Shown here in pieces: positions 1 to 64,000 of a stretch of DNA of 64,000 nt; the first letter of the stretch is position 1, and each line of letters opens with the position of its first letter. This DNA is from Acidovorax sp. A79. Lineage in GTDB: Bacteria; Pseudomonadota; Gammaproteobacteria; Burkholderiales; Burkholderiaceae_C. Position numbers and translations under genes: made by a program. The notes beneath the pieces are model-generated. The model searched no databases. It was given only the letters and a program-made list of their open reading frames with translations, and was not told the origin of the DNA. The stretch spans positions 1,439,001-1,503,000 of the forward strand of contig NZ_AP028672.1 in NCBI RefSeq assembly GCF_041154505.1, written 5' to 3'.

Positions 1-2
1 GC

Positions 3-749
3 GCCCGCAATGCAACGCTGCAGGGCAACGCCATCGGCGTGGGCGCCGACGGCACGGCCAGCGTGGCGGGCAGCGGCAACGGCGTGTACATCACCGACGG
101 CGGACTGCCCCTCAGCCCGTGGTTCATCCACATCGGCGGCACCGACCCCGGCGAGGGCAACACCGTCGGCCATTGGGGGGGCAACGGCATCCGCGTGGAG
201 CACAGCTCCGCGCCCGCTCCCGCCCTGCGCTACCACAGCTTCACGAACAACAGCATCCACGGCAACGCGGGCCGGGGCATCGCGCTGGTGGACACCGCCG
301 GCAGCGACCCGGCCACGGTGAACAGCGGCCAGCCCGCACCCGCCATCACCGGCGCCACCAGCACGGTGGTGAATTTCAGCTTCAGCAGCGTGGCAAACAC
401 CACGCAGCGCTTCGAGGTGTTTGGCAATACCAGTTGCGGCACGCCGCAAGGGCGCGTCTTCCTCGGTTCGCTGCAAACGGGCACCGACGGCAGCGGCCAG
501 GTGAACGGCAGCATCAATCTGCCGCCCCAGCCCGCAGGCACCTACCTGAGCATGACCGCGACGCGCTATTTCAGCGGCGGCGGCGGCAACAACCAGGAAA
601 CCTCGGAGTTTTCGGCCTGCGCGCAAGTGCCGGGCGGCCCCGCGGGCAACCCCAGCGCCATTCCGACACTGGGCCACGCGGCACTGGCGCTGCTCGCGGC
701 CCTGCTGGCGAGCCTGGGTGCTCTTAAAAAGAGAGCTGCTCGCGCTTGA
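3..749 (+). CDS. IPTL-CTERM-type exported protein, 5' truncated by the window edge
   Basis: This is the C-terminal 248 residues of a secreted or surface protein. The reading frame is open from base 3, so the start lies outside the window. The sequence is rich in G, N, T and S, and a stretch around residues 45-75 (GNTVGHWGGNGIRVE and following) is closely matched in the next gene, so the two are paralogues. The last 30 residues form a sorting tail: IPTLGHAA, a hydrophobic Ala/Leu stretch, then KKRAARA. IPTL-CTERM tails are known substrates of exosortase H-type transpeptidases, but here the usual WG after IPTLxx is replaced by AA. The stop codon lies inside a dispersed palindromic repeat. The function of the body is unknown; it is probably a beta-helix surface protein (inference). 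Confidence 0.85.
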   Translation, partial: ARNATLQGNAIGVGADGTASVAGSGNGVYITDGGLPLSPWFIHIGGTDPGEGNTVGHWGGNGIRVEHSSAPAPALRYHSFTNNSIHGNAGRGIALVDTAGSDPATVNSGQPAPAITGATSTVVNFSFSSVANTTQRFEVFGNTSCGTPQGRVFLGSLQTGTDGSGQVNGSINLPPQPAGTYLSMTATRYFSGGGGNNQETSEFSACAQVPGGPAGNPSAIPTLGHAALALLAALLASLGALKKRAARA

Positions 750-777
750 TGTGCGGGCGCTAGAGGCCAAAATGATC
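725..777 (+). repeat. Dispersed palindromic repeat, copy 1
   Basis: First copy of a degenerate repeat of about 55 bp with a left arm like AGCTnCTnGCGCTT, a short loop and a right arm like AGCGCTAGAGGC. This copy contains the TGA stop (747-749) of the upstream IPTL-CTERM gene. At its right end it contains the ATG (772) used by the downstream paralogue, so it forms the whole junction between the two genes. Other copies lie at 3631-3684, 17927-17980, 31965-32022 and 44316-44372. Confidence 0.75.
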
Positions 778-2715
778 AAAAAAATACTGCTACCCGCCCT
801 GCTGTGCGCCAGCGCCGCGCAGGCGGCCACCTACACCGTCAACGACGCGGGCGACGCCGCCGACGCGAACCCGGGCGACGGCCTGTGCGCCACAGCCGGC
901 GGCACCTGCACGCTGCGCGCGGCCATCGAGCAGGCCAACGCCCACATCAGCGCGGACACCATCGCCTTCAACTTCGGCGGCGTGCCCACCACCATCAGCC
1001 TCGCCACGCCGCTGCCGCCGATCACCTACCCGGCCACCATCGACGGCTATACCAACGGCGGCACGCCCAACAGCGCGGCCACGGGCACCAACGCGGTCAT
1101 TACCGTGCGCATCGACGGCGCGAACGCCGGAGCGGGGGCGAACGGCATCCTCTTCTTGAACGGCGCCTCCGATTCGGTGCTGCGCGGCGTGGCCGTCACG
1201 CGCTTCGGCGGCGCGGGCGTGATGGTGAACGCCCAGCAGATCTACAACCTGAACATGGTGCGGGTACTGGGCAACTTCATCGGCACCGACGGCAGCGGGT
1301 CGGCCGACGACGCGACGGGCCTGCTGGCCAACCGGCGGGGCATCTCCGTCATGCTCTATGCCCAGGCCACGCTCGTGGGCGACGGCACGCCCGCCGGGCG
1401 CAACCTGGTCGTGGCCCGCGCCGATGGCCAGAGCTTTTACCTCGAAGACCAGGTGGTGGACACCCACATCACCGACAACCTCATCGGCACCGACCACAGC
1501 GGCAACCAGCCGCGCGGCGGCGCGCCCATCGCCATCAGGGTGATTGGCACCAGCGGCATCACCATCCAGGGCAACGTGATCGGCGCGCGGGAGACGGGCA
1601 TCGAGATAGCGAACGAAAGCCACGGGAACGCCATCGTCTCCAATCTGATCGGCGTGGGCGTCGACGGCACCTCGCCCATCGGCGGCAGCGGCCACGGCGT
1701 ACTCATCCGCCACACCCAGAACGCGAACGGCGCCTTCCCCTTGCGCACCCGCGTGGGCGGCGCCAGCGCGGGCCAGGGCAACACCATCGCCCACTGGGGC
1801 GGCAACGGCATCCGCGTGCAGCGCGACGAGCTCGCCGTGGACGCGCCGGAAAGCAACCGATGGCTGGGCAACCGCATCCACAGCAACGGCGCCTTGGGGC
1901 TGGAGCTAATCGATCCTGCCAACCCCCCCGCCATGGGGGCCGACCCCGCGCAGCCCCCACCCATCTGGGCCGTGCACATGCCCATGATCGCCAGCGCCAC
2001 CGGCAGCGCCGCCGGCACGCAGGTGAACACCACGCTGATGGACAGCCTGCGGCCCAGCAGCACCTACCGCGTGGAAGCCTTCGCCAACACCGCCTGCGAC
2101 GCCAGCGGCTATGGCGAGGGTCAGGTCTTCCTGGGCGCCGCCGATGTGCAAACCTATCCCAGCGGCGGCTGGGCCGGCACGCTGGCCTTTGCCGCCCTGC
2201 CCGCCGGCTACACCCACGTGGCGCTGACGGCCACCGTCATCGGCCAGGACGGCTATGCGGCCAGCTCGGAGTTCTCGCGCTGCGTGGTGGTGCAGATGCA
2301 GGGCGATGGGCCAGGCGGCGGACCCGGCGCGGCCACCCCGCCCACCGTGGCGCCGGGCAGTGCCAGCGGGCCAGCGGGCCAGCCCTTCAGCCACCCCCTG
2401 GCGCAATACGTGACGGCCACCGACGGCGATGCGCTGCAGCCCTACGCGCTGCTCGGCACGCTGCCGCCGGGCGTGGCATTCGATGCCGCCACCGGCCAGC
2501 TCTCCGGCACGCCCACCGCGCCCGGCATCTACCCGCTGCTGCTGTCGGCCACCGACAAGGACGGCACCGCCAGCGCCGTGTTCACGCTGACAGTCACGGG
2601 CGCGGGCGGCCCCGGCAGCGCGGTGGCCGTGCCCACGCTGGGGCACGCGGCGCTGGCGCTGCTGTCGGCCGTGGTGGCGGGCCTGGGCGCGCTGCGCCGG
2701 CGGCGCGGCGGCTGA
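772..2715 (+). CDS. Exported CSLREA-like / Ig-like / IPTL-CTERM protein
   Basis: A 647-residue secreted protein. The ATG at 772 (MIKKILLPALLCASAAQA) gives a typical Sec signal peptide, so I prefer it to an upstream GTG at 718. After the signal comes a CSLREA-like N-terminal region (YTVNDAGDA, then CTLRAAIEQANA), then a G/N-rich parallel beta-helix-like body. Near residue 530 there is a putative Ig-type domain (LPPGVAFDAATGQLSGTPTAPG). The tail is VPTLGHAALALL plus a hydrophobic stretch and RRRRGG. The middle of the body is homologous to the truncated protein upstream. The probable role is a cell-surface or secreted protein released by an exosortase-like enzyme that is not encoded here. The specific function is unknown. 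Confidence 0.85.
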   Translation: MIKKILLPALLCASAAQAATYTVNDAGDAADANPGDGLCATAGGTCTLRAAIEQANAHISADTIAFNFGGVPTTISLATPLPPITYPATIDGYTNGGTPNSAATGTNAVITVRIDGANAGAGANGILFLNGASDSVLRGVAVTRFGGAGVMVNAQQIYNLNMVRVLGNFIGTDGSGSADDATGLLANRRGISVMLYAQATLVGDGTPAGRNLVVARADGQSFYLEDQVVDTHITDNLIGTDHSGNQPRGGAPIAIRVIGTSGITIQGNVIGARETGIEIANESHGNAIVSNLIGVGVDGTSPIGGSGHGVLIRHTQNANGAFPLRTRVGGASAGQGNTIAHWGGNGIRVQRDELAVDAPESNRWLGNRIHSNGALGLELIDPANPPAMGADPAQPPPIWAVHMPMIASATGSAAGTQVNTTLMDSLRPSSTYRVEAFANTACDASGYGEGQVFLGAADVQTYPSGGWAGTLAFAALPAGYTHVALTATVIGQDGYAASSEFSRCVVVQMQGDGPGGGPGAATPPTVAPGSASGPAGQPFSHPLAQYVTATDGDALQPYALLGTLPPGVAFDAATGQLSGTPTAPGIYPLLLSATDKDGTASAVFTLTVTGAGGPGSAVAVPTLGHAALALLSAVVAGLGALRRRRGG

Positions 2716-2745
2716 GCTCGGGAATCTTGCGAGGTCTCCACTTGT

Positions 2746-2771
2746 GCCCGGCCTTTGCGCCGGGCTTTTTT
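2746..2771 (+). terminator. Rho-independent terminator after the IPTL-CTERM pair
   Basis: A 7-bp GC stem (GCCCGGC at 2746-2752, GCCGGGC at 2759-2765) with a 6-nt loop is followed directly by six T residues. It sits 30 bases after the stop codon of the surface-protein gene and just before the end of the convergent ZIP gene. Confidence 0.85.
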
Positions 2772-2777
2772 ACGCCA

Positions 2778-3638
2778 TCAGTGCCCATGCGCCGCCCCGC
2801 TCACCAGCGTGACGATGACCATGCCCGCGACGAGCCAGGCGATCTGCAGCACCGTCTCGCGTGCCGTGAGGCGCTTTTGCAGTTGCGGGATCAGGTCGGC
2901 CAGCGCCACATACACAAAGCTGCTGGACGCCACGGCCAAGAAGTAGGGCAGCAGGTCCTGCAGCTGCCCCACCAGGAAGTAGCCCACCACGCCGCCCAGC
3001 GCCGTCACGGCGCCCGCCAGGGACACTTTGACCAGCGCCATGCGGCGGTTGGGGCTGGTCTGGCGCAGCACCACCAGGTCGCCCATGTGGTGGGGCACCT
3101 CGTGCGCCAGCACCGACACGGCAGCGATCACGCCCAGCCGGATGTCGGCCAGGAAGGCGGAGGCGATCAGGATGCCGTCGCCAAAACAATGCACGCTGTC
3201 GCCCGTCAGCACGGCCCAGCCGCCGGATCGCGGGGCATGGTGGTGGTGATGGTGGTCGTGGTGCGCATGGTCGTGCCTGCCGCCGTGGTCAGGGCCGTGG
3301 CCGTGTTCAGCGCCGAGCGGATGTGCCGGCGCCTGCGCCACATGGCTGTGCTCGTGCCCGTGGTGCCAGAGTTCCGCCTTGTCCAGCAGGAAGAAGAACA
3401 CCACGCCCACGAGCAGCGTGGCGAACAGGTCGTGCGCGCCCGCCTGGCTCTCGAATGCCTCGGGCAGCAGGTGCATGAAGGCCGTGGCCAGCAAGGCGCC
3501 CGCCGCCAGGCTGAGCAGGTGCTGGGGGCCGACGCTGTCCGGGCGCCCGCCCAGACCCAGCCGCATCAGCAGCGCGGCCAGCCACACGCTGCCAATGCCC
3601 GCGGCCAGTGTGGCCAGGATGATTGCTACCAAAGTCAT
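2778..3638 (-). CDS. ZIP-family divalent metal transporter
   Basis: A 286-residue inner-membrane protein of the ZIP family, which moves zinc or related divalent metals into the cytoplasm. Hydrophobic segments fit the usual eight-helix fold. A long His/Asp-rich loop (about residues 90-135, including HDHAHHDHHHHHH) lies between helices 3 and 4, as in many ZIPs. The metal-site motifs are present in variant form: HCFGDG in helix 4 and HEVPHHMGD in helix 5. The ATG at 3638 falls inside a dispersed palindromic repeat, so the repeat probably forms this gene's 5' end and leader. There is no operon partner; the downstream neighbour is convergent. Metal specificity cannot be read from sequence. Confidence 0.85.
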   Translation of the reverse strand: MTLVAIILATLAAGIGSVWLAALLMRLGLGGRPDSVGPQHLLSLAAGALLATAFMHLLPEAFESQAGAHDLFATLLVGVVFFFLLDKAELWHHGHEHSHVAQAPAHPLGAEHGHGPDHGGRHDHAHHDHHHHHHAPRSGGWAVLTGDSVHCFGDGILIASAFLADIRLGVIAAVSVLAHEVPHHMGDLVVLRQTSPNRRMALVKVSLAGAVTALGGVVGYFLVGQLQDLLPYFLAVASSSFVYVALADLIPQLQKRLTARETVLQIAWLVAGMVIVTLVSGAAHGH

Positions 3639-3684
3639 AGCTTCTTGCGCTTTATAGATATGCCCTGGAGCCTATTTTCGTTCA
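3631..3684 (+). repeat. Dispersed palindromic repeat, copy 2
   Basis: Second copy of the degenerate repeat, in the same orientation as copy 1 (ATAGCTTCTTGCGCTT, spacer, CCCTGGAGCC). It overlaps the first codon of the ZIP gene on the opposite strand, whose ATG is the complement of CAT at 3636-3638. Confidence 0.7.
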
Positions 3685-3709
3685 AATACCGCATCCCGGA
3701 TGCGAGATT

Positions 3710-3737
3710 AAAAAAGCCGCCCCGGGTGGGGGCGGCT
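3710..3737 (-). terminator. Rho-independent terminator of the dienelactone hydrolase gene
   Basis: A 9-bp stem (3715-3723 with 3729-3737) and a GGGTG loop, with an A-run at 3710-3715 that reads as a U-tract on the minus strand. It lies about 50 bases past the stop of the minus-strand hydrolase gene. Confidence 0.85.
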
Positions 3738-3786
3738 GCGGTGGCCAGGGACTTCCCCTGCCGGGCCCGCGTGGGCCCACGCTGCC

Positions 3787-4683
3787 TCAGGCCACGCCGT
3801 GTGTCTTGAACCAGGCCAGGGCCCGCTTCCAGCCGTCCTCGGCCGCTTCCTTGCGGTAGCTCGGGCGGTAGTCGGCATGGAAGGCATGGGGCGCGTCCGG
3901 GTACACCACGAATTCCGACGCCTTGGCCTGCGGCGAACCGCTGGCCAGCGCGGCTTTCATCTTATCAATCGTGTCAAGGGCGATGCCCGTGTCCTTCTCG
4001 CCGTACAGGCCCAGCACCGGCGCCTTGAGGATGGGCGCGATGTCCACCGGGTGCTTGGGCGTGAGTTCGCCCGGCTGCCCCACGAGGCGGCCATACCAGG
4101 CCACGCCCGCCTTCACGGGGCCATGCGCGGCGTACAGCCAGGTGATGCGGCCGCCCCAGCAAAAACCCGTGATGCCCACGCGCGCGGCGTCGCCGCCATT
4201 GGCGGTGGCCCATTGCACCGCGCCGTCCAGGTCGGCCATCACCTGCGCATCGGGCACCTTGGACACCACGTCGGCCATGAGCTTGGCCACTTCGGTGTAC
4301 TGGGACGGGTCGCCCTGGCGCGCATACAGTTGCGGCGCGATGGCCAGGTACCCGGCCTTGGCGAAGCGGCGGCAGGTGTCGGCGATGTATTCGTGCACGC
4401 CAAAGATTTCCTGGATCACCAGCACCACGGGCAGGCCGGTCTTGCCGGCGGGCGCGGCGCGGTAGGCGGGCACCTTGAAGCCGTTCACGGTAAAGCTCAC
4501 CTCGCCCGCCGTGAGCCCGTCCGCCGGCGTGGCGATGGCCGTCTGCGCCATGATGGGCGCGGCCGCGGCCGCATAACCCAGCCCCAGGGCAGCCTGCAGC
4601 GCGGTGCGCCGCGTGGCGCCGGCGTCGGTGCTGCGGCCGGGCAGCAGGGCCCGGGCGTCGGAATGGAGGTCGTCATTGAACAT
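3787..4683 (-). CDS. Exported dienelactone hydrolase family protein
   Basis: A 298-residue alpha/beta hydrolase of the dienelactone hydrolase family. The nucleophile is a cysteine in the family-specific elbow GFCWGG (about residue 175). The family fold continues with an Asp in the LYGEKDTG region and a His in DAPHAFH, completing a Cys-Asp-His triad. The N-terminus carries a TRRTALQAALGLGYAAAAAPIMAQ segment that looks like a twin-arginine-type export signal. An SD-like GGAG precedes the ATG. Cytoplasmic family members open dienelactones in chloroaromatic breakdown. An exported version standing alone is more likely a general carboxylic-ester or lactone hydrolase (inference). Confidence 0.85.
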   Translation of the reverse strand: MFNDDLHSDARALLPGRSTDAGATRRTALQAALGLGYAAAAAPIMAQTAIATPADGLTAGEVSFTVNGFKVPAYRAAPAGKTGLPVVLVIQEIFGVHEYIADTCRRFAKAGYLAIAPQLYARQGDPSQYTEVAKLMADVVSKVPDAQVMADLDGAVQWATANGGDAARVGITGFCWGGRITWLYAAHGPVKAGVAWYGRLVGQPGELTPKHPVDIAPILKAPVLGLYGEKDTGIALDTIDKMKAALASGSPQAKASEFVVYPDAPHAFHADYRPSYRKEAAEDGWKRALAWFKTHGVA

Positions 4684-4917
4684 CGGGTTTCTCCAGGAAA
4701 AGAAGGATGGGCAAGGGATGGGAACCGCAGTCTAGGGGGTTTGCCGCATCCCCGCTTCCCTGGGTACCGAAAAACAGGGACCGCTGCTAGACTTTCCGCA
4801 GACCGGCACCGCACCCAGCCGCTGGCCCCCTGGTTGTGCGCCGCCACGGCGCTTCCTGGGGCGGTCGATCCCTTCACCAGAGAGACCCGTGACCGCCACC
4901 TTGGGAAACCCTGCACG

Positions 4918-7317
4918 ATGAGCCCGACCCCACCCCGCGAAGACCCGCTGGCGCTGCCGGTGGCGGGGCTCTGCGGCGTGGGCGGGCTGGCGCTGCTGGG
5001 CTGGGCCCTGGCGGGCCAGGATGCCGGCAACGGCACCGCGCGCGCCATGCTGGCCGCCGCGGGCGTGGCGCTGGCGGCGCTGGCCCTGCTGCACGGTCGG
5101 CTGGCGCTGCGGGCCCGGCGCCTGCGCCGCGACGCCGCCGCATTGCGCCAGGCGGCCGGGCGCGCCAGCATGCAGCTGTCCGCCACCCTCGACATCCTGC
5201 CCGACGGGCTCGCGATCTACGACGCCGAAGACCGGCTCGTGCTGTGCAACGCGCAGTACCGCCAGGTGGCCGCGGACTCCGTGATGCCGCTGGAGTACGG
5301 CACCCGCTTCGAGGACGTGCTGCGCCGTGCCGCGCAATCGGGCAGGATCACCGCCGCCCTGCCCGACACCGAGGCCTGGCTGCGCGAGCGCATGGCGCGC
5401 CACCGCTCTCCGGCGGGCCCCGAGGTGCAGGAGATGCAGGGCGACCGCTGGCTGCGGATCACGGAACGTGGCCTGGACGGCGGGGGCGTGGTGGTGCTGC
5501 GCACCGACATCACCGAGGCCGTGCACAGCGAGCGCGCGCTCAAGCGGGCCCTGCACGACGCCGAGCGCGCCGAGCGCAGCCTGCGCGAGGCGGTCGACGC
5601 CATGCCGGCGGGACTCGAAATCTACGACGAGACCGACCGCCTGGTGCTGTGCAACAGCCACATGGAGCGCCTGCGGCCCCACCTGCGCTCGGAGACCTCC
5701 CTGGGCAAGACGTATGAGGAACTGCTGCGCGAGGGCCTTCGCCAGGGCATCCCCGAAGCGGCGCAGGGCCAGGAAGAGCTGTGGCTGGCGCACGAGATGG
5801 CGCTGCGGGGCCACCGCCCAGGCCCCGAGGTGCGCCATGAAGGGGGCGGCGCGTGGATCCACATGCACGAAAGCCGCACGCCGTCGGGCATGACGGTGTG
5901 CGTGCGCCTGGACATCACCGACCTCATCGAACAGCGGCAGGTGGCCGAGGCGGCCCGCCAGGAAAGCCAGCACACCCGCCAGCTGCTCGAGCGCGCCGTG
6001 GAGGCGCTGCCCGTGAGCATCGAGATCTTCGACGAGCAGGACCGGCTGGTGCTCTACAACCAGCAGCTGTCGCGCATGTACCCGCACATGAACTACGCGG
6101 AGCACCTGGGCAGGAGCTTTGCCGACATCCTGCGGCATTCGGTGGACCGGGGACTGATTCCGTCCGCCCACGGCCGCGAGGAGGCCTGGATCGCCGAGCG
6201 CCTGTCCGAGCATGGCAGCCGCACCTCCACCCTGGTGCAGCGGCTGGCCGACGGGCGCTGGATCAACATCTACGAGACCCGCACGCCCGAGAACTACGTG
6301 GTGGCGGTGCGCCTGGACATCACCGACCTGATCGAGCAGCGCCAGGCACTGGAGGCCGCGCAGGAGGCCGCGCACAAGGCCCGCGAGCTGCTGCAGGACG
6401 CCGTGGAATCGCTGCCCGAGGGCTTTGCCCTCTTCGATGCCGACGACAGGCTCGTGGTGTGCAACGCCCAGTACCGCAAGCTGTACCCCATTTCCGCGCC
6501 CATGATCGTGCCCGGCAGCACCTTCGAGCAGATCGCGCGCTACGGTGTCGAGCGTGGCCAATACCTCGACGCGGTGGGCAACGAGGAAGACTGGATCGCG
6601 CAGCGCGTGGCCGACCACCGCTCCGCCAGCCAGGCCGTTCTGCAGCGCCTGCCCCACGGCCGGTGGCTGCAGGCCGACGAGCGGCGCACCCCGCAGGGCG
6701 GCATCGCCGGCGTGCGCACCGACGTGACGCTGCTCGTGCGCAAGGAGCAGGAACTGGCGGCCGCCAACGAGAAGCTGGCCCTGCTGTCCACCACCGATGG
6801 CGTGACGGGCATCGGCAACCGGCGCCGCTTCGACGAGCGGCTGGCCACCGAATGGCTGCGCTGCGGCCGCCACCAGGCGCCGCTGGCGGTGGTGCTGATC
6901 GACATCGACCACTTCAAGCTCTACAACGACCACTACGGCCACATCGCCGGCGACGCCTGCCTGCGCCACGTGGCGCAACTGCTGCAGGCCACCATCCGCC
7001 GCGCGGACGAGGTGGCCGCCCGCTACGGCGGTGAAGAGTTCGTGCTGCTGCTGCCCGACACCCTGCTGCCCGATGCCGTGACCGTGGCCCAGCGCTGCAT
7101 GGACGGACTGCGCGAGGCCGCCCTGCCCCACCCGCGCTCGCCCACGGCCCCCATGCTCACCCTGAGCATCGGCGTGGCCAGCCTGGTGCCCCGCCCCGAT
7201 ACCGGATCGGACACCCTGGTGCAGGCGGCCGATGCCGCGCTGTACCGCGCCAAGCATGGCGGACGCAACCGGTTCGAGGTGTTCTCCCCGCCGCCCTCCA
7301 CGCTCACCGCGGCATGA
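4918..7317 (+). CDS. Membrane-anchored diguanylate cyclase with four tandem PAS domains
   Basis: A 799-residue signalling protein. The ATG at 4918 is chosen because two hydrophobic helices follow at once (about residues 13-33 and 41-61). Next come four PAS-type domains of near-constant spacing (about 135 residues), starting near residues 85, 221, 356 and 492. Each opens with a variant of LPxGxxIYDxxDRLVLCN. A GGDEF domain begins at about 621 (TDGVTGIGNRRRF, DIDHFKLYNDHYG) with an intact GGEEF at about 704, so it should make cyclic di-GMP. The inhibitory-site position reads RADE instead of RxxD, so product feedback may be weakened. No EAL domain is present. The ligand sensed by the PAS array is unknown. 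Confidence 0.9.
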   Translation: MSPTPPREDPLALPVAGLCGVGGLALLGWALAGQDAGNGTARAMLAAAGVALAALALLHGRLALRARRLRRDAAALRQAAGRASMQLSATLDILPDGLAIYDAEDRLVLCNAQYRQVAADSVMPLEYGTRFEDVLRRAAQSGRITAALPDTEAWLRERMARHRSPAGPEVQEMQGDRWLRITERGLDGGGVVVLRTDITEAVHSERALKRALHDAERAERSLREAVDAMPAGLEIYDETDRLVLCNSHMERLRPHLRSETSLGKTYEELLREGLRQGIPEAAQGQEELWLAHEMALRGHRPGPEVRHEGGGAWIHMHESRTPSGMTVCVRLDITDLIEQRQVAEAARQESQHTRQLLERAVEALPVSIEIFDEQDRLVLYNQQLSRMYPHMNYAEHLGRSFADILRHSVDRGLIPSAHGREEAWIAERLSEHGSRTSTLVQRLADGRWINIYETRTPENYVVAVRLDITDLIEQRQALEAAQEAAHKARELLQDAVESLPEGFALFDADDRLVVCNAQYRKLYPISAPMIVPGSTFEQIARYGVERGQYLDAVGNEEDWIAQRVADHRSASQAVLQRLPHGRWLQADERRTPQGGIAGVRTDVTLLVRKEQELAAANEKLALLSTTDGVTGIGNRRRFDERLATEWLRCGRHQAPLAVVLIDIDHFKLYNDHYGHIAGDACLRHVAQLLQATIRRADEVAARYGGEEFVLLLPDTLLPDAVTVAQRCMDGLREAALPHPRSPTAPMLTLSIGVASLVPRPDTGSDTLVQAADAALYRAKHGGRNRFEVFSPPPSTLTAA

Positions 7318-7455
7318 AGTCCGGCGGGTACGTGAGCGAATCCACCAGCAGCAGGTGAGGCATCCGCATGCCCGGTTTCACCCACCCTGGGTGCAATGGG
7401 CGCGGAGAAGCACTTGTCGAACACGCGGTGTGCGTGTTGAACCAGGCCCCCCGAT

Positions 7456-8253
7456 TCAGGCCGGGTGGGCCGCAGGCCGGGCGGGTGGCAGGGCCGCGTC
7501 GCGGTACGCGTGCCGAGCCAATGCGCTGGCCAGCACCAGCGAGGGGTTCACCAGCGCCACCCCGTCCAGGCGCGGGCTTTCGCTCAGCGCCAGCGGGATC
7601 TCGGTGCAGCCCATGATGAGCGTGGACACGCCGTGGCGCCGCTGCAGCGCCCGCGAGACGGACTCGAACCGGTCCCGCGCCAGGGCATAGTCGCCGGCCT
7701 TCACGCCGCCGTAGATGCCCTGCATCAGCGCGTCCTGCTCCGCGAGCGTGGGCACGAAACACTCGATGCGGCTGTACGCCAGCTCGCGCTGGTACAGGCC
7801 CGCGTCGTAGGCGCCCCGGGTGGCCAGCAGGCCCACGCCCTGCACCCCGGCGGCGGCCAGGCCGCCCACCACCTCCTGCATGCCGTGCAGCACCACCATC
7901 TGCGGGAACCGCTGCTGCAGCAGGCCATGCCAGGCATGGGCCGTGTTGCAGGCAATGGCCACCACGCGGGCCCCCAGCGCCGCGAGCCGCCCCGTGGCCT
8001 GCAGCATGGGCTCGGCCGGCTGGTGCGCGCCCGCACGGGTATCGCTCAGCGCCGCCGTGCGGTCCGGGATCGGCACCTGCGCCAGCCAGTGCTCGGGATA
8101 GGCCTGGTCGTGCACGGGAATGCCCAGCGCGCCCATGCGCTCGGTACAGGCCTGCACGAACAGGCGCACGAAATCAGCCCCCGCGGCGGGGCCCATGCCC
8201 CCGAGGATTCCCACCACCTGCGGCAGCGGGCCGTGGCTTGCGGACACTGGCAT
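7456..8253 (-). CDS. Aspartate/glutamate racemase family protein
   Basis: A 265-residue cytoplasmic member of the Asp/Glu racemase family, which interconverts L- and D-acidic amino acids without a cofactor using two cysteines. The N-terminal VGILGGMGPAAG motif and both cysteine motifs (ACNTAH at about residue 99 and MGCTEIP at about 215) are present, so the active site looks intact. It lies 21 bases after the gltI-like gene on the same strand and next to a divergent D-amino-acid dehydrogenase. This suggests a D-glutamate/D-aspartate catabolic unit rather than cell-wall D-Glu supply (MurI). Substrate preference is inferred from context only. Confidence 0.85.
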   Translation of the reverse strand: MPVSASHGPLPQVVGILGGMGPAAGADFVRLFVQACTERMGALGIPVHDQAYPEHWLAQVPIPDRTAALSDTRAGAHQPAEPMLQATGRLAALGARVVAIACNTAHAWHGLLQQRFPQMVVLHGMQEVVGGLAAAGVQGVGLLATRGAYDAGLYQRELAYSRIECFVPTLAEQDALMQGIYGGVKAGDYALARDRFESVSRALQRRHGVSTLIMGCTEIPLALSESPRLDGVALVNPSLVLASALARHAYRDAALPPARPAAHPA

Positions 8254-8274
8254 GTGCTCTCTGCGGCTCGCGCC

Positions 8275-9165
8275 TCAAAGGGCCGGCTTGTCGCTCTGCG
8301 CCACCAGGTTCTCGCGCAGCTCCGTGCTCATGGGCAGGTTGAGGTTCTGGTTGCGTGGCGGCACGGGCGAGCTGAACCACTTGGTGTAGAGCTTCTCGAA
8401 TTCGCCGGACTTCATCATCGTGCCGATCACGCCGTTGACGAGCGCCTGGAACTGCGGGTCGTCCTTGCGCAGCATGCAGGCGTAGGGCTCGACCTGCAGC
8501 GAGTCGCCCACCACCGCCCAGTCGGCCGGATTGCGCACATTGCCCATCAGGCCGAAGAGCAGGATGTCGTCCATGGCGAACGCCTCGGCGCGGCCGCTGT
8601 CCACCAGCAGCACGGCATCGTCGTGGTCCTTGCCCAGCACGATGTCCAGATCGAGGTTGTTGTCCCGGCTGTACTTGCGCAGCACCTGCGCATTGGTGGT
8701 GCCGGAGGTGCTCGCCACCTTCTTCTTGGCCAGGTCGGCGTAGTTCTTCACGCCCGACGACTTCTTGGTCAGCAGGCGCGTGCCGGTGTAGAAGTAGTTG
8801 ATGGCGAACTGCACGTCCTTGCCGCGCGTGCTGTTGTTGGTGGTGGAGCCGCACTCCAGGTCGATGGTGCCGTTCTGCAGCAGCGGGATGCGATTCTGCG
8901 AGGTGACCGCCTGCAGCTCCACCTTGAGCGCAGGGTTGTTCACGCGCTTCTTCACCGCGTCGACCACCGCGTTGGTGATGTCCACCGCGAAGCCCACCGG
9001 CGCGCCCGGGCCGGCCAGGTAGCTGAAGGGCACCGACGACTCGCGGTAGGCCACGGTGATCTTGCCCGACTCGGCAACCTTCTTGAGGGTGTCGGCACTG
9101 GCCACGGTGCTGGCCAGCAGTCCGGTGGCCACGATGGCGGCGGTGGTGAGGGCAGAGAGCTTCAT
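8275..9165 (-). CDS. gltI: Glutamate/aspartate ABC transporter substrate-binding protein
   Basis: A 296-residue periplasmic binding protein very close in pattern to E. coli GltI: RESSVPFSY, TSQNRIPLLQNGT, ECGSTTNN, TRLLTKK and CMLRKDDPQF all occur in order. The ATG at 9165 is chosen because it gives a good Sec signal peptide (MKLSALTTAAIVATGLLASTVASA) and is preceded by AAAGGGA; a longer open frame upstream lacks such support. It binds glutamate and aspartate and passes them to a GltJKL-type permease. No permease genes lie beside it, so the membrane partners must be elsewhere. It is co-oriented with the racemase gene downstream. Confidence 0.92.
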   Translation of the reverse strand: MKLSALTTAAIVATGLLASTVASADTLKKVAESGKITVAYRESSVPFSYLAGPGAPVGFAVDITNAVVDAVKKRVNNPALKVELQAVTSQNRIPLLQNGTIDLECGSTTNNSTRGKDVQFAINYFYTGTRLLTKKSSGVKNYADLAKKKVASTSGTTNAQVLRKYSRDNNLDLDIVLGKDHDDAVLLVDSGRAEAFAMDDILLFGLMGNVRNPADWAVVGDSLQVEPYACMLRKDDPQFQALVNGVIGTMMKSGEFEKLYTKWFSSPVPPRNQNLNLPMSTELRENLVAQSDKPAL

Positions 9166-9520
9166 GGAAATCCCTTTGTGCAAAAGCAGATGGATGGAGG
9201 GGGAGCAAGCGAACGAACGTGAATCATGGAATGAATGCGGAAAATCCGGACGCAGGGGCACTGTAGGAATTTGCGCCGCCCTTGAACAATTCATTTGCAC
9301 GGGTAGGCCATGACGAAAAGTTATGCCGCCAGACTGGTGCACGCCATCGCACCATCCGCGTGCCTCTTTCCACGAGGCCCTCGCAACTTCCGCACCCGCG
9401 CGCCCCCTTCCCGTGCGCGCATCTACATAACTTCCCGGCATGGCTGCCCCGCGCATTGGCATTGTTCAGGCGCCGGCCCGCGCCCTACATTGCGCTTCCA
9501 TCCACCAAAAAGCCCACAAG
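9166..9520. promoter_or_regulatory. Divergent control region between gltI and the dadA-like gene
   Basis: This 355-base non-coding stretch separates two divergently transcribed genes. It includes an AT-richer part around 9215-9345 that is the likely site of both promoters and of a regulator such as the LysR protein encoded at 10790-11716. I see no clear -35/-10 pair and no terminator. Confidence 0.4.
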
Positions 9521-10735
9521 ATGCAGGTATGTGTCCTCGGCGCAGGCATCGTCGGCCTGGCCACCGCGTATGAACTCCACCAGCGCGGCATGCAGGTGAC
9601 CGTGGTCGACCAGGCCCAGCCCGGCGCCGGCGCCAGCGGCGGCAACGGTGCGCAGCTGAGCTACAGCTACGTGCAGCCGCTCGCGGACGCGGGCATCTGG
9701 GCCCAGCTGCCCCGGCTGCTGCTGTCGCCCCAGTCCCCGCTCAAGCTGCGCCCGCAGTGGGACCCCCACCAGTGGCGCTGGGGCGTGGCGTTCCTGCGCG
9801 CCTGCAACCGGCGCACGTCGGAGCAGAGCACCCGGCAACTGCTCGATCTGGCCGCGCTGAGCCGCCACCGGTTCGAGGCCATGCTGCGGGCCGAGCAGCT
9901 CGACTGCGACTTTTCGACCACCGGCAAGCTGGTGCTGTACGACACGCCCGCGGGCCTCGCGGGCGCGCGCCGGCAGATGGAACTGCAGCGCCCCTGGGGC
10001 CGCCCGCAGGAGGCCGTGTCCGCCGCGCGGTGCGTGGAGCTGGAACCCGCCCTCGCCCATTACGAGCGCCACATCGCGGGCGCCATCCACACGCCCAGCG
10101 AATGCGCGGCCGATTGCCTCAAGGTCTGCCAGGGCCTGCAGGACCTGCTTGCTGCGCGCGGCGTGTGCTTCGTGCTCGGCGCCCGGGTGGAGGACTTCGT
10201 GCGCGAGGGGCAGCACATCCACGCCGTCCACACCAGCCAGGGGGCCATCGAGGCGCGGCAGTTCGTGCTGGCCTTGGGCAGTGCCAGCCATGCCGTGGCG
10301 CGGACACTGGGCGTTCGCCTCCCGGTCTACCCGCTCAAGGGCTACAGCATCACGCTCGATGCCAGGGGCGACGCGGGCGCCGCGCCACGCGTCAACGTGA
10401 CCGATGCGGCGCGCAAAGTGGTGTTCGCGCGCATCGGCCAGCGCCTGCGCGTGGCGGGCATGGCGGAACTGGTGGGGCACGATGCGCAGATTCCTCCCGC
10501 GCGCATCCGCAGCTTGTGCCAGGCCACGAGCGCGGTCTTTCCACGCTGCAGCGACTTTGGCGAGCTGCGCCCCTGGACGGGCATGCGCCCGGCCACGCCC
10601 ACCGGCGTGCCCGTGGTGGGCCGCCATGTCCGTGCGCCCGCCAACCTGCTGCTGAACACGGGGCACGGCGCCCTGGGTTTCACCCTCGCGTTCGGCACCG
10701 CGGCCCAGGTGGCGCAGCTGCTCGCGCCGGCCTGA
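9521..10735 (+). CDS. dadA: D-amino acid dehydrogenase (FAD-dependent)
   Basis: A 404-residue flavoprotein of the DadA/DAO family. The N-terminus is a Rossmann motif (VCVLGAGIVGLATAYEL), followed by GASGGNGAQLSYSYVQPLAD, a pattern typical of DadA. The C-terminal FAD-contact region (RPWTGMRPATPTGVPVVG, then NTGHGALGFTLAFG) is complete. It should oxidise D-amino acids to 2-oxo acids and pass electrons to the respiratory chain at the inner membrane. I start at the ATG at 9521 because the Rossmann strand begins at once; a longer frame from 9440 adds nothing recognisable. The adjacent racemase and glutamate-binding protein point to D-Glu/D-Asp use (inference). The exact substrate, and so the symbol, is not certain. 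Confidence 0.85.
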   Translation: MQVCVLGAGIVGLATAYELHQRGMQVTVVDQAQPGAGASGGNGAQLSYSYVQPLADAGIWAQLPRLLLSPQSPLKLRPQWDPHQWRWGVAFLRACNRRTSEQSTRQLLDLAALSRHRFEAMLRAEQLDCDFSTTGKLVLYDTPAGLAGARRQMELQRPWGRPQEAVSAARCVELEPALAHYERHIAGAIHTPSECAADCLKVCQGLQDLLAARGVCFVLGARVEDFVREGQHIHAVHTSQGAIEARQFVLALGSASHAVARTLGVRLPVYPLKGYSITLDARGDAGAAPRVNVTDAARKVVFARIGQRLRVAGMAELVGHDAQIPPARIRSLCQATSAVFPRCSDFGELRPWTGMRPATPTGVPVVGRHVRAPANLLLNTGHGALGFTLAFGTAAQVAQLLAPA

Positions 10736-10789
10736 GCGTACGGCGCTGCCCGTGCCCGCCACGGCGGGCTGCGGGAGCGCGCCGCCAGC

Positions 10790-11716
10790 TCAATCGGCCA
10801 CGGGCAGGCCCACGGATTCCATGGTCTCGGCCACCGCCTGGCGCATGCAACGCGTCATGGCGCTGGCCAGCAGCGAGCTGGGCCGGTTCACGGTGCGCAG
10901 CGACTTGATGGGCACGGCGATATGGGGCGCGAGCGCCAGCACGTCGACCTTGCCGCGGTCCGCCGATGCGGCGGTGCACGCATCCACCACCGCCACCGCA
11001 TGCCCGTGGTGCGCCAGCGCCAGCGCCGCGTGGTAAGTCTGCACGGTGATCGCCGTCTTCAGGCCCACGCCCGCTTCGCGGCATGCATGGTTGACCACGG
11101 TGCCGATGGGGTCGCGCACGTCCAGGCGCACCACGGGCGTCTCCACCAGATCGGCCAGGTGCACGGTGCCCGAGCGCACCAGCGCCGCATCGAGCATGCC
11201 CTTGGGCGCCACGCAGAGCATGCGCCCATCGGCCAGGTGCTCCTGCGTGAGCGAGGGGTGCGCCACGGCGCTGAACACGAAGCCCACGTCGGCTTCCTGC
11301 AGCACCAGGGCCGAGACGATCTGGGGCGAATGCAGCGCATCGATGGTGATCACCACATCCGGGTGCGCCTGGCGAAAGAACCGCAGCGCGCGCGGCAGCA
11401 CTTCGTAGCTCAGCGCCAGCACGCTCAGGATGTGCAGCTCGCCTTCGCGCCGGTCGCTCTTCAGGCTGTTGGCCAGGCGCTGCACGTCGTCGAGCTGGGT
11501 GAACAGGCGCTCGATGTGGGGGTAGAGGGTCTGCGCCTCGGTGGTGGGCACCAGCCGGCCCTTGAGGCGGTGGAACAGCGGAAAACCGAGCTGCAGCTCC
11601 GCGTGGGCCAGGATGCGGCTCACGGCGGGCTGGGTGACGTTGATGAGGCGGGCCGCCGCGCTCACACTGCCGGTGAGCATGACGGCGTTGAAAACTTCTA
11701 TGTGGCGAAGGCGCAT
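10790..11716 (-). CDS. LysR-family transcriptional regulator
   Basis: A 308-residue LysR-type regulator. The N-terminal winged helix-turn-helix is clear (LRHIEVFNAVMLTGSVSAAARLINVTQPAVSRILAHAE, about residues 3-40). It is followed by the linker helix and a two-lobed effector-binding domain. The start is the ATG at 11716, five codons inside a TTG-initiated frame. It is convergent with the dadA-like gene and probably controls the neighbouring D-amino-acid genes, as LysR regulators often act locally (inference). The effector is unknown. Confidence 0.85.
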   Translation of the reverse strand: MRLRHIEVFNAVMLTGSVSAAARLINVTQPAVSRILAHAELQLGFPLFHRLKGRLVPTTEAQTLYPHIERLFTQLDDVQRLANSLKSDRREGELHILSVLALSYEVLPRALRFFRQAHPDVVITIDALHSPQIVSALVLQEADVGFVFSAVAHPSLTQEHLADGRMLCVAPKGMLDAALVRSGTVHLADLVETPVVRLDVRDPIGTVVNHACREAGVGLKTAITVQTYHAALALAHHGHAVAVVDACTAASADRGKVDVLALAPHIAVPIKSLRTVNRPSSLLASAMTRCMRQAVAETMESVGLPVAD

Positions 11717-11837
11717 GGTGCAACGATGCAAGGAACGCGCCGGGCACGCAATCCTTGAATCTCCCCATTGCGGAAACGGGCTGCGGCAGCCCGGTCGGGC
11801 GGTTAGCTGGCGGCCGTAACGGTTCTCTCAGCTACAG

Positions 11838-12470
11838 CTACAACGACATCGACGGCCGCGCCGCCATGGCCGCGCGCCAGCGCAGCAGGTGCGGGTGCTG
11901 CTCGCCCGGCTTGTGCTTGACCACGCGCGCAAAATCCACCGCCACCACGGCCGTGATGTCGGCCACGCTGAAGCGGTCGGTGGCCATGAAGTCGCGCCCC
12001 GCCAGGCGCTCGTTGAGCAGCTGAAAGAACTGCCCCACCCGCACCAGCCCACGCTCGGCCAGGGCCGGGATCTGCGGATAGTCCACCGCGCCCGGCAGCG
12101 CCCGGTTGGCCATGGCGGGCGCGCTGTTGCGCAGCGCCTCGGCAATGGCCTGCAGGCCCTCGAACTCCATGCGCCAGTTCCAGCTGGCGATCTCGGCCTT
12201 CTCTGCCGGCGTCTCGCCCAGCAGTGCAGGCTGCGGGTAGCGCGCTTCGAGATACGCGGTGATCGCCGCGTTGTCGGTCAGCAGCAAACCCTCTTCGGTG
12301 CGCAACGCGGGCACCGTGCACTGCGGGTTGATCTGACGGTAGGCCTCGCCCAGTTGCTCGCCATTGCGCAGGTCCACCTGCACGGTGTCGTGGGCAACGC
12401 CCTTTTCTGCCAGCAGGATGCGCGCACGGCGCGGGCTGGGCGCGGTGGCGCAGTCGTACAAAGTGATCAT
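11838..12470 (-). CDS. Glutathione S-transferase family protein
   Basis: A 210-residue cytoplasmic glutathione transferase. The N-terminal thioredoxin-like domain begins MITLYDCATAPSPRRARILLAEKG. It carries the glutathione-binding NPQCTVPAL (cis-Pro) and TDNAAITAYLE motifs, and an all-helical C-terminal domain follows. The ATG at 12470 is favoured over a TTG five codons earlier because it has an AGGCG-type SD and matches family starts. It lies 21 bases after the YghU-type gene on the same strand, so the two are probably co-transcribed. The substrate is unknown. Confidence 0.88.
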   Translation of the reverse strand: MITLYDCATAPSPRRARILLAEKGVAHDTVQVDLRNGEQLGEAYRQINPQCTVPALRTEEGLLLTDNAAITAYLEARYPQPALLGETPAEKAEIASWNWRMEFEGLQAIAEALRNSAPAMANRALPGAVDYPQIPALAERGLVRVGQFFQLLNERLAGRDFMATDRFSVADITAVVAVDFARVVKHKPGEQHPHLLRWRAAMAARPSMSL

Positions 12471-12491
12471 GGTGACGCCTTGCAAGAAAAC

Positions 12492-13397
12492 TCAGCGTGC
12501 GGGTGAAGAAGCTGCTGCTGCCGCCGCCTCGATCTTGTCCTGCGTCTTGGTGTCAAAGTCGCTGGCGTCATGCCGCTCGCGCAACTGGCTGGCCGGGTCG
12601 CCATTGACGCGGTTGACCTTGCGCCCGCGCTGCACCGCCGGGCGCTTGGCAACTTGCTCGGCCCAGCGCACCACATGCGTGTACTCGTGCACTTGCAAGA
12701 ACTCGCCGGCGTTGTAGGCCTGCCCTTTCACCAGCAAGCCATACCAGGGCCAGATCGCGATGTCCGCCACCGTGTACTCATCCCCCGCCACATACTCGGT
12801 CACTGCCAGGCGCTGGTTCAGCACATCCAGCTGGCGCTTGGCCTCCATCGCATAGCGGTCAATCGCATATTCGATCTTGACCGGCGCATAGGCATAGAAA
12901 TGCCCAAATCCGCCGCCCACAAACGGCGCACTGCCCATCTGCCAGAACAGCCACGACAGGCACTCGGCCCGCGCCGCGCCATCCTTGGGCAAGAAGGCGC
13001 TGCCGAACTTCTCGGCCAGGTACATCAGGATGGCACCGGACTCGAACACCCGCACCGGGTTGGCGGCGTCGGTGCGGTCCAGCAGCGCGGGGATCTTGGA
13101 GTTGGGGTTCACAGAAACAAACCCGCTACCGAACTGCTCCCCCTCGTTGATGCGAATCAGCCACGCGTCGTACTCCGCGCCGCTGTGGCCCAGCGCGAGC
13201 AGCTCTTCCAGCATCACCGTCACCTTCACGCCATTGGGCGTGCCCAGCGAATACAGCTGCAGCGGGTGCCGCCCCACGGGCAATTCCTTGTCGTGCGTGG
13301 CACCAGCAATGGGCCGGTTGATGCTGGCGAAACGGCCACCGTTTTCCTTGTTCCATTGCCAGATAGCGGGTGGGGTGTAGGGGGTGGGATCGGGCAT
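12492..13397 (-). CDS. yghU: YghU-type glutathione transferase (disulfide-bond oxidoreductase)
   Basis: A 301-residue protein closely resembling YghU-type Nu-class glutathione transferases. These bind two glutathiones and reduce disulfides rather than conjugate electrophiles. The extended N-terminus (YTPPAIWQWNKENGGRFASINRP), LYSLGTPNGVKVTVMLEELLALG, VNPNSKIPAL, FESGAILMYLAEKFG and TVADIAIWPW are all family hallmarks. The ATG at 13397 has GGAG nine bases upstream. The Ala-rich C-terminal tail is slightly longer than in E. coli YghU (288 residues). It is the first gene of a probable two-gene unit with the second transferase. Confidence 0.9.
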   Translation of the reverse strand: MPDPTPYTPPAIWQWNKENGGRFASINRPIAGATHDKELPVGRHPLQLYSLGTPNGVKVTVMLEELLALGHSGAEYDAWLIRINEGEQFGSGFVSVNPNSKIPALLDRTDAANPVRVFESGAILMYLAEKFGSAFLPKDGAARAECLSWLFWQMGSAPFVGGGFGHFYAYAPVKIEYAIDRYAMEAKRQLDVLNQRLAVTEYVAGDEYTVADIAIWPWYGLLVKGQAYNAGEFLQVHEYTHVVRWAEQVAKRPAVQRGRKVNRVNGDPASQLRERHDASDFDTKTQDKIEAAAAAASSPAR

Positions 13398-13612
13398 GCA
13401 GGGGCTCCAGGCAAATGTGGGAGAGGCGGCCATGCGGCCACGGGTTGCCTCACAAGTTTAGCGGCGACCCTGCACGCCTGCATGGCTACCACCCATGCCC
13501 TTTCCGGCGTCCGCTTCCAGACTCTTTCATGGAGCAGGGCATGTCGGGGGCACCGCAGAGCGGGGTCGACCAGGCAGCCTCGGCGGCCCGCACCGGAGGA
13601 CCGCGGCGCGGC

Positions 13613-14668
13613 TCAGAACGTATGCGCGATGCCGCTGCTGATCCCGGTGGCTCGGCTCTTGGCGGCCGCGCCCTGGTAGCCCGCGCGCCAGCGGGTACGG
13701 TCCAGCTCGGCGTAGAGCTTGGTACGGCGTGAGAATTTATATTCTGCAAACAGCATGGTCCGGCTGTACCCGTCCTCCCTGGCCCCGGTGCGCTCGCGCT
13801 CCACGCGATACCACGCCGCTGTGAGGTCGATCGTGTTCGTCGCCGACCAGGTGGCGCCGGCCGAATGGGTGCGCTGCCCGGTGCGGGCCGCTGCTGACGT
13901 CTGCGCATGGCTGCGCGCGGTGTTGACCGCCAGGCGCACGCTGCCGGACTGGTAGGCAGCGCCCAGCGTGGCGGCACGCAGCGGCAGGTCTGCCGCCGTG
14001 GTGAGCCGCTGGAAAGCCCCCGAGATGACCCAGCCCCCGGCCGTGTACGCCAGGCCGGCACCGGCCGAGTGCTGGGCGGCGGTGGACCCGGCGTTTTCAC
14101 CCACGCTGTACATCGCCCGGGCCGTGACCGGACCGAAGAAACCGGTGTATTTGAAGGAGTTGTCCAGCCGGTACGACCCGCTGGAAGACCCGGTGGCACC
14201 GTACTCCACCCCGAGGCCGTGGTTGCTCAAGGCCGCAGTGACGATGTTGGGATTGAAGGCCGCAAAGCGCATACCCACGGCATCCACCGGGCTGACGGCA
14301 TCGGCCAGCAGATTGGTCTGACGCCCAAGGGTGACCTGCCCCCACGAACCACCGACGCCAACGATGGCGGCTCGATCAAAGAACTTGGTGACGTTGGCCG
14401 TGCTGCCCGTGTCCACGTTCAGGCCCGTCTCCAGGTTGAAGAGCGCGTACATGCCATCGCCCAGGTCCTCGCGGCTGCGGAACCCGATGCGGCTGGTGTT
14501 GTCGACCCCGCTGGCCAGGCCGGCGGCCGGTGCGTTGGCGGAGGTCATGCCCGAGGTGTGCCGCACGCTGGCGTCGACGATGCCATACACGGTGGGGCCA
14601 CCCTGCTGGGCAAATGCGAAGGCCGGCACACTCAGTGCGGCGACGAGGACAGGAATCAAGCGGGTCAT
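13613..14668 (-). CDS. Gram-negative porin
   Basis: A 351-residue outer-membrane general porin of the Burkholderiales type. The ATG at 14668 opens a Sec signal peptide (MTRLIPVLVAALSVPAFAFAQ), preceded by an AAGAG SD. The mature protein begins GGPTVYGIVDASV, has alternating beta-strand patterns throughout (for example SRIGFRSREDLGDGMYALFNLE and WGQVTLGRQ), and ends in phenylalanine (IAHTF), the BamA-recognition signature. It lies downstream of two periplasmic binding proteins in the same orientation, so it may admit their ligands (inference). Confidence 0.92.
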   Translation of the reverse strand: MTRLIPVLVAALSVPAFAFAQQGGPTVYGIVDASVRHTSGMTSANAPAAGLASGVDNTSRIGFRSREDLGDGMYALFNLETGLNVDTGSTANVTKFFDRAAIVGVGGSWGQVTLGRQTNLLADAVSPVDAVGMRFAAFNPNIVTAALSNHGLGVEYGATGSSSGSYRLDNSFKYTGFFGPVTARAMYSVGENAGSTAAQHSAGAGLAYTAGGWVISGAFQRLTTAADLPLRAATLGAAYQSGSVRLAVNTARSHAQTSAAARTGQRTHSAGATWSATNTIDLTAAWYRVERERTGAREDGYSRTMLFAEYKFSRRTKLYAELDRTRWRAGYQGAAAKSRATGISSGIAHTF

Positions 14669-14815
14669 AGGACTCTTTTGTCGTTGTCGTGATGTGCGCG
14701 CAGCCGCCAGCCGCACCGTGCAAAGCCGGTGCCTGTCGTGTCTGAGGTGCGCGCAGGAAGGGGCATGCGCCCCGGGCGCAGGGGGCGTGCCTGGGCGGTG
14801 CCGGGAGTCGCCGCG

Positions 14816-15655
14816 TCAGCGAGCGGTGGCGGGCTCCATGCCGGTACTGCGGATGATGGGTGCTGCAGCCGACGCCGAAAGGAAGCGGATCAGATGGCGG
14901 GCCGCTTCCGGATTGGCCGACCCAGCCGCCACCCCGGCCGAGAAAAACACGCGCTGCTGCACTTCGTCCGGCAACGGGCCGACAAACTCCAGCTCCTTGA
15001 ACGGCAACAGCTCACTCACCTGCTGAAAGCCGATCTCGGCATCGCCGCGCAGCACCACCGCGCCCACGCGTTCGCTGAATATCTTGGTGGCCTTGTCCTT
15101 GATCTGCTCCGCGACACCCAGACGCGGGAACAATTCGGTCGACAGATAGACGCCGCTCGCGCTGGCCGAGTAGGCGATGGATTTGGCATCGAGCAGCGTC
15201 TTCTTGAGCGCATCGACCGTGCTGATGTCGGGCTTGGGCGTGCCCTTGCGCACGCTCATGCCGATCATCGAACGCGCGAGATCCACGCGGCTGCCCTGCT
15301 GCACCTTGCCCTGGGCAATGAGTGCCTCCAGGCCCGAATCGGCCAGGATGACGATATCGAACTGCTCGTTGCGGGCAAAACGGCTCGGGATCGAATCGGG
15401 CGCGTTGCCCATGGATGCACCCCGCTCCGTGACCACCTTGTGGCCGGTGGCCTGCTCGTACAGCGGGATCAACTGGTCGTACGCAGCCGAGAAGCCGCCC
15501 GATGTGACCACGCGGATCTCTGCGGCCTGGACGCTGGCCGGCACGGCGCCCGCCATGCCCAGGCCCACCGCCAGCGCGGTGCCCAGCATGGCGTTCAGGA
15601 ATCGTCGGCGCGGCGCCCGCGGGGACCGGGTAGTCGTCGAATGGACGGATTGCAT
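14816..15655 (-). CDS. ModA-like periplasmic substrate-binding protein
   Basis: A 279-residue exported binding protein of the molybdate-type (extracellular solute-binding family 1/11-like) fold. The signal contains PRRRFLNAMLGTALAVGLGMAG, which could use Tat or Sec. The mature N-terminus reads AEIRVVTSGGFSAAYDQLIPLYEQATGH, the pattern of ModA-like proteins, with later FDIVILADSGLEALIAQGKV and SASGVYLSTELFPRLGV. No ABC ATPase or permease is adjacent. Many such orphan proteins in betaproteobacteria bind organic ligands rather than molybdate. It follows the Bug-type gene by 43 bases, so the two are probably co-transcribed. The ligand is unknown. Confidence 0.8.
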   Translation of the reverse strand: MQSVHSTTTRSPRAPRRRFLNAMLGTALAVGLGMAGAVPASVQAAEIRVVTSGGFSAAYDQLIPLYEQATGHKVVTERGASMGNAPDSIPSRFARNEQFDIVILADSGLEALIAQGKVQQGSRVDLARSMIGMSVRKGTPKPDISTVDALKKTLLDAKSIAYSASASGVYLSTELFPRLGVAEQIKDKATKIFSERVGAVVLRGDAEIGFQQVSELLPFKELEFVGPLPDEVQQRVFFSAGVAAGSANPEAARHLIRFLSASAAAPIIRSTGMEPATAR

Positions 15656-15698
15656 GTCTTGTCTCCTGATGTCTTGTTGGAATGCGGGGCGCTGCGCC

Positions 15699-16673
15699 TC
15701 AGTCCGCAGTGATCTTTCGCTCGCGCACGATGCGGCCCCACTTGCCGTGCTCTGCCGCGATGAACTTGCCCAGTTCTTCCCGCGTGCCGGGCGCAGCCGT
15801 CTGGCCGTGCTTGAGGAGGTTTTCGCGTACCTCGGGGGTGTTGAGCACCTTCACCAGCTCGACATTCCAGCGGTCGAGCAACGGCTTGGGCGTTTTGGCC
15901 GAAGCCACGAACGCATACCAGTTGGTGGCATTGAAGCCCGGGAACGTCTCGGCCACCGTGGGCACATTGGGCAGGTAGGCGGGGCGGGTCAGCCCGGTGG
16001 TGGCCAGCGGCACCAGCTTGCCCGATTCGATGTGGGGCAGCGCCGTTGGAGGGGCCGCATAAAACGACGTGACCCGCTCGCCCAGCACATCCTGCAGCGC
16101 CGGGGCACCCCCTTTGTAGGGCACATGCACGGTATCGATCTTGGCCACATCGTTGAGCAGCTCGCCCGCCAGGTGGGAAGCAGACCCAGGGCCGGTCGAG
16201 GCAAAGTCGAGCTTACCGGGCTCACGCTTGGCCTTCGCCACGAATTCGCCCAGGGTCTTGATGCCGGTGCTGGCCGGCACCACCAGCACATTGGGAAAGC
16301 TCACTCCCATGGTGATGGGCGACAGATCCTTGAGCGGGTCGTAGCGCACGGCCATGAAATGGGGCGCGATGGTGAGCGGCCCGATCGATCCAAACAGCAA
16401 CACCGAACCATCCGATGGACCGGTGGCGACCTGCGTGTGCGCCAGATTGCCGCCCGCGCCCGGCTTGTTGTCCACCACCACGCTCTGGCCAATGTTTTCG
16501 CCCAGCTTCTTGGCAATCAGCCGCGCAGCGATATCCGCCGAACCGCCGGCGGCAAAGCCCACGACCAGGGTGACCGGCTTTTTGGGAGGGAAGTCTTGAG
16601 CCTGGGCTGTGGTGTGGGCCAGCGCAAGGCTGACCGCGAGGGTGGCCGCCGCGATCAGTGAACGTCGTTGCAT
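15699..16673 (-). CDS. Bug/TctC-family tripartite tricarboxylate transporter binding protein
   Basis: A 324-residue periplasmic binding protein of the Bug (Bordetella uptake gene) family, a group hugely expanded in Burkholderiales. The ATG at 16673 gives MQRRSLIAAATLAVSLALAHTTAQAQ as signal peptide. Family motifs include KPVTLVVGFAAGGSADIAARL, VVDNKPGAGGNLA, FASTGPGSASHLAGELL and VPYKGGAPALQDVLGERV. Such proteins usually bind carboxylates and work with TctAB permeases, which are absent here. It is transcribed away from a LysR gene 106 bases upstream, its likely regulator. Confidence 0.92.
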   Translation of the reverse strand: MQRRSLIAAATLAVSLALAHTTAQAQDFPPKKPVTLVVGFAAGGSADIAARLIAKKLGENIGQSVVVDNKPGAGGNLAHTQVATGPSDGSVLLFGSIGPLTIAPHFMAVRYDPLKDLSPITMGVSFPNVLVVPASTGIKTLGEFVAKAKREPGKLDFASTGPGSASHLAGELLNDVAKIDTVHVPYKGGAPALQDVLGERVTSFYAAPPTALPHIESGKLVPLATTGLTRPAYLPNVPTVAETFPGFNATNWYAFVASAKTPKPLLDRWNVELVKVLNTPEVRENLLKHGQTAAPGTREELGKFIAAEHGKWGRIVRERKITAD

Positions 16674-16710
16674 GTCGGTGATTTCCAGAAGCGGCCGAAG
16701 CACGGTCGGC

Positions 16711-16727
16711 CTTGCTAGGAGCGCAAG
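16711..16727. promoter_or_regulatory. Candidate LysR operator between the bug gene and its regulator
   Basis: An interrupted inverted repeat, CTTGC-N7-GCAAG, sits midway in the 106-base region between the divergent Bug-type and LysR genes. A second perfect palindrome, AATTGCAATT, lies at 16753-16762 just before the LysR SD (AAGGAG). LysR regulators usually bind dyads of about this size in such positions. Assignment is by position and symmetry only. Confidence 0.4.
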
Positions 16728-16779
16728 TCTAGGCAGGGCACAATGGTCTGTGAATTGCAATTTAAGGAGCGACTGTTGC

Positions 16780-17679
16780 ATGGCACGCATCAAATTCGAT
16801 ATGGGTGAACTGCAGGCATTCGTGGCCACCGCGGAGAAGGCGAGCTTCCGGCTTGCCGCCGAAGCGCTGTGCCTGTCGGCACCCGCCTTGAGCCGGCGCG
16901 TGGAGCGGCTGGAGCTGGCCCTGGGCGTGCGACTGCTGGAGCGCACCACCCGCAGCGTGGAACTGACCGCCATCGGCCAGGAGTTTCTGCACGAGGCTCG
17001 CACCGCGCTGGCCGGGCTGGATGCGGCCGTGCAGCGCGTGAGCGACCAGGTACACCTGCGCCGGGGGCGGGTCACGATTGCTTGCATCCCGTCGGTGGCA
17101 AGCCATCTCCTGCCCCGTGTGCTGCGCGGCTTTGCAGTCGCGCAACCTGAAGTGCAGGTGCATGTCATGGACGAAAGCGCAAGCCAGGTCCTGGACGCCG
17201 TGCTCAGCGGCGCGGCCGATTTCGGGCTCAGCTTCACGGGAAGTCAGGAGTCTGCCGTTCGCTTTGAAGCCCTGACCAAAGAGCGCTACATGCTGGCCAT
17301 GCCGCGCAGCCACCGCTGGGCCAAGCGCAAGGAAGTGCCCTGGGCCGAACTGGCCGGGATGCGGCTGGTGTCGGTATCGCGCGACAGCGCCAACCGCCTG
17401 CTGCTGGACCAGGCCACGGCCGACCTGCCCGAGCAACCGGTGGCTTGGTACGAATGCAATCACGTGGCGGGCGCGCTGGCCCTGGTGGAAGGTGGCCTGG
17501 GGCTGGCCGTTCTGCCCCAGCTGGCACTGCCGCCTGCTCACGCCGAGGTCTGCGGCGTGCCCCTCAGCGCACCCGACTTGTGGCGCACCCTGGGTCTGCT
17601 GCAGCGGCGCGACCGTGTGCTGTCACCCGCGGCTGACGCGTTGAGGGCACGGGTGAAGCAGTTGCACGGCGCGGGTTGA
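16780..17679 (+). CDS. LysR-family transcriptional regulator
   Basis: A 299-residue LysR regulator. The ATG at 16780 (MARIKFDMGELQAFVATAEKA) follows AAGGAG. The helix-turn-helix is typical: SFRLAAEALCLSAPALSRRVERLELALGVRLLERTT, residues 23-58. The C-terminal effector domain has the usual ANHVAGAL-like pattern (CNHVAGALALVEGGLGLAVLP) near residue 225. It is divergent from the Bug/ModA-like/porin cluster and most likely controls it (inference from arrangement). Confidence 0.88.
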   Translation: MARIKFDMGELQAFVATAEKASFRLAAEALCLSAPALSRRVERLELALGVRLLERTTRSVELTAIGQEFLHEARTALAGLDAAVQRVSDQVHLRRGRVTIACIPSVASHLLPRVLRGFAVAQPEVQVHVMDESASQVLDAVLSGAADFGLSFTGSQESAVRFEALTKERYMLAMPRSHRWAKRKEVPWAELAGMRLVSVSRDSANRLLLDQATADLPEQPVAWYECNHVAGALALVEGGLGLAVLPQLALPPAHAEVCGVPLSAPDLWRTLGLLQRRDRVLSPAADALRARVKQLHGAG

Positions 17680-18018
17680 GGAAGACCCGGCAGCCGCAAT
17701 GCGTACTCTGGTGTGGCTTACCCACGGGCAATTCACCGTCACACGGCGCACCAGCGATGCGGGCTTGATGCTGGCTGCACCTTCCGAACCTGGAGAGGCT
17801 TGTCTTTGGAGTACCACTTCACTTCGAAGGTCGGCTGTTCGTGTTCTCACCCAGGGCGTAAACGGGTCTTGCGAGCAGCTAACTAGCCGCTTGTCTCTCC
17901 AGCGAGACGGCGACGAAGGCAACGACATAAAATTTGATAGCTGCCAGCGATTGCTGGATGAGCGCCGGGGCAAAAATACCGAAATTTCTGCCTCCCCGCG
18001 TCGGTTCTCTCCTGGGCC
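17680..18018. other. Intergenic region between convergent LysR and polA genes
   Basis: A 339-base non-coding stretch with lower GC and no convincing open frame on either strand. Its only recognisable content is palindromic repeat copy 3 at 17927-17980. I see no clear T-tract terminator for either flanking gene, so the palindrome may serve in that role (inference). Confidence 0.5.
17927..17980 (+). repeat. Dispersed palindromic repeat, copy 3
   Basis: A degraded copy of the same family (GATAGCTGCCAGCGATT, spacer, GAGCGCCGGGGC, followed by AAAAATACC). It lies between two convergent genes, 248 bases after the LysR stop and 38 bases before the polA stop. Confidence 0.6.
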
Positions 18019-20817
18019 TCAGTGGGCCTTGTCCCAATTCGCCCCCACCCCCACCTCGGCCAGCAGCGGCACCTTCAGCGCAGCCACCTCCGCCATCAGG
18101 CGCGGGATGTGACTCTTGAGCCAGTCCACCTCGCCCTCGGGCAGCTCGAACACCAGTTCGTCGTGCACCTGCATGATCATTTGGATGCCCGGCTTGTGCG
18201 CGTCCAGCTCCTTCTGAACCGCCACCATCGCCAGCTTGATCAGATCGGCCGCCGTACCTTGCATAGGGGCGTTGATGGCAGCGCGCTCAGCCCCTGCGCG
18301 GCGGGGGCCGTTGGGGGAGTTGATCTCGGGCAGGTACAGGCGACGGCCAAACACGGTTTCGACATAGCCCATGGACTTGGCGGCGGCCTTGGTGTCGTCC
18401 ATGTACTGCTTCACGCCGGGGTAGCGCTGGAAGTACTTGTCGATGTAGGCGGCAGCGGCCTTGGTTTCTATCCCTAAGTTCTTGGCCAGGCCGAAGCTGC
18501 TCATGCCGTAGATCAGGCCAAAGTTGATGACCTTGGCGTAGCGGCGTTGCTCGCTGGTGACCTGATCGACCTCCACCCCAAACACTTCGGCGGCGGTGGC
18601 GCGGTGCACGTCCAGCCCGGCGTGGAAGGCGTGCAGCAGCGAGTGGTCGCCGCTGAGGTGGGCCATGATGCGCAGCTCGATCTGCGAGTAGTCGGCGCTG
18701 GCGATCACGCGGCCCGCGGGAGCGACGAAGGCCTCGCGCACGCGGCGGCCTTCGGGGGTGCGGATGGGGATGTTCTGCAGGTTGGGGTCGTTGCTCGACA
18801 GGCGGCCCGTCACCGCCACGGCCTGCGCGTAGTGGGTGTGCACGCGGCCCGTGCGCGGCAGCGCCAGCTGGGCCAGCTTGTCGGTGTAGGTGCCTTTGAG
18901 CTTGCTCAAGGATCGGTGCTCCAGCAGCTTGGCGGGCAGGGGGTAGTCCTCGGCCAGTTTTTCCAGCACCTCTTCGTCGGTGCTGCGCGCGCCGGTGGCG
19001 GTCTTTTTGACCACGGGCATGCCCAGCTTGTCGAAGAAGATTTCGCCCAGTTGCTTGGGGCTGCTCAGGTTGAAGGGCTGGCCTGCGATTTCGTACGCCT
19101 CGGTTTCGAGCTGCAGGATGCGCTGGCCCAGCTCGTGGCTCTGCGTGGCCAGGGTGGGCGCATCGATCAGCACGCCGTTGCGCTCGATGCGGTACAGCGC
19201 CTCGCTGCTCTGCATCTCCAGCTCGTAGATGAAGCGCAGCTTGTCGTCCGCCTGCAGCAGCGGCCACAGCGCGTTGTGCACGTCCAGGGTCTGGTCCGAG
19301 TCTTCGCACGAGTAGGCGGCGGCCTTGTCCACGGGCACCTGGGCAAACGGGATCTGGTGCGCGCCCTTGCCGCACAGGTCTTCATAGGTGATGCCCTTGC
19401 GGCCGGTGTGGCGCTCGGCCAGGCTGGTCAGGTTGTGGGGCTTGTGCACTTCGAGCACGTAGCTTTGCAGCATGGTGTCGTGTGCGTAGCCCTGCACCTC
19501 GATGCCGTGGTTGGCGAACACATGGCGGTCGTACTTGATGTGCTGGCCCAGCTTGTGGTGCCTGGCGTTCTCCAGCCAGGGCTTGAGGCGGGCCAGCACC
19601 TCGTCCATCGGCAGCTGCGCGGGTGCGTCGGGGCCTTCATGCCGCAGCGGTATGTAGGCGGCCTCGCCGGGCTGCACACTGAAGGAAATGCCCACGATCT
19701 GCGCACGCATCTCGTCGAGCGAATCGGTTTCAGTGTCGATCGCCGCCAGCGGGGCCTTGTGCAGGCGTTCCAGCCACTGGTCAAAGTCGGCCCAGTTGAG
19801 GATGGTGTCGTACACCACGGTGCGGTGCTGGGCTTCTTCGGCCACGGTGCTGGCCGAGTGGTCGGCAAACAGATCACCACTTTGACCGGGCATGGCAACG
19901 GTGGGAGCTGTGGTGGCGGGGGCCGCTGCGCCCTTGATCGCGCTGGCCAGGCCCTTGAAGCCATACTTTTCGTAAAACGGCAGCAAGCCGGTGTTGTCTG
20001 GCGCGTCCAGCGTGATGTCGTCAAACGCAGGCAGGCCGGGGATGTAGTCGGCCAGCGCGCAATCGGTCTTCATGGTGACAAGCTGACGGCTCAATGCCAG
20101 CTGACCGCTGGCAATCGCCTCGCGCAGATTGTTGCCCGCCGCGCCCTTGATGGCGTCGGCGTTGGCAATCAGGTTATCGAGCGAGCCGTATTCTTCCAGC
20201 CACTTGGCGGCGGTCTTGGGGCCTACCTTGGTCACGCCGGGCACGTTGTCCACGGTGTCGCCCACCAGGGCCTGGTAGTCCACCATCAGCGTGGGTGGCA
20301 CGCCAAACTCTGCCGTCACGCCCGCCACGTCGCGGCGCTTGCCGCTCATGGTGTCGATGATGGTGATGTGCTCGTTGACCAGCTGGCTCAAATCTTTGTC
20401 GCCACTGGACACAATGACCTCAATGCCCTGTGCGGCTGCTGCGTTGGCCAAGGTGGCGATCACGTCATCGGCCTCTACGCCGGGCACGGCCACCACCTTC
20501 CAGCCCAGCAGGTCCACCACCTCGTGGATGGGCTCGATCTGGCTGCGCAGGTCGTCTGGCATGGGCGAGCGCGTGGCCTTGTATTCGGTGTACAAGGCAT
20601 CGCGGAAGGTGGGGCCCGATGCGTCGAACACGCACACGGCATAGTCGGCCGTCACCTCTTTGCGCAGGGCCTGCATCATGTTGATCATGCCCCGGATGGC
20701 GCCCGTGGCGGCGCTGGTGGGGTCGCCCGGCACGGCCCGCAGGTCGGGCATGGCGTGGAAGGCGCGGTAGAGGTAGCTGGAGCCGTCCACCAGCACCAGG
20801 GTCTTTTTGTTGCTCAT
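18019..20817 (-). CDS. polA: DNA polymerase I
   Basis: A 932-residue DNA polymerase I for Okazaki-fragment processing and excision repair. The start is the ATG at 20817 (MSNKKTLVLVDGSSYLYRAFHA), the canonical N-terminus; upstream in-frame codons are not family-like. All three domains are present: the 5' nuclease (VPGVEADDVIATLA, SGDKDLSQLV), the 3'-5' proofreading domain with the DxE motif intact near residue 360 (AIDTETDS), and the polymerase with DYSQIELRI near 705 and the HDELVFELP catalytic motif near 885. It is divergent from the DUF2782-type gene across 53 bases. Confidence 0.97.
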   Translation of the reverse strand: MSNKKTLVLVDGSSYLYRAFHAMPDLRAVPGDPTSAATGAIRGMINMMQALRKEVTADYAVCVFDASGPTFRDALYTEYKATRSPMPDDLRSQIEPIHEVVDLLGWKVVAVPGVEADDVIATLANAAAAQGIEVIVSSGDKDLSQLVNEHITIIDTMSGKRRDVAGVTAEFGVPPTLMVDYQALVGDTVDNVPGVTKVGPKTAAKWLEEYGSLDNLIANADAIKGAAGNNLREAIASGQLALSRQLVTMKTDCALADYIPGLPAFDDITLDAPDNTGLLPFYEKYGFKGLASAIKGAAAPATTAPTVAMPGQSGDLFADHSASTVAEEAQHRTVVYDTILNWADFDQWLERLHKAPLAAIDTETDSLDEMRAQIVGISFSVQPGEAAYIPLRHEGPDAPAQLPMDEVLARLKPWLENARHHKLGQHIKYDRHVFANHGIEVQGYAHDTMLQSYVLEVHKPHNLTSLAERHTGRKGITYEDLCGKGAHQIPFAQVPVDKAAAYSCEDSDQTLDVHNALWPLLQADDKLRFIYELEMQSSEALYRIERNGVLIDAPTLATQSHELGQRILQLETEAYEIAGQPFNLSSPKQLGEIFFDKLGMPVVKKTATGARSTDEEVLEKLAEDYPLPAKLLEHRSLSKLKGTYTDKLAQLALPRTGRVHTHYAQAVAVTGRLSSNDPNLQNIPIRTPEGRRVREAFVAPAGRVIASADYSQIELRIMAHLSGDHSLLHAFHAGLDVHRATAAEVFGVEVDQVTSEQRRYAKVINFGLIYGMSSFGLAKNLGIETKAAAAYIDKYFQRYPGVKQYMDDTKAAAKSMGYVETVFGRRLYLPEINSPNGPRRAGAERAAINAPMQGTAADLIKLAMVAVQKELDAHKPGIQMIMQVHDELVFELPEGEVDWLKSHIPRLMAEVAALKVPLLAEVGVGANWDKAH

Positions 20818-20870
20818 GCGGCAATTGTGCACGGCCAAGCCCCGCCCAGCCCGCGCCCTACAATCGCCCC

Positions 20871-21230
20871 ATGCGCGCTCTTCACCTCCTTTTGCTGCTG
20901 GGCATTGCCTCCGGCACCGCCCTGGCCCAGAGTTCAAGCCAAAATGCCCCCCAGGGCACGGCAGACACGCGCGAGGCGCTCTCAAACCAGGAGCAACCTG
21001 CAGGCCGTTCCAACCAGCGCACCGAGCGCATCCATGTCGAAGACGCGGGCAACCGCGTGGATGAGCTGCGCGTGGGCGGCCAGACCCAGATCATTTCCGT
21101 GCAGCCCAAGACCGGCAACCTGCCCGGCTATGAAGTGCAGTCGCCCGACGGCGCCCGCAGCCGCGCGGGCAGCAACAGCGGCGCGGAGACCACCACCGCC
21201 CCGCGCGTCTGGAACGTGCTGAAGTTCTGA
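20871..21230 (+). CDS. DUF2782-like exported protein
   Basis: A 119-residue exported protein. The signal peptide is MRALHLLLLLGIASGTALAQ. The mature part has a low-complexity linker and then a conserved core, RIHVEDAGNRVDELRVGGQTQIISVQPK, typical of the small DUF2782 family commonly found next to polA and thrB in beta- and gammaproteobacteria. The family function is unknown; I infer a periplasmic location from the signal peptide. It lies 105 bases before thrB on the same strand. Confidence 0.8.
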   Translation: MRALHLLLLLGIASGTALAQSSSQNAPQGTADTREALSNQEQPAGRSNQRTERIHVEDAGNRVDELRVGGQTQIISVQPKTGNLPGYEVQSPDGARSRAGSNSGAETTTAPRVWNVLKF

Positions 21231-21335
21231 GGCCCCTGCGGCGCCGGGCAGCGCCACCGCGCTGCCCCCATGAAGCCGCTGCACGCCCTGCCCTTTTGCT
21301 GTCAGTTTTTCATTTCTTTGTAACCCCCCTGAGCG

Positions 21336-22286
21336 ATGGCCGTCTTTACCGAAGTCTCCAACACCGAGGCGCGCGAGCTGCTGCGCCGTTTGCAACTGGG
21401 TGAGCTGGTGGCGCTGCGCGGCATCGAGGGTGGCATCGAGAACACTAACTACTTTCTCACCAGCGACCAGGGCGAGTTCGTGCTGACGCTGTTCGAGCGC
21501 CTCACCGCCGCGCAGCTGCCGTTCTACCTGTACCTGATGAAGCACCTGGCGCACGGTGGCGTGCCCGTGCCCGATCCGCGCGCCGACCAGGACGGCGACA
21601 TCCTGCACACCGTGTGTGGCAAGCCCGCCGCCGTGGTGAACAAGCTGCGCGGCAAGAGCCAGCTGGCGCCGCAGGCCGCGCATTGCGCCGCCGTGGGCAC
21701 GATGCTCGCCCGCATGCACCTGGCGGGCCGCGACTTCGACCGCCATCAGCCCAACCTGCGCGGCCTGCCCTGGTGGAACGAAACGGTGCCGGTGGTGTTG
21801 CCGCACGTCGGCGCAACCCAGGCCGCCCTGCTGCGCTCCGAACTGGCCTACCAGAACCATGTGGCCGCCGGCGCCGCCTACGCGGCCCTGCCGCGCGGCC
21901 CCGTGCACGCCGACCTGTTCCGCGACAACGTGATGTTCGAGGGCGAAGAGCTCACCGGCTTCTTCGACTTCTACTTCGCGGGCGTGGACACCTGGCTGTT
22001 CGACCTGGCCGTGTGCCTGAACGACTGGTGCATCGACCTCGCCACGGGCCAGCACGATGCCGGGCGCGCCACCCGCATGCTCGACGCCTACCAGGCCGTG
22101 CGCCCGCTCACGGCGGCCGAGCGCGAACTGCTCCCCGCCATGCTGCGCGCGGGCGCCCTGCGGTTCTGGATCTCGCGCCTGTGGGACTTCCACCTGCCGC
22201 GCGAAGCCTCGATGCTGACGCCCCACGACCCCACGCACTTCGAGCGGGTGCTGCGCGCCCGCATTGCGCAGCCCGTGCACGCCTGA
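21336..22286 (+). CDS. thrB: Homoserine kinase
   Basis: A 316-residue homoserine kinase of the APH/choline-kinase-like (type II) ThrB family used by betaproteobacteria. It phosphorylates homoserine for threonine synthesis. The N-terminus [16 protein letters not shown], the [12 protein letters not shown] nucleotide loop, the Brenner-type [13 protein letters not shown] catalytic loop (about residue 193) and GFFDFYFAG are all present. It is followed one base later by a small open frame and then by the BPSS1780 gene, an order I recognise from related genomes. Confidence 0.93.
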
Positions 22287-22287
22287 G

Positions 22288-22461
22288 ATGAAGCCCCTGG
22301 AGCCGCCCGTGGCGCCCGCCCCCGCCACGGGGATGTCGCGCTCGCGGCGGCGCGGCCCGTGCGGCATGTTCCGCGCCGGGGCCGACCCCGCCGCAGGGGC
22401 CACGGCGGACGCGGAGCGCCCTGGATCACCGGAGCACGAAGACGCGAAGCGCCTTTCTTGA
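22288..22461 (+). CDS. Possible small protein overlapping the thrB end region
   Basis: A 57-residue open frame whose ATG begins one base after the thrB TGA (TGAGATG), a spacing that suits translational coupling. The first 45 or so codons use G or C at the third position almost without exception, as in neighbouring real genes; the last dozen do not. The product is rich in Pro, Arg and Ala (SRSRRRGPCGMFRAGADPAAG), with no recognisable domain. There is no separate SD. It could be a real coupled small protein, a decayed gene remnant, or chance in GC-rich DNA. No function is proposed. Confidence 0.35.
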   Translation: MKPLEPPVAPAPATGMSRSRRRGPCGMFRAGADPAAGATADAERPGSPEHEDAKRLS

Positions 22462-22639
22462 CCGGCCCGGCGGAAAATCCGCGTTCGGGCCTTCGCGGCA
22501 GGGGGGATCCCTTGCACCGCGGCCGGAATGGGCCGCTGGGGTAAATTCCAAGCTATGCATTGCACTGCCAGCGGAAGCCTCTCGGCTGCCAGCAGTGCCC
22601 GGGCGCAGGCCCCACCCTCTTTTCTCCTCCTAAGCATCC

Positions 22640-23488
22640 ATGAAACTCCACATCGTCCCCGCCCGCACCGGCATGGCCTGGGTCAAGCTCGGCATCCGGA
22701 CGTTCTGGCGGCAACCCATGGCGCTGGCGGCGCTGTTCTTCATGACCATGGCGTCCATGTCGCTGGCCACGCTGATTCCGCTGGTGGGCCCGGCCATCGC
22801 GCTGGTGCTGCTGCCCTCGGCCACGCTGGCCATGATGGTGGCCTCGGCGGAAGCCACGCAGGGGCGGTTTCCCACCCCCGCCGTGCTGCTGGTGGCGTTT
22901 CGCACCGGCCAGCAGCGGCTGCGCGACATGCTGGTGCTCGGCGCCCTCTATGCGGCGGGCTTCCTGGCCGTGATGGGCCTGTCGGCGCTGCTGGACGGCG
23001 GCCAGTTCGCGCGGGTGTACCTGGGCGGCGCCGCCCTGACCAAGGAAGTGGCGGAAGACCCCGCCTTCCAGGGCGCCATGTGGCTGTCCATGATGCTGTA
23101 CCTGCCGCTGTCGCTGCTGTTCTGGCATGCCCCGGGGCTCGTGCACTGGCACGGCGTGCCGCCGGTCAAGGCGCTGTTCTTCAGCATCGTGGCCTGCGTG
23201 CGCAACTTTGGCGCGTTCCTGGTCTACGGGCTGGGCTGGCTGGGCGTGTTCCTGCTGGGGGGCGTGGTGGTCACGCTGGCGTCCGCGCTGCTGGCCGCGG
23301 CGGGGCTGGCCGGATCGACCGCGGGCGGCATCATGGTGGGGGCCGCGATGGTGATGGCGGCCATGTTCTTCACATCGGTGGTTTTCACCTTCCGCGACTG
23401 CTTCGAGCCCCCGTCCCATCCAGCCTCCGAGGCACCACCCCATGACGACGCACCGCCCCCACCCGCACCAGCTCCTGGGCCGCACTGA
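22640..23488 (+). CDS. BPSS1780-family membrane protein
   Basis: A 282-residue integral inner-membrane protein. The ATG opens MKLHIVPARTGMAWVKLGIRTFWRQPMALAALF, the characteristic N-terminus of the BPSS1780 family. About six hydrophobic segments are visible between residues 25 and 255, followed by a short Pro-rich cytoplasmic tail. The family function is unknown. It lies downstream of thrB. Its TGA stop overlaps the proposed CTG start of the next gene (CTGA), suggesting coupled translation. Confidence 0.85.
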   Translation: MKLHIVPARTGMAWVKLGIRTFWRQPMALAALFFMTMASMSLATLIPLVGPAIALVLLPSATLAMMVASAEATQGRFPTPAVLLVAFRTGQQRLRDMLVLGALYAAGFLAVMGLSALLDGGQFARVYLGGAALTKEVAEDPAFQGAMWLSMMLYLPLSLLFWHAPGLVHWHGVPPVKALFFSIVACVRNFGAFLVYGLGWLGVFLLGGVVVTLASALLAAAGLAGSTAGGIMVGAAMVMAAMFFTSVVFTFRDCFEPPSHPASEAPPHDDAPPPPAPAPGPH

Positions 23489-24267
23489 GGACGAGCCTGG
23501 CCTGGTACCAGCGGCGCGGCCTGCTGCAGGCCGCAGCGCTGTGGATAGCCACGGGCGGCTGGGTGGCCGCGCACGCCCAGTCGCGCAGCAACATCGTGGA
23601 GCTGCGCGGCCAGGTGCTGCGCAACGGCGAGGCGCTGACCCCGCAGCACAGCATCGCCGCGGGAGACCGCCTTGAAACCGGGCCCGGCGCCACCGTGGTC
23701 TTTGCGGTGGGCGACGGCGCCTTCCTGGTGCGCCAGAACTCGCGCGTGGCGCTGGAGGGCGAGACGCCCACCGCCGTCAGGGTGCTGCGCCTGGTCAGCG
23801 GCGCCGTGGCCAGCGTGTGGGGCCGGGGCGCGGAGCGCCAGGTGATCCTGCCCACCGCCACCGCCGGCATCCGGGGCACGGGGGTGTACGCCGAGGTCTT
23901 CGCCGATCAGGACAACCGGGGCTACTTCTGCAATTGCTACGGCACGGTGGACCTGGCGGCGGGCACCGAAAGCCTGGTCAGCGAGGCGTCATACCACCAG
24001 TCGTTCTGGGCCGAGAGCGCGCCGCGCAATGGCCGCCTGCTCACCCCGGCCGGCGCCATCAACCACACCGATGAGGAACTGGAGTTCCTGGCCAGCCTCA
24101 TCCACCAGCGCACGGCCTGGCAGATCGCCGGGCGCAAGGGCACCAAGGACGGCAGCGGGCAGATGGGTTACACCGCGACGCCCGGTGCGAGCGGCACACC
24201 CGCCGCCACGCCGGCACGCCCCTCGCCCCCCGCCCCGCCGCCACCGCCGCCGGGTTCGGACTACTGA
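23485..24267 (+). CDS. FecR-domain exported protein with a probable non-ATG start
   Basis: The conserved part is a FecR domain (GDRLETGPGATVVFAVGDGAFLVR, then LRLVSGAVASVWG and TATAGIRGTGVYAE) with a long C-terminal region ending in a Pro-rich tail. FecR domains sense or bind ligands in the periplasm. A normal signal peptide (YQRRGLLQAAALWIATGGWVAAHAQ) is encoded in frame before the first GTG (23563), but no ATG, GTG or TTG precedes it after the in-frame stop at 23443. A CTG at 23485 overlaps the upstream TGA as CTGA and gives MRTSLAWYQRRG plus the signal, 260 residues in all. Alternatives are a frameshift or a leaderless 234-residue form from 23563. The gene is certain; the start is not. Confidence 0.75.
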   Translation: MRTSLAWYQRRGLLQAAALWIATGGWVAAHAQSRSNIVELRGQVLRNGEALTPQHSIAAGDRLETGPGATVVFAVGDGAFLVRQNSRVALEGETPTAVRVLRLVSGAVASVWGRGAERQVILPTATAGIRGTGVYAEVFADQDNRGYFCNCYGTVDLAAGTESLVSEASYHQSFWAESAPRNGRLLTPAGAINHTDEELEFLASLIHQRTAWQIAGRKGTKDGSGQMGYTATPGASGTPAATPARPSPPAPPPPPPGSDY

Positions 24268-24284
24268 GCCCCTGCCCCCAAAAC

Positions 24285-24311
24285 AAAAAAGGCCGGCCCC
24301 CTGGGCCGGCC
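24285..24311 (-). terminator. Rho-independent terminator of phoX
   Basis: A 9-bp perfect stem (GGCCGGCCC at 24291-24299 with its complement at 24303-24311), a 3-base loop and an A-run at 24285-24290 that reads as U6 on the minus strand. It lies about 60 bases beyond the phoX stop. Confidence 0.88.
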
Positions 24312-24369
24312 TGCAAGCAACCAATTCATCAAGGAAGGTGAGAGGCCCATTCCCTCTCACCCCGCCCCG

Positions 24370-26595
24370 TCAGGTGCCCACGTTGCCGCCGTCGTTCTTC
24401 GTGATCACGATGGTGGCCGAGCGAGGGCGCTTGCCCGCGCCGTAGCCGGCGTTGGCGGGCCACTGGCTCTGGAACTTGGCGGGGTCGCCCAGGTTGGCCA
24501 TGCCGGTGGACTCGCCCGGGTGCTGGATGTTCACGAAGATCGTCTTGCCGTCGGGCGTTTCGGCCAGGCCCGTGATCTCGCAGCCCTTGGGGCCGACCAG
24601 GAAACGCTTGAGCGTGTCGGCCGTGGCGGCCTTGCCCACGGGCGAGACGATGTCGAACTTGCTGCCATCCGCCTTGGTGTAGGTCAGCGTCTTCTTGCCG
24701 CCGTCGCCCACCTGGCCGGGCACCGCCGCCAGCATCATGCAGTTGCTCGCATCGGTGTAGGCGCCGTCATCGGTCTGGATCCAGCAGATGCCCGTGGCCT
24801 TGCTGAAGGCCAGGCCGTCGGGGCTGGAGAAGTCCTGGTCGTCCGTCAGGGCCGAGATGTTGATCAGCGTCTTGTCGGCACTGGCTTCCGCGCCGAACAG
24901 GTACACGTCCCAGGTGAAGGCCGACACGGACGCACCTTCCTTCAGGCGCACCATGTGGCCGTTGGGGTTGCCTTCCTGCTTGGTCGTGCCCTTCATGTCG
25001 GTGTAGGCGCGGGGGTTGGCCGCGTCGGGCAGGTACTGGCCGCTGCCAGGGTTGGCGCTGCGGGCGCTGTTGTTGGTCAGTGTGAAGTACACCTCGCCGT
25101 TGGCGGGGTTCACGGCGTTCCACTCGGGGCGGTCCATCTTCGTGGCACCCACGGCGTCGGCGGCCAGGCGGGTGTTGATGACGATGTCGGCCGCGTCGGC
25201 GAACTTGTAGGTGGCATAGCCGCTGATGGCGGTGTTGGTGAGCGACAGCTCCACCCAGCCGCCGGTGCCGTCGGCGTTGAACTTGGCGGCGTACAGCTTG
25301 CCGCTGTCCAGGTACTTGTCGCCGATGGCCAGGCGGTCGCTGGCGTTGGCGTCGGCCGGGTTCCACGTGGCGGTGGACACGAACTTGTAGATGTACTCGC
25401 CGCGCGAGTCGTCGCCCATGTAGATGGACAGCGGCTGGCCGGCCACCACCTTGCCGAAGGCCGCGCTCTCGTGCGCGAAGCGGCCCAGGCCGGTGCGCTT
25501 CTTGGCCATGCGGGTCTTGTCGTAGGCGTCGATCTCGACGATGTAGCCCATGCCGTTCATCTCGTTGCGGTAGTCGTCCGTGCCGTCCACCGACGTGCCG
25601 GTCTTGCTGTTGTTCCAGCGCTGGTACTTGTCGTCGGTGCCGCCGCTTTCCCAGCCGTGGCGCGATGCGGCGCCCTGGTTGCGGCCATAGCGCTTGAGGG
25701 CCGTCACGCTCTTGTCGTTGCCGCGCGCGGCATCGTCGGCGGCGCCACGCGTGAAGTAGCCGAACCAGTTTTCCTCACCGGTCAGGAAGGTGCCCCAGGG
25801 CGTCTTGCCCGTGCCGCAATTGTTCAGCGTGCCGCGCGTGGTGGTGCCGGTGGGCGAGAACTTGGTGAACAGCTGCGCGCTGCCGCGGGCCGGGCCCGAG
25901 ATCTCGATGGGGCTGAGCGACGTGAGGCGGAAGTTCAACGCGGAGTTCTGCGCGTAGGCCCACTTGCCGCCGGACTTGGCCACTTCGATCACGGCGATGC
26001 CGTGGATGGCCGTTTCCTTGTCGATTTCCGCCGCGGGGCGGGGCAAGGTGGTGGTGCCGCCATTGGCGTGCAGGAAGTACGAGGACAGCTTCTCGTCGGT
26101 GGTGGCTTCGTGGTTGATGGCCAGCAGGCCGCGCTCGGTGGCGTTGTCGCTGCGCTTGCCGTCGGCGCCCAGGCCGAACCATTCCATGCCGTCATGGTGG
26201 TCGCCGGCGCGCTTGTCGAAGTCGCCGTCGGTGCCGTCGTTCTTGTACGCGGACACGCCCGCCGCAATGGGGTCGCCCAGCGCGAAGATCACGCTGGCGG
26301 TGTAGCCCGCGGGCACGGCCACCACGTCGGCCAGGCTCTTGGACACGGCGCCGAAGCCCAGCAGCTTGGGGCCGGCGGGGGGAGGCGTCACCACGGGGTC
26401 GTCGCTGCCGCCACAGGCACTCACGCCGAACCCGGCCAGCACGGTGGTGCCGACGGAGCCCACGCCGCCGCGCAGCAGGCCACGGCGCGACAGGCGGGCG
26501 CCCAGCACCGCGTCGAACGTGGGGTTGGCGGAGGTGTTGGCGTTTTCGTTGTTGAAGTCGATGGCCTGCTCGGGCGTATCCACGCGGTGGGTCAT
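24370..26595 (-). CDS. phoX: PhoX-family alkaline phosphatase (Tat-exported)
   Basis: A 741-residue PhoX-type phosphatase, a calcium- and iron-dependent enzyme that releases phosphate from organic esters in the periplasm. The N-terminus has an unusually long leader before a twin-arginine motif (SRRGLLRG at about residue 36), typical of PhoX. Family blocks include GLLAINHEATTD, TPWGTFLTGEENWFGYF, GRFAHESAAFG, YMGDDSRGEYIYKFVS, FSSPDGLAF and FVNIQHPGEST. A lipobox-like VSAC follows the hydrophobic core, so the mature protein may be lipidated. It is monocistronic, with its own terminator, and divergent from the imelysin operon. Expression under phosphate limitation is known for the family; no Pho box was identified. 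Confidence 0.92.
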   Translation of the reverse strand: MTHRVDTPEQAIDFNNENANTSANPTFDAVLGARLSRRGLLRGGVGSVGTTVLAGFGVSACGGSDDPVVTPPPAGPKLLGFGAVSKSLADVVAVPAGYTASVIFALGDPIAAGVSAYKNDGTDGDFDKRAGDHHDGMEWFGLGADGKRSDNATERGLLAINHEATTDEKLSSYFLHANGGTTTLPRPAAEIDKETAIHGIAVIEVAKSGGKWAYAQNSALNFRLTSLSPIEISGPARGSAQLFTKFSPTGTTTRGTLNNCGTGKTPWGTFLTGEENWFGYFTRGAADDAARGNDKSVTALKRYGRNQGAASRHGWESGGTDDKYQRWNNSKTGTSVDGTDDYRNEMNGMGYIVEIDAYDKTRMAKKRTGLGRFAHESAAFGKVVAGQPLSIYMGDDSRGEYIYKFVSTATWNPADANASDRLAIGDKYLDSGKLYAAKFNADGTGGWVELSLTNTAISGYATYKFADAADIVINTRLAADAVGATKMDRPEWNAVNPANGEVYFTLTNNSARSANPGSGQYLPDAANPRAYTDMKGTTKQEGNPNGHMVRLKEGASVSAFTWDVYLFGAEASADKTLINISALTDDQDFSSPDGLAFSKATGICWIQTDDGAYTDASNCMMLAAVPGQVGDGGKKTLTYTKADGSKFDIVSPVGKAATADTLKRFLVGPKGCEITGLAETPDGKTIFVNIQHPGESTGMANLGDPAKFQSQWPANAGYGAGKRPRSATIVITKNDGGNVGT

Positions 26596-26907
26596 GGGGG
26601 TTCCTCGGGTTGTTGGTTACAAAACCCCTGGAGCGTAGAAACCGCGGGTGACATCCCCGTGAAGGTTTTGCGTCGGTTTGATGACAGGCGTTCCCGGCCA
26701 GGACCCAGGGAATTCGGCAAATACGAATCACTACCATTTGTATAATCCCTTCTCACCCCCGCCCACCCAGCCAGTCGTCTGTGCCCACGCTCGCGCGCAG
26801 GCCCCTTCCAGCCAGTGCGGCCCCGCCATCCACACCCATCCTTCGCGGTGCCACCACCGGCCCATGGCCCCGTGCGGCAGCCCGCGTGATTCCCTGGAGA
26901 CCACTGC
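26596..26907. promoter_or_regulatory. Divergent control region, phoX and imelysin operon
   Basis: A 312-base region between divergent genes. The central part (26640-26755) is AT-richer than anything nearby and holds the Fur-like dyad and -10 element listed separately. The rest, nearer the imelysin gene, is GC-rich leader ending in a GGAG SD before the ATG at 26908. Confidence 0.5.
26719..26747 (+). promoter_or_regulatory. Candidate Fur box overlapping a -10 element
   Basis: An AT-rich dyad, ATACGAAT-N7-ATTTGTAT (7 of 8 positions symmetric), overlaps a perfect TATAAT at 26742-26747. No good -35 is visible. The pattern resembles Fur-type operators, and the downstream operon belongs to families that are Fur-regulated in pseudomonads. 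Iron-repressed transcription is therefore likely but inferred. Confidence 0.5.
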
Positions 26908-28128
<1,221 letters not shown>

Positions 28129-28130
28129 GC

Positions 28131-29621
28131 ATGAAGCCTGCGCAAGCCATTGCCCGCCGGCGCACCGTGCGCCTGGCGGCAGCCAGCACCGCCATCGTCG
28201 CACTCGCAAGCTTCGGCGGCTTGGGCCTGCAGTCGTTGACGGCGGCGCCCCAGCCCGACCCGCTGGGCGAAAAAACCGGCGGCGAGACCACGGTGTTCGC
28301 CACCGGGCGCAACGCCTTCTCGTTCCCGGCCGCCAACCTGACCGATGAGGAGCGCACGCGCTTCGTCATCGGCAACTCGTTCTTCCGCCGCAACTGGGTG
28401 GAGGCGCCCGCCTCCACCAAGGCGCGCGACGGCCTCGGCCCGCACTTCATCGCGCGCTCGTGCGGCGGCTGCCACGTGCAGGACGGCCGGGGCGAGCCGC
28501 CAGCGATCTTCAACCGCCTGGGCGAAACGAAGGACCCCACGGTGGCCCTGCTGATCCGCCTGTCCATACCCGGCACCGACGTGCACGGCGGGCCGGTGCA
28601 CGACCCGGTGTACGGCGACCAGTTCAACAACGCGGCCATCCAGGGCGTCAAGCCCGAAGGCCGCGTGACCCTGCGCTACGACACCATCAAGGGCCGATTC
28701 GCCGACGGCACGCCCTACACGCTGCAAAAGCCCATCTACGGCTTTGCCGACCTGGGCTACGGCCCCCTGCACAAGGACGTGATGACGAGCCCGCGCATCG
28801 CGCCACAGATCATCGGCGTGGGCCTGCTCGAAGCCATCGCCGAGGCCGACATCCTGGCCAACGCCGCCGATCAGGCCGCCGCCCCCGGCCCCATCAAGGG
28901 CGTGCCCAACAAGGTGTGGGACGGGCCCGCCGGCCGCATGATGGTCGGGCGCTTCGGCTGGAAGGCCAACGTGGCCACCATCGCGCACCAGACGGGCGGC
29001 GCCTTCCTGGGCGACATGGGCATCACCTCGCGCCACTTCGCGCAAGAGGCCTGCACGCCCACGCAGAAGGACTGCCTGGCCGCCCCGAGCGGCAAGAGCG
29101 GTGGCGACCAAGGCCAGCCCGGCGTGGAGATCGACGACAAGACCCTGGCCGACGTGATCTTCTACCAGGCCACGCTGGCCCCGCCCGCGCGTCGCAACAT
29201 CAACGACGCGCAGGTGCTGCGCGGCCAGGCGCTGTTTGCGCAGGCCCAGTGCGCCACCTGCCACCGCCCGAGCTACGTCACCAAGGAAGGCCCCTTCCCG
29301 CAGCTGACCAGCAAGGCCCTGAACGGCCAGCGCATAGCGCCCTACACCGACCTGCTGCTGCACGACATGGGCGAGCGCCTGGCCGACGGCCGGCCCGACT
29401 TTGGCGCCAACGGCCGGCAGTGGAAGACCCCGCCGCTGTGGGGCACGGGCCTGATCAAGGACGTGAACGGCCACACCCGCCTGCTGCACGACGGCCGTGC
29501 GCGCGGCGTGCTCGAAGCCGTGCTGTGGCACGGCGGCGAGGCCGAGGAGGCCAAGAACCAGGTGCTCAGGATGAAGAAAGCCGACCGTGACGCGCTCGTG
29601 AAGTTCGTGGAGTCGTTATGA
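28131..29621 (+). CDS. Di-heme oxidoreductase (DUF1111/DHOR family)
   Basis: A 496-residue exported c-type cytochrome of the DHOR family, distantly related to MauG/di-heme peroxidases. The ATG at 28131 lies two bases after the preceding TGA. There is an N-terminal signal (IARRRTVRLAAASTAIVALASFGG). Two heme motifs are present, CGGCH at residue 111 and CATCH at 374, together with family blocks TVFATGRNAF, FFRRNWV, LGPHFIARSCG, HDMGERLADGRPD and KTPPLWGTG. It presumably handles electrons during periplasmic iron acquisition with the flanking imelysins (inference). It is followed by an 80-base spacer that looks like a dispersed repeat. Confidence 0.92.
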   Translation: MKPAQAIARRRTVRLAAASTAIVALASFGGLGLQSLTAAPQPDPLGEKTGGETTVFATGRNAFSFPAANLTDEERTRFVIGNSFFRRNWVEAPASTKARDGLGPHFIARSCGGCHVQDGRGEPPAIFNRLGETKDPTVALLIRLSIPGTDVHGGPVHDPVYGDQFNNAAIQGVKPEGRVTLRYDTIKGRFADGTPYTLQKPIYGFADLGYGPLHKDVMTSPRIAPQIIGVGLLEAIAEADILANAADQAAAPGPIKGVPNKVWDGPAGRMMVGRFGWKANVATIAHQTGGAFLGDMGITSRHFAQEACTPTQKDCLAAPSGKSGGDQGQPGVEIDDKTLADVIFYQATLAPPARRNINDAQVLRGQALFAQAQCATCHRPSYVTKEGPFPQLTSKALNGQRIAPYTDLLLHDMGERLADGRPDFGANGRQWKTPPLWGTGLIKDVNGHTRLLHDGRARGVLEAVLWHGGEAEEAKNQVLRMKKADRDALVKFVESL

Positions 29622-29700
29622 GAATTTACCCCCACGCTCCCCACTCCGTGTGGTCGCTGCCCCCCGAGGGTGCCGCGTTTTCATCTTGGGGCGGCCCGGC
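29622..29700 (+). repeat. Probable second dispersed repeat inside the iron operon
   Basis: This 80-base spacer between two operon genes (from CCCCCACGCTCC to TTGGGGCGGCCCGG) contains strong dyads: CACnCnnnGTG near 29634 and GCCCCCCGAGGG near 29660. From memory it resembles an intergenic repeat common in Acidovorax-type genomes. No second copy occurs in this window, so the assignment rests on recollection. It is open in frame with the following gene from 29618. Confidence 0.4.
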
Positions 29701-29701
29701 A

Positions 29702-30820
29702 ATGAAAACATCCCTCCTTGCAGCCGCCCTGCTGCTGGCCACCCTGCCCCCTCTCACAGCGCAGGCACAGTCTGCGGCGCCCACTGCCCCCCCCATCCCA
29801 GCCTGGCAGCGCAACGCCGTGCCGTTCTACGACACGGTGCACGCCCTGCAAGGCATCTACGGCCACTGGGCCCTGCCACGCGCACAGGACTTCGACCGCG
29901 ATGCCCGCGCCCTGGTGCCCGCCGTGGCGGCGCTGTGCCAGGCGCCGGCGGCAGACGGCAAGGCCGCGCTCGACTCCGCACGCGCCGCCTGGCAGGCCAC
30001 GGCCCGCGCGTGGGAGCAACTCGCCGCCGTGTCCGTGGGCCCCGTCATCGCACGCCGCAGCCAGCGCGCCATCGACTTCACGCCCACGCGCCCCGCGCTG
30101 ATCGACAAAGCCATCGCTGCCCAGCCCCAGGGCGCCAAGGCCTTCGAGCGCATCGGCACCCCCGCCAAGGGCCTGCCCGCGCTGGAATGGCTGCTGTGGA
30201 CGCGCCCGGCCCAGCCCGGCAGCCCCGCCTGCGGCTACGCGCACGAAGTGGCCCAGGATGTGGCGCGGGAATCCGCCGCGCTCGCCAAGGCCTATGCCGA
30301 TGCGGCGGCCACCGACTGGGGCGCCGAGGACGAGCAGGAGCAGTCCACCCAGGCCATCAGCGAATTCGTGAACCAGTGGGTGGGCGGCATCGAGCGCCTG
30401 CGCTGGGCGCAGATGGACAAGCCGCTGCGCGCCGCTGGATCGGGATCCGGCGCCCGCACGCCCGACTACCCCCGCACCGCCAGCGGCACCACGCTGGCGG
30501 CCTGGGCGGCCACCTGGGGCGGCCTGCGCAGCGTGACCACCCTGCCCGCCAGCGCCGAGATACCGGCGGCTGGCGAGGCCCTGGTGCCTCTGGAGATGTA
30601 CCTGCGCGGCAAGGGCCTGAACCCGCTGGCCGACAAGCTGCGCCAGGCCACCGACAAGGTCGACGCGTCGATGGCCCAGGTGCAGAAGTCCGGCCTGCAG
30701 AACAAGGCGGCCATCCAGCAGACCGCCAGGGACCTGGCGGCGCTGAAGTTCCTGGCCGAGTCCGAAGTGGCGCCCGCGCTGCAGGTGAGCATTGGATTCT
30801 CGGATGCAGACGGTGACTGA
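29702..30820 (+). CDS. Imelysin-like exported protein (second copy, variant metal motif)
   Basis: A 372-residue imelysin-family protein. I start at the ATG at 29702 because it opens a clean signal peptide (MKTSLLAAALLLATLPPLTAQAQS). An in-frame ATG at 29618 overlaps the previous stop (ATGA) but would prepend residues encoded by the repeat-like spacer. Helical family blocks are present (PFYDTVHALQGIYGHWALPRA, AWQATARAWEQL, RTPDYPRTASGTTLAAW). The GxHxxE motif is replaced by GLPALE (about residue 157), so this copy lacks the metal-ligand His and probably differs in role from the first imelysin. Its 3' end overlaps the next gene by 17 bases. Confidence 0.88.
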   Translation: MKTSLLAAALLLATLPPLTAQAQSAAPTAPPIPAWQRNAVPFYDTVHALQGIYGHWALPRAQDFDRDARALVPAVAALCQAPAADGKAALDSARAAWQATARAWEQLAAVSVGPVIARRSQRAIDFTPTRPALIDKAIAAQPQGAKAFERIGTPAKGLPALEWLLWTRPAQPGSPACGYAHEVAQDVARESAALAKAYADAAATDWGAEDEQEQSTQAISEFVNQWVGGIERLRWAQMDKPLRAAGSGSGARTPDYPRTASGTTLAAWAATWGGLRSVTTLPASAEIPAAGEALVPLEMYLRGKGLNPLADKLRQATDKVDASMAQVQKSGLQNKAAIQQTARDLAALKFLAESEVAPALQVSIGFSDADGD

Positions 30821-31991
30821 TCTTCTGCACCGCCGGCACGTGCTGGCCCTGCTGGGGGGCCTCGGTGCCTGCGTGCTTGCGCCAGGTGCCGTCTTCGCCA
30901 AACCCGGTGACCGCGTGCACCTGGCTGCCGCGTGGGAGCGCCAGGGCAGCTTCCACATCGGCGTGCTGTCCACGCAGGAGGGTGCCGGGCAGGCGCTGCA
31001 GGTCCACGCGTCGCTGGAAGTGCCCACGCGCGCCCACGGCCTGTGCGTGCTGCCTGACGGCTCCGTGCTGGCCACCGCCCGCCGGCCCGGCGACTGGCTG
31101 GTGCGCTGGCAGCCGGACAAAGACAGCGAGCCCCAGTGGCTCTGGCAAGACGGAGAGCGCTCCTTCAACGGCCACGTGCTCGCCAGCGCCGATGGCCAGC
31201 GGCTGTACACCACCGAGACCGACGCCGAGACCGGCGCGAGCTTGATCGTGGCGCGCGACGCCCACACGCTCGTGAAAACCGCCGAATGGCCTACCCACGG
31301 CATCGACGCGCATGAATTGCTCTGGGACACGCAGGGCGGCAAGAGCAAGGGCCAAGGCAGCGCCGCCCCCACGCTGATCGTCGCCAACGGCGGCGTGCCC
31401 ACCGCGCCAGAAACAGGCCGCGTCAAGCGCGACCTGGGCACCATGGACTCATCGCTCGTGCGGCTCGACGCCCGCACGGGCCGGCTGCTGGGCCAATGGC
31501 GCCTGCAGGACCCCCGCCTGAGCCTGCGCCACCTGGCATGGAGCCCCGATGGAACCACGCTGGGCATCGCGCTGCAGGCCGAGCACGACGACGCAGCCGC
31601 CAAGGACGCCGCCCCGGTGCTGGCCCTGTTCGACGGCACGGCGCTGCGCGTGGTGGCTGCACCCCAGGCCATCGCCCAGGGCATCCACGGCTACGGCGGC
31701 AGCATGGCCGCCACGCCCGCCGGCTGGGCCGTGAGCTGCCCCCGCGCCCACGGCATTGCCACGTTTTCATTGCAGGGCGAGTGGCAGGGCCTGGTGCCCC
31801 TGCCCGAGGCCTGCCCCCTGGCGGTGCAAGGCGGCGCGCTGTGGGCAGCCGGCCTGGGCGCCAGCCTGCAGAGCGCGCAGGCCGCCGCGCCCCTGCGCCA
31901 CCCGCATGGCCGGGGCTTGCAGGATGTGCGGCTGGACAACCACTGGGTGCTGGCGCAGAAAATTGGAATGAAAAGTGCCCCCAGCGCTTGA
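30804..31991 (+). CDS. DUF1513 exported beta-propeller protein
   Basis: A 395-residue DUF1513 protein, the usual last gene of imelysin/DHOR operons. The N-terminus (LLHRRHVLALLGGLGACVLAPGAVFA) looks like a twin-arginine signal. The mature part has WD40/propeller-like repeats (GLCVLPDGSVLATARRPGDWLVRWQ, FNGHVLASADGQRLYTTE, LRHLAWSPDGTTLG, GIHGYGGSMAAT). It probably acts in the periplasm in iron acquisition (context). The last residues (MKSAPSA) and the stop codon at 31989-31991 are encoded by a dispersed palindromic repeat, so the C-terminus has been set by repeat insertion. Confidence 0.88.
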   Translation: MQTVTDLLHRRHVLALLGGLGACVLAPGAVFAKPGDRVHLAAAWERQGSFHIGVLSTQEGAGQALQVHASLEVPTRAHGLCVLPDGSVLATARRPGDWLVRWQPDKDSEPQWLWQDGERSFNGHVLASADGQRLYTTETDAETGASLIVARDAHTLVKTAEWPTHGIDAHELLWDTQGGKSKGQGSAAPTLIVANGGVPTAPETGRVKRDLGTMDSSLVRLDARTGRLLGQWRLQDPRLSLRHLAWSPDGTTLGIALQAEHDDAAAKDAAPVLALFDGTALRVVAAPQAIAQGIHGYGGSMAATPAGWAVSCPRAHGIATFSLQGEWQGLVPLPEACPLAVQGGALWAAGLGASLQSAQAAAPLRHPHGRGLQDVRLDNHWVLAQKIGMKSAPSA

Positions 31992-32022
31992 TGGACAAGC
32001 GCAACCAGCTATATAAAACATA
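31965..32022 (-). repeat. Dispersed palindromic repeat, copy 4
   Basis: Inverted orientation relative to copies 1-3. Read on the minus strand it is ATAGCTGGTTGCGCTT, spacer, CAAGCGCTGGGGGC. It supplies the final codons and the TGA of the DUF1513 gene. It lies 20 bases from the end of the convergent AraC gene, so it may also act as a bidirectional transcription stop. Confidence 0.72.
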
Positions 32023-32042
32023 GCAACCAACCCGCAGGCCTG

Positions 32043-32954
32043 CTACTGCTGCTGGCGCGCGTAGCGGCCGGGCGCCAGCCCGACATGGCGGCTGAACGCC
32101 GTGCTGAACGTGCTGGCCGAGCTGTAGCCCACGCGTTCCGCGACCTCATGAAGCCCCACGCCGCCACCGCTGCGCAGCAGGTTCTTGGCCAGCGCCATGC
32201 GCCAGGCGAGCAGGTATTCCATGGGCGGCACCCCCACGGCGCGCAGGAAGCGCTCGAAAAAAGTGGACCGTGACAACGCCGCCTCCCGGGCCAGCGCGTC
32301 CACCGTCCATGACCGCTCCGGGGCGCTGTGCATCAGGCGCAGGCCCACCGCCACGCGGGCGTCCGCCAGCCCACGCAGCAGCCCGGGGGGCGCACCATCG
32401 CGGTTGCTCGATCGCAGGGCCTCGATCAGCAGCACCTCCACCAGGCGGTCCAGCACCAGTTCACGGCCCGGCAGCGCGGCCAGGCACTCTTGCCGCACCA
32501 GTTGCACCAGGGTCGGCAGCCGCTCCACGCCGCGCACGTGCAGCATGTCCGGCAGCAGCGACACCAGCAACGCGGCGTCGGGGGAGTCGAACTCGAAGTA
32601 GCCGCCCAGCATGCGCATGTCCGGCGGGCCGTCGGGCGTGCCATGGCGCAGCCCATGCTCGCCGTCTGGCGCGGGCATGCGGTGGGGGTCCATGAACACC
32701 GGCGCCGCCGGTTGCTCCATGCCCGACAAGGTGAACCCCGGTGTCGCGGGCAAAAGCACGAAGTCGCCCGCTTCCAGCGCCACGGGCTCTTGCCCCGCGA
32801 GGGCGAGCACGCACTGTCCCTCCAGCATGGTGCAAAAGCTCGGGCTGCCGAACTCGCCATAGCGCACGGCCCAGGGCCCCGCGCCGCTGATCAGCTTGGA
32901 GAAAACGGCGCGCGGCCGCAGCAGAGCGATGACCTGCGCGAGGGGATCGACCAC
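32043..32954 (-). CDS. AraC-family regulator with cupin domain
   Basis: A 303-residue AraC-type activator. The N-terminal half is a cupin_6-type sensor (YGEFGSPSFCTMLEGQCVLALAGQEPVALEAGDFVLLPA). The C-terminal third holds the two helix-turn-helix units (WTVDALAREAALSRSTFFERFLRAVGVPPMEYLLAWRM, then GLHEVAERVGYSSASTFSTAFSRHVGLAPGRY). The start is GTG at 32954, with a strong AGGAG seven bases upstream; no better ATG exists. It is divergent from the SDR gene across 107 bases containing an AT-rich patch (32968-33002), and this pairing is common for AraC regulators that control an adjacent oxidoreductase. Confidence 0.88.
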   Translation of the reverse strand: MVDPLAQVIALLRPRAVFSKLISGAGPWAVRYGEFGSPSFCTMLEGQCVLALAGQEPVALEAGDFVLLPATPGFTLSGMEQPAAPVFMDPHRMPAPDGEHGLRHGTPDGPPDMRMLGGYFEFDSPDAALLVSLLPDMLHVRGVERLPTLVQLVRQECLAALPGRELVLDRLVEVLLIEALRSSNRDGAPPGLLRGLADARVAVGLRLMHSAPERSWTVDALAREAALSRSTFFERFLRAVGVPPMEYLLAWRMALAKNLLRSGGGVGLHEVAERVGYSSASTFSTAFSRHVGLAPGRYARQQQ

Positions 32955-33061
32955 GGTCGGACTCCTGCAAAAGAAAATCAGACTTTAGATTGTAGTTAAT
33001 CCGACTCCGGCCCGATATCGTTGCACCACTTTCCATCGCAACCCATCCACGGAGTTTCACC

Positions 33062-33826
33062 ATGAAGACCATCCTGATCACCGGCTGCTCGTCCGGCTAC
33101 GGCCTTGCCACCGCCCGCCACTTCCACGCCCAGGGCTGGAACGTGATCGCCAGCATGCGCACCCCGCGCACCGACCTGCTGCCGCCATCGGACCGCCTGC
33201 GCATCCTGCCGCTGGACGTGACCCGGTCCGACAGCATCGCCCAGGCGCTGCAGACCGCAGGCCCCATCGACGTGCTGGTGAACAACGCGGGCCTGGGCCT
33301 GTTCGGCGCCTTCGAGGCCACGCCCATGGCCACGGTGCGCGACATCTTCGACACCAACACCTTCGGCACCATGGCGGTGACCCAGGCCGTGCTGCCGCAG
33401 ATGCGCGACCGGCGCGCGGGCCTGGTGGTCAACGTCACGTCCAGCGCCACCCTGGCACCCATGCCGCTCGTGGCCGCCTACACCGCCAGCAAGACCGCCA
33501 TCGAGGGGTTCACCGCCTCGCTGGCCTTCGAGCTGGAGGCCTTTGGCGTCCGCGTGAAACTCGTGGAGCCCGGCTATGCGCCCACCACGCAGTTCACCGC
33601 CAATGGCGCCGAGCGCATGCAGGGGCTGATCCCGCCCGCCTATGCGCCCTGCGCCCAGTCCGTCTTCGCCGCCCTGGGCCAGCCCGCGGCCGTGACGACC
33701 GAGCAGGATGTGGCCGAGGCCGTGTGGGCGGCGGTGAACGATGCGTCAGCGCGGCTGCGCTATGCGGCGGGCGCGGATGCGGTGGCGCTGGCGGGCGCCC
33801 ACGGCGCAGGCACCTTGGCGCATTGA
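33062..33826 (+). CDS. SDR-family oxidoreductase
   Basis: A 254-residue short-chain dehydrogenase/reductase. The Rossmann TGCSSGYG motif (residues 7-14), NNAG (about 80), the catalytic Ser in NVTSSATL, and YTASK (Tyr-x-x-x-Lys, about 140) are all intact. The TGCSSGYGLATARHF start suggests NADP(H) use, but the substrate is unknown. It is divergent from the AraC gene, which probably regulates it. Confidence 0.88.
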   Translation: MKTILITGCSSGYGLATARHFHAQGWNVIASMRTPRTDLLPPSDRLRILPLDVTRSDSIAQALQTAGPIDVLVNNAGLGLFGAFEATPMATVRDIFDTNTFGTMAVTQAVLPQMRDRRAGLVVNVTSSATLAPMPLVAAYTASKTAIEGFTASLAFELEAFGVRVKLVEPGYAPTTQFTANGAERMQGLIPPAYAPCAQSVFAALGQPAAVTTEQDVAEAVWAAVNDASARLRYAAGADAVALAGAHGAGTLAH

Positions 33827-33872
33827 TGCGCTCTGTGGACTCGCAAGCGCGAACCCTCCGGGACGCGCAAGG

Positions 33873-34124
33873 TCACCGCCCGGTGAACATGAAATACGCC
33901 AGCACGCACACCGCCAGCGCCACGATAAGCCTGGCAATCCAGGGGGTGACCAGCCACGCGCCCAGGGCCAAGGCCACACGGCCCCACACATGCGGCGACT
34001 GCAGCGCGTTTTGGGGTTCCGCGGGCGAAGCGCCCTGGGCCTGCAGGGGGTAGCCGCAGGACGGGCAGGCGGGCGCCTTCGACGAGACTTCACGCCCGCA
34101 TTCCGGGCAACGCACAAGGGCCAT
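33873..34124 (-). CDS. Zinc-ribbon small membrane protein
   Basis: An 83-residue protein with an N-terminal zinc ribbon of two CxxC pairs (CPECG at residues 6-10, CPSCG at 20-24) and a hydrophobic segment near the C-terminus (VALALGAWLVTPWIARLIVALAVCVLAYFMF). It is the last gene of the minus-strand fibre locus, starting three bases after the OmpA-family stop, so it is probably co-transcribed. A short membrane-tethered zinc ribbon gives no function by itself; its link to the fibre system is positional. Confidence 0.75.
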   Translation of the reverse strand: MALVRCPECGREVSSKAPACPSCGYPLQAQGASPAEPQNALQSPHVWGRVALALGAWLVTPWIARLIVALAVCVLAYFMFTGR

Positions 34125-34127
34125 GGT

Positions 34128-34850
34128 CTACCTGCCTTCCCGGGACGGCACGCCGATGAGGATCTGGACGCGCCGGTTGAGCTGCCGGCCCTGCGGGTCG
34201 TCCCGGCCGTCCGGCGTGGTGTTGGGCGCCACGGGCTGGCGCTTGCCCTGGCCCTGCACAGCGGCCTGCCGGCCCGTCTGGCGGTGCAGTGCACGCGCCA
34301 CGGCCTCGGCGCGGCGCAGCGACAGGCTGTCGTTGTAGGCGTCAGTGCCTTTGCCATCGGTGTGGCCCACCACCGTGAGCGGCGCCGCCGCATAGCTCTT
34401 GATGAGTTCCGCCGCCTTGTCCAGCGAGGACGCCGCGTCCGCGCGCAGGTCGGATTTGTCGAAATCGAACAGCACGTCCGCCGGCAGGTCGATGGAGATG
34501 GCCTGCTCGGGCGTGGGCCGGGCCTTGAGCTCCGCCAGCAGGGCGCGCGTCTGCTCCAGCCGCTCCCTGGGCACCTCGGCCTCGCGCAGGATCGTTTGCG
34601 GCCCTGCGCTGCGCTGCAGCGTGGTGTCCTGCCGCCGTCCCACCAGCCCGCCCGCGGGCTCCTGCGCGCGCAGCGTGGTCGATGGCGCGCCCGATGCGGG
34701 CACCAGCCGCGTGGGCACGGCGCCCAGCGCCCGGCCGCTGCGCACGACCTCCAGCGCATGTGCCGGCCCGCAAGCCGCCAGCGCTACCAGCAGGGCGCAG
34801 GCCGGCGCGACGGCGTGCACCCCGGCGGCCGCCAAGCCCGGATGCCGCAT
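34128..34850 (-). CDS. OmpA-family outer-membrane lipoprotein
   Basis: A 240-residue protein. The signal ends in a lipobox-like LAAC, so it is probably an outer-membrane lipoprotein. A C-terminal OmpA peptidoglycan-binding domain occupies about residues 115-235 (DVLFDFDKSDLRADAASSLDKAAELIK, VVGHTDGKGTDAYNDSLSLRRAEAVARAL, NRRVQI), with the conserved Asp and Arg that bind diaminopimelate. Its ATG overlaps the TGA of the preceding lipoprotein gene (TGATG), indicating coupled synthesis. In this locus it may anchor the CsgG-like export complex to the cell wall (inference). Confidence 0.88.
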   Translation of the reverse strand: MRHPGLAAAGVHAVAPACALLVALAACGPAHALEVVRSGRALGAVPTRLVPASGAPSTTLRAQEPAGGLVGRRQDTTLQRSAGPQTILREAEVPRERLEQTRALLAELKARPTPEQAISIDLPADVLFDFDKSDLRADAASSLDKAAELIKSYAAAPLTVVGHTDGKGTDAYNDSLSLRRAEAVARALHRQTGRQAAVQGQGKRQPVAPNTTPDGRDDPQGRQLNRRVQILIGVPSREGR

Positions 34851-35449
34851 CAGCCGCCCTGCAGCGGCAGGTCGACGACCAGCCCCGGCGCCACGATGTT
34901 GTCGCCCTGGTTGCCATCGTTGAACACGAGCTTGAGCTTGCGCGCCGACGGCGCCACGGCGCCCATGAACACGAGCTGGCCGTCCAGCGTCTCGCCCTCG
35001 CGGATGGTGATGTCACGGTTGTTGTCGGGCCGCTTGATGTGCAAGCGGGCACCGCTCTCATCCTGCAGGTAGGTGTCGGCCAGGGCCAGCATGGTGGTGT
35101 CGGTGATGCGGTTGGCGAACGAGATGCTCACGTCGAGCACCGTCGCGTCCGCGCCGATCTCGACCGCCTTGACGCGCACCGTGACGCCCGCGGCGGCCAC
35201 GCCCTGGATGGACATGGGGACCTTCTTGGGCGTGGCGGCGGCTGGCGCGGCCGCCGGTGCCGGTGCTGGCGCTGCCTGGGTTGCAGGTGCAGTGGGTGCG
35301 GGGCCCGCGGCGGGCACGGGCGCGGTCGCTGCAGCCACCTGCGGCTCCGGCGCGCGCTCCTTGCACGCTGCCAGCACAACGGCGGCAGCGGCCACGGCCA
35401 GGGCCGCCCCCCTGCGCGATGGCGTCCACACGGGAGTCGTTGAATTCAT
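34850..35449 (-). CDS. Lipoprotein of unknown function in the fibre locus
   Basis: A 199-residue lipoprotein. The ATG at 35449 opens a signal ending VVLAAC. An Ala/Pro-rich linker follows (about residues 35-75), then a beta-rich domain of about 120 residues (GVTVRVKAVEIGADATVLDVSISFANRITD, GQLVFMGAVAPSARKLKLVFNDG). That pattern looks like a small immunoglobulin-like or DUF4352-like fold, though I cannot name the family. It lies between the collagen-like gene and the OmpA gene, and its stop overlaps the OmpA start. A structural or chaperone role in the outer envelope is plausible but unproven. Confidence 0.78.
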   Translation of the reverse strand: MNSTTPVWTPSRRGAALAVAAAAVVLAACKERAPEPQVAAATAPVPAAGPAPTAPATQAAPAPAPAAAPAAATPKKVPMSIQGVAAAGVTVRVKAVEIGADATVLDVSISFANRITDTTMLALADTYLQDESGARLHIKRPDNNRDITIREGETLDGQLVFMGAVAPSARKLKLVFNDGNQGDNIVAPGLVVDLPLQGG

Positions 35450-35547
35450 GGTGTCTGGTGCTCCTGGTTCATCAATCACTGTCCATGGTGGTTGCCGTGG
35501 CGCGGTTTGCGAGGTGGCCTGCGGAACGGCGGGTCGGGCGCCACGCA

Positions 35548-36009
35548 TCAGCGAATGCGGATGCTGTTGGTCTGGCCCGCAGCCCCCCCTGCCTTCGGGG
35601 GCTGCGGGCAAGCGCCGGTGCGCACGTCATTCGCATTGCGGCCCTGCACGATGACCGTGCGGCCCTCCAGGCGCGCGCCCGATACGTCCACGCTGTTGAC
35701 GGAGGCCGAGCCATCCGCGGCGCAACGTGTGCCGGACGCGGTATTGCCCGAGACCTCAATGCGGTTGCCCGCGCCCGCGCCGCTGGCAGCGCTGGTGGCA
35801 GGCTGCACTGGCGCGGCAGGCCGTGGCACGGGGTTCGCGCGGCCCTGGCGAAGCGGGTCCAGCGGCCCGGCGCGCTCGGGCCCGATGGGCCCCACGGGGC
35901 CGACCGGACCCACGGGCCCCACCGGGCCTGCGGCCCGGACCGTGGCACACGCCAGCAGCAACAGCAGCGCGAACAATGATGTGCCGTTCATGGTGGGAAA
36001 ACCTCGCAT
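35548..36009 (-). CDS. Exported collagen-like protein with one fibre-type repeat
   Basis: A 153-residue exported protein (147 from an internal ATG at 35991). The upstream ATG at 36009 overlaps the previous stop (TGATG). After the signal comes a collagen-like run, GPVGPVGPVGPVGPIGPERAG, then a linker. The rest holds a unit matching the locus's repeat: IEVSGNTAS, then SVNSVDVSGARLEGRTVIVQGRNANDV. That is the same register as NSVNITGSKIRNSDITVSGNEATDI in the 119-residue protein encoded at 42226-42585. This shared motif marks it as a likely minor fibre subunit or adaptor rather than a machine part (inference). Two cysteines lie in the C-terminal half. Confidence 0.75.
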   Translation of the reverse strand: MRGFPTMNGTSLFALLLLLACATVRAAGPVGPVGPVGPVGPIGPERAGPLDPLRQGRANPVPRPAAPVQPATSAASGAGAGNRIEVSGNTASGTRCAADGSASVNSVDVSGARLEGRTVIVQGRNANDVRTGACPQPPKAGGAAGQTNSIRIR

Positions 36010-36809
36010 CAGGGCGGTGCCTTTCCGGGCGTTCCAGGCAAGCTGCCCCCAGGCACCGCAGCCGGCGCCGGCGCACCCGAGGCCGGGCGGGGCACGGCCG
36101 ACATGCCCGGCAGGACGGAACCCGGCCGAACGGCCCCCGCCGCCGCGGGCCGCGGGTCACCGCCTTTGTCGGAGCCCTCCCCCGCGGCCTGGCGCTGGAT
36201 GCGCGCCTCCAGTTCCGATGCGAAGCGCTCGGCCAGGGCCACTTCTTCCACGGCCATTTCCGCGCCCAGTTCGTTGATCACCGACACCACATTGCGGTGG
36301 GTGCCGGTGTCGGGCTGGCTCATGCGCTCCAGCAGGCGTGCATAGCCCAGGGCCCGCACGTTGTCCTTGGGAACGCCCTGGCCCTTGCGGTTCATCTCCG
36401 TCAGGCGCTGCATCGCGCGCGGATCGCCGCGCACGGCGGCCAGCAGGTACCAGCGGTAGGCCTGGCCCATGTCGCCCAGGCCGGACCGGGGGTTCTGGTA
36501 CGCATCGCCCACGAACGAAAGCAGCTGCGGGTTCTGCGTGTTCAGGGCTTCGCGCTTCAGGCGCTCGAGCTCGTTGCGGTAGATCGGCCCCTGGCAGCCC
36601 AGCTCGGCCACGCCGCGCTCCAGCGCCTCGTTGCACGCTTCGAGGAAACGCGCACCCGCCGTGGCCCCGGGGGCCGCCGCCTGCTGTGCCGGCGCGGGTG
36701 CAGGCGGCGGCGGAGCGGCCGGCGGCAGCTGCGCGAAGGCGGGCGCATGCAGGGCAGCCCCCACCACCCAGGGCGCGCAGCGGTAGAACATGCGGGCGCC
36801 ACGCATCAT
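36009..36809 (-). CDS. Exported Sel1-like repeat protein
   Basis: A 266-residue exported protein with a signal ending near AFAQ (residue 27), a Pro/Ala-rich linker and a helical middle with Sel1-like repeats (GDMGQAYRWYLLAAVRGDPRAMQRLTEMNRKGQGVPKDNVRALGYARLLE, about residues 108-160). Sel1 repeats mediate protein-protein contacts. The tail is Pro/Gly-rich. Its ATG overlaps the stop of the CsgG-like gene by four bases (ATGA), so the two are translated together. I infer a periplasmic scaffold or assembly factor for the export channel. The exact role is unknown. Confidence 0.8.
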   Translation of the reverse strand: MMRGARMFYRCAPWVVGAALHAPAFAQLPPAAPPPPAPAPAQQAAAPGATAGARFLEACNEALERGVAELGCQGPIYRNELERLKREALNTQNPQLLSFVGDAYQNPRSGLGDMGQAYRWYLLAAVRGDPRAMQRLTEMNRKGQGVPKDNVRALGYARLLERMSQPDTGTHRNVVSVINELGAEMAVEEVALAERFASELEARIQRQAAGEGSDKGGDPRPAAAGAVRPGSVLPGMSAVPRPASGAPAPAAVPGGSLPGTPGKAPP

Positions 36810-37966
36810 GTGCCAGCCTTCGTGCCCGCCGGGGTGCCGCCGGGGGCCGGCGCCGCACCGGCCAACGCGGGTGCCTGCGCCGTGTCCCAGGCCATGGGCA
36901 CACCAAAGAACAGGGGCTCAAAACCCTGCCAGGTCATCACGTCCACGGCGCCCAGGGAGGGGTACCGCTGCGCATACACCTTCTCCAGCGCCTGCCGGGT
37001 CTCGTCGTCGTATTTCTGCGTCACCTGCACCGGCTCGCCGTACTTGCGCAGCGTCACCTGGATCAGCCCCAGCTTGAGCTCGGGCGTCAGCCCGTTGTAG
37101 GCCGCGCGCATGTTCTCCACCACCACGGGGTCCGGCGTGCCGTTGGGAATGCAGCGCCAGTACGGCGTGTTGGTGGCCTTGCCGATCAGCTCCAGCACGC
37201 TCAGATCCACCAGCGTGCGGATGGCCGAATGGCGCCCCTGCAGGTACTTGCCTTCCAGCTTGAAGCCGAAGGCATCGCCGTAAAAGCCCAGGCTGGCGTT
37301 GTCCTCGGAGCTGAAGTTGAGCACCTTGACCACGTTGGAGGCCTGCACCTGGGGCACCATCTGCTGCGTGGAGAAACTCACGAGGTTCAGGTCCAGCGCC
37401 AGTGCCGAATAAATGGCCGTGCGCTTGATGTCGCCTCCCAGCGTGGTCTTGCCGTTGCCCTTGCCGAACTCGATGCCCGCCGAATTCACGCGCCCCGCGC
37501 CCGCGATGGCACGGTCGAACTCCGTGAGCGCCCCCGTGATCAGGAAGTCCGGCATGGTCACGCCAAACTTGGCGCCCAGCTGGGCCTGCGACACCAGGTA
37601 GTCCGGGTGGTAGGGCACATAGACCACGCGCGCACCGATGCGGTTGACGGCCGTGCGCACCATCTCGGTGATGTCGCCGGGAATCTCCGCCCCCACGAGC
37701 GGGCTGGAGAGGTTGGTGGCATCCAGGATGCTGCGCGTCTGCATGTAGATGACGGGATCACCTTCCTTGTAGACATTGAGCATGCGCCCGAAGCGGCCGA
37801 GCGCCAGCGCGTAGGGGCTCAGGTTGGTGACCGGCAGCAGCTTGTCGGCCTCGCGCTCCTGCAGCAGCGTATTGGCGTCCTTGAGGGCGTTTTCCGTGGA
37901 TGCACAGCCAGCGAGCGTGGCCACTGCCAGCGCCAGCGCTCCCCATCGCAATGTTCTTTTCGTCAT
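36806..37966 (-). CDS. CsgG/HfaB-like outer-membrane secretion lipoprotein
   Basis: A 386-residue lipoprotein (signal MTKRTLRWGALALAVATLAGC). After residue 60 the pattern fits the CsgG/HfaB family: MVRTAVNRIGARVVYVPY; PDFLITGALTEFD (CsgG: IMVEGSIIGYES); an amphipathic loop region rich in Gly (SAGIEFGKGNGKTTLGGD); ALALDLNLVSFSTQQMVPQVQASNVVKVL (CsgG: IAVNLRVVNVSTGEILSSVNTSKTIL); and LSVLELIGKATNTPYWRC. CsgG forms a nonameric channel that exports curli subunits. This protein is longer than CsgG (277) because of its N- and C-terminal extensions. It sits in an operon with repeat-rich exported proteins, its probable cargo. The family assignment is my alignment by eye and should be confirmed by profile search. 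Confidence 0.75.
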   Translation of the reverse strand: MTKRTLRWGALALAVATLAGCASTENALKDANTLLQEREADKLLPVTNLSPYALALGRFGRMLNVYKEGDPVIYMQTRSILDATNLSSPLVGAEIPGDITEMVRTAVNRIGARVVYVPYHPDYLVSQAQLGAKFGVTMPDFLITGALTEFDRAIAGAGRVNSAGIEFGKGNGKTTLGGDIKRTAIYSALALDLNLVSFSTQQMVPQVQASNVVKVLNFSSEDNASLGFYGDAFGFKLEGKYLQGRHSAIRTLVDLSVLELIGKATNTPYWRCIPNGTPDPVVVENMRAAYNGLTPELKLGLIQVTLRKYGEPVQVTQKYDDETRQALEKVYAQRYPSLGAVDVMTWQGFEPLFFGVPMAWDTAQAPALAGAAPAPGGTPAGTKAGT

Positions 37967-38037
37967 GGTTCTTTGTTGTGGTGGTGGTATCAAAAGCCCC
38001 GCTCTCCCGGGGCTGCAAGGCAGAAGGCCCGCGGCCG

Positions 38038-38496
38038 TCAGCGGCCGGAATTGAGGACGGTGATGTTTTCCACGCCCTTGCCTTCCACGTACAGCGTCAC
38101 GTTGCCGTTCACGTTGCCCTGGATCACGGGGCTGGCGATGCGCAGCGTGCCGTCGGGCGCGCGCTGCACATCGGAATACGTGGAACGGATCACGATGTTC
38201 TTTTGCCCGTCGGGCAGCTTCAGCGTGCCGTCGGGCTGCACCAGCGCGCTCTGGTCCACCAGCGTGTTCTGCGAGATGGCGCGGTTCACGCGGGCCTTGG
38301 CACTCACCGACGGATAGACCCCGTCGTTGAGCCGCACACCGCTTTGCGCCATGTCCTTGTAGGCGCCCAGCTGTTCGCCGTAGTTCACCAGCTGGGCCTG
38401 CGCGCCGGCGCCCATCAGCGCCAGTGCCCCTGCCCCGCACCAAAGGCCCAGGGCGCGCAGCGTGCGCCGATGGGAGTTTTCGTCCAGATTTTTCAT
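38038..38496 (-). CDS. Small exported protein between cargo and channel genes
   Basis: A 152-residue exported protein. The ATG at 38496 follows GGAG at five bases. The signal ends near AGAQAQ (about residue 35). The mature part begins LVNYGEQLGAYKDMAQSGV and ends GNVNGNVTLYVEGKGVENITVLNSG, a beta-rich N/G/V sequence. It is encoded immediately before the CsgG-like gene. By position it could be a CsgE/CsgF-like accessory or an HfaA-like small subunit, but I recognise no firm homology to any of them. The absence of the GN-anchored 30-residue repeat separates it from the cargo proteins. Confidence 0.72.
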   Translation of the reverse strand: MKNLDENSHRRTLRALGLWCGAGALALMGAGAQAQLVNYGEQLGAYKDMAQSGVRLNDGVYPSVSAKARVNRAISQNTLVDQSALVQPDGTLKLPDGQKNIVIRSTYSDVQRAPDGTLRIASPVIQGNVNGNVTLYVEGKGVENITVLNSGR

Positions 38497-38560
38497 TGCG
38501 ACTCCTTCATCCACTGAAAACCAAAAACGCGCCGCTGCGCACCCGCCAGGCAGCGCCGCC

Positions 38561-41500
38561 CTACATGCTGAGCAGGTTCACGGCCGGCAGCACCGTGACG
38601 GACTGGTTCACCACGCCCGTTGAGGGGATGGCGTACGTGTAGCCGGGATTGGCGGCAAAAGGGGTGTTGCCCGCCACGCCGACCACGCCGGTGATGGCTC
38701 CGCCCACATTGCGCACGCTGCCAGAGGTCATGCCCGCCGCCGCGGCCGACATGTTTCCGACGATGGTCACCGCGCCGGTGATCACCCCCTGGTTGACCAC
38801 CGAGTTGGACACGCCGCCCACGGCCGCATGGCCCTGGTTGCCGGCGATCACGACCGTGCCCGCCATCACGCCGTGGTTCACCAGCGAGTTGACCGTGCCG
38901 CCCAGCGTGGCGCTGCCCCGGTTGCCCGCGATCAACACCCGGCCCGAGAGCTGGCCCCGGTTGTCCACGCTGTTGACAGTGCCGCCGCCCGTGGCATTGC
39001 CCTGGTTGCCGGTCACCACGACCTGCGCGCCCGCCATGCTGCCGCTGTTGTTCACCCCGTTGACAAGGCCGCCGCCGCTGGCCCGGCCCGTGTTGCCCGC
39101 GATCAGGATCTGGCTGCCCTTGATGGAGCCCGATCCCGTGACGCTGTTGACCTTGCTGCTGGCACCCTGCGCACTGGCCTGGTTGCCCAGGATGGTGATG
39201 CTCGACGCCGTGATGCTCCCCCCGCCGCGCACGCTGTTGGCCAGCCCGCCGCTGGCCGACCCCGCGTTGCCGATGATGGTGATCTGGCTGCCCGAGATGC
39301 GGCCATCGCCCACCACGCTGTTGATCGCCCCGCCATCCCGCGCCGAGCCCTGGTTGCCCAGGATGGTGATGCTGCCGCCCTGCAGCGTGCCCGCGATGTC
39401 CACGCTGTTGGCCACCCCCTGCTCGCCCGAGCCCTGGTTGGCGGTCACGGTGACCGACGAGCCGGCCACGCGCCCACGGCCCTGCGCGCGCACGCTGTTG
39501 GCCAGCCCGTCCCGGCCGGCGGCGCGGGCGCTGCCCTGGTTGGCCACCACCTGCACCGCGCTGCCCTGCAGCGTCCCGTCGGCCTGCACGCTGTTGGCCA
39601 GCGCCGTGCTGCCCTGCTCGGCCTGGGTGGACACCGCCGTGTTGGCGGCCACCAGCGCCTGAACCCCGTCCACGCGGCCACCGGAGCCCTGCGAAAAACT
39701 GTTGGCCGCCGCCAGGCCCTCGGTGGCGAACACACGCCCCGCCGTGTTGCCCATCAGCTGCAGGCTGGCCGCGCGCATGTCCCCCAGCACCTGGATGGCG
39801 TTGGCATTGGCCTGCCCCACGCCCCTGCCAAACGCGGCAAAGCCGCCCACCGTGCCCTCGCGCCCTTCGCTGCGCACGTCGGCCGCCGTGTTGCCCGCGA
39901 GCGTCAGCGTGCTGGCCTCCACGCGGCCCTGGGCGTTGACCGACAGCGCATTGGCGTTGATGCGGCCACCGTCCGCGTTCAGCTGCCGGGCCGTATTGCC
40001 CACCACCTGCAGGGTGCTGCGGGCCAGCGCCGTGGCGCCCGAGCCATCCATGTACAGCCCGTTGGCCGCCAGCACGCCATTGGACTTGGTGCCCACGCCC
40101 AGTGCCTGCGCGCCACTGCCGGCGGCGCGGATGTCCTCGCCCGTGTTGCCCGCGATGACCACCGGGCTGCCCTGCACCCGCGCGCCACGGTAGGCCGCCA
40201 GCGCATTGACCAGGGCGGTGCCTCCGGGCGCGTGCACGCCGCGCGCGGAGTTCCCGGCGATCAGCCAGGGCGACGATGCATCCACCAGCGCATCGTCGTG
40301 CAGCACCAGGGCATTGGCGGCGGCCCGCGCGCGGCTCTCGCGCCCGGCCAGCCCCCCCGCGCCGGAGACCGAATCCGCCGCGGTGCTCATGTCGCTGGCC
40401 GTGTTGCCGCTCAGCACACCCGCCGCCGACAGGCGCGAGGGCGCGCCCGCGCCGTTTTCCAATGCAATGCTGTTGGCCAGCAGCGCGCCTCCGCGTGCCG
40501 TCAGCCGCGATGCGGTGTTGCCCGCCAGCGTCAGCGTCTGCGCATCAAGCTGCGACCCCGTGACCGCCAGCGTGTTCGCCAGCGCGGCCGACTGCTGGCT
40601 GGCCGAAAACAGAAGCCCCCCGCCCGCCTGCGCCGCATAGCCGGTGGACCGCACCCCGTCGGCTCGGTTGCCCGCCAGGGTCAGGGCGGTGTCCTGCACG
40701 CGGCCCTCGCTCACCATCAGCGTGTTGGCCGCGGCCAGCCCGCCCGAGCCCGTGATGGCCTGGCCGTGGTTCCCGCTGACGGTGACGGCGGCGCGCTCCA
40801 GCGTGGACTGGTGGTCCGCCACCACGGTGTTGGCCAGTGCGCGGCCGTTGCGCTCCAGGGCGCCGACGAGGCCACCGCCAATGGTGCCCGAGCCTGCGGC
40901 CGTGCGCACCTGGTCGGCCACGTTGCCCGCCAGCAGCACGGTGCCAGCCCGCACGGTCGCGTTGTCCAGCCACAGGCTGTTGGCCGCCGCCCCGCCCCCG
41001 GTCGCGACCACATCGCGCGCCTGGTTGCCGCTGAGGCGGTGCACGGGCCCCTCGGCCAGTTCGCCCCGGGTCACGGAGATGGTGTTGGCCAGGGCCGAGG
41101 CGGACACCCGCACGTCGGCCAGCGCCCCGCCGAGAATGGATCCTTCACCGCCCCAGGCCTGCACGTTGCGTGCGGTATTGCCCGAAACGCCCGCCTGGTA
41201 GCCCGCCGAACCGGCGAGCTTGTGGTCGGAAAAGCTGATGCTGTTGGCCAGGGCGCTGCCGCCCGTCGCGATGACCTGGGCCGCTTCATTGCCCGCCAGG
41301 ACCAGTTGCGCGCCCTTGAGCTCACTCGACGCCAGGGTGACCGCGTTGGCCGCAGCCACCCCCGTCAGATCCACCTGGGCAATGGTGCCGCGCCCCACGC
41401 CGGCGCTGCCGCCGCCTGCGCGCACGTCCTGCGCGCGGTTGCCGGTGTGCAGGATGCGGGTGTCCTCCAGGGTGGACCGGGCCGCGGTGAGCGCATTGGC

Positions 41501-42139
41501 GAGCGCTGATCCGCCGATGGAGGTGACGCCACGGGCCTCGTTGCCGACCAGCGCCACCTCGGAATTGCGCACGTCGGTCGCATCCAGCAGCACGCTGTTG
41601 GCCGTGGCGCGGCCGGGCATCTGCAGCGAACCGGTGCCCAGCAGCACCTCGGACTTGGCGCCGAAGGCCGCGACGTCGGCCGCGCGGTTGCCCTGCACGA
41701 TCAGGCGGCTCGCCGTGAGCTGCTTCGTACCCGTGGCGCTGGCCGCCAGCACCATGTTGGCGGTGGCGGCACCGCCCAGGGCGTGCACGAAGCCCGTTAC
41801 CTGGTTGCCCAGCACCTGCACCTGGGACTGGCGCACGTCCATCGCTGCCAGGCCGATGCCGTTGGCCTGCGCGGTGCCCGCCAGGTCCACGCGCATGCCG
41901 ACATTGGCCAGGGCGGAGCCCTTGCCGCCGGTGGAGATCACCGGTCCCGTGGAGCGGTTGCCGAGCACCTGGATCTGGCTGCCCGCGTCCACCTGCGTGC
42001 CGGCACTGTTCTTGTGCCAGCCCACCCCGGCGAGCATGGACTCCTGCGCCTGACCGCGCAGCGGCGCCAGGGCCACGGAAAGACCGAGCAGCCAGAGCGC
42101 CGCGGCTTCATGGCGTTGCGTCTTGCGCGTTGTGTGCAC
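38561..42139 (-). CDS. Giant repeat-built exported protein, putative main cargo of the CsgG-like channel
   Basis: A 1192-residue protein starting at GTG (42139), with a signal peptide ending near GQAQ (residue 32). The rest is about 30 repeats, each anchored on a hydrophobic beta strand plus GN (for example TLTLAGN, SITILGN, QILIAGN), followed by a variable A/S turn, GG and an ANS/NSV step. The first 18 units are long (about 35-60 residues, often with ALANS); the last 12 are short (about 25-33, GS-rich, INSV). No cysteine was seen and aromatics are rare. The pattern suggests a beta-solenoid or amyloid-like fibre subunit or a long surface adhesin (inference). No TpsA, autotransporter or IPTL tail is present, which supports export by the adjacent CsgG-like channel. 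Confidence 0.85.
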   Translation of the reverse strand: MHTTRKTQRHEAAALWLLGLSVALAPLRGQAQESMLAGVGWHKNSAGTQVDAGSQIQVLGNRSTGPVISTGGKGSALANVGMRVDLAGTAQANGIGLAAMDVRQSQVQVLGNQVTGFVHALGGAATANMVLAASATGTKQLTASRLIVQGNRAADVAAFGAKSEVLLGTGSLQMPGRATANSVLLDATDVRNSEVALVGNEARGVTSIGGSALANALTAARSTLEDTRILHTGNRAQDVRAGGGSAGVGRGTIAQVDLTGVAAANAVTLASSELKGAQLVLAGNEAAQVIATGGSALANSISFSDHKLAGSAGYQAGVSGNTARNVQAWGGEGSILGGALADVRVSASALANTISVTRGELAEGPVHRLSGNQARDVVATGGGAAANSLWLDNATVRAGTVLLAGNVADQVRTAAGSGTIGGGLVGALERNGRALANTVVADHQSTLERAAVTVSGNHGQAITGSGGLAAANTLMVSEGRVQDTALTLAGNRADGVRSTGYAAQAGGGLLFSASQQSAALANTLAVTGSQLDAQTLTLAGNTASRLTARGGALLANSIALENGAGAPSRLSAAGVLSGNTASDMSTAADSVSGAGGLAGRESRARAAANALVLHDDALVDASSPWLIAGNSARGVHAPGGTALVNALAAYRGARVQGSPVVIAGNTGEDIRAAGSGAQALGVGTKSNGVLAANGLYMDGSGATALARSTLQVVGNTARQLNADGGRINANALSVNAQGRVEASTLTLAGNTAADVRSEGREGTVGGFAAFGRGVGQANANAIQVLGDMRAASLQLMGNTAGRVFATEGLAAANSFSQGSGGRVDGVQALVAANTAVSTQAEQGSTALANSVQADGTLQGSAVQVVANQGSARAAGRDGLANSVRAQGRGRVAGSSVTVTANQGSGEQGVANSVDIAGTLQGGSITILGNQGSARDGGAINSVVGDGRISGSQITIIGNAGSASGGLANSVRGGGSITASSITILGNQASAQGASSKVNSVTGSGSIKGSQILIAGNTGRASGGGLVNGVNNSGSMAGAQVVVTGNQGNATGGGTVNSVDNRGQLSGRVLIAGNRGSATLGGTVNSLVNHGVMAGTVVIAGNQGHAAVGGVSNSVVNQGVITGAVTIVGNMSAAAAGMTSGSVRNVGGAITGVVGVAGNTPFAANPGYTYAIPSTGVVNQSVTVLPAVNLLSM

Positions 42140-42225
42140 TCACAGCCCCTTTTCTGGATGGATAGGGATGGTCGGACGGCTTGCGGTCCGGCCGGCGGTT
42201 GCCGGACGGACCCGCGGCACGCCGG

Positions 42226-42585
42226 TCAGTTGATGTTGACGCTGTTCACGTTGGCCGTGCCGCCGATGGCCTTGATGTCGGTGGCTTCGTTGCCGCTCAC
42301 GGTGATGTCCGAGTTGCGGATCTTGGAGCCGGTGATGTTGACGCTATTGACGTTGGCCACGCCTTCCATCGAGATCTCGGCCACCTTGATGCCGGCCTTG
42401 CCGCCGCCAGCGATGACGTTGGTGGCCTTGTTGTTGGTGACGGTGATGCGGCTGTTGGTCACTTCGGAGCCGGCGGAGCCCTTGCCCGAGATCAGGCCGG
42501 GAATCGCGACGTTGCCGCTCTGGGCGAAAGCTGCGCTGCAGGTAAATGCGAGTGCTGCGACGGTGGTAATGGCAAGTTTGCGCAT
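42226..42585 (-). CDS. Small repeat protein, putative fibre subunit or nucleator
   Basis: A 119-residue exported protein and first gene of the operon, with AAGGATT eight bases before the ATG at 42585. The signal is MRKLAITTVAALAFTCSAAFAQ. The mature 97 residues contain two copies of the locus repeat: SRITVTNNKATNVIAGGGKAG with ANVNSVNITGSKI, then SDITVSGNEATDIKAIGGTANVNSVNIN. Size, position, signal and repeat make it look like a curlin-type major subunit or nucleator, while the 1192-residue protein downstream has 30 related units. It is not a CsgA homologue in the strict sense (no SxxxxxNxAxVxQxG units). Confidence 0.82.
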   Translation of the reverse strand: MRKLAITTVAALAFTCSAAFAQSGNVAIPGLISGKGSAGSEVTNSRITVTNNKATNVIAGGGKAGIKVAEISMEGVANVNSVNITGSKIRNSDITVSGNEATDIKAIGGTANVNSVNIN

Positions 42586-42961
42586 ATCAATAATCCTTCG
42601 AAGGGTTGAAATTAATTGACGAAGCAGCCGCTTGCGGCCTGCGAACGAATTCTTGAGGCGCGCACCCGTCCACACCGTAAAGAAATGTAGGCCCGGCCCG
42701 GGCTGGCATTTTCCGAGTTATCCACAGGTCGTACCTCCCGGGATCCGCGCTCTGAGCCGCACGGGGTTTTGGTATGTAGGACAAGCACTTACTCCGCCAG
42801 CGGGTGCATTCCCACATTTGAACGATGCCGCCGCACTTCCATAATCCACCGTAAAAACCAACAAGTCTTTACACTTCAAATCATCATGAAACCCGCAACA
42901 ACATTCAGAAATCCATACTTTCAAGAAAATGAATGGAATCTCCTGTTTTATTGTCACAAAT
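42586..42961. promoter_or_regulatory. AT-rich divergent control region of the fibre locus
   Basis: A 376-base region between the first fibre-operon gene and a divergent lipoprotein gene. Positions 42840-42961 are by far the most AT-rich stretch of the window, unlike the roughly 65-70 percent GC of flanking genes. It is the obvious place for the operon's promoters and for regulators such as nucleoid proteins. No gene or terminator is visible. No specific operator can be named. Confidence 0.5.
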
Positions 42962-43555
42962 ATGAAATCAATTATCTTTCGTGGCTTTTTGTATATGGGG
43001 GCCGTGGGCGCCCTGGCGGCCTGCTCGCCCGCGGCCATCACCTATCCCAGCGATGCGCAGATTTCGGCGGCCCTGGAGACGCAGTTCGCCAGCGACCGCC
43101 ACAGCGCCGCTGCGCGCGACCTGATCCGCACGCTCGGGGGTGAGAAGGGCAAGCTGCGCTATCAGATCCACCAGGTGATCTACCGCCAGGGCTCGTATGA
43201 GGCCCGCTACGACGCGGTGCTGGTGATGGGGCAGCCGGGGACCCAAAGCCTCCTGGGGCTGTACGGCAGCATGATCCCCGAGGCCGAGCGCGCCAAGCTG
43301 CCGCAGGCCAGCCTGGAGGCCTATGAAGGCTGGCTCAGGCAGCAGGCCGAAACCCTCCGGAAAACCTCGGCACAGCAGGCGGGTGCGCTGGAGGCGACCC
43401 TGGAACTGCTGGGCAAGTGCTACCGGGACCAGCAAGCCGGGGCCGAGGTCACGGTGATGCAGGGCCTGGGGGCGCTGATCTCGCCCGAGCGCAGCGGGCT
43501 ATACGCTGAAAAGCTGGCGCTGCCGGACACCACGGCGCGCTGCCTCCCCGCCTAG
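42962..43555 (+). CDS. Lipoprotein divergent from the fibre operon
   Basis: A 197-residue lipoprotein of unknown family. The ATG at 42962 gives MKSIIFRGFLYMGAVGALAAC with a good lipobox; an ATG at 42929 adds 11 residues without improving the signal. The mature part is mostly helical and charged (HSAAARDLIRTLGGEKGKLRYQIHQVIYRQ, EAYEGWLRQQAETLRKTSAQQAGALEATLELLGKCY). It shares the AT-rich control region with the fibre operon and may serve that system (position only). Its TAG stop overlaps the stop of the convergent kinase gene in the shared CTAG at 43552-43555. Confidence 0.78.
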   Translation: MKSIIFRGFLYMGAVGALAACSPAAITYPSDAQISAALETQFASDRHSAAARDLIRTLGGEKGKLRYQIHQVIYRQGSYEARYDAVLVMGQPGTQSLLGLYGSMIPEAERAKLPQASLEAYEGWLRQQAETLRKTSAQQAGALEATLELLGKCYRDQQAGAEVTVMQGLGALISPERSGLYAEKLALPDTTARCLPA

Positions 43556-44094
43556 CCGGCCGTGCGTTCGCGCAGCGCGGCCAGGATGTGCCTGGCCGCT
43601 TCGCCCGGGCTGCGGTACGCGGTGTCTACCACCAGCTGGTTGTTGTCCGCCGCCCAGGGCACGTAGTCGTGCCGGCACACGGCCTCCCAGAGGGGCGGCA
43701 CGAGACCGGGTACGTCGCTCACTCGCTGCTCGACCCGCCGGCGGTGCTCGGCGGGATCGCCGCAGACCACCTCCACGGCCAGCATCGGCGCCTGCGCGTC
43801 CAGGGCCACGCGGTGCCAGGACGCGCGCGTCTCGGCCCAGGGGTTCACGCAGTCCGCCAGAACGGACAGTCCTTGCGAAAGATGGGTACGCGCCAGGGCA
43901 TATGCCACCACATAGCCCGCGGCCCCCACGCCACTGCCCCCCAGCGCGCCGCAATCCCGCAGCGCCTGCTCGATGGTGTCGATGCGCAGGTACACCGCCG
44001 GCCACTGCCCCAGCAGCGCGCGGGCGATCGTGCTCTTGCCCACGCCCGGCAGCCCGCCGAGCACCACCAGCGCGGGAGCGGCGGGCGAATTCAA
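43552..44094 (-). CDS. P-loop kinase / AAA-type small ATPase
   Basis: A 180-residue cytoplasmic P-loop protein with Walker A GGLPGVGKST (residues 13-22) and an adenylate-kinase-like layout (YLRIDTIEQALRD, VLADCVNPWAETRASWHRVA, VVCGDPAEHRRRVEQR). This is the zeta-toxin/nucleoside-kinase-like type often annotated as AAA-family ATPase. The only sensible start is TTG at 44094, directly after the UvrD stop (TGATTG), suggesting re-initiation by ribosomes leaving uvrD. The substrate is unknown. Its stop overlaps the convergent lipoprotein's stop. Confidence 0.78.
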   Translation of the reverse strand: MNSPAAPALVVLGGLPGVGKSTIARALLGQWPAVYLRIDTIEQALRDCGALGGSGVGAAGYVVAYALARTHLSQGLSVLADCVNPWAETRASWHRVALDAQAPMLAVEVVCGDPAEHRRRVEQRVSDVPGLVPPLWEAVCRHDYVPWAADNNQLVVDTAYRSPGEAARHILAALRERTAG

Positions 44095-46545
44095 TCAGTC
44101 CACCACCGTGAGCTTGGCCACCGACAGCGCCAGCCACTTGGTGCCATGGCGCGGAAAATTGACCTGCGCGCGCGCGTCGTCGCCCGTGCCTTCGATGGCC
44201 AGCACCTTGCCTTCGCCGAACTTGGTGTGGAACACCGCGATGCCCACCCGCAAGCCGTGGGCGGGCGCGGTCTTCTGCACGGGCACCGGCGGGCTGGCGA
44301 AGGTCTCGGACTTGAAGCCAAATGAGCCTCTAGCGCTTGACCCATAAGCGCCAGAAGCTCCTGAATTAGGAGCAAATGAGCCAAACCCCTGCTGCTTGGG
44401 CGTGATCCACTTGAGCGCGCCCTCGGGCAGTTCGTCAAAGAAGCGGCTCTTGATGTTGTAGCGCGTCTGGCCGTGCAGCATGCGCGTCTGCGAATGGCTC
44501 AGGTACAGGCGCTTCCTCGCACGGGTGATGGCCACGTACATCAGGCGGCGCTCTTCCTCCAGTCCGTCGCGCTCGCTGGCGGAGTTTTCGTGCGGGAACA
44601 GGCCCTCTTCCATGCCGCCGATGAACACGCCGTCGAACTCCAGGCCCTTGCTGGCGTGCACGGTCATCAGCTGTACCGCGTCCTGCCCGGCCTGGGCCTG
44701 GTTGTCGCCCGCTTCCAGCGCGGCGTGCGTGAGGAAGGCGGCCAGGGGCGAGAGGGTTTCGCCGGTGTCCGCGTCCACGATGCCCGGCACGGGCTTGAGC
44801 GGTTCGTCGACGACCGGGGCATCGGGATCCAGCCCCTGGCTGACCGCGCTCTGCGTGAGCGGCGTGCCATGCTCGTCCAGCGGCAGGGCCACGGCATCGC
44901 GGCCAAACCCCTCCTGCGTGACAAAACTCTCGGCGGCATTGACGAGTTCCTGCAAGTTCTCGATGCGGTCGGCGCCTTCCTTTTCGGTGCGAAAGTGCTC
45001 CACCAGCCCCGTGGATTCGAGCATCTGCTCGATGATGCCGCGCAGGTTCAGGCCCTGCGTCTGCTCGCGCAGCACGTCCACCATGGCGACGAAGGCGCCG
45101 AGGTTGGCGCCCGCCTTGCCGGGCACGGCGCTCACCGCGTCGTGCAGCGAGCAGCCTGCGGCGCGGGCGGCGTCCTGCAGCACTTCGATGCTGCGCGCAC
45201 CAATGCCACGCGGTGGAAAGTTGACGACGCGGGTGAAGCTGGTGTCGTCGTGTGGGTTCTCCAAGAGGCGCAGGTAGGCCAGTGCATGCTTGATTTCGGC
45301 ACGTTCAAAAAAGCGCAGGCCGCCGTACACGCGGTAAGGCACGCTGGCATTGAACAGCGCCGATTCGATCACCCGGCTTTGCGCATTGCTGCGGTAGAGC
45401 ACGGCGATTTCCTTGCGCTCAAAGCCATCGCTGCGCACCAGCTGCTTGATCTCGTCGACCATCCACTGCGCCTCGGCCAGGTCGGTGCTGGCCTCGTACA
45501 CGCGCACGGGCTCGCCGGGCCCCTGCGTGGTGCGCAGGTTCTTGCCCAGGCGCCGGCTGTTGTGGCTGATGAGCGTATTGGCCGAGTCGAGGATGTTGCT
45601 GTAGCTGCGGTAGTTCTGTTCGAGCTTGATCTGCTGCTGGACATCGAACTCGCGCACGAAGTCGGCCATGTTGCCCACCCGCGCCCCGCGAAAGGCGTAG
45701 ATGCTCTGGTCGTCGTCGCCCACGGCGATCACGCTGCCGCGCGCCTCGAAGCGCCCGCCAGTGTCTTTGCCCGCCAGCTGCTTGAGCCAGGCGTACTGCA
45801 GCTTGTTGGTGTCCTGGAATTCGTCCACCAGGATGTGCGCGAAGCGGCGCTGGTAGTGCTCGCGGATCGGGTCGTTGTCGCGCAGCAGCTCGTAGCTGCG
45901 CAGCATCAGCTCGCCAAAGTCCACCACGCCTTCGCGCTGGCATTGTTCTTCGTACAGTTGGTAAATCTCGACCTTCTTGCGGGCGTCGCTGTCGTGCGTG
46001 GGCACGTCGCCGGGGCGCATGCCCTCTTCCTTGCAGCCGGCGATGAAGTACGACAGCTGCTTGGGCGGAAAGCGCTCGTCGTCCACGTTGTGCTGCTTGC
46101 ACAGGCGCTTGATGGCCGAAAGCTGGTCCTGCGTGTCCAGGATCTGGAACGACTGCGGCAGGCCGGCCGCCTTGTGGTGCGCCCGCAGCAGCCGGTTGCA
46201 CAGGCCGTGGAAGGTGCCGATCCACATGCCGCGCACGTTCACCGGCAGCATGGCCGACAGGCGCGCCACCATTTCCTTGGCGGCCTTGTTGGTGAAGGTG
46301 ACGGCCAGGATGCCGCCAGGCGTGGCGTAGCCGTTTTGCAGCAGCCAGGCGATGCGCGTGGTGAGCACCCGCGTCTTGCCCGAGCCAGCGCCCGCCAGGA
46401 TGAGCGCATGCCCCGCCGGCAGGGTGACGGCGGCGAGCTGCTCGGGGTTCAGATGGGCCAGGAGGGGCGACGCAGCCGAGGGCGCATCAAGGGAGGTGGG
46501 CGCCAGCACATCTGGCCCCCCCGGGAACGGGTCTTGTGGGAACAT
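44095..46545 (-). CDS. uvrD: UvrD/PcrA-type ATP-dependent DNA helicase
   Basis: An 816-residue superfamily 1A helicase for nucleotide-excision and mismatch repair. The start is the ATG at 46545 (MFPQDPFPGG). All motifs are intact: Walker A GAGSGKTRVLTTRIAWL (about residue 52), TFHGLCNRLLR, DEFQDTNKLQYAWL, GDDDQSIYAFRGA, QNYRS, VHASKGLEFDGVFIGGMEEGLFPH and YVAITRARKRLYLSHSQ. The C-terminus is a Tudor-like domain (GIAVFHTKFGEGKVLAIEG). The linker before it (GSFAPNSGASGAYGSSARGS) is encoded by copy 5 of the dispersed palindromic repeat, translated in frame. The next gene starts right at its stop codon. Confidence 0.92.
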   Translation of the reverse strand: MFPQDPFPGGPDVLAPTSLDAPSAASPLLAHLNPEQLAAVTLPAGHALILAGAGSGKTRVLTTRIAWLLQNGYATPGGILAVTFTNKAAKEMVARLSAMLPVNVRGMWIGTFHGLCNRLLRAHHKAAGLPQSFQILDTQDQLSAIKRLCKQHNVDDERFPPKQLSYFIAGCKEEGMRPGDVPTHDSDARKKVEIYQLYEEQCQREGVVDFGELMLRSYELLRDNDPIREHYQRRFAHILVDEFQDTNKLQYAWLKQLAGKDTGGRFEARGSVIAVGDDDQSIYAFRGARVGNMADFVREFDVQQQIKLEQNYRSYSNILDSANTLISHNSRRLGKNLRTTQGPGEPVRVYEASTDLAEAQWMVDEIKQLVRSDGFERKEIAVLYRSNAQSRVIESALFNASVPYRVYGGLRFFERAEIKHALAYLRLLENPHDDTSFTRVVNFPPRGIGARSIEVLQDAARAAGCSLHDAVSAVPGKAGANLGAFVAMVDVLREQTQGLNLRGIIEQMLESTGLVEHFRTEKEGADRIENLQELVNAAESFVTQEGFGRDAVALPLDEHGTPLTQSAVSQGLDPDAPVVDEPLKPVPGIVDADTGETLSPLAAFLTHAALEAGDNQAQAGQDAVQLMTVHASKGLEFDGVFIGGMEEGLFPHENSASERDGLEEERRLMYVAITRARKRLYLSHSQTRMLHGQTRYNIKSRFFDELPEGALKWITPKQQGFGSFAPNSGASGAYGSSARGSFGFKSETFASPPVPVQKTAPAHGLRVGIAVFHTKFGEGKVLAIEGTGDDARAQVNFPRHGTKWLALSVAKLTVVD
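44316..44372 (-). repeat. Dispersed palindromic repeat, copy 5, inside uvrD
   Basis: Minus-strand copy (AGGAGCTTCTGGCGCTT, spacer, CAAGCGCTAGAGGC), one of the best-preserved palindromes of the set. It lies wholly within the uvrD coding frame without a stop and encodes a small Ser/Gly/Ala linker between the helicase core and its C-terminal Tudor-like domain. Confidence 0.75.
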
Positions 46546-46587
46546 CCAGCCATTGTAGAAAGCGCCCCGCCGCCCTCCCATTCTTTT

Positions 46588-47304
46588 ATGAAAAACACTG
46601 CCCGCACCCTGGCCAGCCTCGTGGCCCTTGTACTCGCCCATGCACCCGCGGCCACCTGGGCCCAGGCCAGCTGCAGCAGCGACGGCATCCCACGGCCCAC
46701 CGCCCTCTTCGAGCGCTTCCTCAGCGCGGACTGCGAGGCCTGCTGGACGGACCGCGCGACCCCCGCGCCGACCGCCGGCGCCGGCACGGCGGTGCTGGAC
46801 TGGATCGTGCCCGGCGCGGCGGGCGAGGATGCACCGCTGGCCGCCGCTGCCGCCCGCGACGCCCTGGTCCGGCTGGAGGCGCTGGGCCGCAAGCCGCCCC
46901 GGGCCACCGACGTGCACACCGCTGCGGTACAGGCAGCCCGGCCTGCCGGACTGCGGGTGGCCCACGGCATGCCGTTCAACGACTACCTGGGCACGGCGAT
47001 CGCGTTCACCCCGGGCCGGACCGCCGCGCCTGGCCCCCTGGAGTTCTACCTGCTGCTCGTGGAGGCCGTGCCAGCGGGAACCGATGGCACGGCCGTGCCC
47101 CGGAATATCGTCAGGAACATGCTCCACGGCGCATGGGGCAAGCCCGGCCAGCGGCCGGTGTCGGGATTGGGGCCATCGAAATGGATGGAAACACGGTCCA
47201 TGCGCATCCCCGAAGGGGCGCAGGCCGAGCGGCTGCGCATGGTGGGCTGGGTGCAGGATGCCCGGGGGACGGTCATCGCCGCGGCGCAATCCACCTGCCG
47301 GTGA
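46588..47304 (+). CDS. Exported protein of unknown function
   Basis: A 238-residue protein with a clear signal peptide (MKNTARTLASLVALVLAHAPAATWAQ). The mature N-terminus has a CxxC-like pair (SADCEACWTD, about residues 48-54) that could be redox-active, preceded by another Cys at about 29, but no thioredoxin fold motif is evident. Later blocks (AVLDWIVPGAAGEDAPLAAAA, FYLLLVEAVP, NIVRNMLHGAWGKPG) match no family I can name. It is divergent from uvrD across 42 bases and followed by a hairpin terminator before guaC. Confidence 0.75.
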   Translation: MKNTARTLASLVALVLAHAPAATWAQASCSSDGIPRPTALFERFLSADCEACWTDRATPAPTAGAGTAVLDWIVPGAAGEDAPLAAAAARDALVRLEALGRKPPRATDVHTAAVQAARPAGLRVAHGMPFNDYLGTAIAFTPGRTAAPGPLEFYLLLVEAVPAGTDGTAVPRNIVRNMLHGAWGKPGQRPVSGLGPSKWMETRSMRIPEGAQAERLRMVGWVQDARGTVIAAAQSTCR

Positions 47305-47360
47305 TACCGGTAATACCACCATCGTTATAGGGTGGAACGGACAGGCGGGTAGAATCAATC

Positions 47361-47394
47361 ACCGGGCCCAAGTTTCTTGGCGTCCGGTTTTTTT
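47361..47394 (+). terminator. Rho-independent terminator or attenuator before guaC
   Basis: Hairpin ACCGG...CCGGT (47361-47365 with 47384-47388), with an inner CCAA/TTGG pairing, followed by seven T residues (47388-47394). It lies 57 bases after the exported-protein stop and 124 bases before the guaC ATG. It either ends the upstream gene or acts in the guaC leader. Confidence 0.7.
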
Positions 47395-47517
47395 GTGCCC
47401 GCGCACCGCGGGGTTCGGAGCGGCCTGAACGGCCCCGCCCACAAAGCCGGTCCCAAGCCAAGCGCCCACCGCCGCTGAAATTGTTTGGCTGCGTCCCTTT
47501 ATGGAGCTTGGAATCTC

Positions 47518-48495
47518 ATGGAAATCTTCGACTACGACAACGTTCTCTTGCTGCCGCGCAAGTGCCGGGTGGACAGCCGCTCGGAATGCGACGCCAGCGT
47601 GGAACTGGGCGGACGCTCGTTCCGGCTGCCCGTGGTGCCCTCCAACATGAAGACGGTGGTGGATGAAAAGATCTGCACCTGGATGGCACAGAACGGCTAC
47701 TTCTATGTCATGCACCGCTTCGATCTGGACAATGTCCAGTTCGTCAAGGACATGCGCGCCCAGGGCTGCTACGCCTCGATCTCGCTGGGCGTGAAGCAGC
47801 CCGACTACGACACCGTGGACCAGCTGGTGGCACTGGGGCTCACCCCCGAATACATCACCATCGACATCGCGCACGGCCATGCCGACAGCGTGCGGAACAT
47901 GATCGGCTACCTCAAGCAGCACCTGCCCAAGGCCTTCGTGATCGCCGGCAACGTGGCCACGCCCGAAGCGGTGATCGACCTGGAAAACTGGGGGGCCGAT
48001 GCCACCAAGGTCGGCGTGGGCCCGGGCAAGGTGTGCATCACCAAGCTCAAGACGGGTTTTGGCACGGGCGGCTGGCAGCTCTCGGCGCTCAAGTGGTGCG
48101 CGCGCGTGGCCACCAAGCCCATCATCGCCGACGGGGGCATCCGCAGCCACGGAGACATCGCCAAGAGCATCCGCTTTGGCGCCAGCATGGTGATGATCGG
48201 CTCGCTGTTTGCGGGGCATGAGGAATCGCCGGGCCAGACCGTCGAGGTGGACGGCGCGCTGTACAAGGAATACTACGGTTCCGCGAGCGACTTCAACAAG
48301 GGCGAGTACAAGCACGTCGAAGGCAAGCGCATCCTGGAGCCCGTCAAGGGAAAGCTGGCCAGCACCCTGATCGAAATGGAGCAGGACGTGCAAAGCTCCA
48401 TCAGCTACGCGGGCGGCAAGAAGCTGATGGACATCCGCAAGGTGAACTACGTGATCCTGGGCGGCGACAACGCAGGCGAGCACCTGCTGATGTAG
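47518..48495 (+). CDS. guaC: GMP reductase
   Basis: A 325-residue GMP reductase, which converts GMP to IMP with NADPH for purine recycling. It has the IMPDH/GMPR barrel without CBS domains: N-terminus [16 protein letters not shown], catalytic Cys in [11 protein letters not shown] (about residue 176), phosphate loops [30 protein letters not shown], and the C-terminal flap region [17 protein letters not shown]. Length and the missing CBS pair distinguish it from GuaB. It is preceded by a 213-base region with a terminator-like hairpin. Confidence 0.94.
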
Positions 48496-48638
48496 CACGG
48501 GCGGCCGGCACGGCAGCGCCGGCCCCTTGCGCCGCCACGGCACATGCAGATGGCGCAGCCCAGGCCAGCGGGCGCCACCCCAGCGCGAAGCCCGAGGGGC
48601 GGGAAACACGGGCAGCGCCGCAGGGGATTGCCCCCACT

Positions 48639-49520
48639 TCAGGCGCGCAGCAGGTTTTGCGCCATGTGGTGCAGGTCATGCCCCGGCCTGGCCAGGCAAT
48701 CCACGATGCTGAAATGGTGCAGGCCCGGCAGTGCCTGGCTGCGGGGGACGAAATGGCTGCCCCAGGCGTCCTGCATGAGCTGGTTCTGCCGCAGGAACTC
48801 CGTACTTTCATCGGCCCCCACCACGCAGTAGAGCGTGCCCGCCGGCGGCTCCAGGAGCCGCGCGGGGCTGCACTGAAGGACCTGCTGCTCCGTCAGGTTC
48901 AGCACCGACTGGTACATGGGGGTGTGCATGATGGGCTCCAGATCGTGGATCCCGGAAATCGACAGCGCATTGCGCACCAGCCCATCGGGCAGCCCCTGGC
49001 CGACCAGGGGCCACACGCCGGTAAGCAGCATGGCGGCCAGCTGCCCTCCCGCCGAGTGCCCGGCCACCGTGATGCGCCGGGGGTCCCCGCCGTGGCTGGC
49101 GATGTGGCGCCACACCCATTCCAGTGCCTTCTCCATCTGCCGCACGATATGGGGAATGGTGACCGGCGCCTCCGGCGTGCCGGGGCACAGCGCGTAGTTC
49201 ACCACCACCACACAGAAACCGGCCTGCGTGAAGGACGGGGCAATGAACGAATGATCGGACTTGTCCAGCGAGCGCCAGTACCCGCCGTGCACGAACACCA
49301 GCACGGGAACACCGTCATCCGAGGCACGTGCGGACGGGAAAATATCCAGCGCCTCTCCCGTCCCGGTACCGTACGCCACGTCCAGCACGCACGGGTGGCT
49401 CGTCCGCACCCGGGCGGAATCGTCGGCCCAGCGCTGCAGATAGGCCATGTGGTCGGGCACCAGCGCGCGGTTGTTGTACATGCGCTCGAGCCAGGCGGGG
49501 TCGTGCAGGGGCAGGCTCAT
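48639..49520 (-). CDS. Alpha/beta hydrolase (arylformamidase/esterase-like)
   Basis: A 293-residue cytoplasmic alpha/beta hydrolase. The ATG at 49520 follows AGGAG. The oxyanion motif HGGYW (residues 81-85) and the nucleophile elbow GHSAGG (about 153) are intact, with an acidic residue in VVGADESTEF and the catalytic His in LPGLHHFSIVD. This HGGYW type includes kynurenine formamidases and carboxylesterases. No kynurenine-pathway gene is nearby, so the substrate is open. It is divergent from the NAD-binding dehydrogenase gene, with which it may share a pathway. Confidence 0.85.
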   Translation of the reverse strand: MSLPLHDPAWLERMYNNRALVPDHMAYLQRWADDSARVRTSHPCVLDVAYGTGTGEALDIFPSARASDDGVPVLVFVHGGYWRSLDKSDHSFIAPSFTQAGFCVVVVNYALCPGTPEAPVTIPHIVRQMEKALEWVWRHIASHGGDPRRITVAGHSAGGQLAAMLLTGVWPLVGQGLPDGLVRNALSISGIHDLEPIMHTPMYQSVLNLTEQQVLQCSPARLLEPPAGTLYCVVGADESTEFLRQNQLMQDAWGSHFVPRSQALPGLHHFSIVDCLARPGHDLHHMAQNLLRA

Positions 49521-49649
49521 GGATGAAGTCTCCTGTGGCGGTGCGGCATCATCATTCCAATCCGACCATGCTGCAAGCTCCGTGACAGGGTGACGCACCA
49601 AAAAGGCACATGATGCACAGAGAGACAACCTTCCTGGGTGAATGACGCC

Positions 49650-50534
49650 ATGACCACCACACCGCTTCGCATTGCAGTCCTCGGCATCGGAATGATGGGC
49701 CTGCCCATCGCGCGGCGCCTGAAGGACGCTGGACATCAGGTGCACGCATGGAACCGCACCCGCGCCAAGGCGGAGCCCCTGGCTGCATCCGGCATCACCG
49801 TGCATTCCCTGGCCGCCGATGCCGTCCAGAACGCCGACGTGGTGGTCAGCCTGCTTGAAAACGGCCCCGTGGTCGGCCAGGTGCTTTTCGAGGCCGGCGC
49901 AGCCAAGGCCATGCGCAAGGGCGCGCTGTTCATCGACATGGCCTCCATCCAGCCCCGCGAGGCCCGGGACCATGCCGCTCGCCTGGGCGAAATGGGGCTG
50001 TCCCACCTGGATGCGCCGGTGTCCGGCGGAACCGTGGGTGCGGAAAACGGCACGCTCGCCATCCTGGTCGGCGGTCGCCCCGAGGATTTTGCGCGGGCCC
50101 AGCCCCTCTTCGCCGCCTGCGGCCGCGCCACCCACGTCGGACCGCATGGCGCTGGCCAGCTCACCAAGCTGGCCAACCAGATGATCGTGGGCATCACCAT
50201 TGGCGCGGTGGCGGAGGCGCTGCTGTTCGCCGCCAAGGGCGGGGCCGACATGGCCAAGGTGCGCGAGGCCATCCAGGGAGGCTTCGCCGACAGCCGCATC
50301 CTGCAACTCCACGGCCAGCGCATGGTGGAGCGCGACTTTGCCCCGCGCGGCCGCATGGCGGTGCAGCTCAAGGACATGCGCAACGCCCTGGCCACCGCCG
50401 GCGAGATCGGCTTCGATGCCCCCATCACGGCCCTCTTCGAGACCCTCTATGCCGAAGGCGTCGAGCATGGCCTGGGTGAACTGGACCACAGCGGCCTTTT
50501 TGTGGAACTCGCAAGCCGCAATGCGATGCAATAA
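49650..50534 (+). CDS. 3-hydroxyisobutyrate dehydrogenase-family oxidoreductase
   Basis: A 294-residue NAD(P)-dependent beta-hydroxyacid dehydrogenase. The Rossmann motif RIAVLGIGMMGLPIARRL, the substrate-binding DAPVSGGTVGAENGTLAILVGG (about residue 124) and the catalytic Lys in GQLTKLANQMIVG (about 172) are present. The family includes 3-hydroxyisobutyrate, tartronate-semialdehyde and succinic-semialdehyde reductases; the sequence does not decide which. I use the ATG at 49650 (MTTTPLRI) rather than a GTG 12 bases earlier. tRNA-Lys follows 81 bases downstream with its own promoter. Confidence 0.88.
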   Translation: MTTTPLRIAVLGIGMMGLPIARRLKDAGHQVHAWNRTRAKAEPLAASGITVHSLAADAVQNADVVVSLLENGPVVGQVLFEAGAAKAMRKGALFIDMASIQPREARDHAARLGEMGLSHLDAPVSGGTVGAENGTLAILVGGRPEDFARAQPLFAACGRATHVGPHGAGQLTKLANQMIVGITIGAVAEALLFAAKGGADMAKVREAIQGGFADSRILQLHGQRMVERDFAPRGRMAVQLKDMRNALATAGEIGFDAPITALFETLYAEGVEHGLGELDHSGLFVELASRNAMQ

Positions 50535-50547
50535 TTTTTTGCGGCGC

Positions 50548-50577
50548 TTGCCAACTCGCAGAAAATTGGTGCATAAT
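50548..50577 (+). promoter_or_regulatory. Promoter of tRNA-Lys
   Basis: A -35-like TTGCCA (50548-50553) and a -10-like CATAAT (50572-50577), 18 bases apart, about 38 bases before the mature tRNA start. This is a sigma-70-type layout in an AT-rich stretch just after the dehydrogenase stop. Confidence 0.65.
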
Positions 50578-50615
50578 TCGAGGCTCTGCAGCAATGCAGA
50601 CAGATTAACAAGTTT

Positions 50616-50691
50616 GGGTTCTTAGCTCAGTTGGTAGAGCAGCGGACTCTTAATCCGTAGGTCGAGTGTTCGAGTCACTCAGGACCCACCA
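50616..50691 (+). tRNA. tRNA-Lys (anticodon CTT)
   Basis: A complete cloverleaf of 76 bases including an encoded CCA: acceptor GGGTTCT/AGGACCC, D-arm AGCTCAGTTGGTAGAGC, anticodon stem CGGAC...GTCCG-like (CGGACTCTTAATCCG) with loop CTCTTAA giving anticodon CTT, variable loop, and T-arm GAGTGTTCGAGTCACTC. It reads AAG codons, the dominant Lys codon in high-GC genomes. Confidence 0.96.
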
Positions 50692-50708
50692 AACTAAGCC
50701 GCAAGGCT

Positions 50709-50749
50709 AAAAAAGCCGCAGCTATCGAAATGGTAGCAGCGGCTTTTTT
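50709..50749 (+). terminator. Rho-independent terminator of tRNA-Lys
   Basis: Stem AGCCGC (50714-50719) with GCGGCT (50739-50744), extended by an imperfect inner GCTATC/GGTAGC pairing, followed by T6 at 50744-50749; an A-run on the left makes it nearly bidirectional. Confidence 0.85.
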
Positions 50750-50953
50750 CATTGGCTCGTTGTGATTCGATGAGGCGCATTGCAGGCCCCTTGTCCAGGT
50801 GTTCAACGCTGCACGCCGCGCCTGCGGCGGTTCGGTTGCATTGCACGCCAACACGTCGGCAGCTCTGGGCCAGGGCATCGAAAACGCACCCAAGACGGCG
50901 TGGAACATCTCCGCATCCGAAAACGGCGGATGCCGCCACGCCGCACCACAAGC

Positions 50954-50974
50954 AAAAACCCCGCAGGGTTTTTT
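50954..50974. terminator. Bidirectional terminator of the third IPTL-CTERM gene
   Basis: AAAAACCC, loop CGCA, then GGGTTTTTT: a short stem flanked by an A-run and a T-run, so it can act on either strand. It lies about 30 bases past the stop of the minus-strand gene at 51006. Confidence 0.7.
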
Positions 50975-51005
50975 GGCTTGGCTGCGGCTTTTGCGAGTCA
51001 GGTCG

Positions 51006-51692
51006 TTAGAGGCTCTTGCGGCGCAGGGCCGCGAAGCTGGCTAGCGCCATCAGGCCCGCCATGATTGCCAAGCCCCATTCAGACAGGGAGGGAATTGCCG
51101 CAGGGGCCGCTGCAGCTGACCAGGCCAATGTGACAGGGCCGGCGGTGGAAGACGAAGCATCCGTGAGTCCGCCAATGCATGTGTCCGCCGCACCACTGGG
51201 TGCGACACCCGTGGTGATACAGGGCACATTGTGCAGAGCCGATGCGGCTACCCCAAACACCAACATGCCGGAGAAACGGTCATTGACGATATGGGGTGCG
51301 GACCCGGTCAACCAGCGCTGGACAAAAAACGAGGCCCCTACGATGGCGCCACTGGGGTCCGTTGTCGCCAGTATCTGGACGATGCGTGCCGACGGGTCGA
51401 TGTTTGAATATGCGTTGATCCCATCGCTAAAGTTGAACGAGGTGACCAACGGAGTTATGTCCGTGTTGATCAAGCTGCCAGGCAACGGGCTGGCTGTTCT
51501 GAACGAACCGGATGGCGGTGCCGACAGCACGTAGTTTTGGCACGGGCCAGCGCCGCAAGGTGCGGTGAAATCCACTTTCGTCGGATAGGGGCCGGTGGGC
51601 GTGGCGGTATAGACCATGGCTTGCGCACTGGCCCAGCCTGTGGCGCAAAGAACCCAAATGGCCACGAGCCAATTTCGGACGTTGGTTTGCAT
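51006..51692 (-). CDS. IPTL-CTERM exported protein
   Basis: A 228-residue secreted protein. The ATG at 51692 follows GGGAG and opens a signal peptide (MQTNVRNWLVAIWVLCATGWASAQA). The body is beta-rich with three or four cysteines (CGAGPCQNYVL, PCITTG, DTCIGG) and no family I can name. The C-terminus is a classic IPTL-CTERM tail: IPSLSEWG, a hydrophobic segment (LAIMAGLMALASFAALRR) and KSL. It should be processed by an exosortase H-type enzyme (family knowledge). This tail keeps WG, unlike the two tandem proteins at the start of the window. Confidence 0.82.
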   Translation of the reverse strand: MQTNVRNWLVAIWVLCATGWASAQAMVYTATPTGPYPTKVDFTAPCGAGPCQNYVLSAPPSGSFRTASPLPGSLINTDITPLVTSFNFSDGINAYSNIDPSARIVQILATTDPSGAIVGASFFVQRWLTGSAPHIVNDRFSGMLVFGVAASALHNVPCITTGVAPSGAADTCIGGLTDASSSTAGPVTLAWSAAAAPAAIPSLSEWGLAIMAGLMALASFAALRRKSL

Positions 51693-52180
51693 GTCTCTGT
51701 TCTCCCCCGAAGTAGTGCCGTCGATCATACGTGCGCGCCCTAATAAAAGCGGTTGCCGTGCTCTTGGGCAGCCGCCCATCCCCCGCCCCCCCCATTGCAG
51801 CATGGCTCGGATACGCCCTCGTCTCCCGTGTTGAAGCAGCCGTCAGCCAGGGTCCCCTTGCGGGTCATCCACTTGCACCCGCGAGTGCGGGGTCATCTGC
51901 AATGCGCGGCCCGGCAACTGCCGGGTTTGCACCATCTGGATGCGGGGGGTGTTGGGCCGCGTTCGGCTCTTGTTTGCGAGCCATAGAGGCTCCGCATGAT
52001 TGAGGCGATTGGGTACCAACGCCAAGCTGGCGCCCCAGAGCTTTCTCATGGCACCAGCGTACGCTGAGTGGCGTGTTGCCTCATCGCGTGCGCGGGCCGT
52101 CAAGCCCATGCAGACCCACAACCTCTCCCACCAGGGCAGGCGCCTATCGGCATCTGTTCAAAGCCGCTCGAAGCTCCCGG
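51693..52180. other. Unassigned intergenic region
   Basis: A 488-base stretch between an IPTL-CTERM gene and the sugar cassette, both on the minus strand. A 92-codon minus frame (51843-52121) shows no domain, no SD and no strong codon bias. The sequence may be the remnant of a gene at the edge of the cassette. No terminator or promoter is clear. Confidence 0.4.
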
Positions 52181-53050
52181 TCACGGTTTCATCCCCAGTC
52201 GATGACCCAGCGCACGCAAAGGCGCCGTGATCCGCCAGGACAGACTGCTCTTGATCATCTCGATCTCAGGCTGAGGCTGAGGCTGAGCGTAGCAATGGGC
52301 GTTGACCCTGAACAACACGTTTTTCAGCAAGCTCAGCCGGGCTTCAGGGTCTTGAAGGCGTTCCCACCATTGCTCCAGTTCAGCCGCCCGGTCGGCAGGG
52401 GACAAGCTGCGGCGGGTCATCGATGAAAAATGGAGGCTGGTGGGCCATTTCACAGAGGAATAGCGCAAACCCGGCTGACCCAGCATTTGCAGCCAGAAGT
52501 GAAGATCAGTACTAATGCTGAGGGGCGCAGGGGTCCAGCCGACAGGCAGCGCATGGTAGGCGCGGCGGGTATGCGCTGCGGACGCCAAGCCAAAGCCACC
52601 GGCGGAGGCTCGCATGCGCTCAATCTGCTGGCCATCCTGGAAAGCATCAAAAGGCCATGTCGCGGTCTCGCCTGCCGGCGATACGTCGATCTGCATGGTG
52701 TGGACCAGGTCATGGTCTTCAAGTGCCGCCGCCAGGATGTCAAGATGGTCTGGAAGCCACAGGTCGTCATCGGATTGGTAGGCGACAAAACGGCCTCGCG
52801 CCTCCTGCAAGGCCCGGTGCCTGTGCGCTTCGCCGTGCCGCGCCCCCTTGGGGTTGTCAAAGTAGCGAATCCGGGGATCGCGCTCCGCCAAGGACTGGGC
52901 AATGGAGCGGGTGCGCTCAGGCGCACCGTCACCCACAATGAACACTTCAAAGCTCTGGCAGGTCTGCCACTGCACACTGGCGACCGAATGCCACAGCGTG
53001 TCCGCGTGGTCGTGGGTTGGAATCACGACCGTGAATAGCGGGTCGCTCAT
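52181..53050 (-). CDS. Family 2 glycosyltransferase
   Basis: A 289-residue GT-A-fold glycosyltransferase. The N-terminus FTVVIPTHDHADTLWHSVASVQWQTCQSFEVFIVGDG and the metal-binding SDDD (VAYQSDDDLWLPDH, about residue 95) are typical. It transfers a sugar from a nucleotide donor during surface-glycan assembly. Its ATG overlaps the stop of the preceding Gfo/Idh/MocA gene (ATGA). Base composition is lower in GC than most of the window, as for its two cassette partners. The C-terminal region (KSSLSWRITAPLRALG) resembles tails common in O-antigen-type transferases. Confidence 0.85.
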   Translation of the reverse strand: MSDPLFTVVIPTHDHADTLWHSVASVQWQTCQSFEVFIVGDGAPERTRSIAQSLAERDPRIRYFDNPKGARHGEAHRHRALQEARGRFVAYQSDDDLWLPDHLDILAAALEDHDLVHTMQIDVSPAGETATWPFDAFQDGQQIERMRASAGGFGLASAAHTRRAYHALPVGWTPAPLSISTDLHFWLQMLGQPGLRYSSVKWPTSLHFSSMTRRSLSPADRAAELEQWWERLQDPEARLSLLKNVLFRVNAHCYAQPQPQPEIEMIKSSLSWRITAPLRALGHRLGMKP

Positions 53051-53979
53051 TCGGGCAGTCCTGCCAGCGCCCGCAGCGACGCGATGCGCTCCACCACCAT
53101 CAAGCCCTCCGCCGCGCTGCTCTTGGGGGGTGGACCACGATGGCAAAGATAGTCCAGGAACGCCGTCAGTTCCCGCAAAAGGGGCATGGCGGTGTCCACG
53201 GAACGCAGCTCGGTGCCGGGCACGGGTCCGTCGGAGAGGCAACTCGAAGTGCGCTGCACGGCGACATGGGCGTCGTAGGCGTCGCTGAGCGATGCAATGC
53301 CGTCACGACAGCGCAGTTCGATGGTCCGCCGATGGGAAGGAGAGCGCACGCCGATTTCAAACTGCATCCACGGGTGACTGCGATCCTTCAGACCCAGCAC
53401 GCCCGAGAGCGCGACCAGGCCCTCTGCGCTGGTTTCCGCCCAGGCCGCGGCGGGCTCGGGCAAGTCGCCCAGGATTTCGATGGCGATACTGAGATCATGT
53501 GGAAGCAGAATCCAGTCCGCGCTCACATCTGCATGGGGATTGCCCCATCCGAGGCGGGTGGTCTTCAGTCCCAGCACCGGGCCCAGTTCTTCGGACCGCG
53601 CCAGCGCGGCCAGTGCGAGCACGCCCCCGTGATAGCGCCACTTGTCCATGATGAAGATCCGGTCACCCGCCAGCTGGGCGATGGCCTTTGCCTCCGCAGC
53701 GCTGGACGTGAACGGTTTTTCGCAGAACACCGGCTTGCCGGAGGGCACCAGTTGGCGAAGGAAGGCGGCGTGCTGGGCGGTGGGCACGGCCACCACATAC
53801 CCGTCGACCTCAGGGAGATCTTCCAGGGAGGATGCCACCACGTCAGCATTGCCTTCGCATGCACGGGCCCGGCTGGCCTCTCCCACCGCCAGCACCGCCA
53901 CGTAGGCCCCCAGTTGCTTGAGATCACGCAGAATCAATCGCCCCCAGCGGCCACACCCCAGAAGTCCTATCCTCACCAT
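53047..53979 (-). CDS. Gfo/Idh/MocA-family oxidoreductase
   Basis: A 310-residue NAD(P)-dependent sugar oxidoreductase. The Rossmann motif VRIGLLGCGRWGRLILRDL lies at the N-terminus. The EKP motif (CEKPFTSSAAEA, about residue 87), which supplies the catalytic-pocket Lys, is intact. It probably acts on a nucleotide-activated sugar, since it is sandwiched with overlaps between an RmlC-like gene and a glycosyltransferase (7 and 4 bases), implying one transcript. The product sugar is unknown. Confidence 0.85.
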   Translation of the reverse strand: MVRIGLLGCGRWGRLILRDLKQLGAYVAVLAVGEASRARACEGNADVVASSLEDLPEVDGYVVAVPTAQHAAFLRQLVPSGKPVFCEKPFTSSAAEAKAIAQLAGDRIFIMDKWRYHGGVLALAALARSEELGPVLGLKTTRLGWGNPHADVSADWILLPHDLSIAIEILGDLPEPAAAWAETSAEGLVALSGVLGLKDRSHPWMQFEIGVRSPSHRRTIELRCRDGIASLSDAYDAHVAVQRTSSCLSDGPVPGTELRSVDTAMPLLRELTAFLDYLCHRGPPPKSSAAEGLMVVERIASLRALAGLPE

Positions 53980-54530
53980 GATTTGTCCTTGCTGCCGCGC
54001 AACTCCTCCAGCAATCCGTCGAGGGACGTTGCGGCCTGATCCCTTGGGGACAGTACCGGGGCACTGACCGGCCAGTCCAGCCCCAGGCCAGGGTCATCCC
54101 AGCGGCAGCCAAGCTCATCCGTCACGGGATCCCAGTAGTGGGTGACGCTGTACAGCATGTCCGCAGCTTCCGGAAAGTAAAAGCCGTGCGCGACCCCCGT
54201 AGGAATGCTGACCATGGTGGGTTCGGCACCGGTCAGCTCGATCACCGTGCTCTGCCGGAAATGGTCGGTGCCCTCGCGCAGGTCGATCAGGCCCAGCAGC
54301 ATGGTGCCCGTCAGCACCAGCAAATGGTCGGTGTGCCGCACGTGCACATGAACCCCTCGCAAGACGTTGGGCCGGGATTTGACATGGTTCCATTGCAACG
54401 GCAGGCTGCCCGGGTGCCACTCGTTGCGGAAGACTTCCGTCAGCGTTCCGCGCTCGTCTTTTCTGGGATGCAGTCGCCTGACCTGGACTCCCGGGATATC
54501 TTCAACCCGGCCCAATAGATGTTGTTCCAT
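53973..54530 (-). CDS. dTDP-4-dehydrorhamnose 3,5-epimerase-like protein
   Basis: A 185-residue RmlC-type cupin and first gene of the three-gene sugar cassette. The pattern VRRLHPRKDERGTLTEVFRNEW, NVLRGVHVHVRHTDHLLVLTGTMLLGLIDLREG and IPTGVAHGFYFPEAADMLYSVTHYW matches the epimerase/ketoisomerase superfamily, with the RGxH catalytic-His block and the Tyr-containing strand. It may epimerise or isomerise a 4-keto dTDP-sugar. No RmlA, B or D is adjacent, so the rest of the pathway must be elsewhere and the precise reaction is open. Confidence 0.82.
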   Translation of the reverse strand: MEQHLLGRVEDIPGVQVRRLHPRKDERGTLTEVFRNEWHPGSLPLQWNHVKSRPNVLRGVHVHVRHTDHLLVLTGTMLLGLIDLREGTDHFRQSTVIELTGAEPTMVSIPTGVAHGFYFPEAADMLYSVTHYWDPVTDELGCRWDDPGLGLDWPVSAPVLSPRDQAATSLDGLLEELRGSKDKSW

Positions 54531-54815
54531 TTTGATCCACGACTTTGAGCGAATTGGCCACGAAAAGGCCTTGTGGCTATATTTCTGGGGTCAGGGCACT
54601 CTGCATTTTGTAGCACTTCAGGCCTTGCACCCAAAGGGCACGGCACCTTCATGCAAACAATGCCGCCAGAACCCGCCCGGGATTTCCTTGGCTAGTATAG
54701 GCAACCCTTGCGCCCGCCACGCTGTCCAGGCCCGTGGCAGCCCGTGCTTTCCCCGGGTGCCTCCAATGCGCTGCATTGACAGAACGGCGGAAAGAAGAAG
54801 GCGCTCCACCACAGT

Positions 54816-56009
54816 ATGCGAAACGAAAACTCTCCCGACATGACTGCTGCATTGCTCTTACGGCGGACGGCCCTGCTCACGGGGCTGGGTTTCCTCGCAC
54901 CCACGGCGTTCCTGGGCGCCAACGGACAGGCACGTCCCTCCGCGGGCCTGGCCAGCGGCGGCCAGTGGCCCGCATGGGACCGCTTCAAGGCGCAATTCGT
55001 CAGCGACGAAGGCCGTGTGATCTCCGACGATGGCGAAGGCGGGCGTACCTACTCCGAAGGCCAGGCATACGGGCTTTTCTTTGCCCTGGTGGCCAATGAC
55101 CGCAAGGGGTTCGATGTCCTCCTGCGCTGGACTGAAAACAACCTGAGCGGCGGCGACCTCGGCGCCCGCTTGCCCGCGTGGCTATGGGGCCGCCGGCCTG
55201 ACGGTACCTGGGGCATCCTCGACAGCAACGCCGCATCGGACGCGGACCTCTGGATTGCCTATGCCTTGGGTGAGGCGGCCCGCTTGTGGCAAGTGCCGCG
55301 CTACCACGCACTGGGAGCCCGGCTGGCCGCACGCATCATTGCCGAAGAAACCGCCGACCTGCCAGGCCTGGGCCTGTGCCTGCTGCCCGCGCCACGCGGC
55401 TTTGTGGAAGCCGGCGACCGATGGAAGCTCAACCCCAGCTACCTGCCTTTGCAGGCAATGCAACGGCTCGGCGCGCTGTACCCGCAGACCGCCTGGAAGC
55501 AGTTGGTACGAAGCTCCGAGAAGGTCATCGTGGGCGCATCCCCCCAAGGCTATGCCCCGGACTGGGCCATTTACGACGCGCGGCAGGGCTTTCTCATCGA
55601 CGAAAAGGGCAAGGAAAAAGGCCAGGGCACCTACAACGCGATCCGCGTCTACCTGTGGGCCGGCATGCTGCACCCGGCCGCCAGCGGCCGCAAGGCGCTG
55701 CTGTCGGCACTGGCCCCCATGGCCCGCTACGTGCGGGAACAGGGGCACCCCCCCGAATCCATCGATGTACGGAGTGGACAAGCCTCCGGGGCAGGCCCGT
55801 CGGGCTTCTCTGCCGCGATGCTGCCCTTCCTGCAGGCGCAAGGAGACAGCGCCGCGCTGCAAGCGCAACGCAACCGCCTGGCAGCAAGCCCCGTGCGCAC
55901 CACGGCCTACTATGAGCAGACCCTCTCACTCTTCGGGCTGGGGTGGATAGAGGGCTGGTACCGGTTTTCGCCCGGGGGCCAGCTCCTGCCCAGGCGGCCC
56001 AGGCCCTGA
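54816..56009 (+). CDS. GH8 family endo-beta-1,4-glucanase (BcsZ-like)
   Basis: A 397-residue exported glycoside hydrolase family 8 enzyme. The leader has LLLRRTALLTGLGFLAPTAFLG, possibly a Tat-type signal. The start may be the ATG at 54816 or at 54840. The hallmark YSEGQAYGLFFALVANDR (catalytic Glu near residue 80) is present, followed by DADLWIAYALGEAARLW, WKLNPSYLPLQAMQRLG, YAPDWAIYDA and TYNAIRVYLWAGM. BcsZ-type enzymes cut cellulose during its secretion, but no bcs genes are next to it. It lies divergent to the sugar cassette across 285 bases and may trim a glycan made by it (inference). Confidence 0.88.
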   Translation: MRNENSPDMTAALLLRRTALLTGLGFLAPTAFLGANGQARPSAGLASGGQWPAWDRFKAQFVSDEGRVISDDGEGGRTYSEGQAYGLFFALVANDRKGFDVLLRWTENNLSGGDLGARLPAWLWGRRPDGTWGILDSNAASDADLWIAYALGEAARLWQVPRYHALGARLAARIIAEETADLPGLGLCLLPAPRGFVEAGDRWKLNPSYLPLQAMQRLGALYPQTAWKQLVRSSEKVIVGASPQGYAPDWAIYDARQGFLIDEKGKEKGQGTYNAIRVYLWAGMLHPAASGRKALLSALAPMARYVREQGHPPESIDVRSGQASGAGPSGFSAAMLPFLQAQGDSAALQAQRNRLAASPVRTTAYYEQTLSLFGLGWIEGWYRFSPGGQLLPRRPRP

Positions 56010-56077
56010 CGATCCCGCGGCAGCCCCACCGCCCGCCATCCCACGACGCCCCTTCCACCGCCCTTCGAAATTCATCC

Positions 56078-57310
56078 ATGAACCCTAACGCCCACACGCT
56101 CTGGCGCGCTCCCCAATGGGCCCTGGCCGTCCTCCTCGCCGTGCTGGGCATGCTGGGGCCTTTCTCCATCGACACCTACATCCCCGCGTTCACCGGCATT
56201 GCGCGGGCGCTGGGCGCCACCCCCGTGGAGATGCAGCAGACCCTGTCGGCCTATCTCTTCGGTTTTGCGTTCATGAACCTCTTCCATGGCGCACTGGCGG
56301 ACAGCTTTGGCCGGCGCCCCGTGGTGCTGTGCGGCATCGCGATGTTCACGCTGGCCTCCGCGGGCTGCGCGCTGTCGCAAAGCATCGGCCAGCTCATTGC
56401 ATTCAGGGCGCTGCAAGGGCTATCGACGGGCGCCGGCATCGTGGTGTCGCGCGCGGTCATCCGCGACATGTTCCCCCCGGCACGCGCGCAGCAGGTGATG
56501 AGCCAGGTGACGATCTACTTTGGCGTGGCCCCGGCCATCGCCCCCATCGTGGGCGGCTGGCTGTTCGTGCACACGGGCTGGCACAGCATCTTCTGGTTCC
56601 TGACGCTGGTCGGCGTGGTCCTGTGGATCGCCAACTTCCGCCTGCTGCCCGAAACCCTGCAGCCCGAGCTGCGCCAGCCCTTCAACGTGCCCCACCTGAT
56701 GCGCGGCTACTGGCAGCTGGGGTCCAGCCCACGCTTCGTGCTGCTGGCGCTGGCCAGCGGCGTGCCCTTCAACGGCATGTTCCTGTATGTGCTGGCGGCG
56801 CCGGCCTTCCTGGGCGAGCACCTGGCGCTGGCGCCCACGCAGTTCTTCTGGTTCTTCGTCCTCACCATCTCCGGCATCATGGGCGGCGCCTGGCTCAGCG
56901 GCCGTCTGGCCGGCAAGATCGCGCCGAAGCGGCAGATACGCCATGGCTTCGTGATCATGTTCACCGTGGCCATCCTCAACCTGGGGGCCAATCTGCTGTT
57001 CCCGGTGCATGCGGCGTGGGCACTCGCGCCGATCGCGGTCTTCGCGTTTGGCTGGGCCCTGATGGTGCCCGTGGTCACCTTGCTGGTGCTGGACCTTCAC
57101 CCCGAGCGCCGCGGCATGGCCTCGTCCATGCAGGCGTTTGTAGGCTCCACCGCCAATGGCCTGGTGGCAGGGGTCGTGGTGCCGCTGGTGATGCATTCCA
57201 CCGTCTTGCTGGCACTGGCCTCGCTGTTGATGATGTGCGTGGGCATGGCCGCATGGATCTACCTGCACCATCGCTGGCCCGATATTGGACGGACCGCCAC
57301 GCCAGGCTGA
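56078..57310 (+). CDS. Bcr/CflA-family MFS multidrug exporter
   Basis: A 410-residue major-facilitator protein of the DHA1 Bcr/CflA drug-exporter group with twelve predicted helices. Family features include MLGPFSIDTYIPAFTGIARAL in helix 1, GALADSFGRRPVVLCG (MFS motif A) after helix 2, and SRAVIRDMFPPARAQQVMSQV in the helix 4-5 region. It uses the proton gradient to expel drugs or sulfonamides and bicyclomycin-like compounds; the substrate here is unknown. The ATG at 56078 fits the family start. Confidence 0.9.
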   Translation: MNPNAHTLWRAPQWALAVLLAVLGMLGPFSIDTYIPAFTGIARALGATPVEMQQTLSAYLFGFAFMNLFHGALADSFGRRPVVLCGIAMFTLASAGCALSQSIGQLIAFRALQGLSTGAGIVVSRAVIRDMFPPARAQQVMSQVTIYFGVAPAIAPIVGGWLFVHTGWHSIFWFLTLVGVVLWIANFRLLPETLQPELRQPFNVPHLMRGYWQLGSSPRFVLLALASGVPFNGMFLYVLAAPAFLGEHLALAPTQFFWFFVLTISGIMGGAWLSGRLAGKIAPKRQIRHGFVIMFTVAILNLGANLLFPVHAAWALAPIAVFAFGWALMVPVVTLLVLDLHPERRGMASSMQAFVGSTANGLVAGVVVPLVMHSTVLLALASLLMMCVGMAAWIYLHHRWPDIGRTATPG

Positions 57311-57424
57311 CCCGCCTGTTTGTGGAACCCCACGCATGCTGCAACAATGGGGCGAAATTTCATTCTCGACAGAACCCGTGTGCTCGCGCAGCGGACGAGG
57401 AGGCTCAGGCACTGGAGGACGACC

Positions 57425-58555
57425 ATGCAGCTGCTGAAACTGGTTGAATCCAAGGTACGGGTGGGCGTGCCGCTGCCTTGGAATGTGCGCAACCAGGACT
57501 GCACCCTGCTGCTCGCCCGTGGGCACGTGATCCGCAACGACAGCCAGCTGGAAGCACTGCTCGAGCGCGGCATGTTTGTCGATATCGAAGAATTCAAGGC
57601 GGTGCAGGCGCTGACGGCCCCTGCGGCAAAACCACCGGAAAGCATCTATACCCGCTGGGCGCTGGCCATTGACGCACTGGAATCCGCGCTGCCGCACCTG
57701 GGTGAAACCTCCGACAGCCTGGATGCGATCCAAGCGCTGGCGGACGAGATACTGGAGCTTGCCGACGCGGACCCCGACATCGGCCTGTTCATGGCCGTGC
57801 GGCAGGACCATGCAAAGCATCTGCGCTACGGATACAGCCATGCGGTCTACACAGCGCTGCTGGGCATATTGATGGCGCGGCAGCTCGGCTGGGCCGCCGT
57901 GCGCATCCGGCAGATCGCACTGGCGGCGCTGACGATGAACGCCAGCATCGCCGAGCTGCAGGGCCAGATGGCCGCGCAGGACTATCCGGCCCTGGACCGG
58001 CAACGCACCCAGATCCGCGCACACCCTGCCCTGAGTGCCGCGCTGCTGGAGAAAGCCGGCGTTACCGACGCCGAATGGATCGCCGCGGTGATGCAACACC
58101 ACGAGCAGCCGGATGGCAGCGGCTATCCACACGGCATCTCATCGGTGAGCGACGCTGCGCAGGTATTGCGCATGGCGGACCTGTTCATGGCACGCATCAG
58201 CCCCCGGCAGCTGCGCCAGCCGCTCTCCATCCAGGATGCCGCCCGGCTGATGTTCAGGGATGACAAGGGGGGCCCCTTCTCCACGGCGACCATCAAGGTG
58301 CTGGGCATCTATCCACCTGGCGACTTCGTGAAACTCGCGTCCGGAGAAATGGGGGTCGTGATGCGGCGGGGGGCCGAAGCACGCACCCCGCTTGTGGCCG
58401 CCGTGACGGACTCCCAAGGCAAGAGCGTGACCAGCACCCTGCAGCGCGACACGTCACAGGCCGCCTACGCCATCACGGGCCCGGCCACGGATCGCAGCCT
58501 GCTGACCAGAGTGCCTCCCGAGCGGCTGTACGGCTACGCGGTGCACACGGGCTGA
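57425..58555 (+). CDS. Degenerate HD-GYP domain protein
   Basis: A 376-residue cytoplasmic protein of the HD-GYP group. The N-terminal 60 residues are a PilZ-like/DUF3391-type module (VRVGVPLPWNVRNQDCTLLLARGHVI). The C-terminal HD-GYP core keeps QHHEQPDGSGYPHGI (about residue 225) and HPALSAALLEKAG. The HD dyad site (normally HDIGK) reads TMNASIAEL, so metal ligands are missing. It is therefore unlikely to hydrolyse cyclic di-GMP and may act as a c-di-GMP-binding or scaffold protein. It is convergent with a GGDEF protein gene 33 bases away. Confidence 0.82.
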   Translation: MQLLKLVESKVRVGVPLPWNVRNQDCTLLLARGHVIRNDSQLEALLERGMFVDIEEFKAVQALTAPAAKPPESIYTRWALAIDALESALPHLGETSDSLDAIQALADEILELADADPDIGLFMAVRQDHAKHLRYGYSHAVYTALLGILMARQLGWAAVRIRQIALAALTMNASIAELQGQMAAQDYPALDRQRTQIRAHPALSAALLEKAGVTDAEWIAAVMQHHEQPDGSGYPHGISSVSDAAQVLRMADLFMARISPRQLRQPLSIQDAARLMFRDDKGGPFSTATIKVLGIYPPGDFVKLASGEMGVVMRRGAEARTPLVAAVTDSQGKSVTSTLQRDTSQAAYAITGPATDRSLLTRVPPERLYGYAVHTG

Positions 58556-58588
58556 ATCCAGCCAGGGGCGGGCGTTTGCGCGGTGCGG

Positions 58589-60055
58589 CTAGCTGGCGTG
58601 CCGCCTGTCCAGGCCATTGTCCTGGTAGTAGCGGTTCTTTTCGGCATACATGGCCTGGTCGGCGCGGTTGATCGTCGCCTCCACCTGATCGCCGGATCGA
58701 CACGACGCGACCCCCATGGCCAGGCTGATCGGCTGCCCCGGATAGAACTGGTTGTTAAGGTCCAGCATCGAGAGGATGCGGTCCTGCAACGCAAAGGCAC
58801 TGCGCTCATCCATGCCCGGCAGCAACACGGTGAACTCGTCGCCGCCAATGCGCGCGGCGCATGCCGGCGGATCCACCGCCTTGGCCAGCACTTCACCCAC
58901 CCTTCGCAGCATCGAATCGCCCGCGGCATGGCCTTGCTCATCGTTCACGGCCTTGAGCCCGTTCAGATCGATCGCAATGATGGACAAGGGCCAGGGCCCC
59001 TTGCGCGTGACCCGGTTGAGCTCCTCGGCATAGAAGGCCCGGTTGCGAAGCTGGGTCAGCACGTCATGTTTGCCCAGGTACTCCAGGTAGGCCTCGGCCT
59101 TCTTGCGCGCGGTGATGTCCACGAGCGAGAGCAGCACCAGCCCCCAGTCCGCCAAATGGTCCGCCAGCACCGAGAACTGCATGTGGATGTGCACCGCGTC
59201 GCCCGACAGGGCGTAGTTGACGACTTCGCGCTGCTGAAAGGTCTTGCCCTCCCACAGATCCAGCAACTGGTCGGCGAAAGACTCGTGCATTTCCCCCCGG
59301 AACACCCGGCCGATGTTGTTGAGCAGCATCTCCTTGCTGGATGCTCCGAACATGCGCAAGGTCTGCTGGTTGACATCCACCACCCGGATCTCCTGCATGC
59401 AGCGCGTGACGAACTCGGGATGCACCGTGATGAAGGTCTTGAAGTCGTCGATGCCTTGCGCGCGCACGCCATCGAGCAGGTTCTTCACGGCGCTGAAATC
59501 CTCCACCCACAGGGAGACGGGCGAATGCTCGAACAGATCCCGGGCATATTGTTCGCTGCGCCGCAGCTGGCGCGCGCCCCGCATCTGGGCCGTGATGTCT
59601 TCCAGCGAGAGCAGGACGCGGCTCCAGTCGTCCTCATACCCTGGCAGGATGCGCGCGCGGATCTGCACATCGAGCCGCCGGCCGTCGAGCGCGTAGTTCA
59701 CGGTCTGGTTCGAAAACTCCAGCTGCCCCGACCAAAGCGCCGCCAGCTCATGGGAGACCGCATCGTGCATGTCATCCCTGAAGACCTTGTCCAGATTCGC
59801 CTCGAGCACCTGCTGGCTCGGGGCAGCGAACAGCTCCAGCGTGCGGCGGTTCACCTTCAGAACCTGGAGCGCGGCACTGCATTGCCGCACCCGTGCCGGG
59901 TCTTGCGCGAGGTGGGCACGGATATCCGTGACTCCGGTGGCGCGCCAGCCGTCCAGAATCTGCTTGAGTGCGCTGTAGTCCTCCAGCCAGAGGGACACAG
60001 GGGCCAGCTCGAACATGTGCTCAAAGTCCGCACCCGACGATAACGAAGACGACAC
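58589..60055 (-). CDS. PAS-PAS-GGDEF diguanylate cyclase
   Basis: A 488-residue soluble signalling protein. The start is GTG at 60055 with a strong GGAGG eight bases upstream. Two related PAS-like sensor units (residues about 12-160 and 170-310), each opening with APVSLWLEDYSAL/SPVSLWVEDFSAV, end in DITA-type linkers. A GGDEF domain follows (HDVLTQLRNRAFYAEEL, IDLNGLKAVNDEQGH, IGGDEF about residue 405), intact for cyclic di-GMP synthesis. No RxxD inhibitory site is present at the usual distance. It is the second diguanylate cyclase of the window, next to the degenerate HD-GYP gene. Confidence 0.9.
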   Translation of the reverse strand: MSSSLSSGADFEHMFELAPVSLWLEDYSALKQILDGWRATGVTDIRAHLAQDPARVRQCSAALQVLKVNRRTLELFAAPSQQVLEANLDKVFRDDMHDAVSHELAALWSGQLEFSNQTVNYALDGRRLDVQIRARILPGYEDDWSRVLLSLEDITAQMRGARQLRRSEQYARDLFEHSPVSLWVEDFSAVKNLLDGVRAQGIDDFKTFITVHPEFVTRCMQEIRVVDVNQQTLRMFGASSKEMLLNNIGRVFRGEMHESFADQLLDLWEGKTFQQREVVNYALSGDAVHIHMQFSVLADHLADWGLVLLSLVDITARKKAEAYLEYLGKHDVLTQLRNRAFYAEELNRVTRKGPWPLSIIAIDLNGLKAVNDEQGHAAGDSMLRRVGEVLAKAVDPPACAARIGGDEFTVLLPGMDERSAFALQDRILSMLDLNNQFYPGQPISLAMGVASCRSGDQVEATINRADQAMYAEKNRYYQDNGLDRRHAS

Positions 60056-60125
60056 TGCAGATTCCTCCCGGAAGGATTATTGTCGAGCCGCTCTCGATAT
60101 TCTCGCGCCCGGCAGGTGGCGGCAA

Positions 60126-60160
60126 CAAAAAAAGGCTGGCACCTTGCGGTGCCAGCCTTT
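60126..60160 (-). terminator. Rho-independent terminator of the RNA helicase gene
   Basis: A perfect 10-bp stem GGCTGGCACC (60134-60143) with GGTGCCAGCC (60148-60157), TTGC tetraloop, flanked by an A-run on the left that reads as U7 on the minus strand. It sits about 35 bases past the helicase stop. Confidence 0.9.
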
Positions 60161-60193
60161 CACGGCTCGCGTCGAAACGACGGGGCGGCCGAA

Positions 60194-62059
60194 TCAGCGC
60201 GCGGGGCGCGCAGGGCGCTTGCGCGCATCATGGGCCACGAAGGGCTTGCCGCCGCCACCGCCTGCGGGCTTGGCGAAGCCGGGCTTGCGGGGTGCGAAGT
60301 CGCCACGGGGCGCGCCAGCGTCGCCTCGGGGGGCAAAACCACCCCGGCCTGCATCACCGAAACCGGGCTTGCGGCCATAGCCGTCACCGTCGCGGCGGGG
60401 AGCGAAGCCCCGGTCATCACGGGCACCAAAACCACCACCCTCGCCGCCACGGGCAGGGGCTGCACGCTGGCTGTCGCGGCCGGCGAATCCGCCGCCAAAG
60501 CCACCACCAAATCCGCCGCGGTCGTTGTTGCCGCGTGCGGGGCCGCCGAACTTGCGGTCACGGCTGTCGCGATCGTAACCGCCACCGGGGCGGCCACGGC
60601 CACCAAAGTCACCACCGCGCGGTGCCTGGGGAGCACGTTGCGAAGGCTCCATGCCGGGAATCACATCGGCCTTGAACTGCTGGCGGCTGTACGACTCAAT
60701 GTCGTAGATCTTGCGGCGGTCGCGGAACTCGGCAAACGTGATGGCCAGGCCATCGCGGCCCGCACGGCCGGTGCGGCCGATACGGTGGGTGTAGTCCTCG
60801 GCCTTCATGGGCAGGCCAAAGTTGAACACGTGGGTGATGGTGGGCACGTCGATGCCGCGCGCAGCCACATCGGTGGCCACCAGGATCTGCACCTGGCCGG
60901 CACGCAACGCCATCAAGCGGCGGTTGCGCAGGCCCTGGCTCAGCGCGCCGTGCAGCGCCACGGCCGAGAAGCCTTCCTGCTGCAGGTCGTTGGCCAAACC
61001 ATCGCACTCCACCTGGGTGCTGGCGAAAACGATGGCCTGGTTGATCGTGGTGTCGCGCAGCCAGTGGTCCAGCAGCTTGCGCTTGTGCTGGGCGTTGTCG
61101 GCCCAGTACAGCATCTGCTTGATGTTGGCGTGCTTCTCTTGCGGAGAATCGATGGTCACCTTCTGCACCGACGAACCGCCGTCGTGCATCACGCGCATCG
61201 CCAGTTGCTGGATGCGCGGCGCGAACGTGGCGCTGAACATCATGGTCTGCTTGCGCTGGGCGGTCAGCTGATTCAGTTCGGCCAGGTCGTCCGAGAAGCC
61301 CAGGTCCAGCATGCGGTCGGCTTCGTCGACGACCAGGAACTGCACCTTGTCGAGCTTGATCTGCATCGAGCGCTGCAGGTCCAGCAGGCGGCCGGGGGTG
61401 GCGACCACGAGGTCGGCGTTCTGCAGCTTGGCGATCTGCAACTGGTAGGGCATGCCGCCCACCACGTTGGCCACGCGCAGGCCACGGCAGTGCTTGACCA
61501 GGTCGATGGCGTCGTGCGCCACCTGCTGGGCCAGTTCACGCGTGGGGCACAGGATCAGGGCGCCCGGGGTGGCGGCCTTGAAGTTGCGCGAGCTGGTGGG
61601 GTCCTTGCGCTTGGCACGCTTGGGAGCGGGTTCGCCACGCGCAGCGGCTTCGGCCACGGCGCGCTCGAAAGCGGCGCGTTCCTCGGCTTCGGCGGCGGCT
61701 TGCTGGTTGATCAGCGTGTGCAGCACGGGCAACAGGAAGGCGGCGGTCTTGCCGGAGCCGGTCTGGCTCGAGACCATCAGGTCGATGAACTTGGTGGAGT
61801 CGTTGCCACCGCCCATGGCCAGGGGAATGGCCTTGAGCTGCACGCTGGTGGGCTGGGTGTAGCCCAGGTCAGCCACGGCTTGCACCAGTTCGGGCGCCAG
61901 GCCCAGTTCGACGAAGCCATTGGGTTCGGCGGTGACGGCGGCATCGCCTTCAGCGGCGGCCACCACGGCTTCCAGGGGGGAAGACTGCACGGAAAGGTCG
62001 GCAGCAAAGGAAGTTTCTGCAGGCGCGAATTCGCCCTGCACCAAAGAGGTGTCGGTCAT
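60194..62059 (-). CDS. rhlE: DEAD-box ATP-dependent RNA helicase (RhlE type)
   Basis: A 621-residue DEAD-box RNA helicase. The core has the Q motif (FVELGLAPELVQAVADLGYTQPTSVQLKAIP), SSQTGSGKT, PTRELAQQ, VDEADRMLDLGF, FSATF, ARGIDVPTITHVFNF and HRIGRTGRAG. A long insertion of charged Ala/Glu residues (about 105-140) lies between motifs I and Ia. The C-terminal tail (from about 475) is rich in RGG and FGGG repeats that bind RNA without sequence specificity. RhlE-type helicases act in ribosome assembly and RNA turnover. Monocistronic, with its own terminator. Confidence 0.92.
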   Translation of the reverse strand: MTDTSLVQGEFAPAETSFAADLSVQSSPLEAVVAAAEGDAAVTAEPNGFVELGLAPELVQAVADLGYTQPTSVQLKAIPLAMGGGNDSTKFIDLMVSSQTGSGKTAAFLLPVLHTLINQQAAAEAEERAAFERAVAEAAARGEPAPKRAKRKDPTSSRNFKAATPGALILCPTRELAQQVAHDAIDLVKHCRGLRVANVVGGMPYQLQIAKLQNADLVVATPGRLLDLQRSMQIKLDKVQFLVVDEADRMLDLGFSDDLAELNQLTAQRKQTMMFSATFAPRIQQLAMRVMHDGGSSVQKVTIDSPQEKHANIKQMLYWADNAQHKRKLLDHWLRDTTINQAIVFASTQVECDGLANDLQQEGFSAVALHGALSQGLRNRRLMALRAGQVQILVATDVAARGIDVPTITHVFNFGLPMKAEDYTHRIGRTGRAGRDGLAITFAEFRDRRKIYDIESYSRQQFKADVIPGMEPSQRAPQAPRGGDFGGRGRPGGGYDRDSRDRKFGGPARGNNDRGGFGGGFGGGFAGRDSQRAAPARGGEGGGFGARDDRGFAPRRDGDGYGRKPGFGDAGRGGFAPRGDAGAPRGDFAPRKPGFAKPAGGGGGKPFVAHDARKRPARPAR

Positions 62060-62413
62060 GATTTTTCTCTCACGAAGACGATCGCAGGCGCAGCCTGCGA
62101 GTGGCTTCGTCAATGGTTAAAAAACATCAACCATCAAACGAAACCTGCATTGCTCTGGGCGGATGCTGGTGGGCGTTGTTCGCTAGTCCTGCACTGCACG
62201 AAGCAGTCGGCTGGCAAGCCCGGTGTGTGAGGGGAGATGCACAATCTGCGAGGAACCGTTTCCTGCGCAGCCGCTGATTATGGCATGAATAGGGGTTTCC
62301 CCGCAAGCCCCTTCACCTTGCAGCACGTTTCATGCCTCAGCGCGCCCACGGTCTCGAAGGGATCGCAAGCCGGTCTCGCACAGGTGCAGCCCGGCCCGGC
62401 CGCGCGCAACGGA

Positions 62414-62992
62414 TCACACCGACAGCAGATGCCTGCGGTAGTGCGCCAACTCGTCGATGGACTCATGCACGTCGGCCAGGGCCGTGTGCTTCTGGGCCTT
62501 CTTGAAGCTCGTGTAGGCCTCGGGTTTCCAGCGCTTGGCCAGCTCCTTGAGGGTGCTCACGTCCACATTGCGGTAGTGAAAGAACCGCTCCAGCTTGGGC
62601 ATGTAGCGCACCAGAAAGCGCCGGTCCTGCCCGATGCTGTTGCCGCACATGGGTGCCGTGCCCTTGGGAACATACTGGCTCAGAAAGGCAATGATCTGCT
62701 GCTCGGCCTGCGCTTCGGTCACGGTGGAGGCCTTGACCTTGTCGATCAGGCCGCTGCGGCCATGGGTGCCCTTGTTCCAGGCATCCATCTTGTTGAGGAG
62801 TTCGTCAGGCTGGTGGATCGCAAACACCGGGCCTTCGATGCGCGGCTCCAGGCTGGGGCCGGTCACGATGACGGCGATTTCGAGCAGACGGTCGGTATCG
62901 GGCTCCAGGCCGGTCATTTCGCAGTCGAGCCAGACGAGGTTCTGGTCGGACTTGGCAAGCGCCTGGGGGGTGGGATGGTGGGCTTCTGGCAT
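62414..62992 (-). CDS. orn: Oligoribonuclease
   Basis: A 192-residue DEDDh exonuclease that degrades two- to five-nucleotide RNAs, including pGpG from cyclic di-GMP breakdown. Motifs [22 protein letters not shown] (Exo I), [18 protein letters not shown] (Exo II) and [18 protein letters not shown] (Exo III, His-Asp) are complete. A second ATG at 63001 would add three residues (MRA). It is divergent from the M48 protease gene across about 77 bases. Confidence 0.95.
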
Positions 62993-63069
62993 GGCGCGCA
63001 TTGTCGCCGATGGCCCGCAGCCCTTGCACCACAGTCCCAGGGGCTTCCCCATTAAACTCCCCCACCACC

Positions 63070-64000
63070 ATGCCCACCTCCTCCGACGCCCTCTCCCCTT
63101 CCTCGGTGCTGACGTTCGCCTTCGCGGCGGCACTCCTGCTGGGCCTGGCCCTCAAGCTCTGGCTGGCCACGCGCCAGATGCGGCACGTGGCCCGCCACCG
63201 TGGCGCGGTGCCGGCGCCGTTTGCCGAGCGCATTGCGCTGGCAGCCCACCAGAAGGCCGCAGACTACACCATCGCCAAGGGGCGCCTGGGCCTGCTGGAG
63301 ATGGCGCTGGGCGCTGCCGTGCTGCTGGGATGGACGCTGCTGGGCGGCCTGGACGCCCTGAATCAGCTCCTGCTGGACGCACTCGGAGGCGGCATGTGGC
63401 AGCAGTTGGCGCTGCTGGCGGCGTTTGCGGCGATCAGCGGGCTGATCGACCTGCCCCTGTCGCTGTATCAGACCTTCGTGGTGGAGGAGCGCTTCGGTTT
63501 CAACAAGATGACCTGGCGCCTGTGGCTTGCGGATGCCGCCAAGGGCTTGCTGGTCGGTGCGGCCATCGGCCTTCCGATCGCCGCGCTGATCCTGTGGATC
63601 ATGGGCGCTGCCGGCCCGCTGTGGTGGCTGTGGGCCTGGTGCTTCTGGATGGGGTTCAACCTGCTGCTGATGGTGGTCTACCCCACCTTCATCGCACCGC
63701 TGTTCAACAAATTCCAGCCGCTCGAGGACGAATCCCTCAAGACCCGCGTGACGGCCCTCATGCAGCGCTGCGGCTTCTCGGCCAAGGGGCTGTTCGTGAT
63801 GGACGGCAGCCGCCGCAGCGCCCATGCCAACGCCTACTTCACGGGCTTTGGCGCCGCCAAGCGCGTGGTGTTCTACGACACGCTGCTGCGCCAGCTGTCG
63901 CCGGGCGAGGTGGAGGCGGTGCTGGCCCATGAGCTCGGGCACTTCCGGCATCGCCACATCATCCAGCGCATCGTGACCATGTTCGCGCTGAGCCTGGCCG
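63070..64000 (+). CDS. M48-family (Ste24-like) membrane metalloprotease, 3' truncated
   Basis: The first 310 residues of an M48A-type intramembrane zinc protease; the gene runs off the window end. Four or five hydrophobic helices (about residues 15-35, 75-95, 110-135, 160-220) precede the cytosolic catalytic HELGH (about residue 287), and [25 protein letters not shown] and [28 protein letters not shown] are family blocks. The ATG at 63070 is the first sensible start. Homologues (CAAX prenyl protease/Ste24) degrade membrane proteins and release small peptides. The substrate is unknown. Confidence 0.92.

What the first reader, a model, noticed from the sequence alone, without database searches (positions are those of the whole stretch)
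33873..43555. Candidate CsgG/Hfa-like surface-fibre system with non-curlin repeat subunits
One minus-strand operon joins a CsgG/HfaB-like channel lipoprotein (36806-37966), an OmpA-type wall anchor, a second lipoprotein, a Sel1-type periplasmic factor, a small exported protein and three exported proteins that share a GN-anchored repeat. Known nucleation-precipitation systems (curli csg; holdfast anchor hfa) have the same logic of channel, accessories and repeat subunits. Here the subunits do not carry curlin repeats and the accessory set is different. Gene overlaps and tight spacing from 42585 down to 33873 indicate coordinated expression. I read the CsgG match by eye, so the channel assignment carries the claim.
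Basis: partly seen in the sequence, partly recalled or inferred. Interest (0 to 1): 0.88.

Follow-up and report, generated by a model that had tools for sequence, protein, structure and literature searches.

The report
CsgG-type exporter with beta-helix fibre proteins
A block of about ten linked genes in this Acidovorax-like bacterium most likely exports repeat-built rod proteins through an outer-membrane pore related to the curli/holdfast channels and anchors them to the cell wall, a surface-adhesion machine for which no description was found in the open papers searched.

Summary
The finding stands, and the channel assignment that carries it passes its test. The 386-residue lipoprotein (36806-37966, -) matches the HfaB model weakly (E=1.1e-4, far below that model's cut-off; 41 of 51 relatives match); its predicted fold is closest to CsgG: all 25 PDB chains at E<=0.001 come from CsgG entries. 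It also has a tail that is probably a diverged peptidoglycan-binding domain. Three exported proteins share one non-curlin repeat; the large one (1192 aa) alternates ~50- and ~34-residue units (top autocorrelation lag 85, above all 300 shuffles) and is predicted as one right-handed beta-helix with a loop every ~85 residues. The 119-aa protein is one such two-unit block. 25 of 26 loci with enough flank keep the eight core genes in order; the same 20 of 399 family genomes hold channel and small subunit. It is neither curli nor Hfa: curlin repeats are missing and subunits do not match HfaA/HfaD. Best reading: a new variant of CsgG/HfaB-type surface export. Passage through the pore, polymerisation and adhesion are inferred.

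The parts
42226..42585 (-). r119: 119-aa exported small repeat subunit, signal peptide (by eye), Gly-rich N-terminus, one long + one short repeat unit, nearly invariant end GGTANVNS(V/I)NIN
   Evidence: ORF; orthologues; 97 homologues; no curlin match
38561..42139 (-). big: 1192-aa exported repeat protein; 17 alternating ~50/~34-residue units, then units of 28-34 residues; predicted right-handed parallel beta-helix
   Evidence: no Pfam/NCBIfam match
38038..38514 (-). g158: small exported accessory of unknown fold directly upstream of the channel
   Evidence: ORF; present in 25 of 26 loci with enough flank; no relevant family match; no significant profile match to HfaA, a CsgF-like sequence or the system-B accessory
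36806..37966 (-). CsgG/HfaB-fold outer-membrane lipoprotein channel (Cys21 invariant in 51 sequences) with C-terminal peptidoglycan-binding-like region
36009..36809 (-). Sel1-like exported periplasmic protein
   Evidence: Pfam Sel1 E=1.4e-4, below cut-off; NCBIfam MerG 26.1 bits, cut-off 350; 25 of 26 loci
35548..36009 (-). g153: third repeat protein, two short repeat units with cysteines; N-terminal GPVGPV tract in the window copy
   Evidence: profile match to r119 family E 6.9e-14; 25 of 26 loci
34850..35452 (-). second lipoprotein (lipobox pattern in 18 of 25 orthologues tested), weak DUF4352-like
34128..34850 (-). OmpA-domain peptidoglycan anchor protein
   Evidence: Pfam OmpA E=1e-18; 26 of 26 loci
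33873..34124 (-). 83-aa zinc-ribbon plus membrane-helix protein, last gene of the block, least conserved
   Evidence: Pfam Zn_ribbon_3 E=8.2e-8; 22 of 26 loci
42929..43555 (+). divergently transcribed lipoprotein (lipobox pattern in 25 of 27 orthologues tested), conserved neighbour
   Evidence: 24 of 26 loci
42586..42928 (.). shared intergenic region; short conserved blocks among Acidovorax relatives; control region presumed
   Evidence: alignment of 11 upstream regions; sigma-70-type scan found no minus-strand promoter-like site

Best explanation
A CsgG/HfaB-type surface export and assembly system with its own class of subunits. Shown or predicted by computation: the 386-aa lipoprotein has the CsgG/HfaB channel fold plus a probably peptidoglycan-binding tail, and it is stably linked to three signal-peptide proteins built of one repeat. 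Inferred: the three repeat proteins go through Sec as unfolded chains, pass the channel (an oligomer, as CsgG), and fold outside. The 1192-aa protein folds into a rigid right-handed beta-helix rod of roughly 30 coils with a protruding Gly-rich loop on every second coil along its N-terminal two thirds. The 119-aa protein is one two-coil block of the same rod, so it could stack end to end on itself and on the rod as polymer or nucleator; the rod would act as a covalent template or tip. g153 would be a cap or membrane-side adaptor. The OmpA protein, the channel's own tail and the lipoproteins hold the complex to the wall; the Sel1-like protein and g158 act as periplasmic or pore-side helpers. Output: a wall-anchored adhesive fibre or rod layer.
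Against: No experiment. The channel model is only moderate (pLDDT 67.4, membrane-hairpin parts under 50; TM-scores 0.23-0.26 by query length). The window channel itself has no PF01471 match. No CsgE-, CsgF-, HfaA- or HfaD-like gene was recognised. Repeats show no profile link to HfaA, HfaD or curlin. A stable monomeric beta-helix need not polymerise. Foldseek gave no PDB match with E<=0.001 for big. One channel homologue outside the family (L114) lacks most of the cassette.
Confidence: 0.66

Rival explanations
1. Hfa-like polysaccharide anchor: the exported beta-helix proteins form an outer-membrane platform that holds an exopolysaccharide on the cell, as HfaABD holds the Caulobacter holdfast, instead of building a free fibre.
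For: Closest sequence profile of the channel is HfaB; HfaA/HfaD logic of one small plus one larger surface protein with HfaB, seen in loci read here and described in PMC6707917 (passages); many solved proteins in the beta-helix list act on or bind polysaccharide by their titles.
Against: No polysaccharide secretion genes among the ten genes of the block; subunits have no profile match to HfaA or HfaD; extra wall-anchor set differs. The rest of the genome was not searched for such genes.
Confidence: 0.2
2. Monomeric rod adhesin: the 1192-aa beta-helix is displayed singly and nothing polymerises; the 119-aa protein is a dedicated chaperone-like or capping fragment.
For: The model of big is a complete folded solenoid by itself; r119 has a nearly fixed length and a nearly invariant end.
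Against: A two-coil protein would expose two sticky edges, which favours stacking (inference); HfaA is reported to form SDS- and heat-resistant multimers.
Confidence: 0.25
3. The channel-like lipoprotein is not a secretion pore; it is a structural envelope lipoprotein of the same fold class (HpaA, PelC and TolB folds are also in the list), and linkage reflects an envelope-maintenance operon.
For: Other alpha/beta lipoproteins match the core of the model too.
Confidence: 0.08

Closest known systems
Caulobacter HfaA-HfaB-HfaD holdfast anchor
   Same: CsgG/HfaB-fold lipoprotein channel linked to one small and one larger exported surface protein; closest sequence profile
   Different: No HfaA/HfaD-like subunits by profile; extra Sel1-like, g153, lipoproteins, OmpA; PG-binding-like tail on the channel; no polar holdfast known here
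Curli (CsgA-CsgG), type VIII secretion
   Same: Channel fold matches CsgG; exported beta-solenoid repeat subunits; general logic
   Different: No curlin repeat match; no CsgE/CsgF recognised; subunit of 1192 aa; direct profile match to ten proteins that I take for CsgG is weak (Prob 9.6)
System B of this work: CsgG-like + PG_binding_1 + DUF4384 channel (~560 aa) loci in Burkholderiales
   Same: Channel families align over 340 columns, E 2.3e-22; like gene order: repeat subunit, small accessory, channel; a Sel1-like downstream protein in some, by eye
   Different: Q/N-rich subunit repeats, DUF4384 extension, neighbouring response-regulator-like gene (by eye); no 1192-aa homologue found in these loci; an OmpA-type neighbour in L073 (and L126, L127) but not in the other Comamonadaceae-family loci mapped
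Right-handed parallel beta-helix proteins (tailspikes, pectinolytic enzymes, PfbA adhesin)
   Different: Low sequence identity in the structural alignments (7-15%); strict alternation of ~50/~34-residue coils; linked to a CsgG-type channel

Membership tests
CsgG/HfaB channel superfamily (fold) | CsgG-like alpha/beta core with two long beta-hairpins | tested here: met
CsgG/HfaB channel superfamily (fold) | N-terminal lipoprotein cysteine | tested here: met
   Cys21 invariant in 51 aligned relatives; lipobox pattern in 25 of 28
CsgG/HfaB channel superfamily (fold) | oligomeric ring pore in the outer membrane | not testable with these tools
   needs biochemistry or electron microscopy
CsgG Pfam family PF03783 | score over Pfam cut-off (20.8 bits) | tested here: not met
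   11.8 bits; 9 of 51 relatives match at E<=0.05, best 0.0012; L068 orthologue 18.8 bits
HfaB equivalog (NF037935) | score over the 300-bit cut-off | tested here: not met
   21.5 bits, E=1.1e-4; distant relative only
Curli system | curlin repeats in the subunits | tested here: not met
   no Pfam family at E<=1 for big and g153; r119 only irrelevant hits
Curli system | CsgE and CsgF accessories | tested here: not met
   no such Pfam/NCBIfam match among the ten proteins; g158 vs one CsgF-like sequence Prob 0.3
Hfa holdfast anchor | HfaA and HfaD subunits | tested here: not met
   r119 vs HfaA Prob 4.3, vs HfaD Prob 0.3; g158 vs HfaA Prob 5.6; reference sets of four each, taken by position beside HfaB genes
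Peptidoglycan-binding domain PF01471 in the channel tail | score over Pfam cut-off | tested here: inconclusive
   no hit in the window protein; 4 of 51 relatives match at E<=0.05, best 6.1e-4; L068 and L114 orthologues below cut-off; system-B channels over cut-off in 2 of 3 and aligned to this region
Right-handed parallel beta-helix (big) | fold similarity to solved beta-helices | tested here: met
OmpA-type peptidoglycan anchor (34128-34850) | OmpA C-terminal domain | tested here: met
   PF00691 67.9 bits, cut-off 27.2

The most novel reading that the evidence does not exclude
A third class of CsgG-channel fibre system in which the subunit is a right-handed beta-helix and not a curlin solenoid: a two-coil protein polymerises in exact register with a genetically fused ~30-coil rod of the same lattice, so that the large protein is a covalent template or ruler for the polymer, and the secretion pore itself is bolted to peptidoglycan by a fused binding domain.
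Probability: 0.33. Interest if true: 0.8.

Novelty: new variant of a known kind. Interest (0 to 1): 0.64.

Why it matters
CsgG-type channels are well known for curli and, by relation, for the holdfast anchor; a 2012 survey noted that CsgG hits outside curli operons are likely paralogues of a larger family (PMC3521004, passages). This locus gives such a paralogue a defined, conserved set of likely cargo and partners, predicts an unusual beta-helical cargo, and suggests a wall-anchoring tail on the pore. It makes testable how the pore class chooses cargo, whether a 1192-residue chain can pass it, and whether a small two-coil protein polymerises on a built-in template. It also points to a candidate adhesion machine of Acidovorax, Variovorax, Diaphorobacter, Ottowia, Xylophilus and Xenophilus relatives.

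Tried and rejected
Rejected: ordinary curli (no curlin repeats, no CsgE/F). Rejected: Hfa system proper (HfaB score far below cut-off, no HfaA/HfaD match). Rejected: plasmid-borne element; in 72,556 plasmid records at E<=1e-5 only two distant Azospirillum matches, annotated DUF4384.

Led nowhere: by eye g158 and the system-B accessory looked alike (AKAR..R and an end with a G-D/N-V-x-N pattern), but profile comparison does not support it (Prob 1.2). Sel1-like proteins of system A and the downstream proteins of system B: only Prob 31, E 5e-4. r119 vs system-B subunit: Prob 66, but over columns 2-32, the signal-peptide region, so discarded. phmmer of the channel against PDB sequences: none. DUF6491 matches in 26 of 51 relatives (best E 0.0069); in the window protein it covers residues 7-35, the signal peptide and its border, so it was discounted. 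Sigma-70 scan: no minus-strand promoter-like site ahead of r119; terminator-like matches 9 against 5.2 expected. The direct profile comparison of the channel with ten proteins that I take for CsgG (they hit the HfaB model; not verified one by one) is weak, and with a single one nil; the link runs through HfaB and the fold. Conserved blocks upstream of r119 were not resolved into a motif. My simple gene caller, trained on this window, mapped no channel gene in L054 and L057-L059; L057-L059 were left out of the system-B description.

Literature: eight answered searches gave no description of this cassette; of these, 27 listed 20 of 188 papers, 77 listed 12 of 189 and 78 listed 15 of 24. Beyond listings I saw passages only of PMC6707917, PMC3521004, PMC3224125, PMC8446060 and PMC13397529. 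Subscription journals and preprints are not held, so absence from print is not shown.
Full report
OBSERVATION. All are there. In order of transcription: r119 (42226-42585), big (38561-42139), g158 (38038-38514), channel (36806-37966), Sel1-like (36009-36809), g153 (35548-36009), lipoprotein (34850-35452), OmpA-type (34128-34850), and a zinc-ribbon/membrane protein (33873-34124). Three junctions overlap and the largest gap is 95 bp. A lipoprotein gene on the other strand (42929-43555) shares the upstream region. Signal peptides were read by eye.

TAIL. After the channel core the protein has a confidently predicted helical region (residues about 269-358, block pLDDT 84-95). Three distant channels of sister loci were scanned: all carry DUF4384 over its cut-off and a PG_binding_1 stretch, the latter over its cut-off in two, and the profile alignment of the two families lays roughly residues 300-350 of the window protein on that domain. 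Two closer orthologues match PF01471 below cut-off; 4 of 51 relatives match at E<=0.05. The window protein itself does not. I read it as a diverged peptidoglycan-binding-like domain; this is likely, not proven.

CONSERVATION. 22 loci came from named genomes and the cassette is syntenic in them as far as the contigs reach. Removing 9 duplicates left 31 distinct; 26 have enough flank (at least 6.5 kb and 4 kb). Of these 26: channel 26, OmpA 26, r119, big, g158, Sel1-like, g153 and lipoprotein 25 each (the same 25), divergent lipoprotein 24, zinc ribbon 22. Gene order is as in the window in these 25. The five set aside are L004, L008, L013, L015 and L023, short of flank. The exception, L114 from another family of the order, has a channel (45% identity), an OmpA protein and weak r119- and g158-like ORFs by profile (1.9e-7, 1.8e-4). 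In the family scan, 71 of 399 genomes have any channel match; 20 are A-type (67% identity or more; the own genome and one of its species included), the rest distant. r119 is found in 20 of 399, the same handles. Drawing one set of 20 to equal another by chance has probability about 10^-33, though linked genes are inherited together, so this shows stable linkage, not many independent events. The system is patchy: G262, G325 and G383, same genus, show neither.

SISTER SYSTEM. The distant channels belong to other cassettes. In 10 loci with a mapped channel (L055, L056, L060-L064, L066, L069, L073), eight (without L062 and L073) show a repeat subunit, a small accessory ending in V-V-L/I-R-G-D, and a channel of 476-585 aa; downstream lies a protein that looks Sel1-like in some, and a response-regulator-like gene stands opposite (both by eye, not scanned). 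L073 differs and has an OmpA-type neighbour. Eight of the 20 A-type genomes hold a second, distant match. These subunits do not match curlin either (two scanned). Systems A and B look like two branches of one type.

MECHANISM. Shown by computation: channel fold, lipoprotein cysteine, repeat proteins, conserved linkage, predicted beta-helix. Inferred: export through the pore, folding outside, stacking of r119 in register with big, anchoring by the OmpA protein and the channel's tail, helper roles of g158 and Sel1-like protein, adhesion. With about 30 coils at the usual 0.48 nm per coil (recalled figure), one rod would be near 15 nm.

COMPARISON. [quoted passage not shown] the logic is alike, but the subunits are not related by profile (four HfaA- and four HfaD-like sequences taken by position beside HfaB genes). 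A curli survey (PMC3521004, passages) reports two betaproteobacterial curli systems and says that unspecific CsgG hits are likely paralogues of a larger family; the window's channel fits such a paralogue. An Acinetobacter island with a CsgG-like lipoprotein among three lipoproteins is mentioned in PMC3224125 (passage). I found no paper on this cassette in eight searches of an open library (listings capped), which cannot exclude one elsewhere.

VERDICT. A new variant of the CsgG/HfaB kind of surface export; not curli, not Hfa.

Noticed in passing
   Followed up: partly
L126, L127 (other family of the order): A further variant: beside the channel a divergent run of small NVN-repeat genes with an OmpA-like gene among them.
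   Followed up: no
L114:8290-10597: A minimal channel / g158-like / r119-like / OmpA form outside the family, without a match to the 1192-aa protein; perhaps close to the ancestral set.
   Followed up: partly
L054:9890-11673: An HfaB-type gene (297 bits, just under cut-off) with two small repeat-like genes beside it in another family of the order (G411).
   Followed up: no
L101:1969-4977 and L102:1575-4664: Proteins of about 1000 aa directly downstream of HfaB-like genes in two same-phylum genomes (repeats not checked): large neighbours of HfaB-type channels may not be unique to this window.
   Followed up: no
window 42586-42928: Short conserved blocks ahead of r119 in Acidovorax relatives (for example an AAGTGTAA-like and a TTGTCCTACA-like stretch); possible regulator sites.
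   Followed up: partly
window 35548-36009: The window's g153 has a GPVGPVGPVGPVGPIGP collagen-like tract; several orthologues, as called, lack it.
   Followed up: no
homologues P0136, P0164 of r119: Two r119 homologues are named DUF3060 domain-containing protein by a source, although r119 itself has no such Pfam match here.
   Followed up: no
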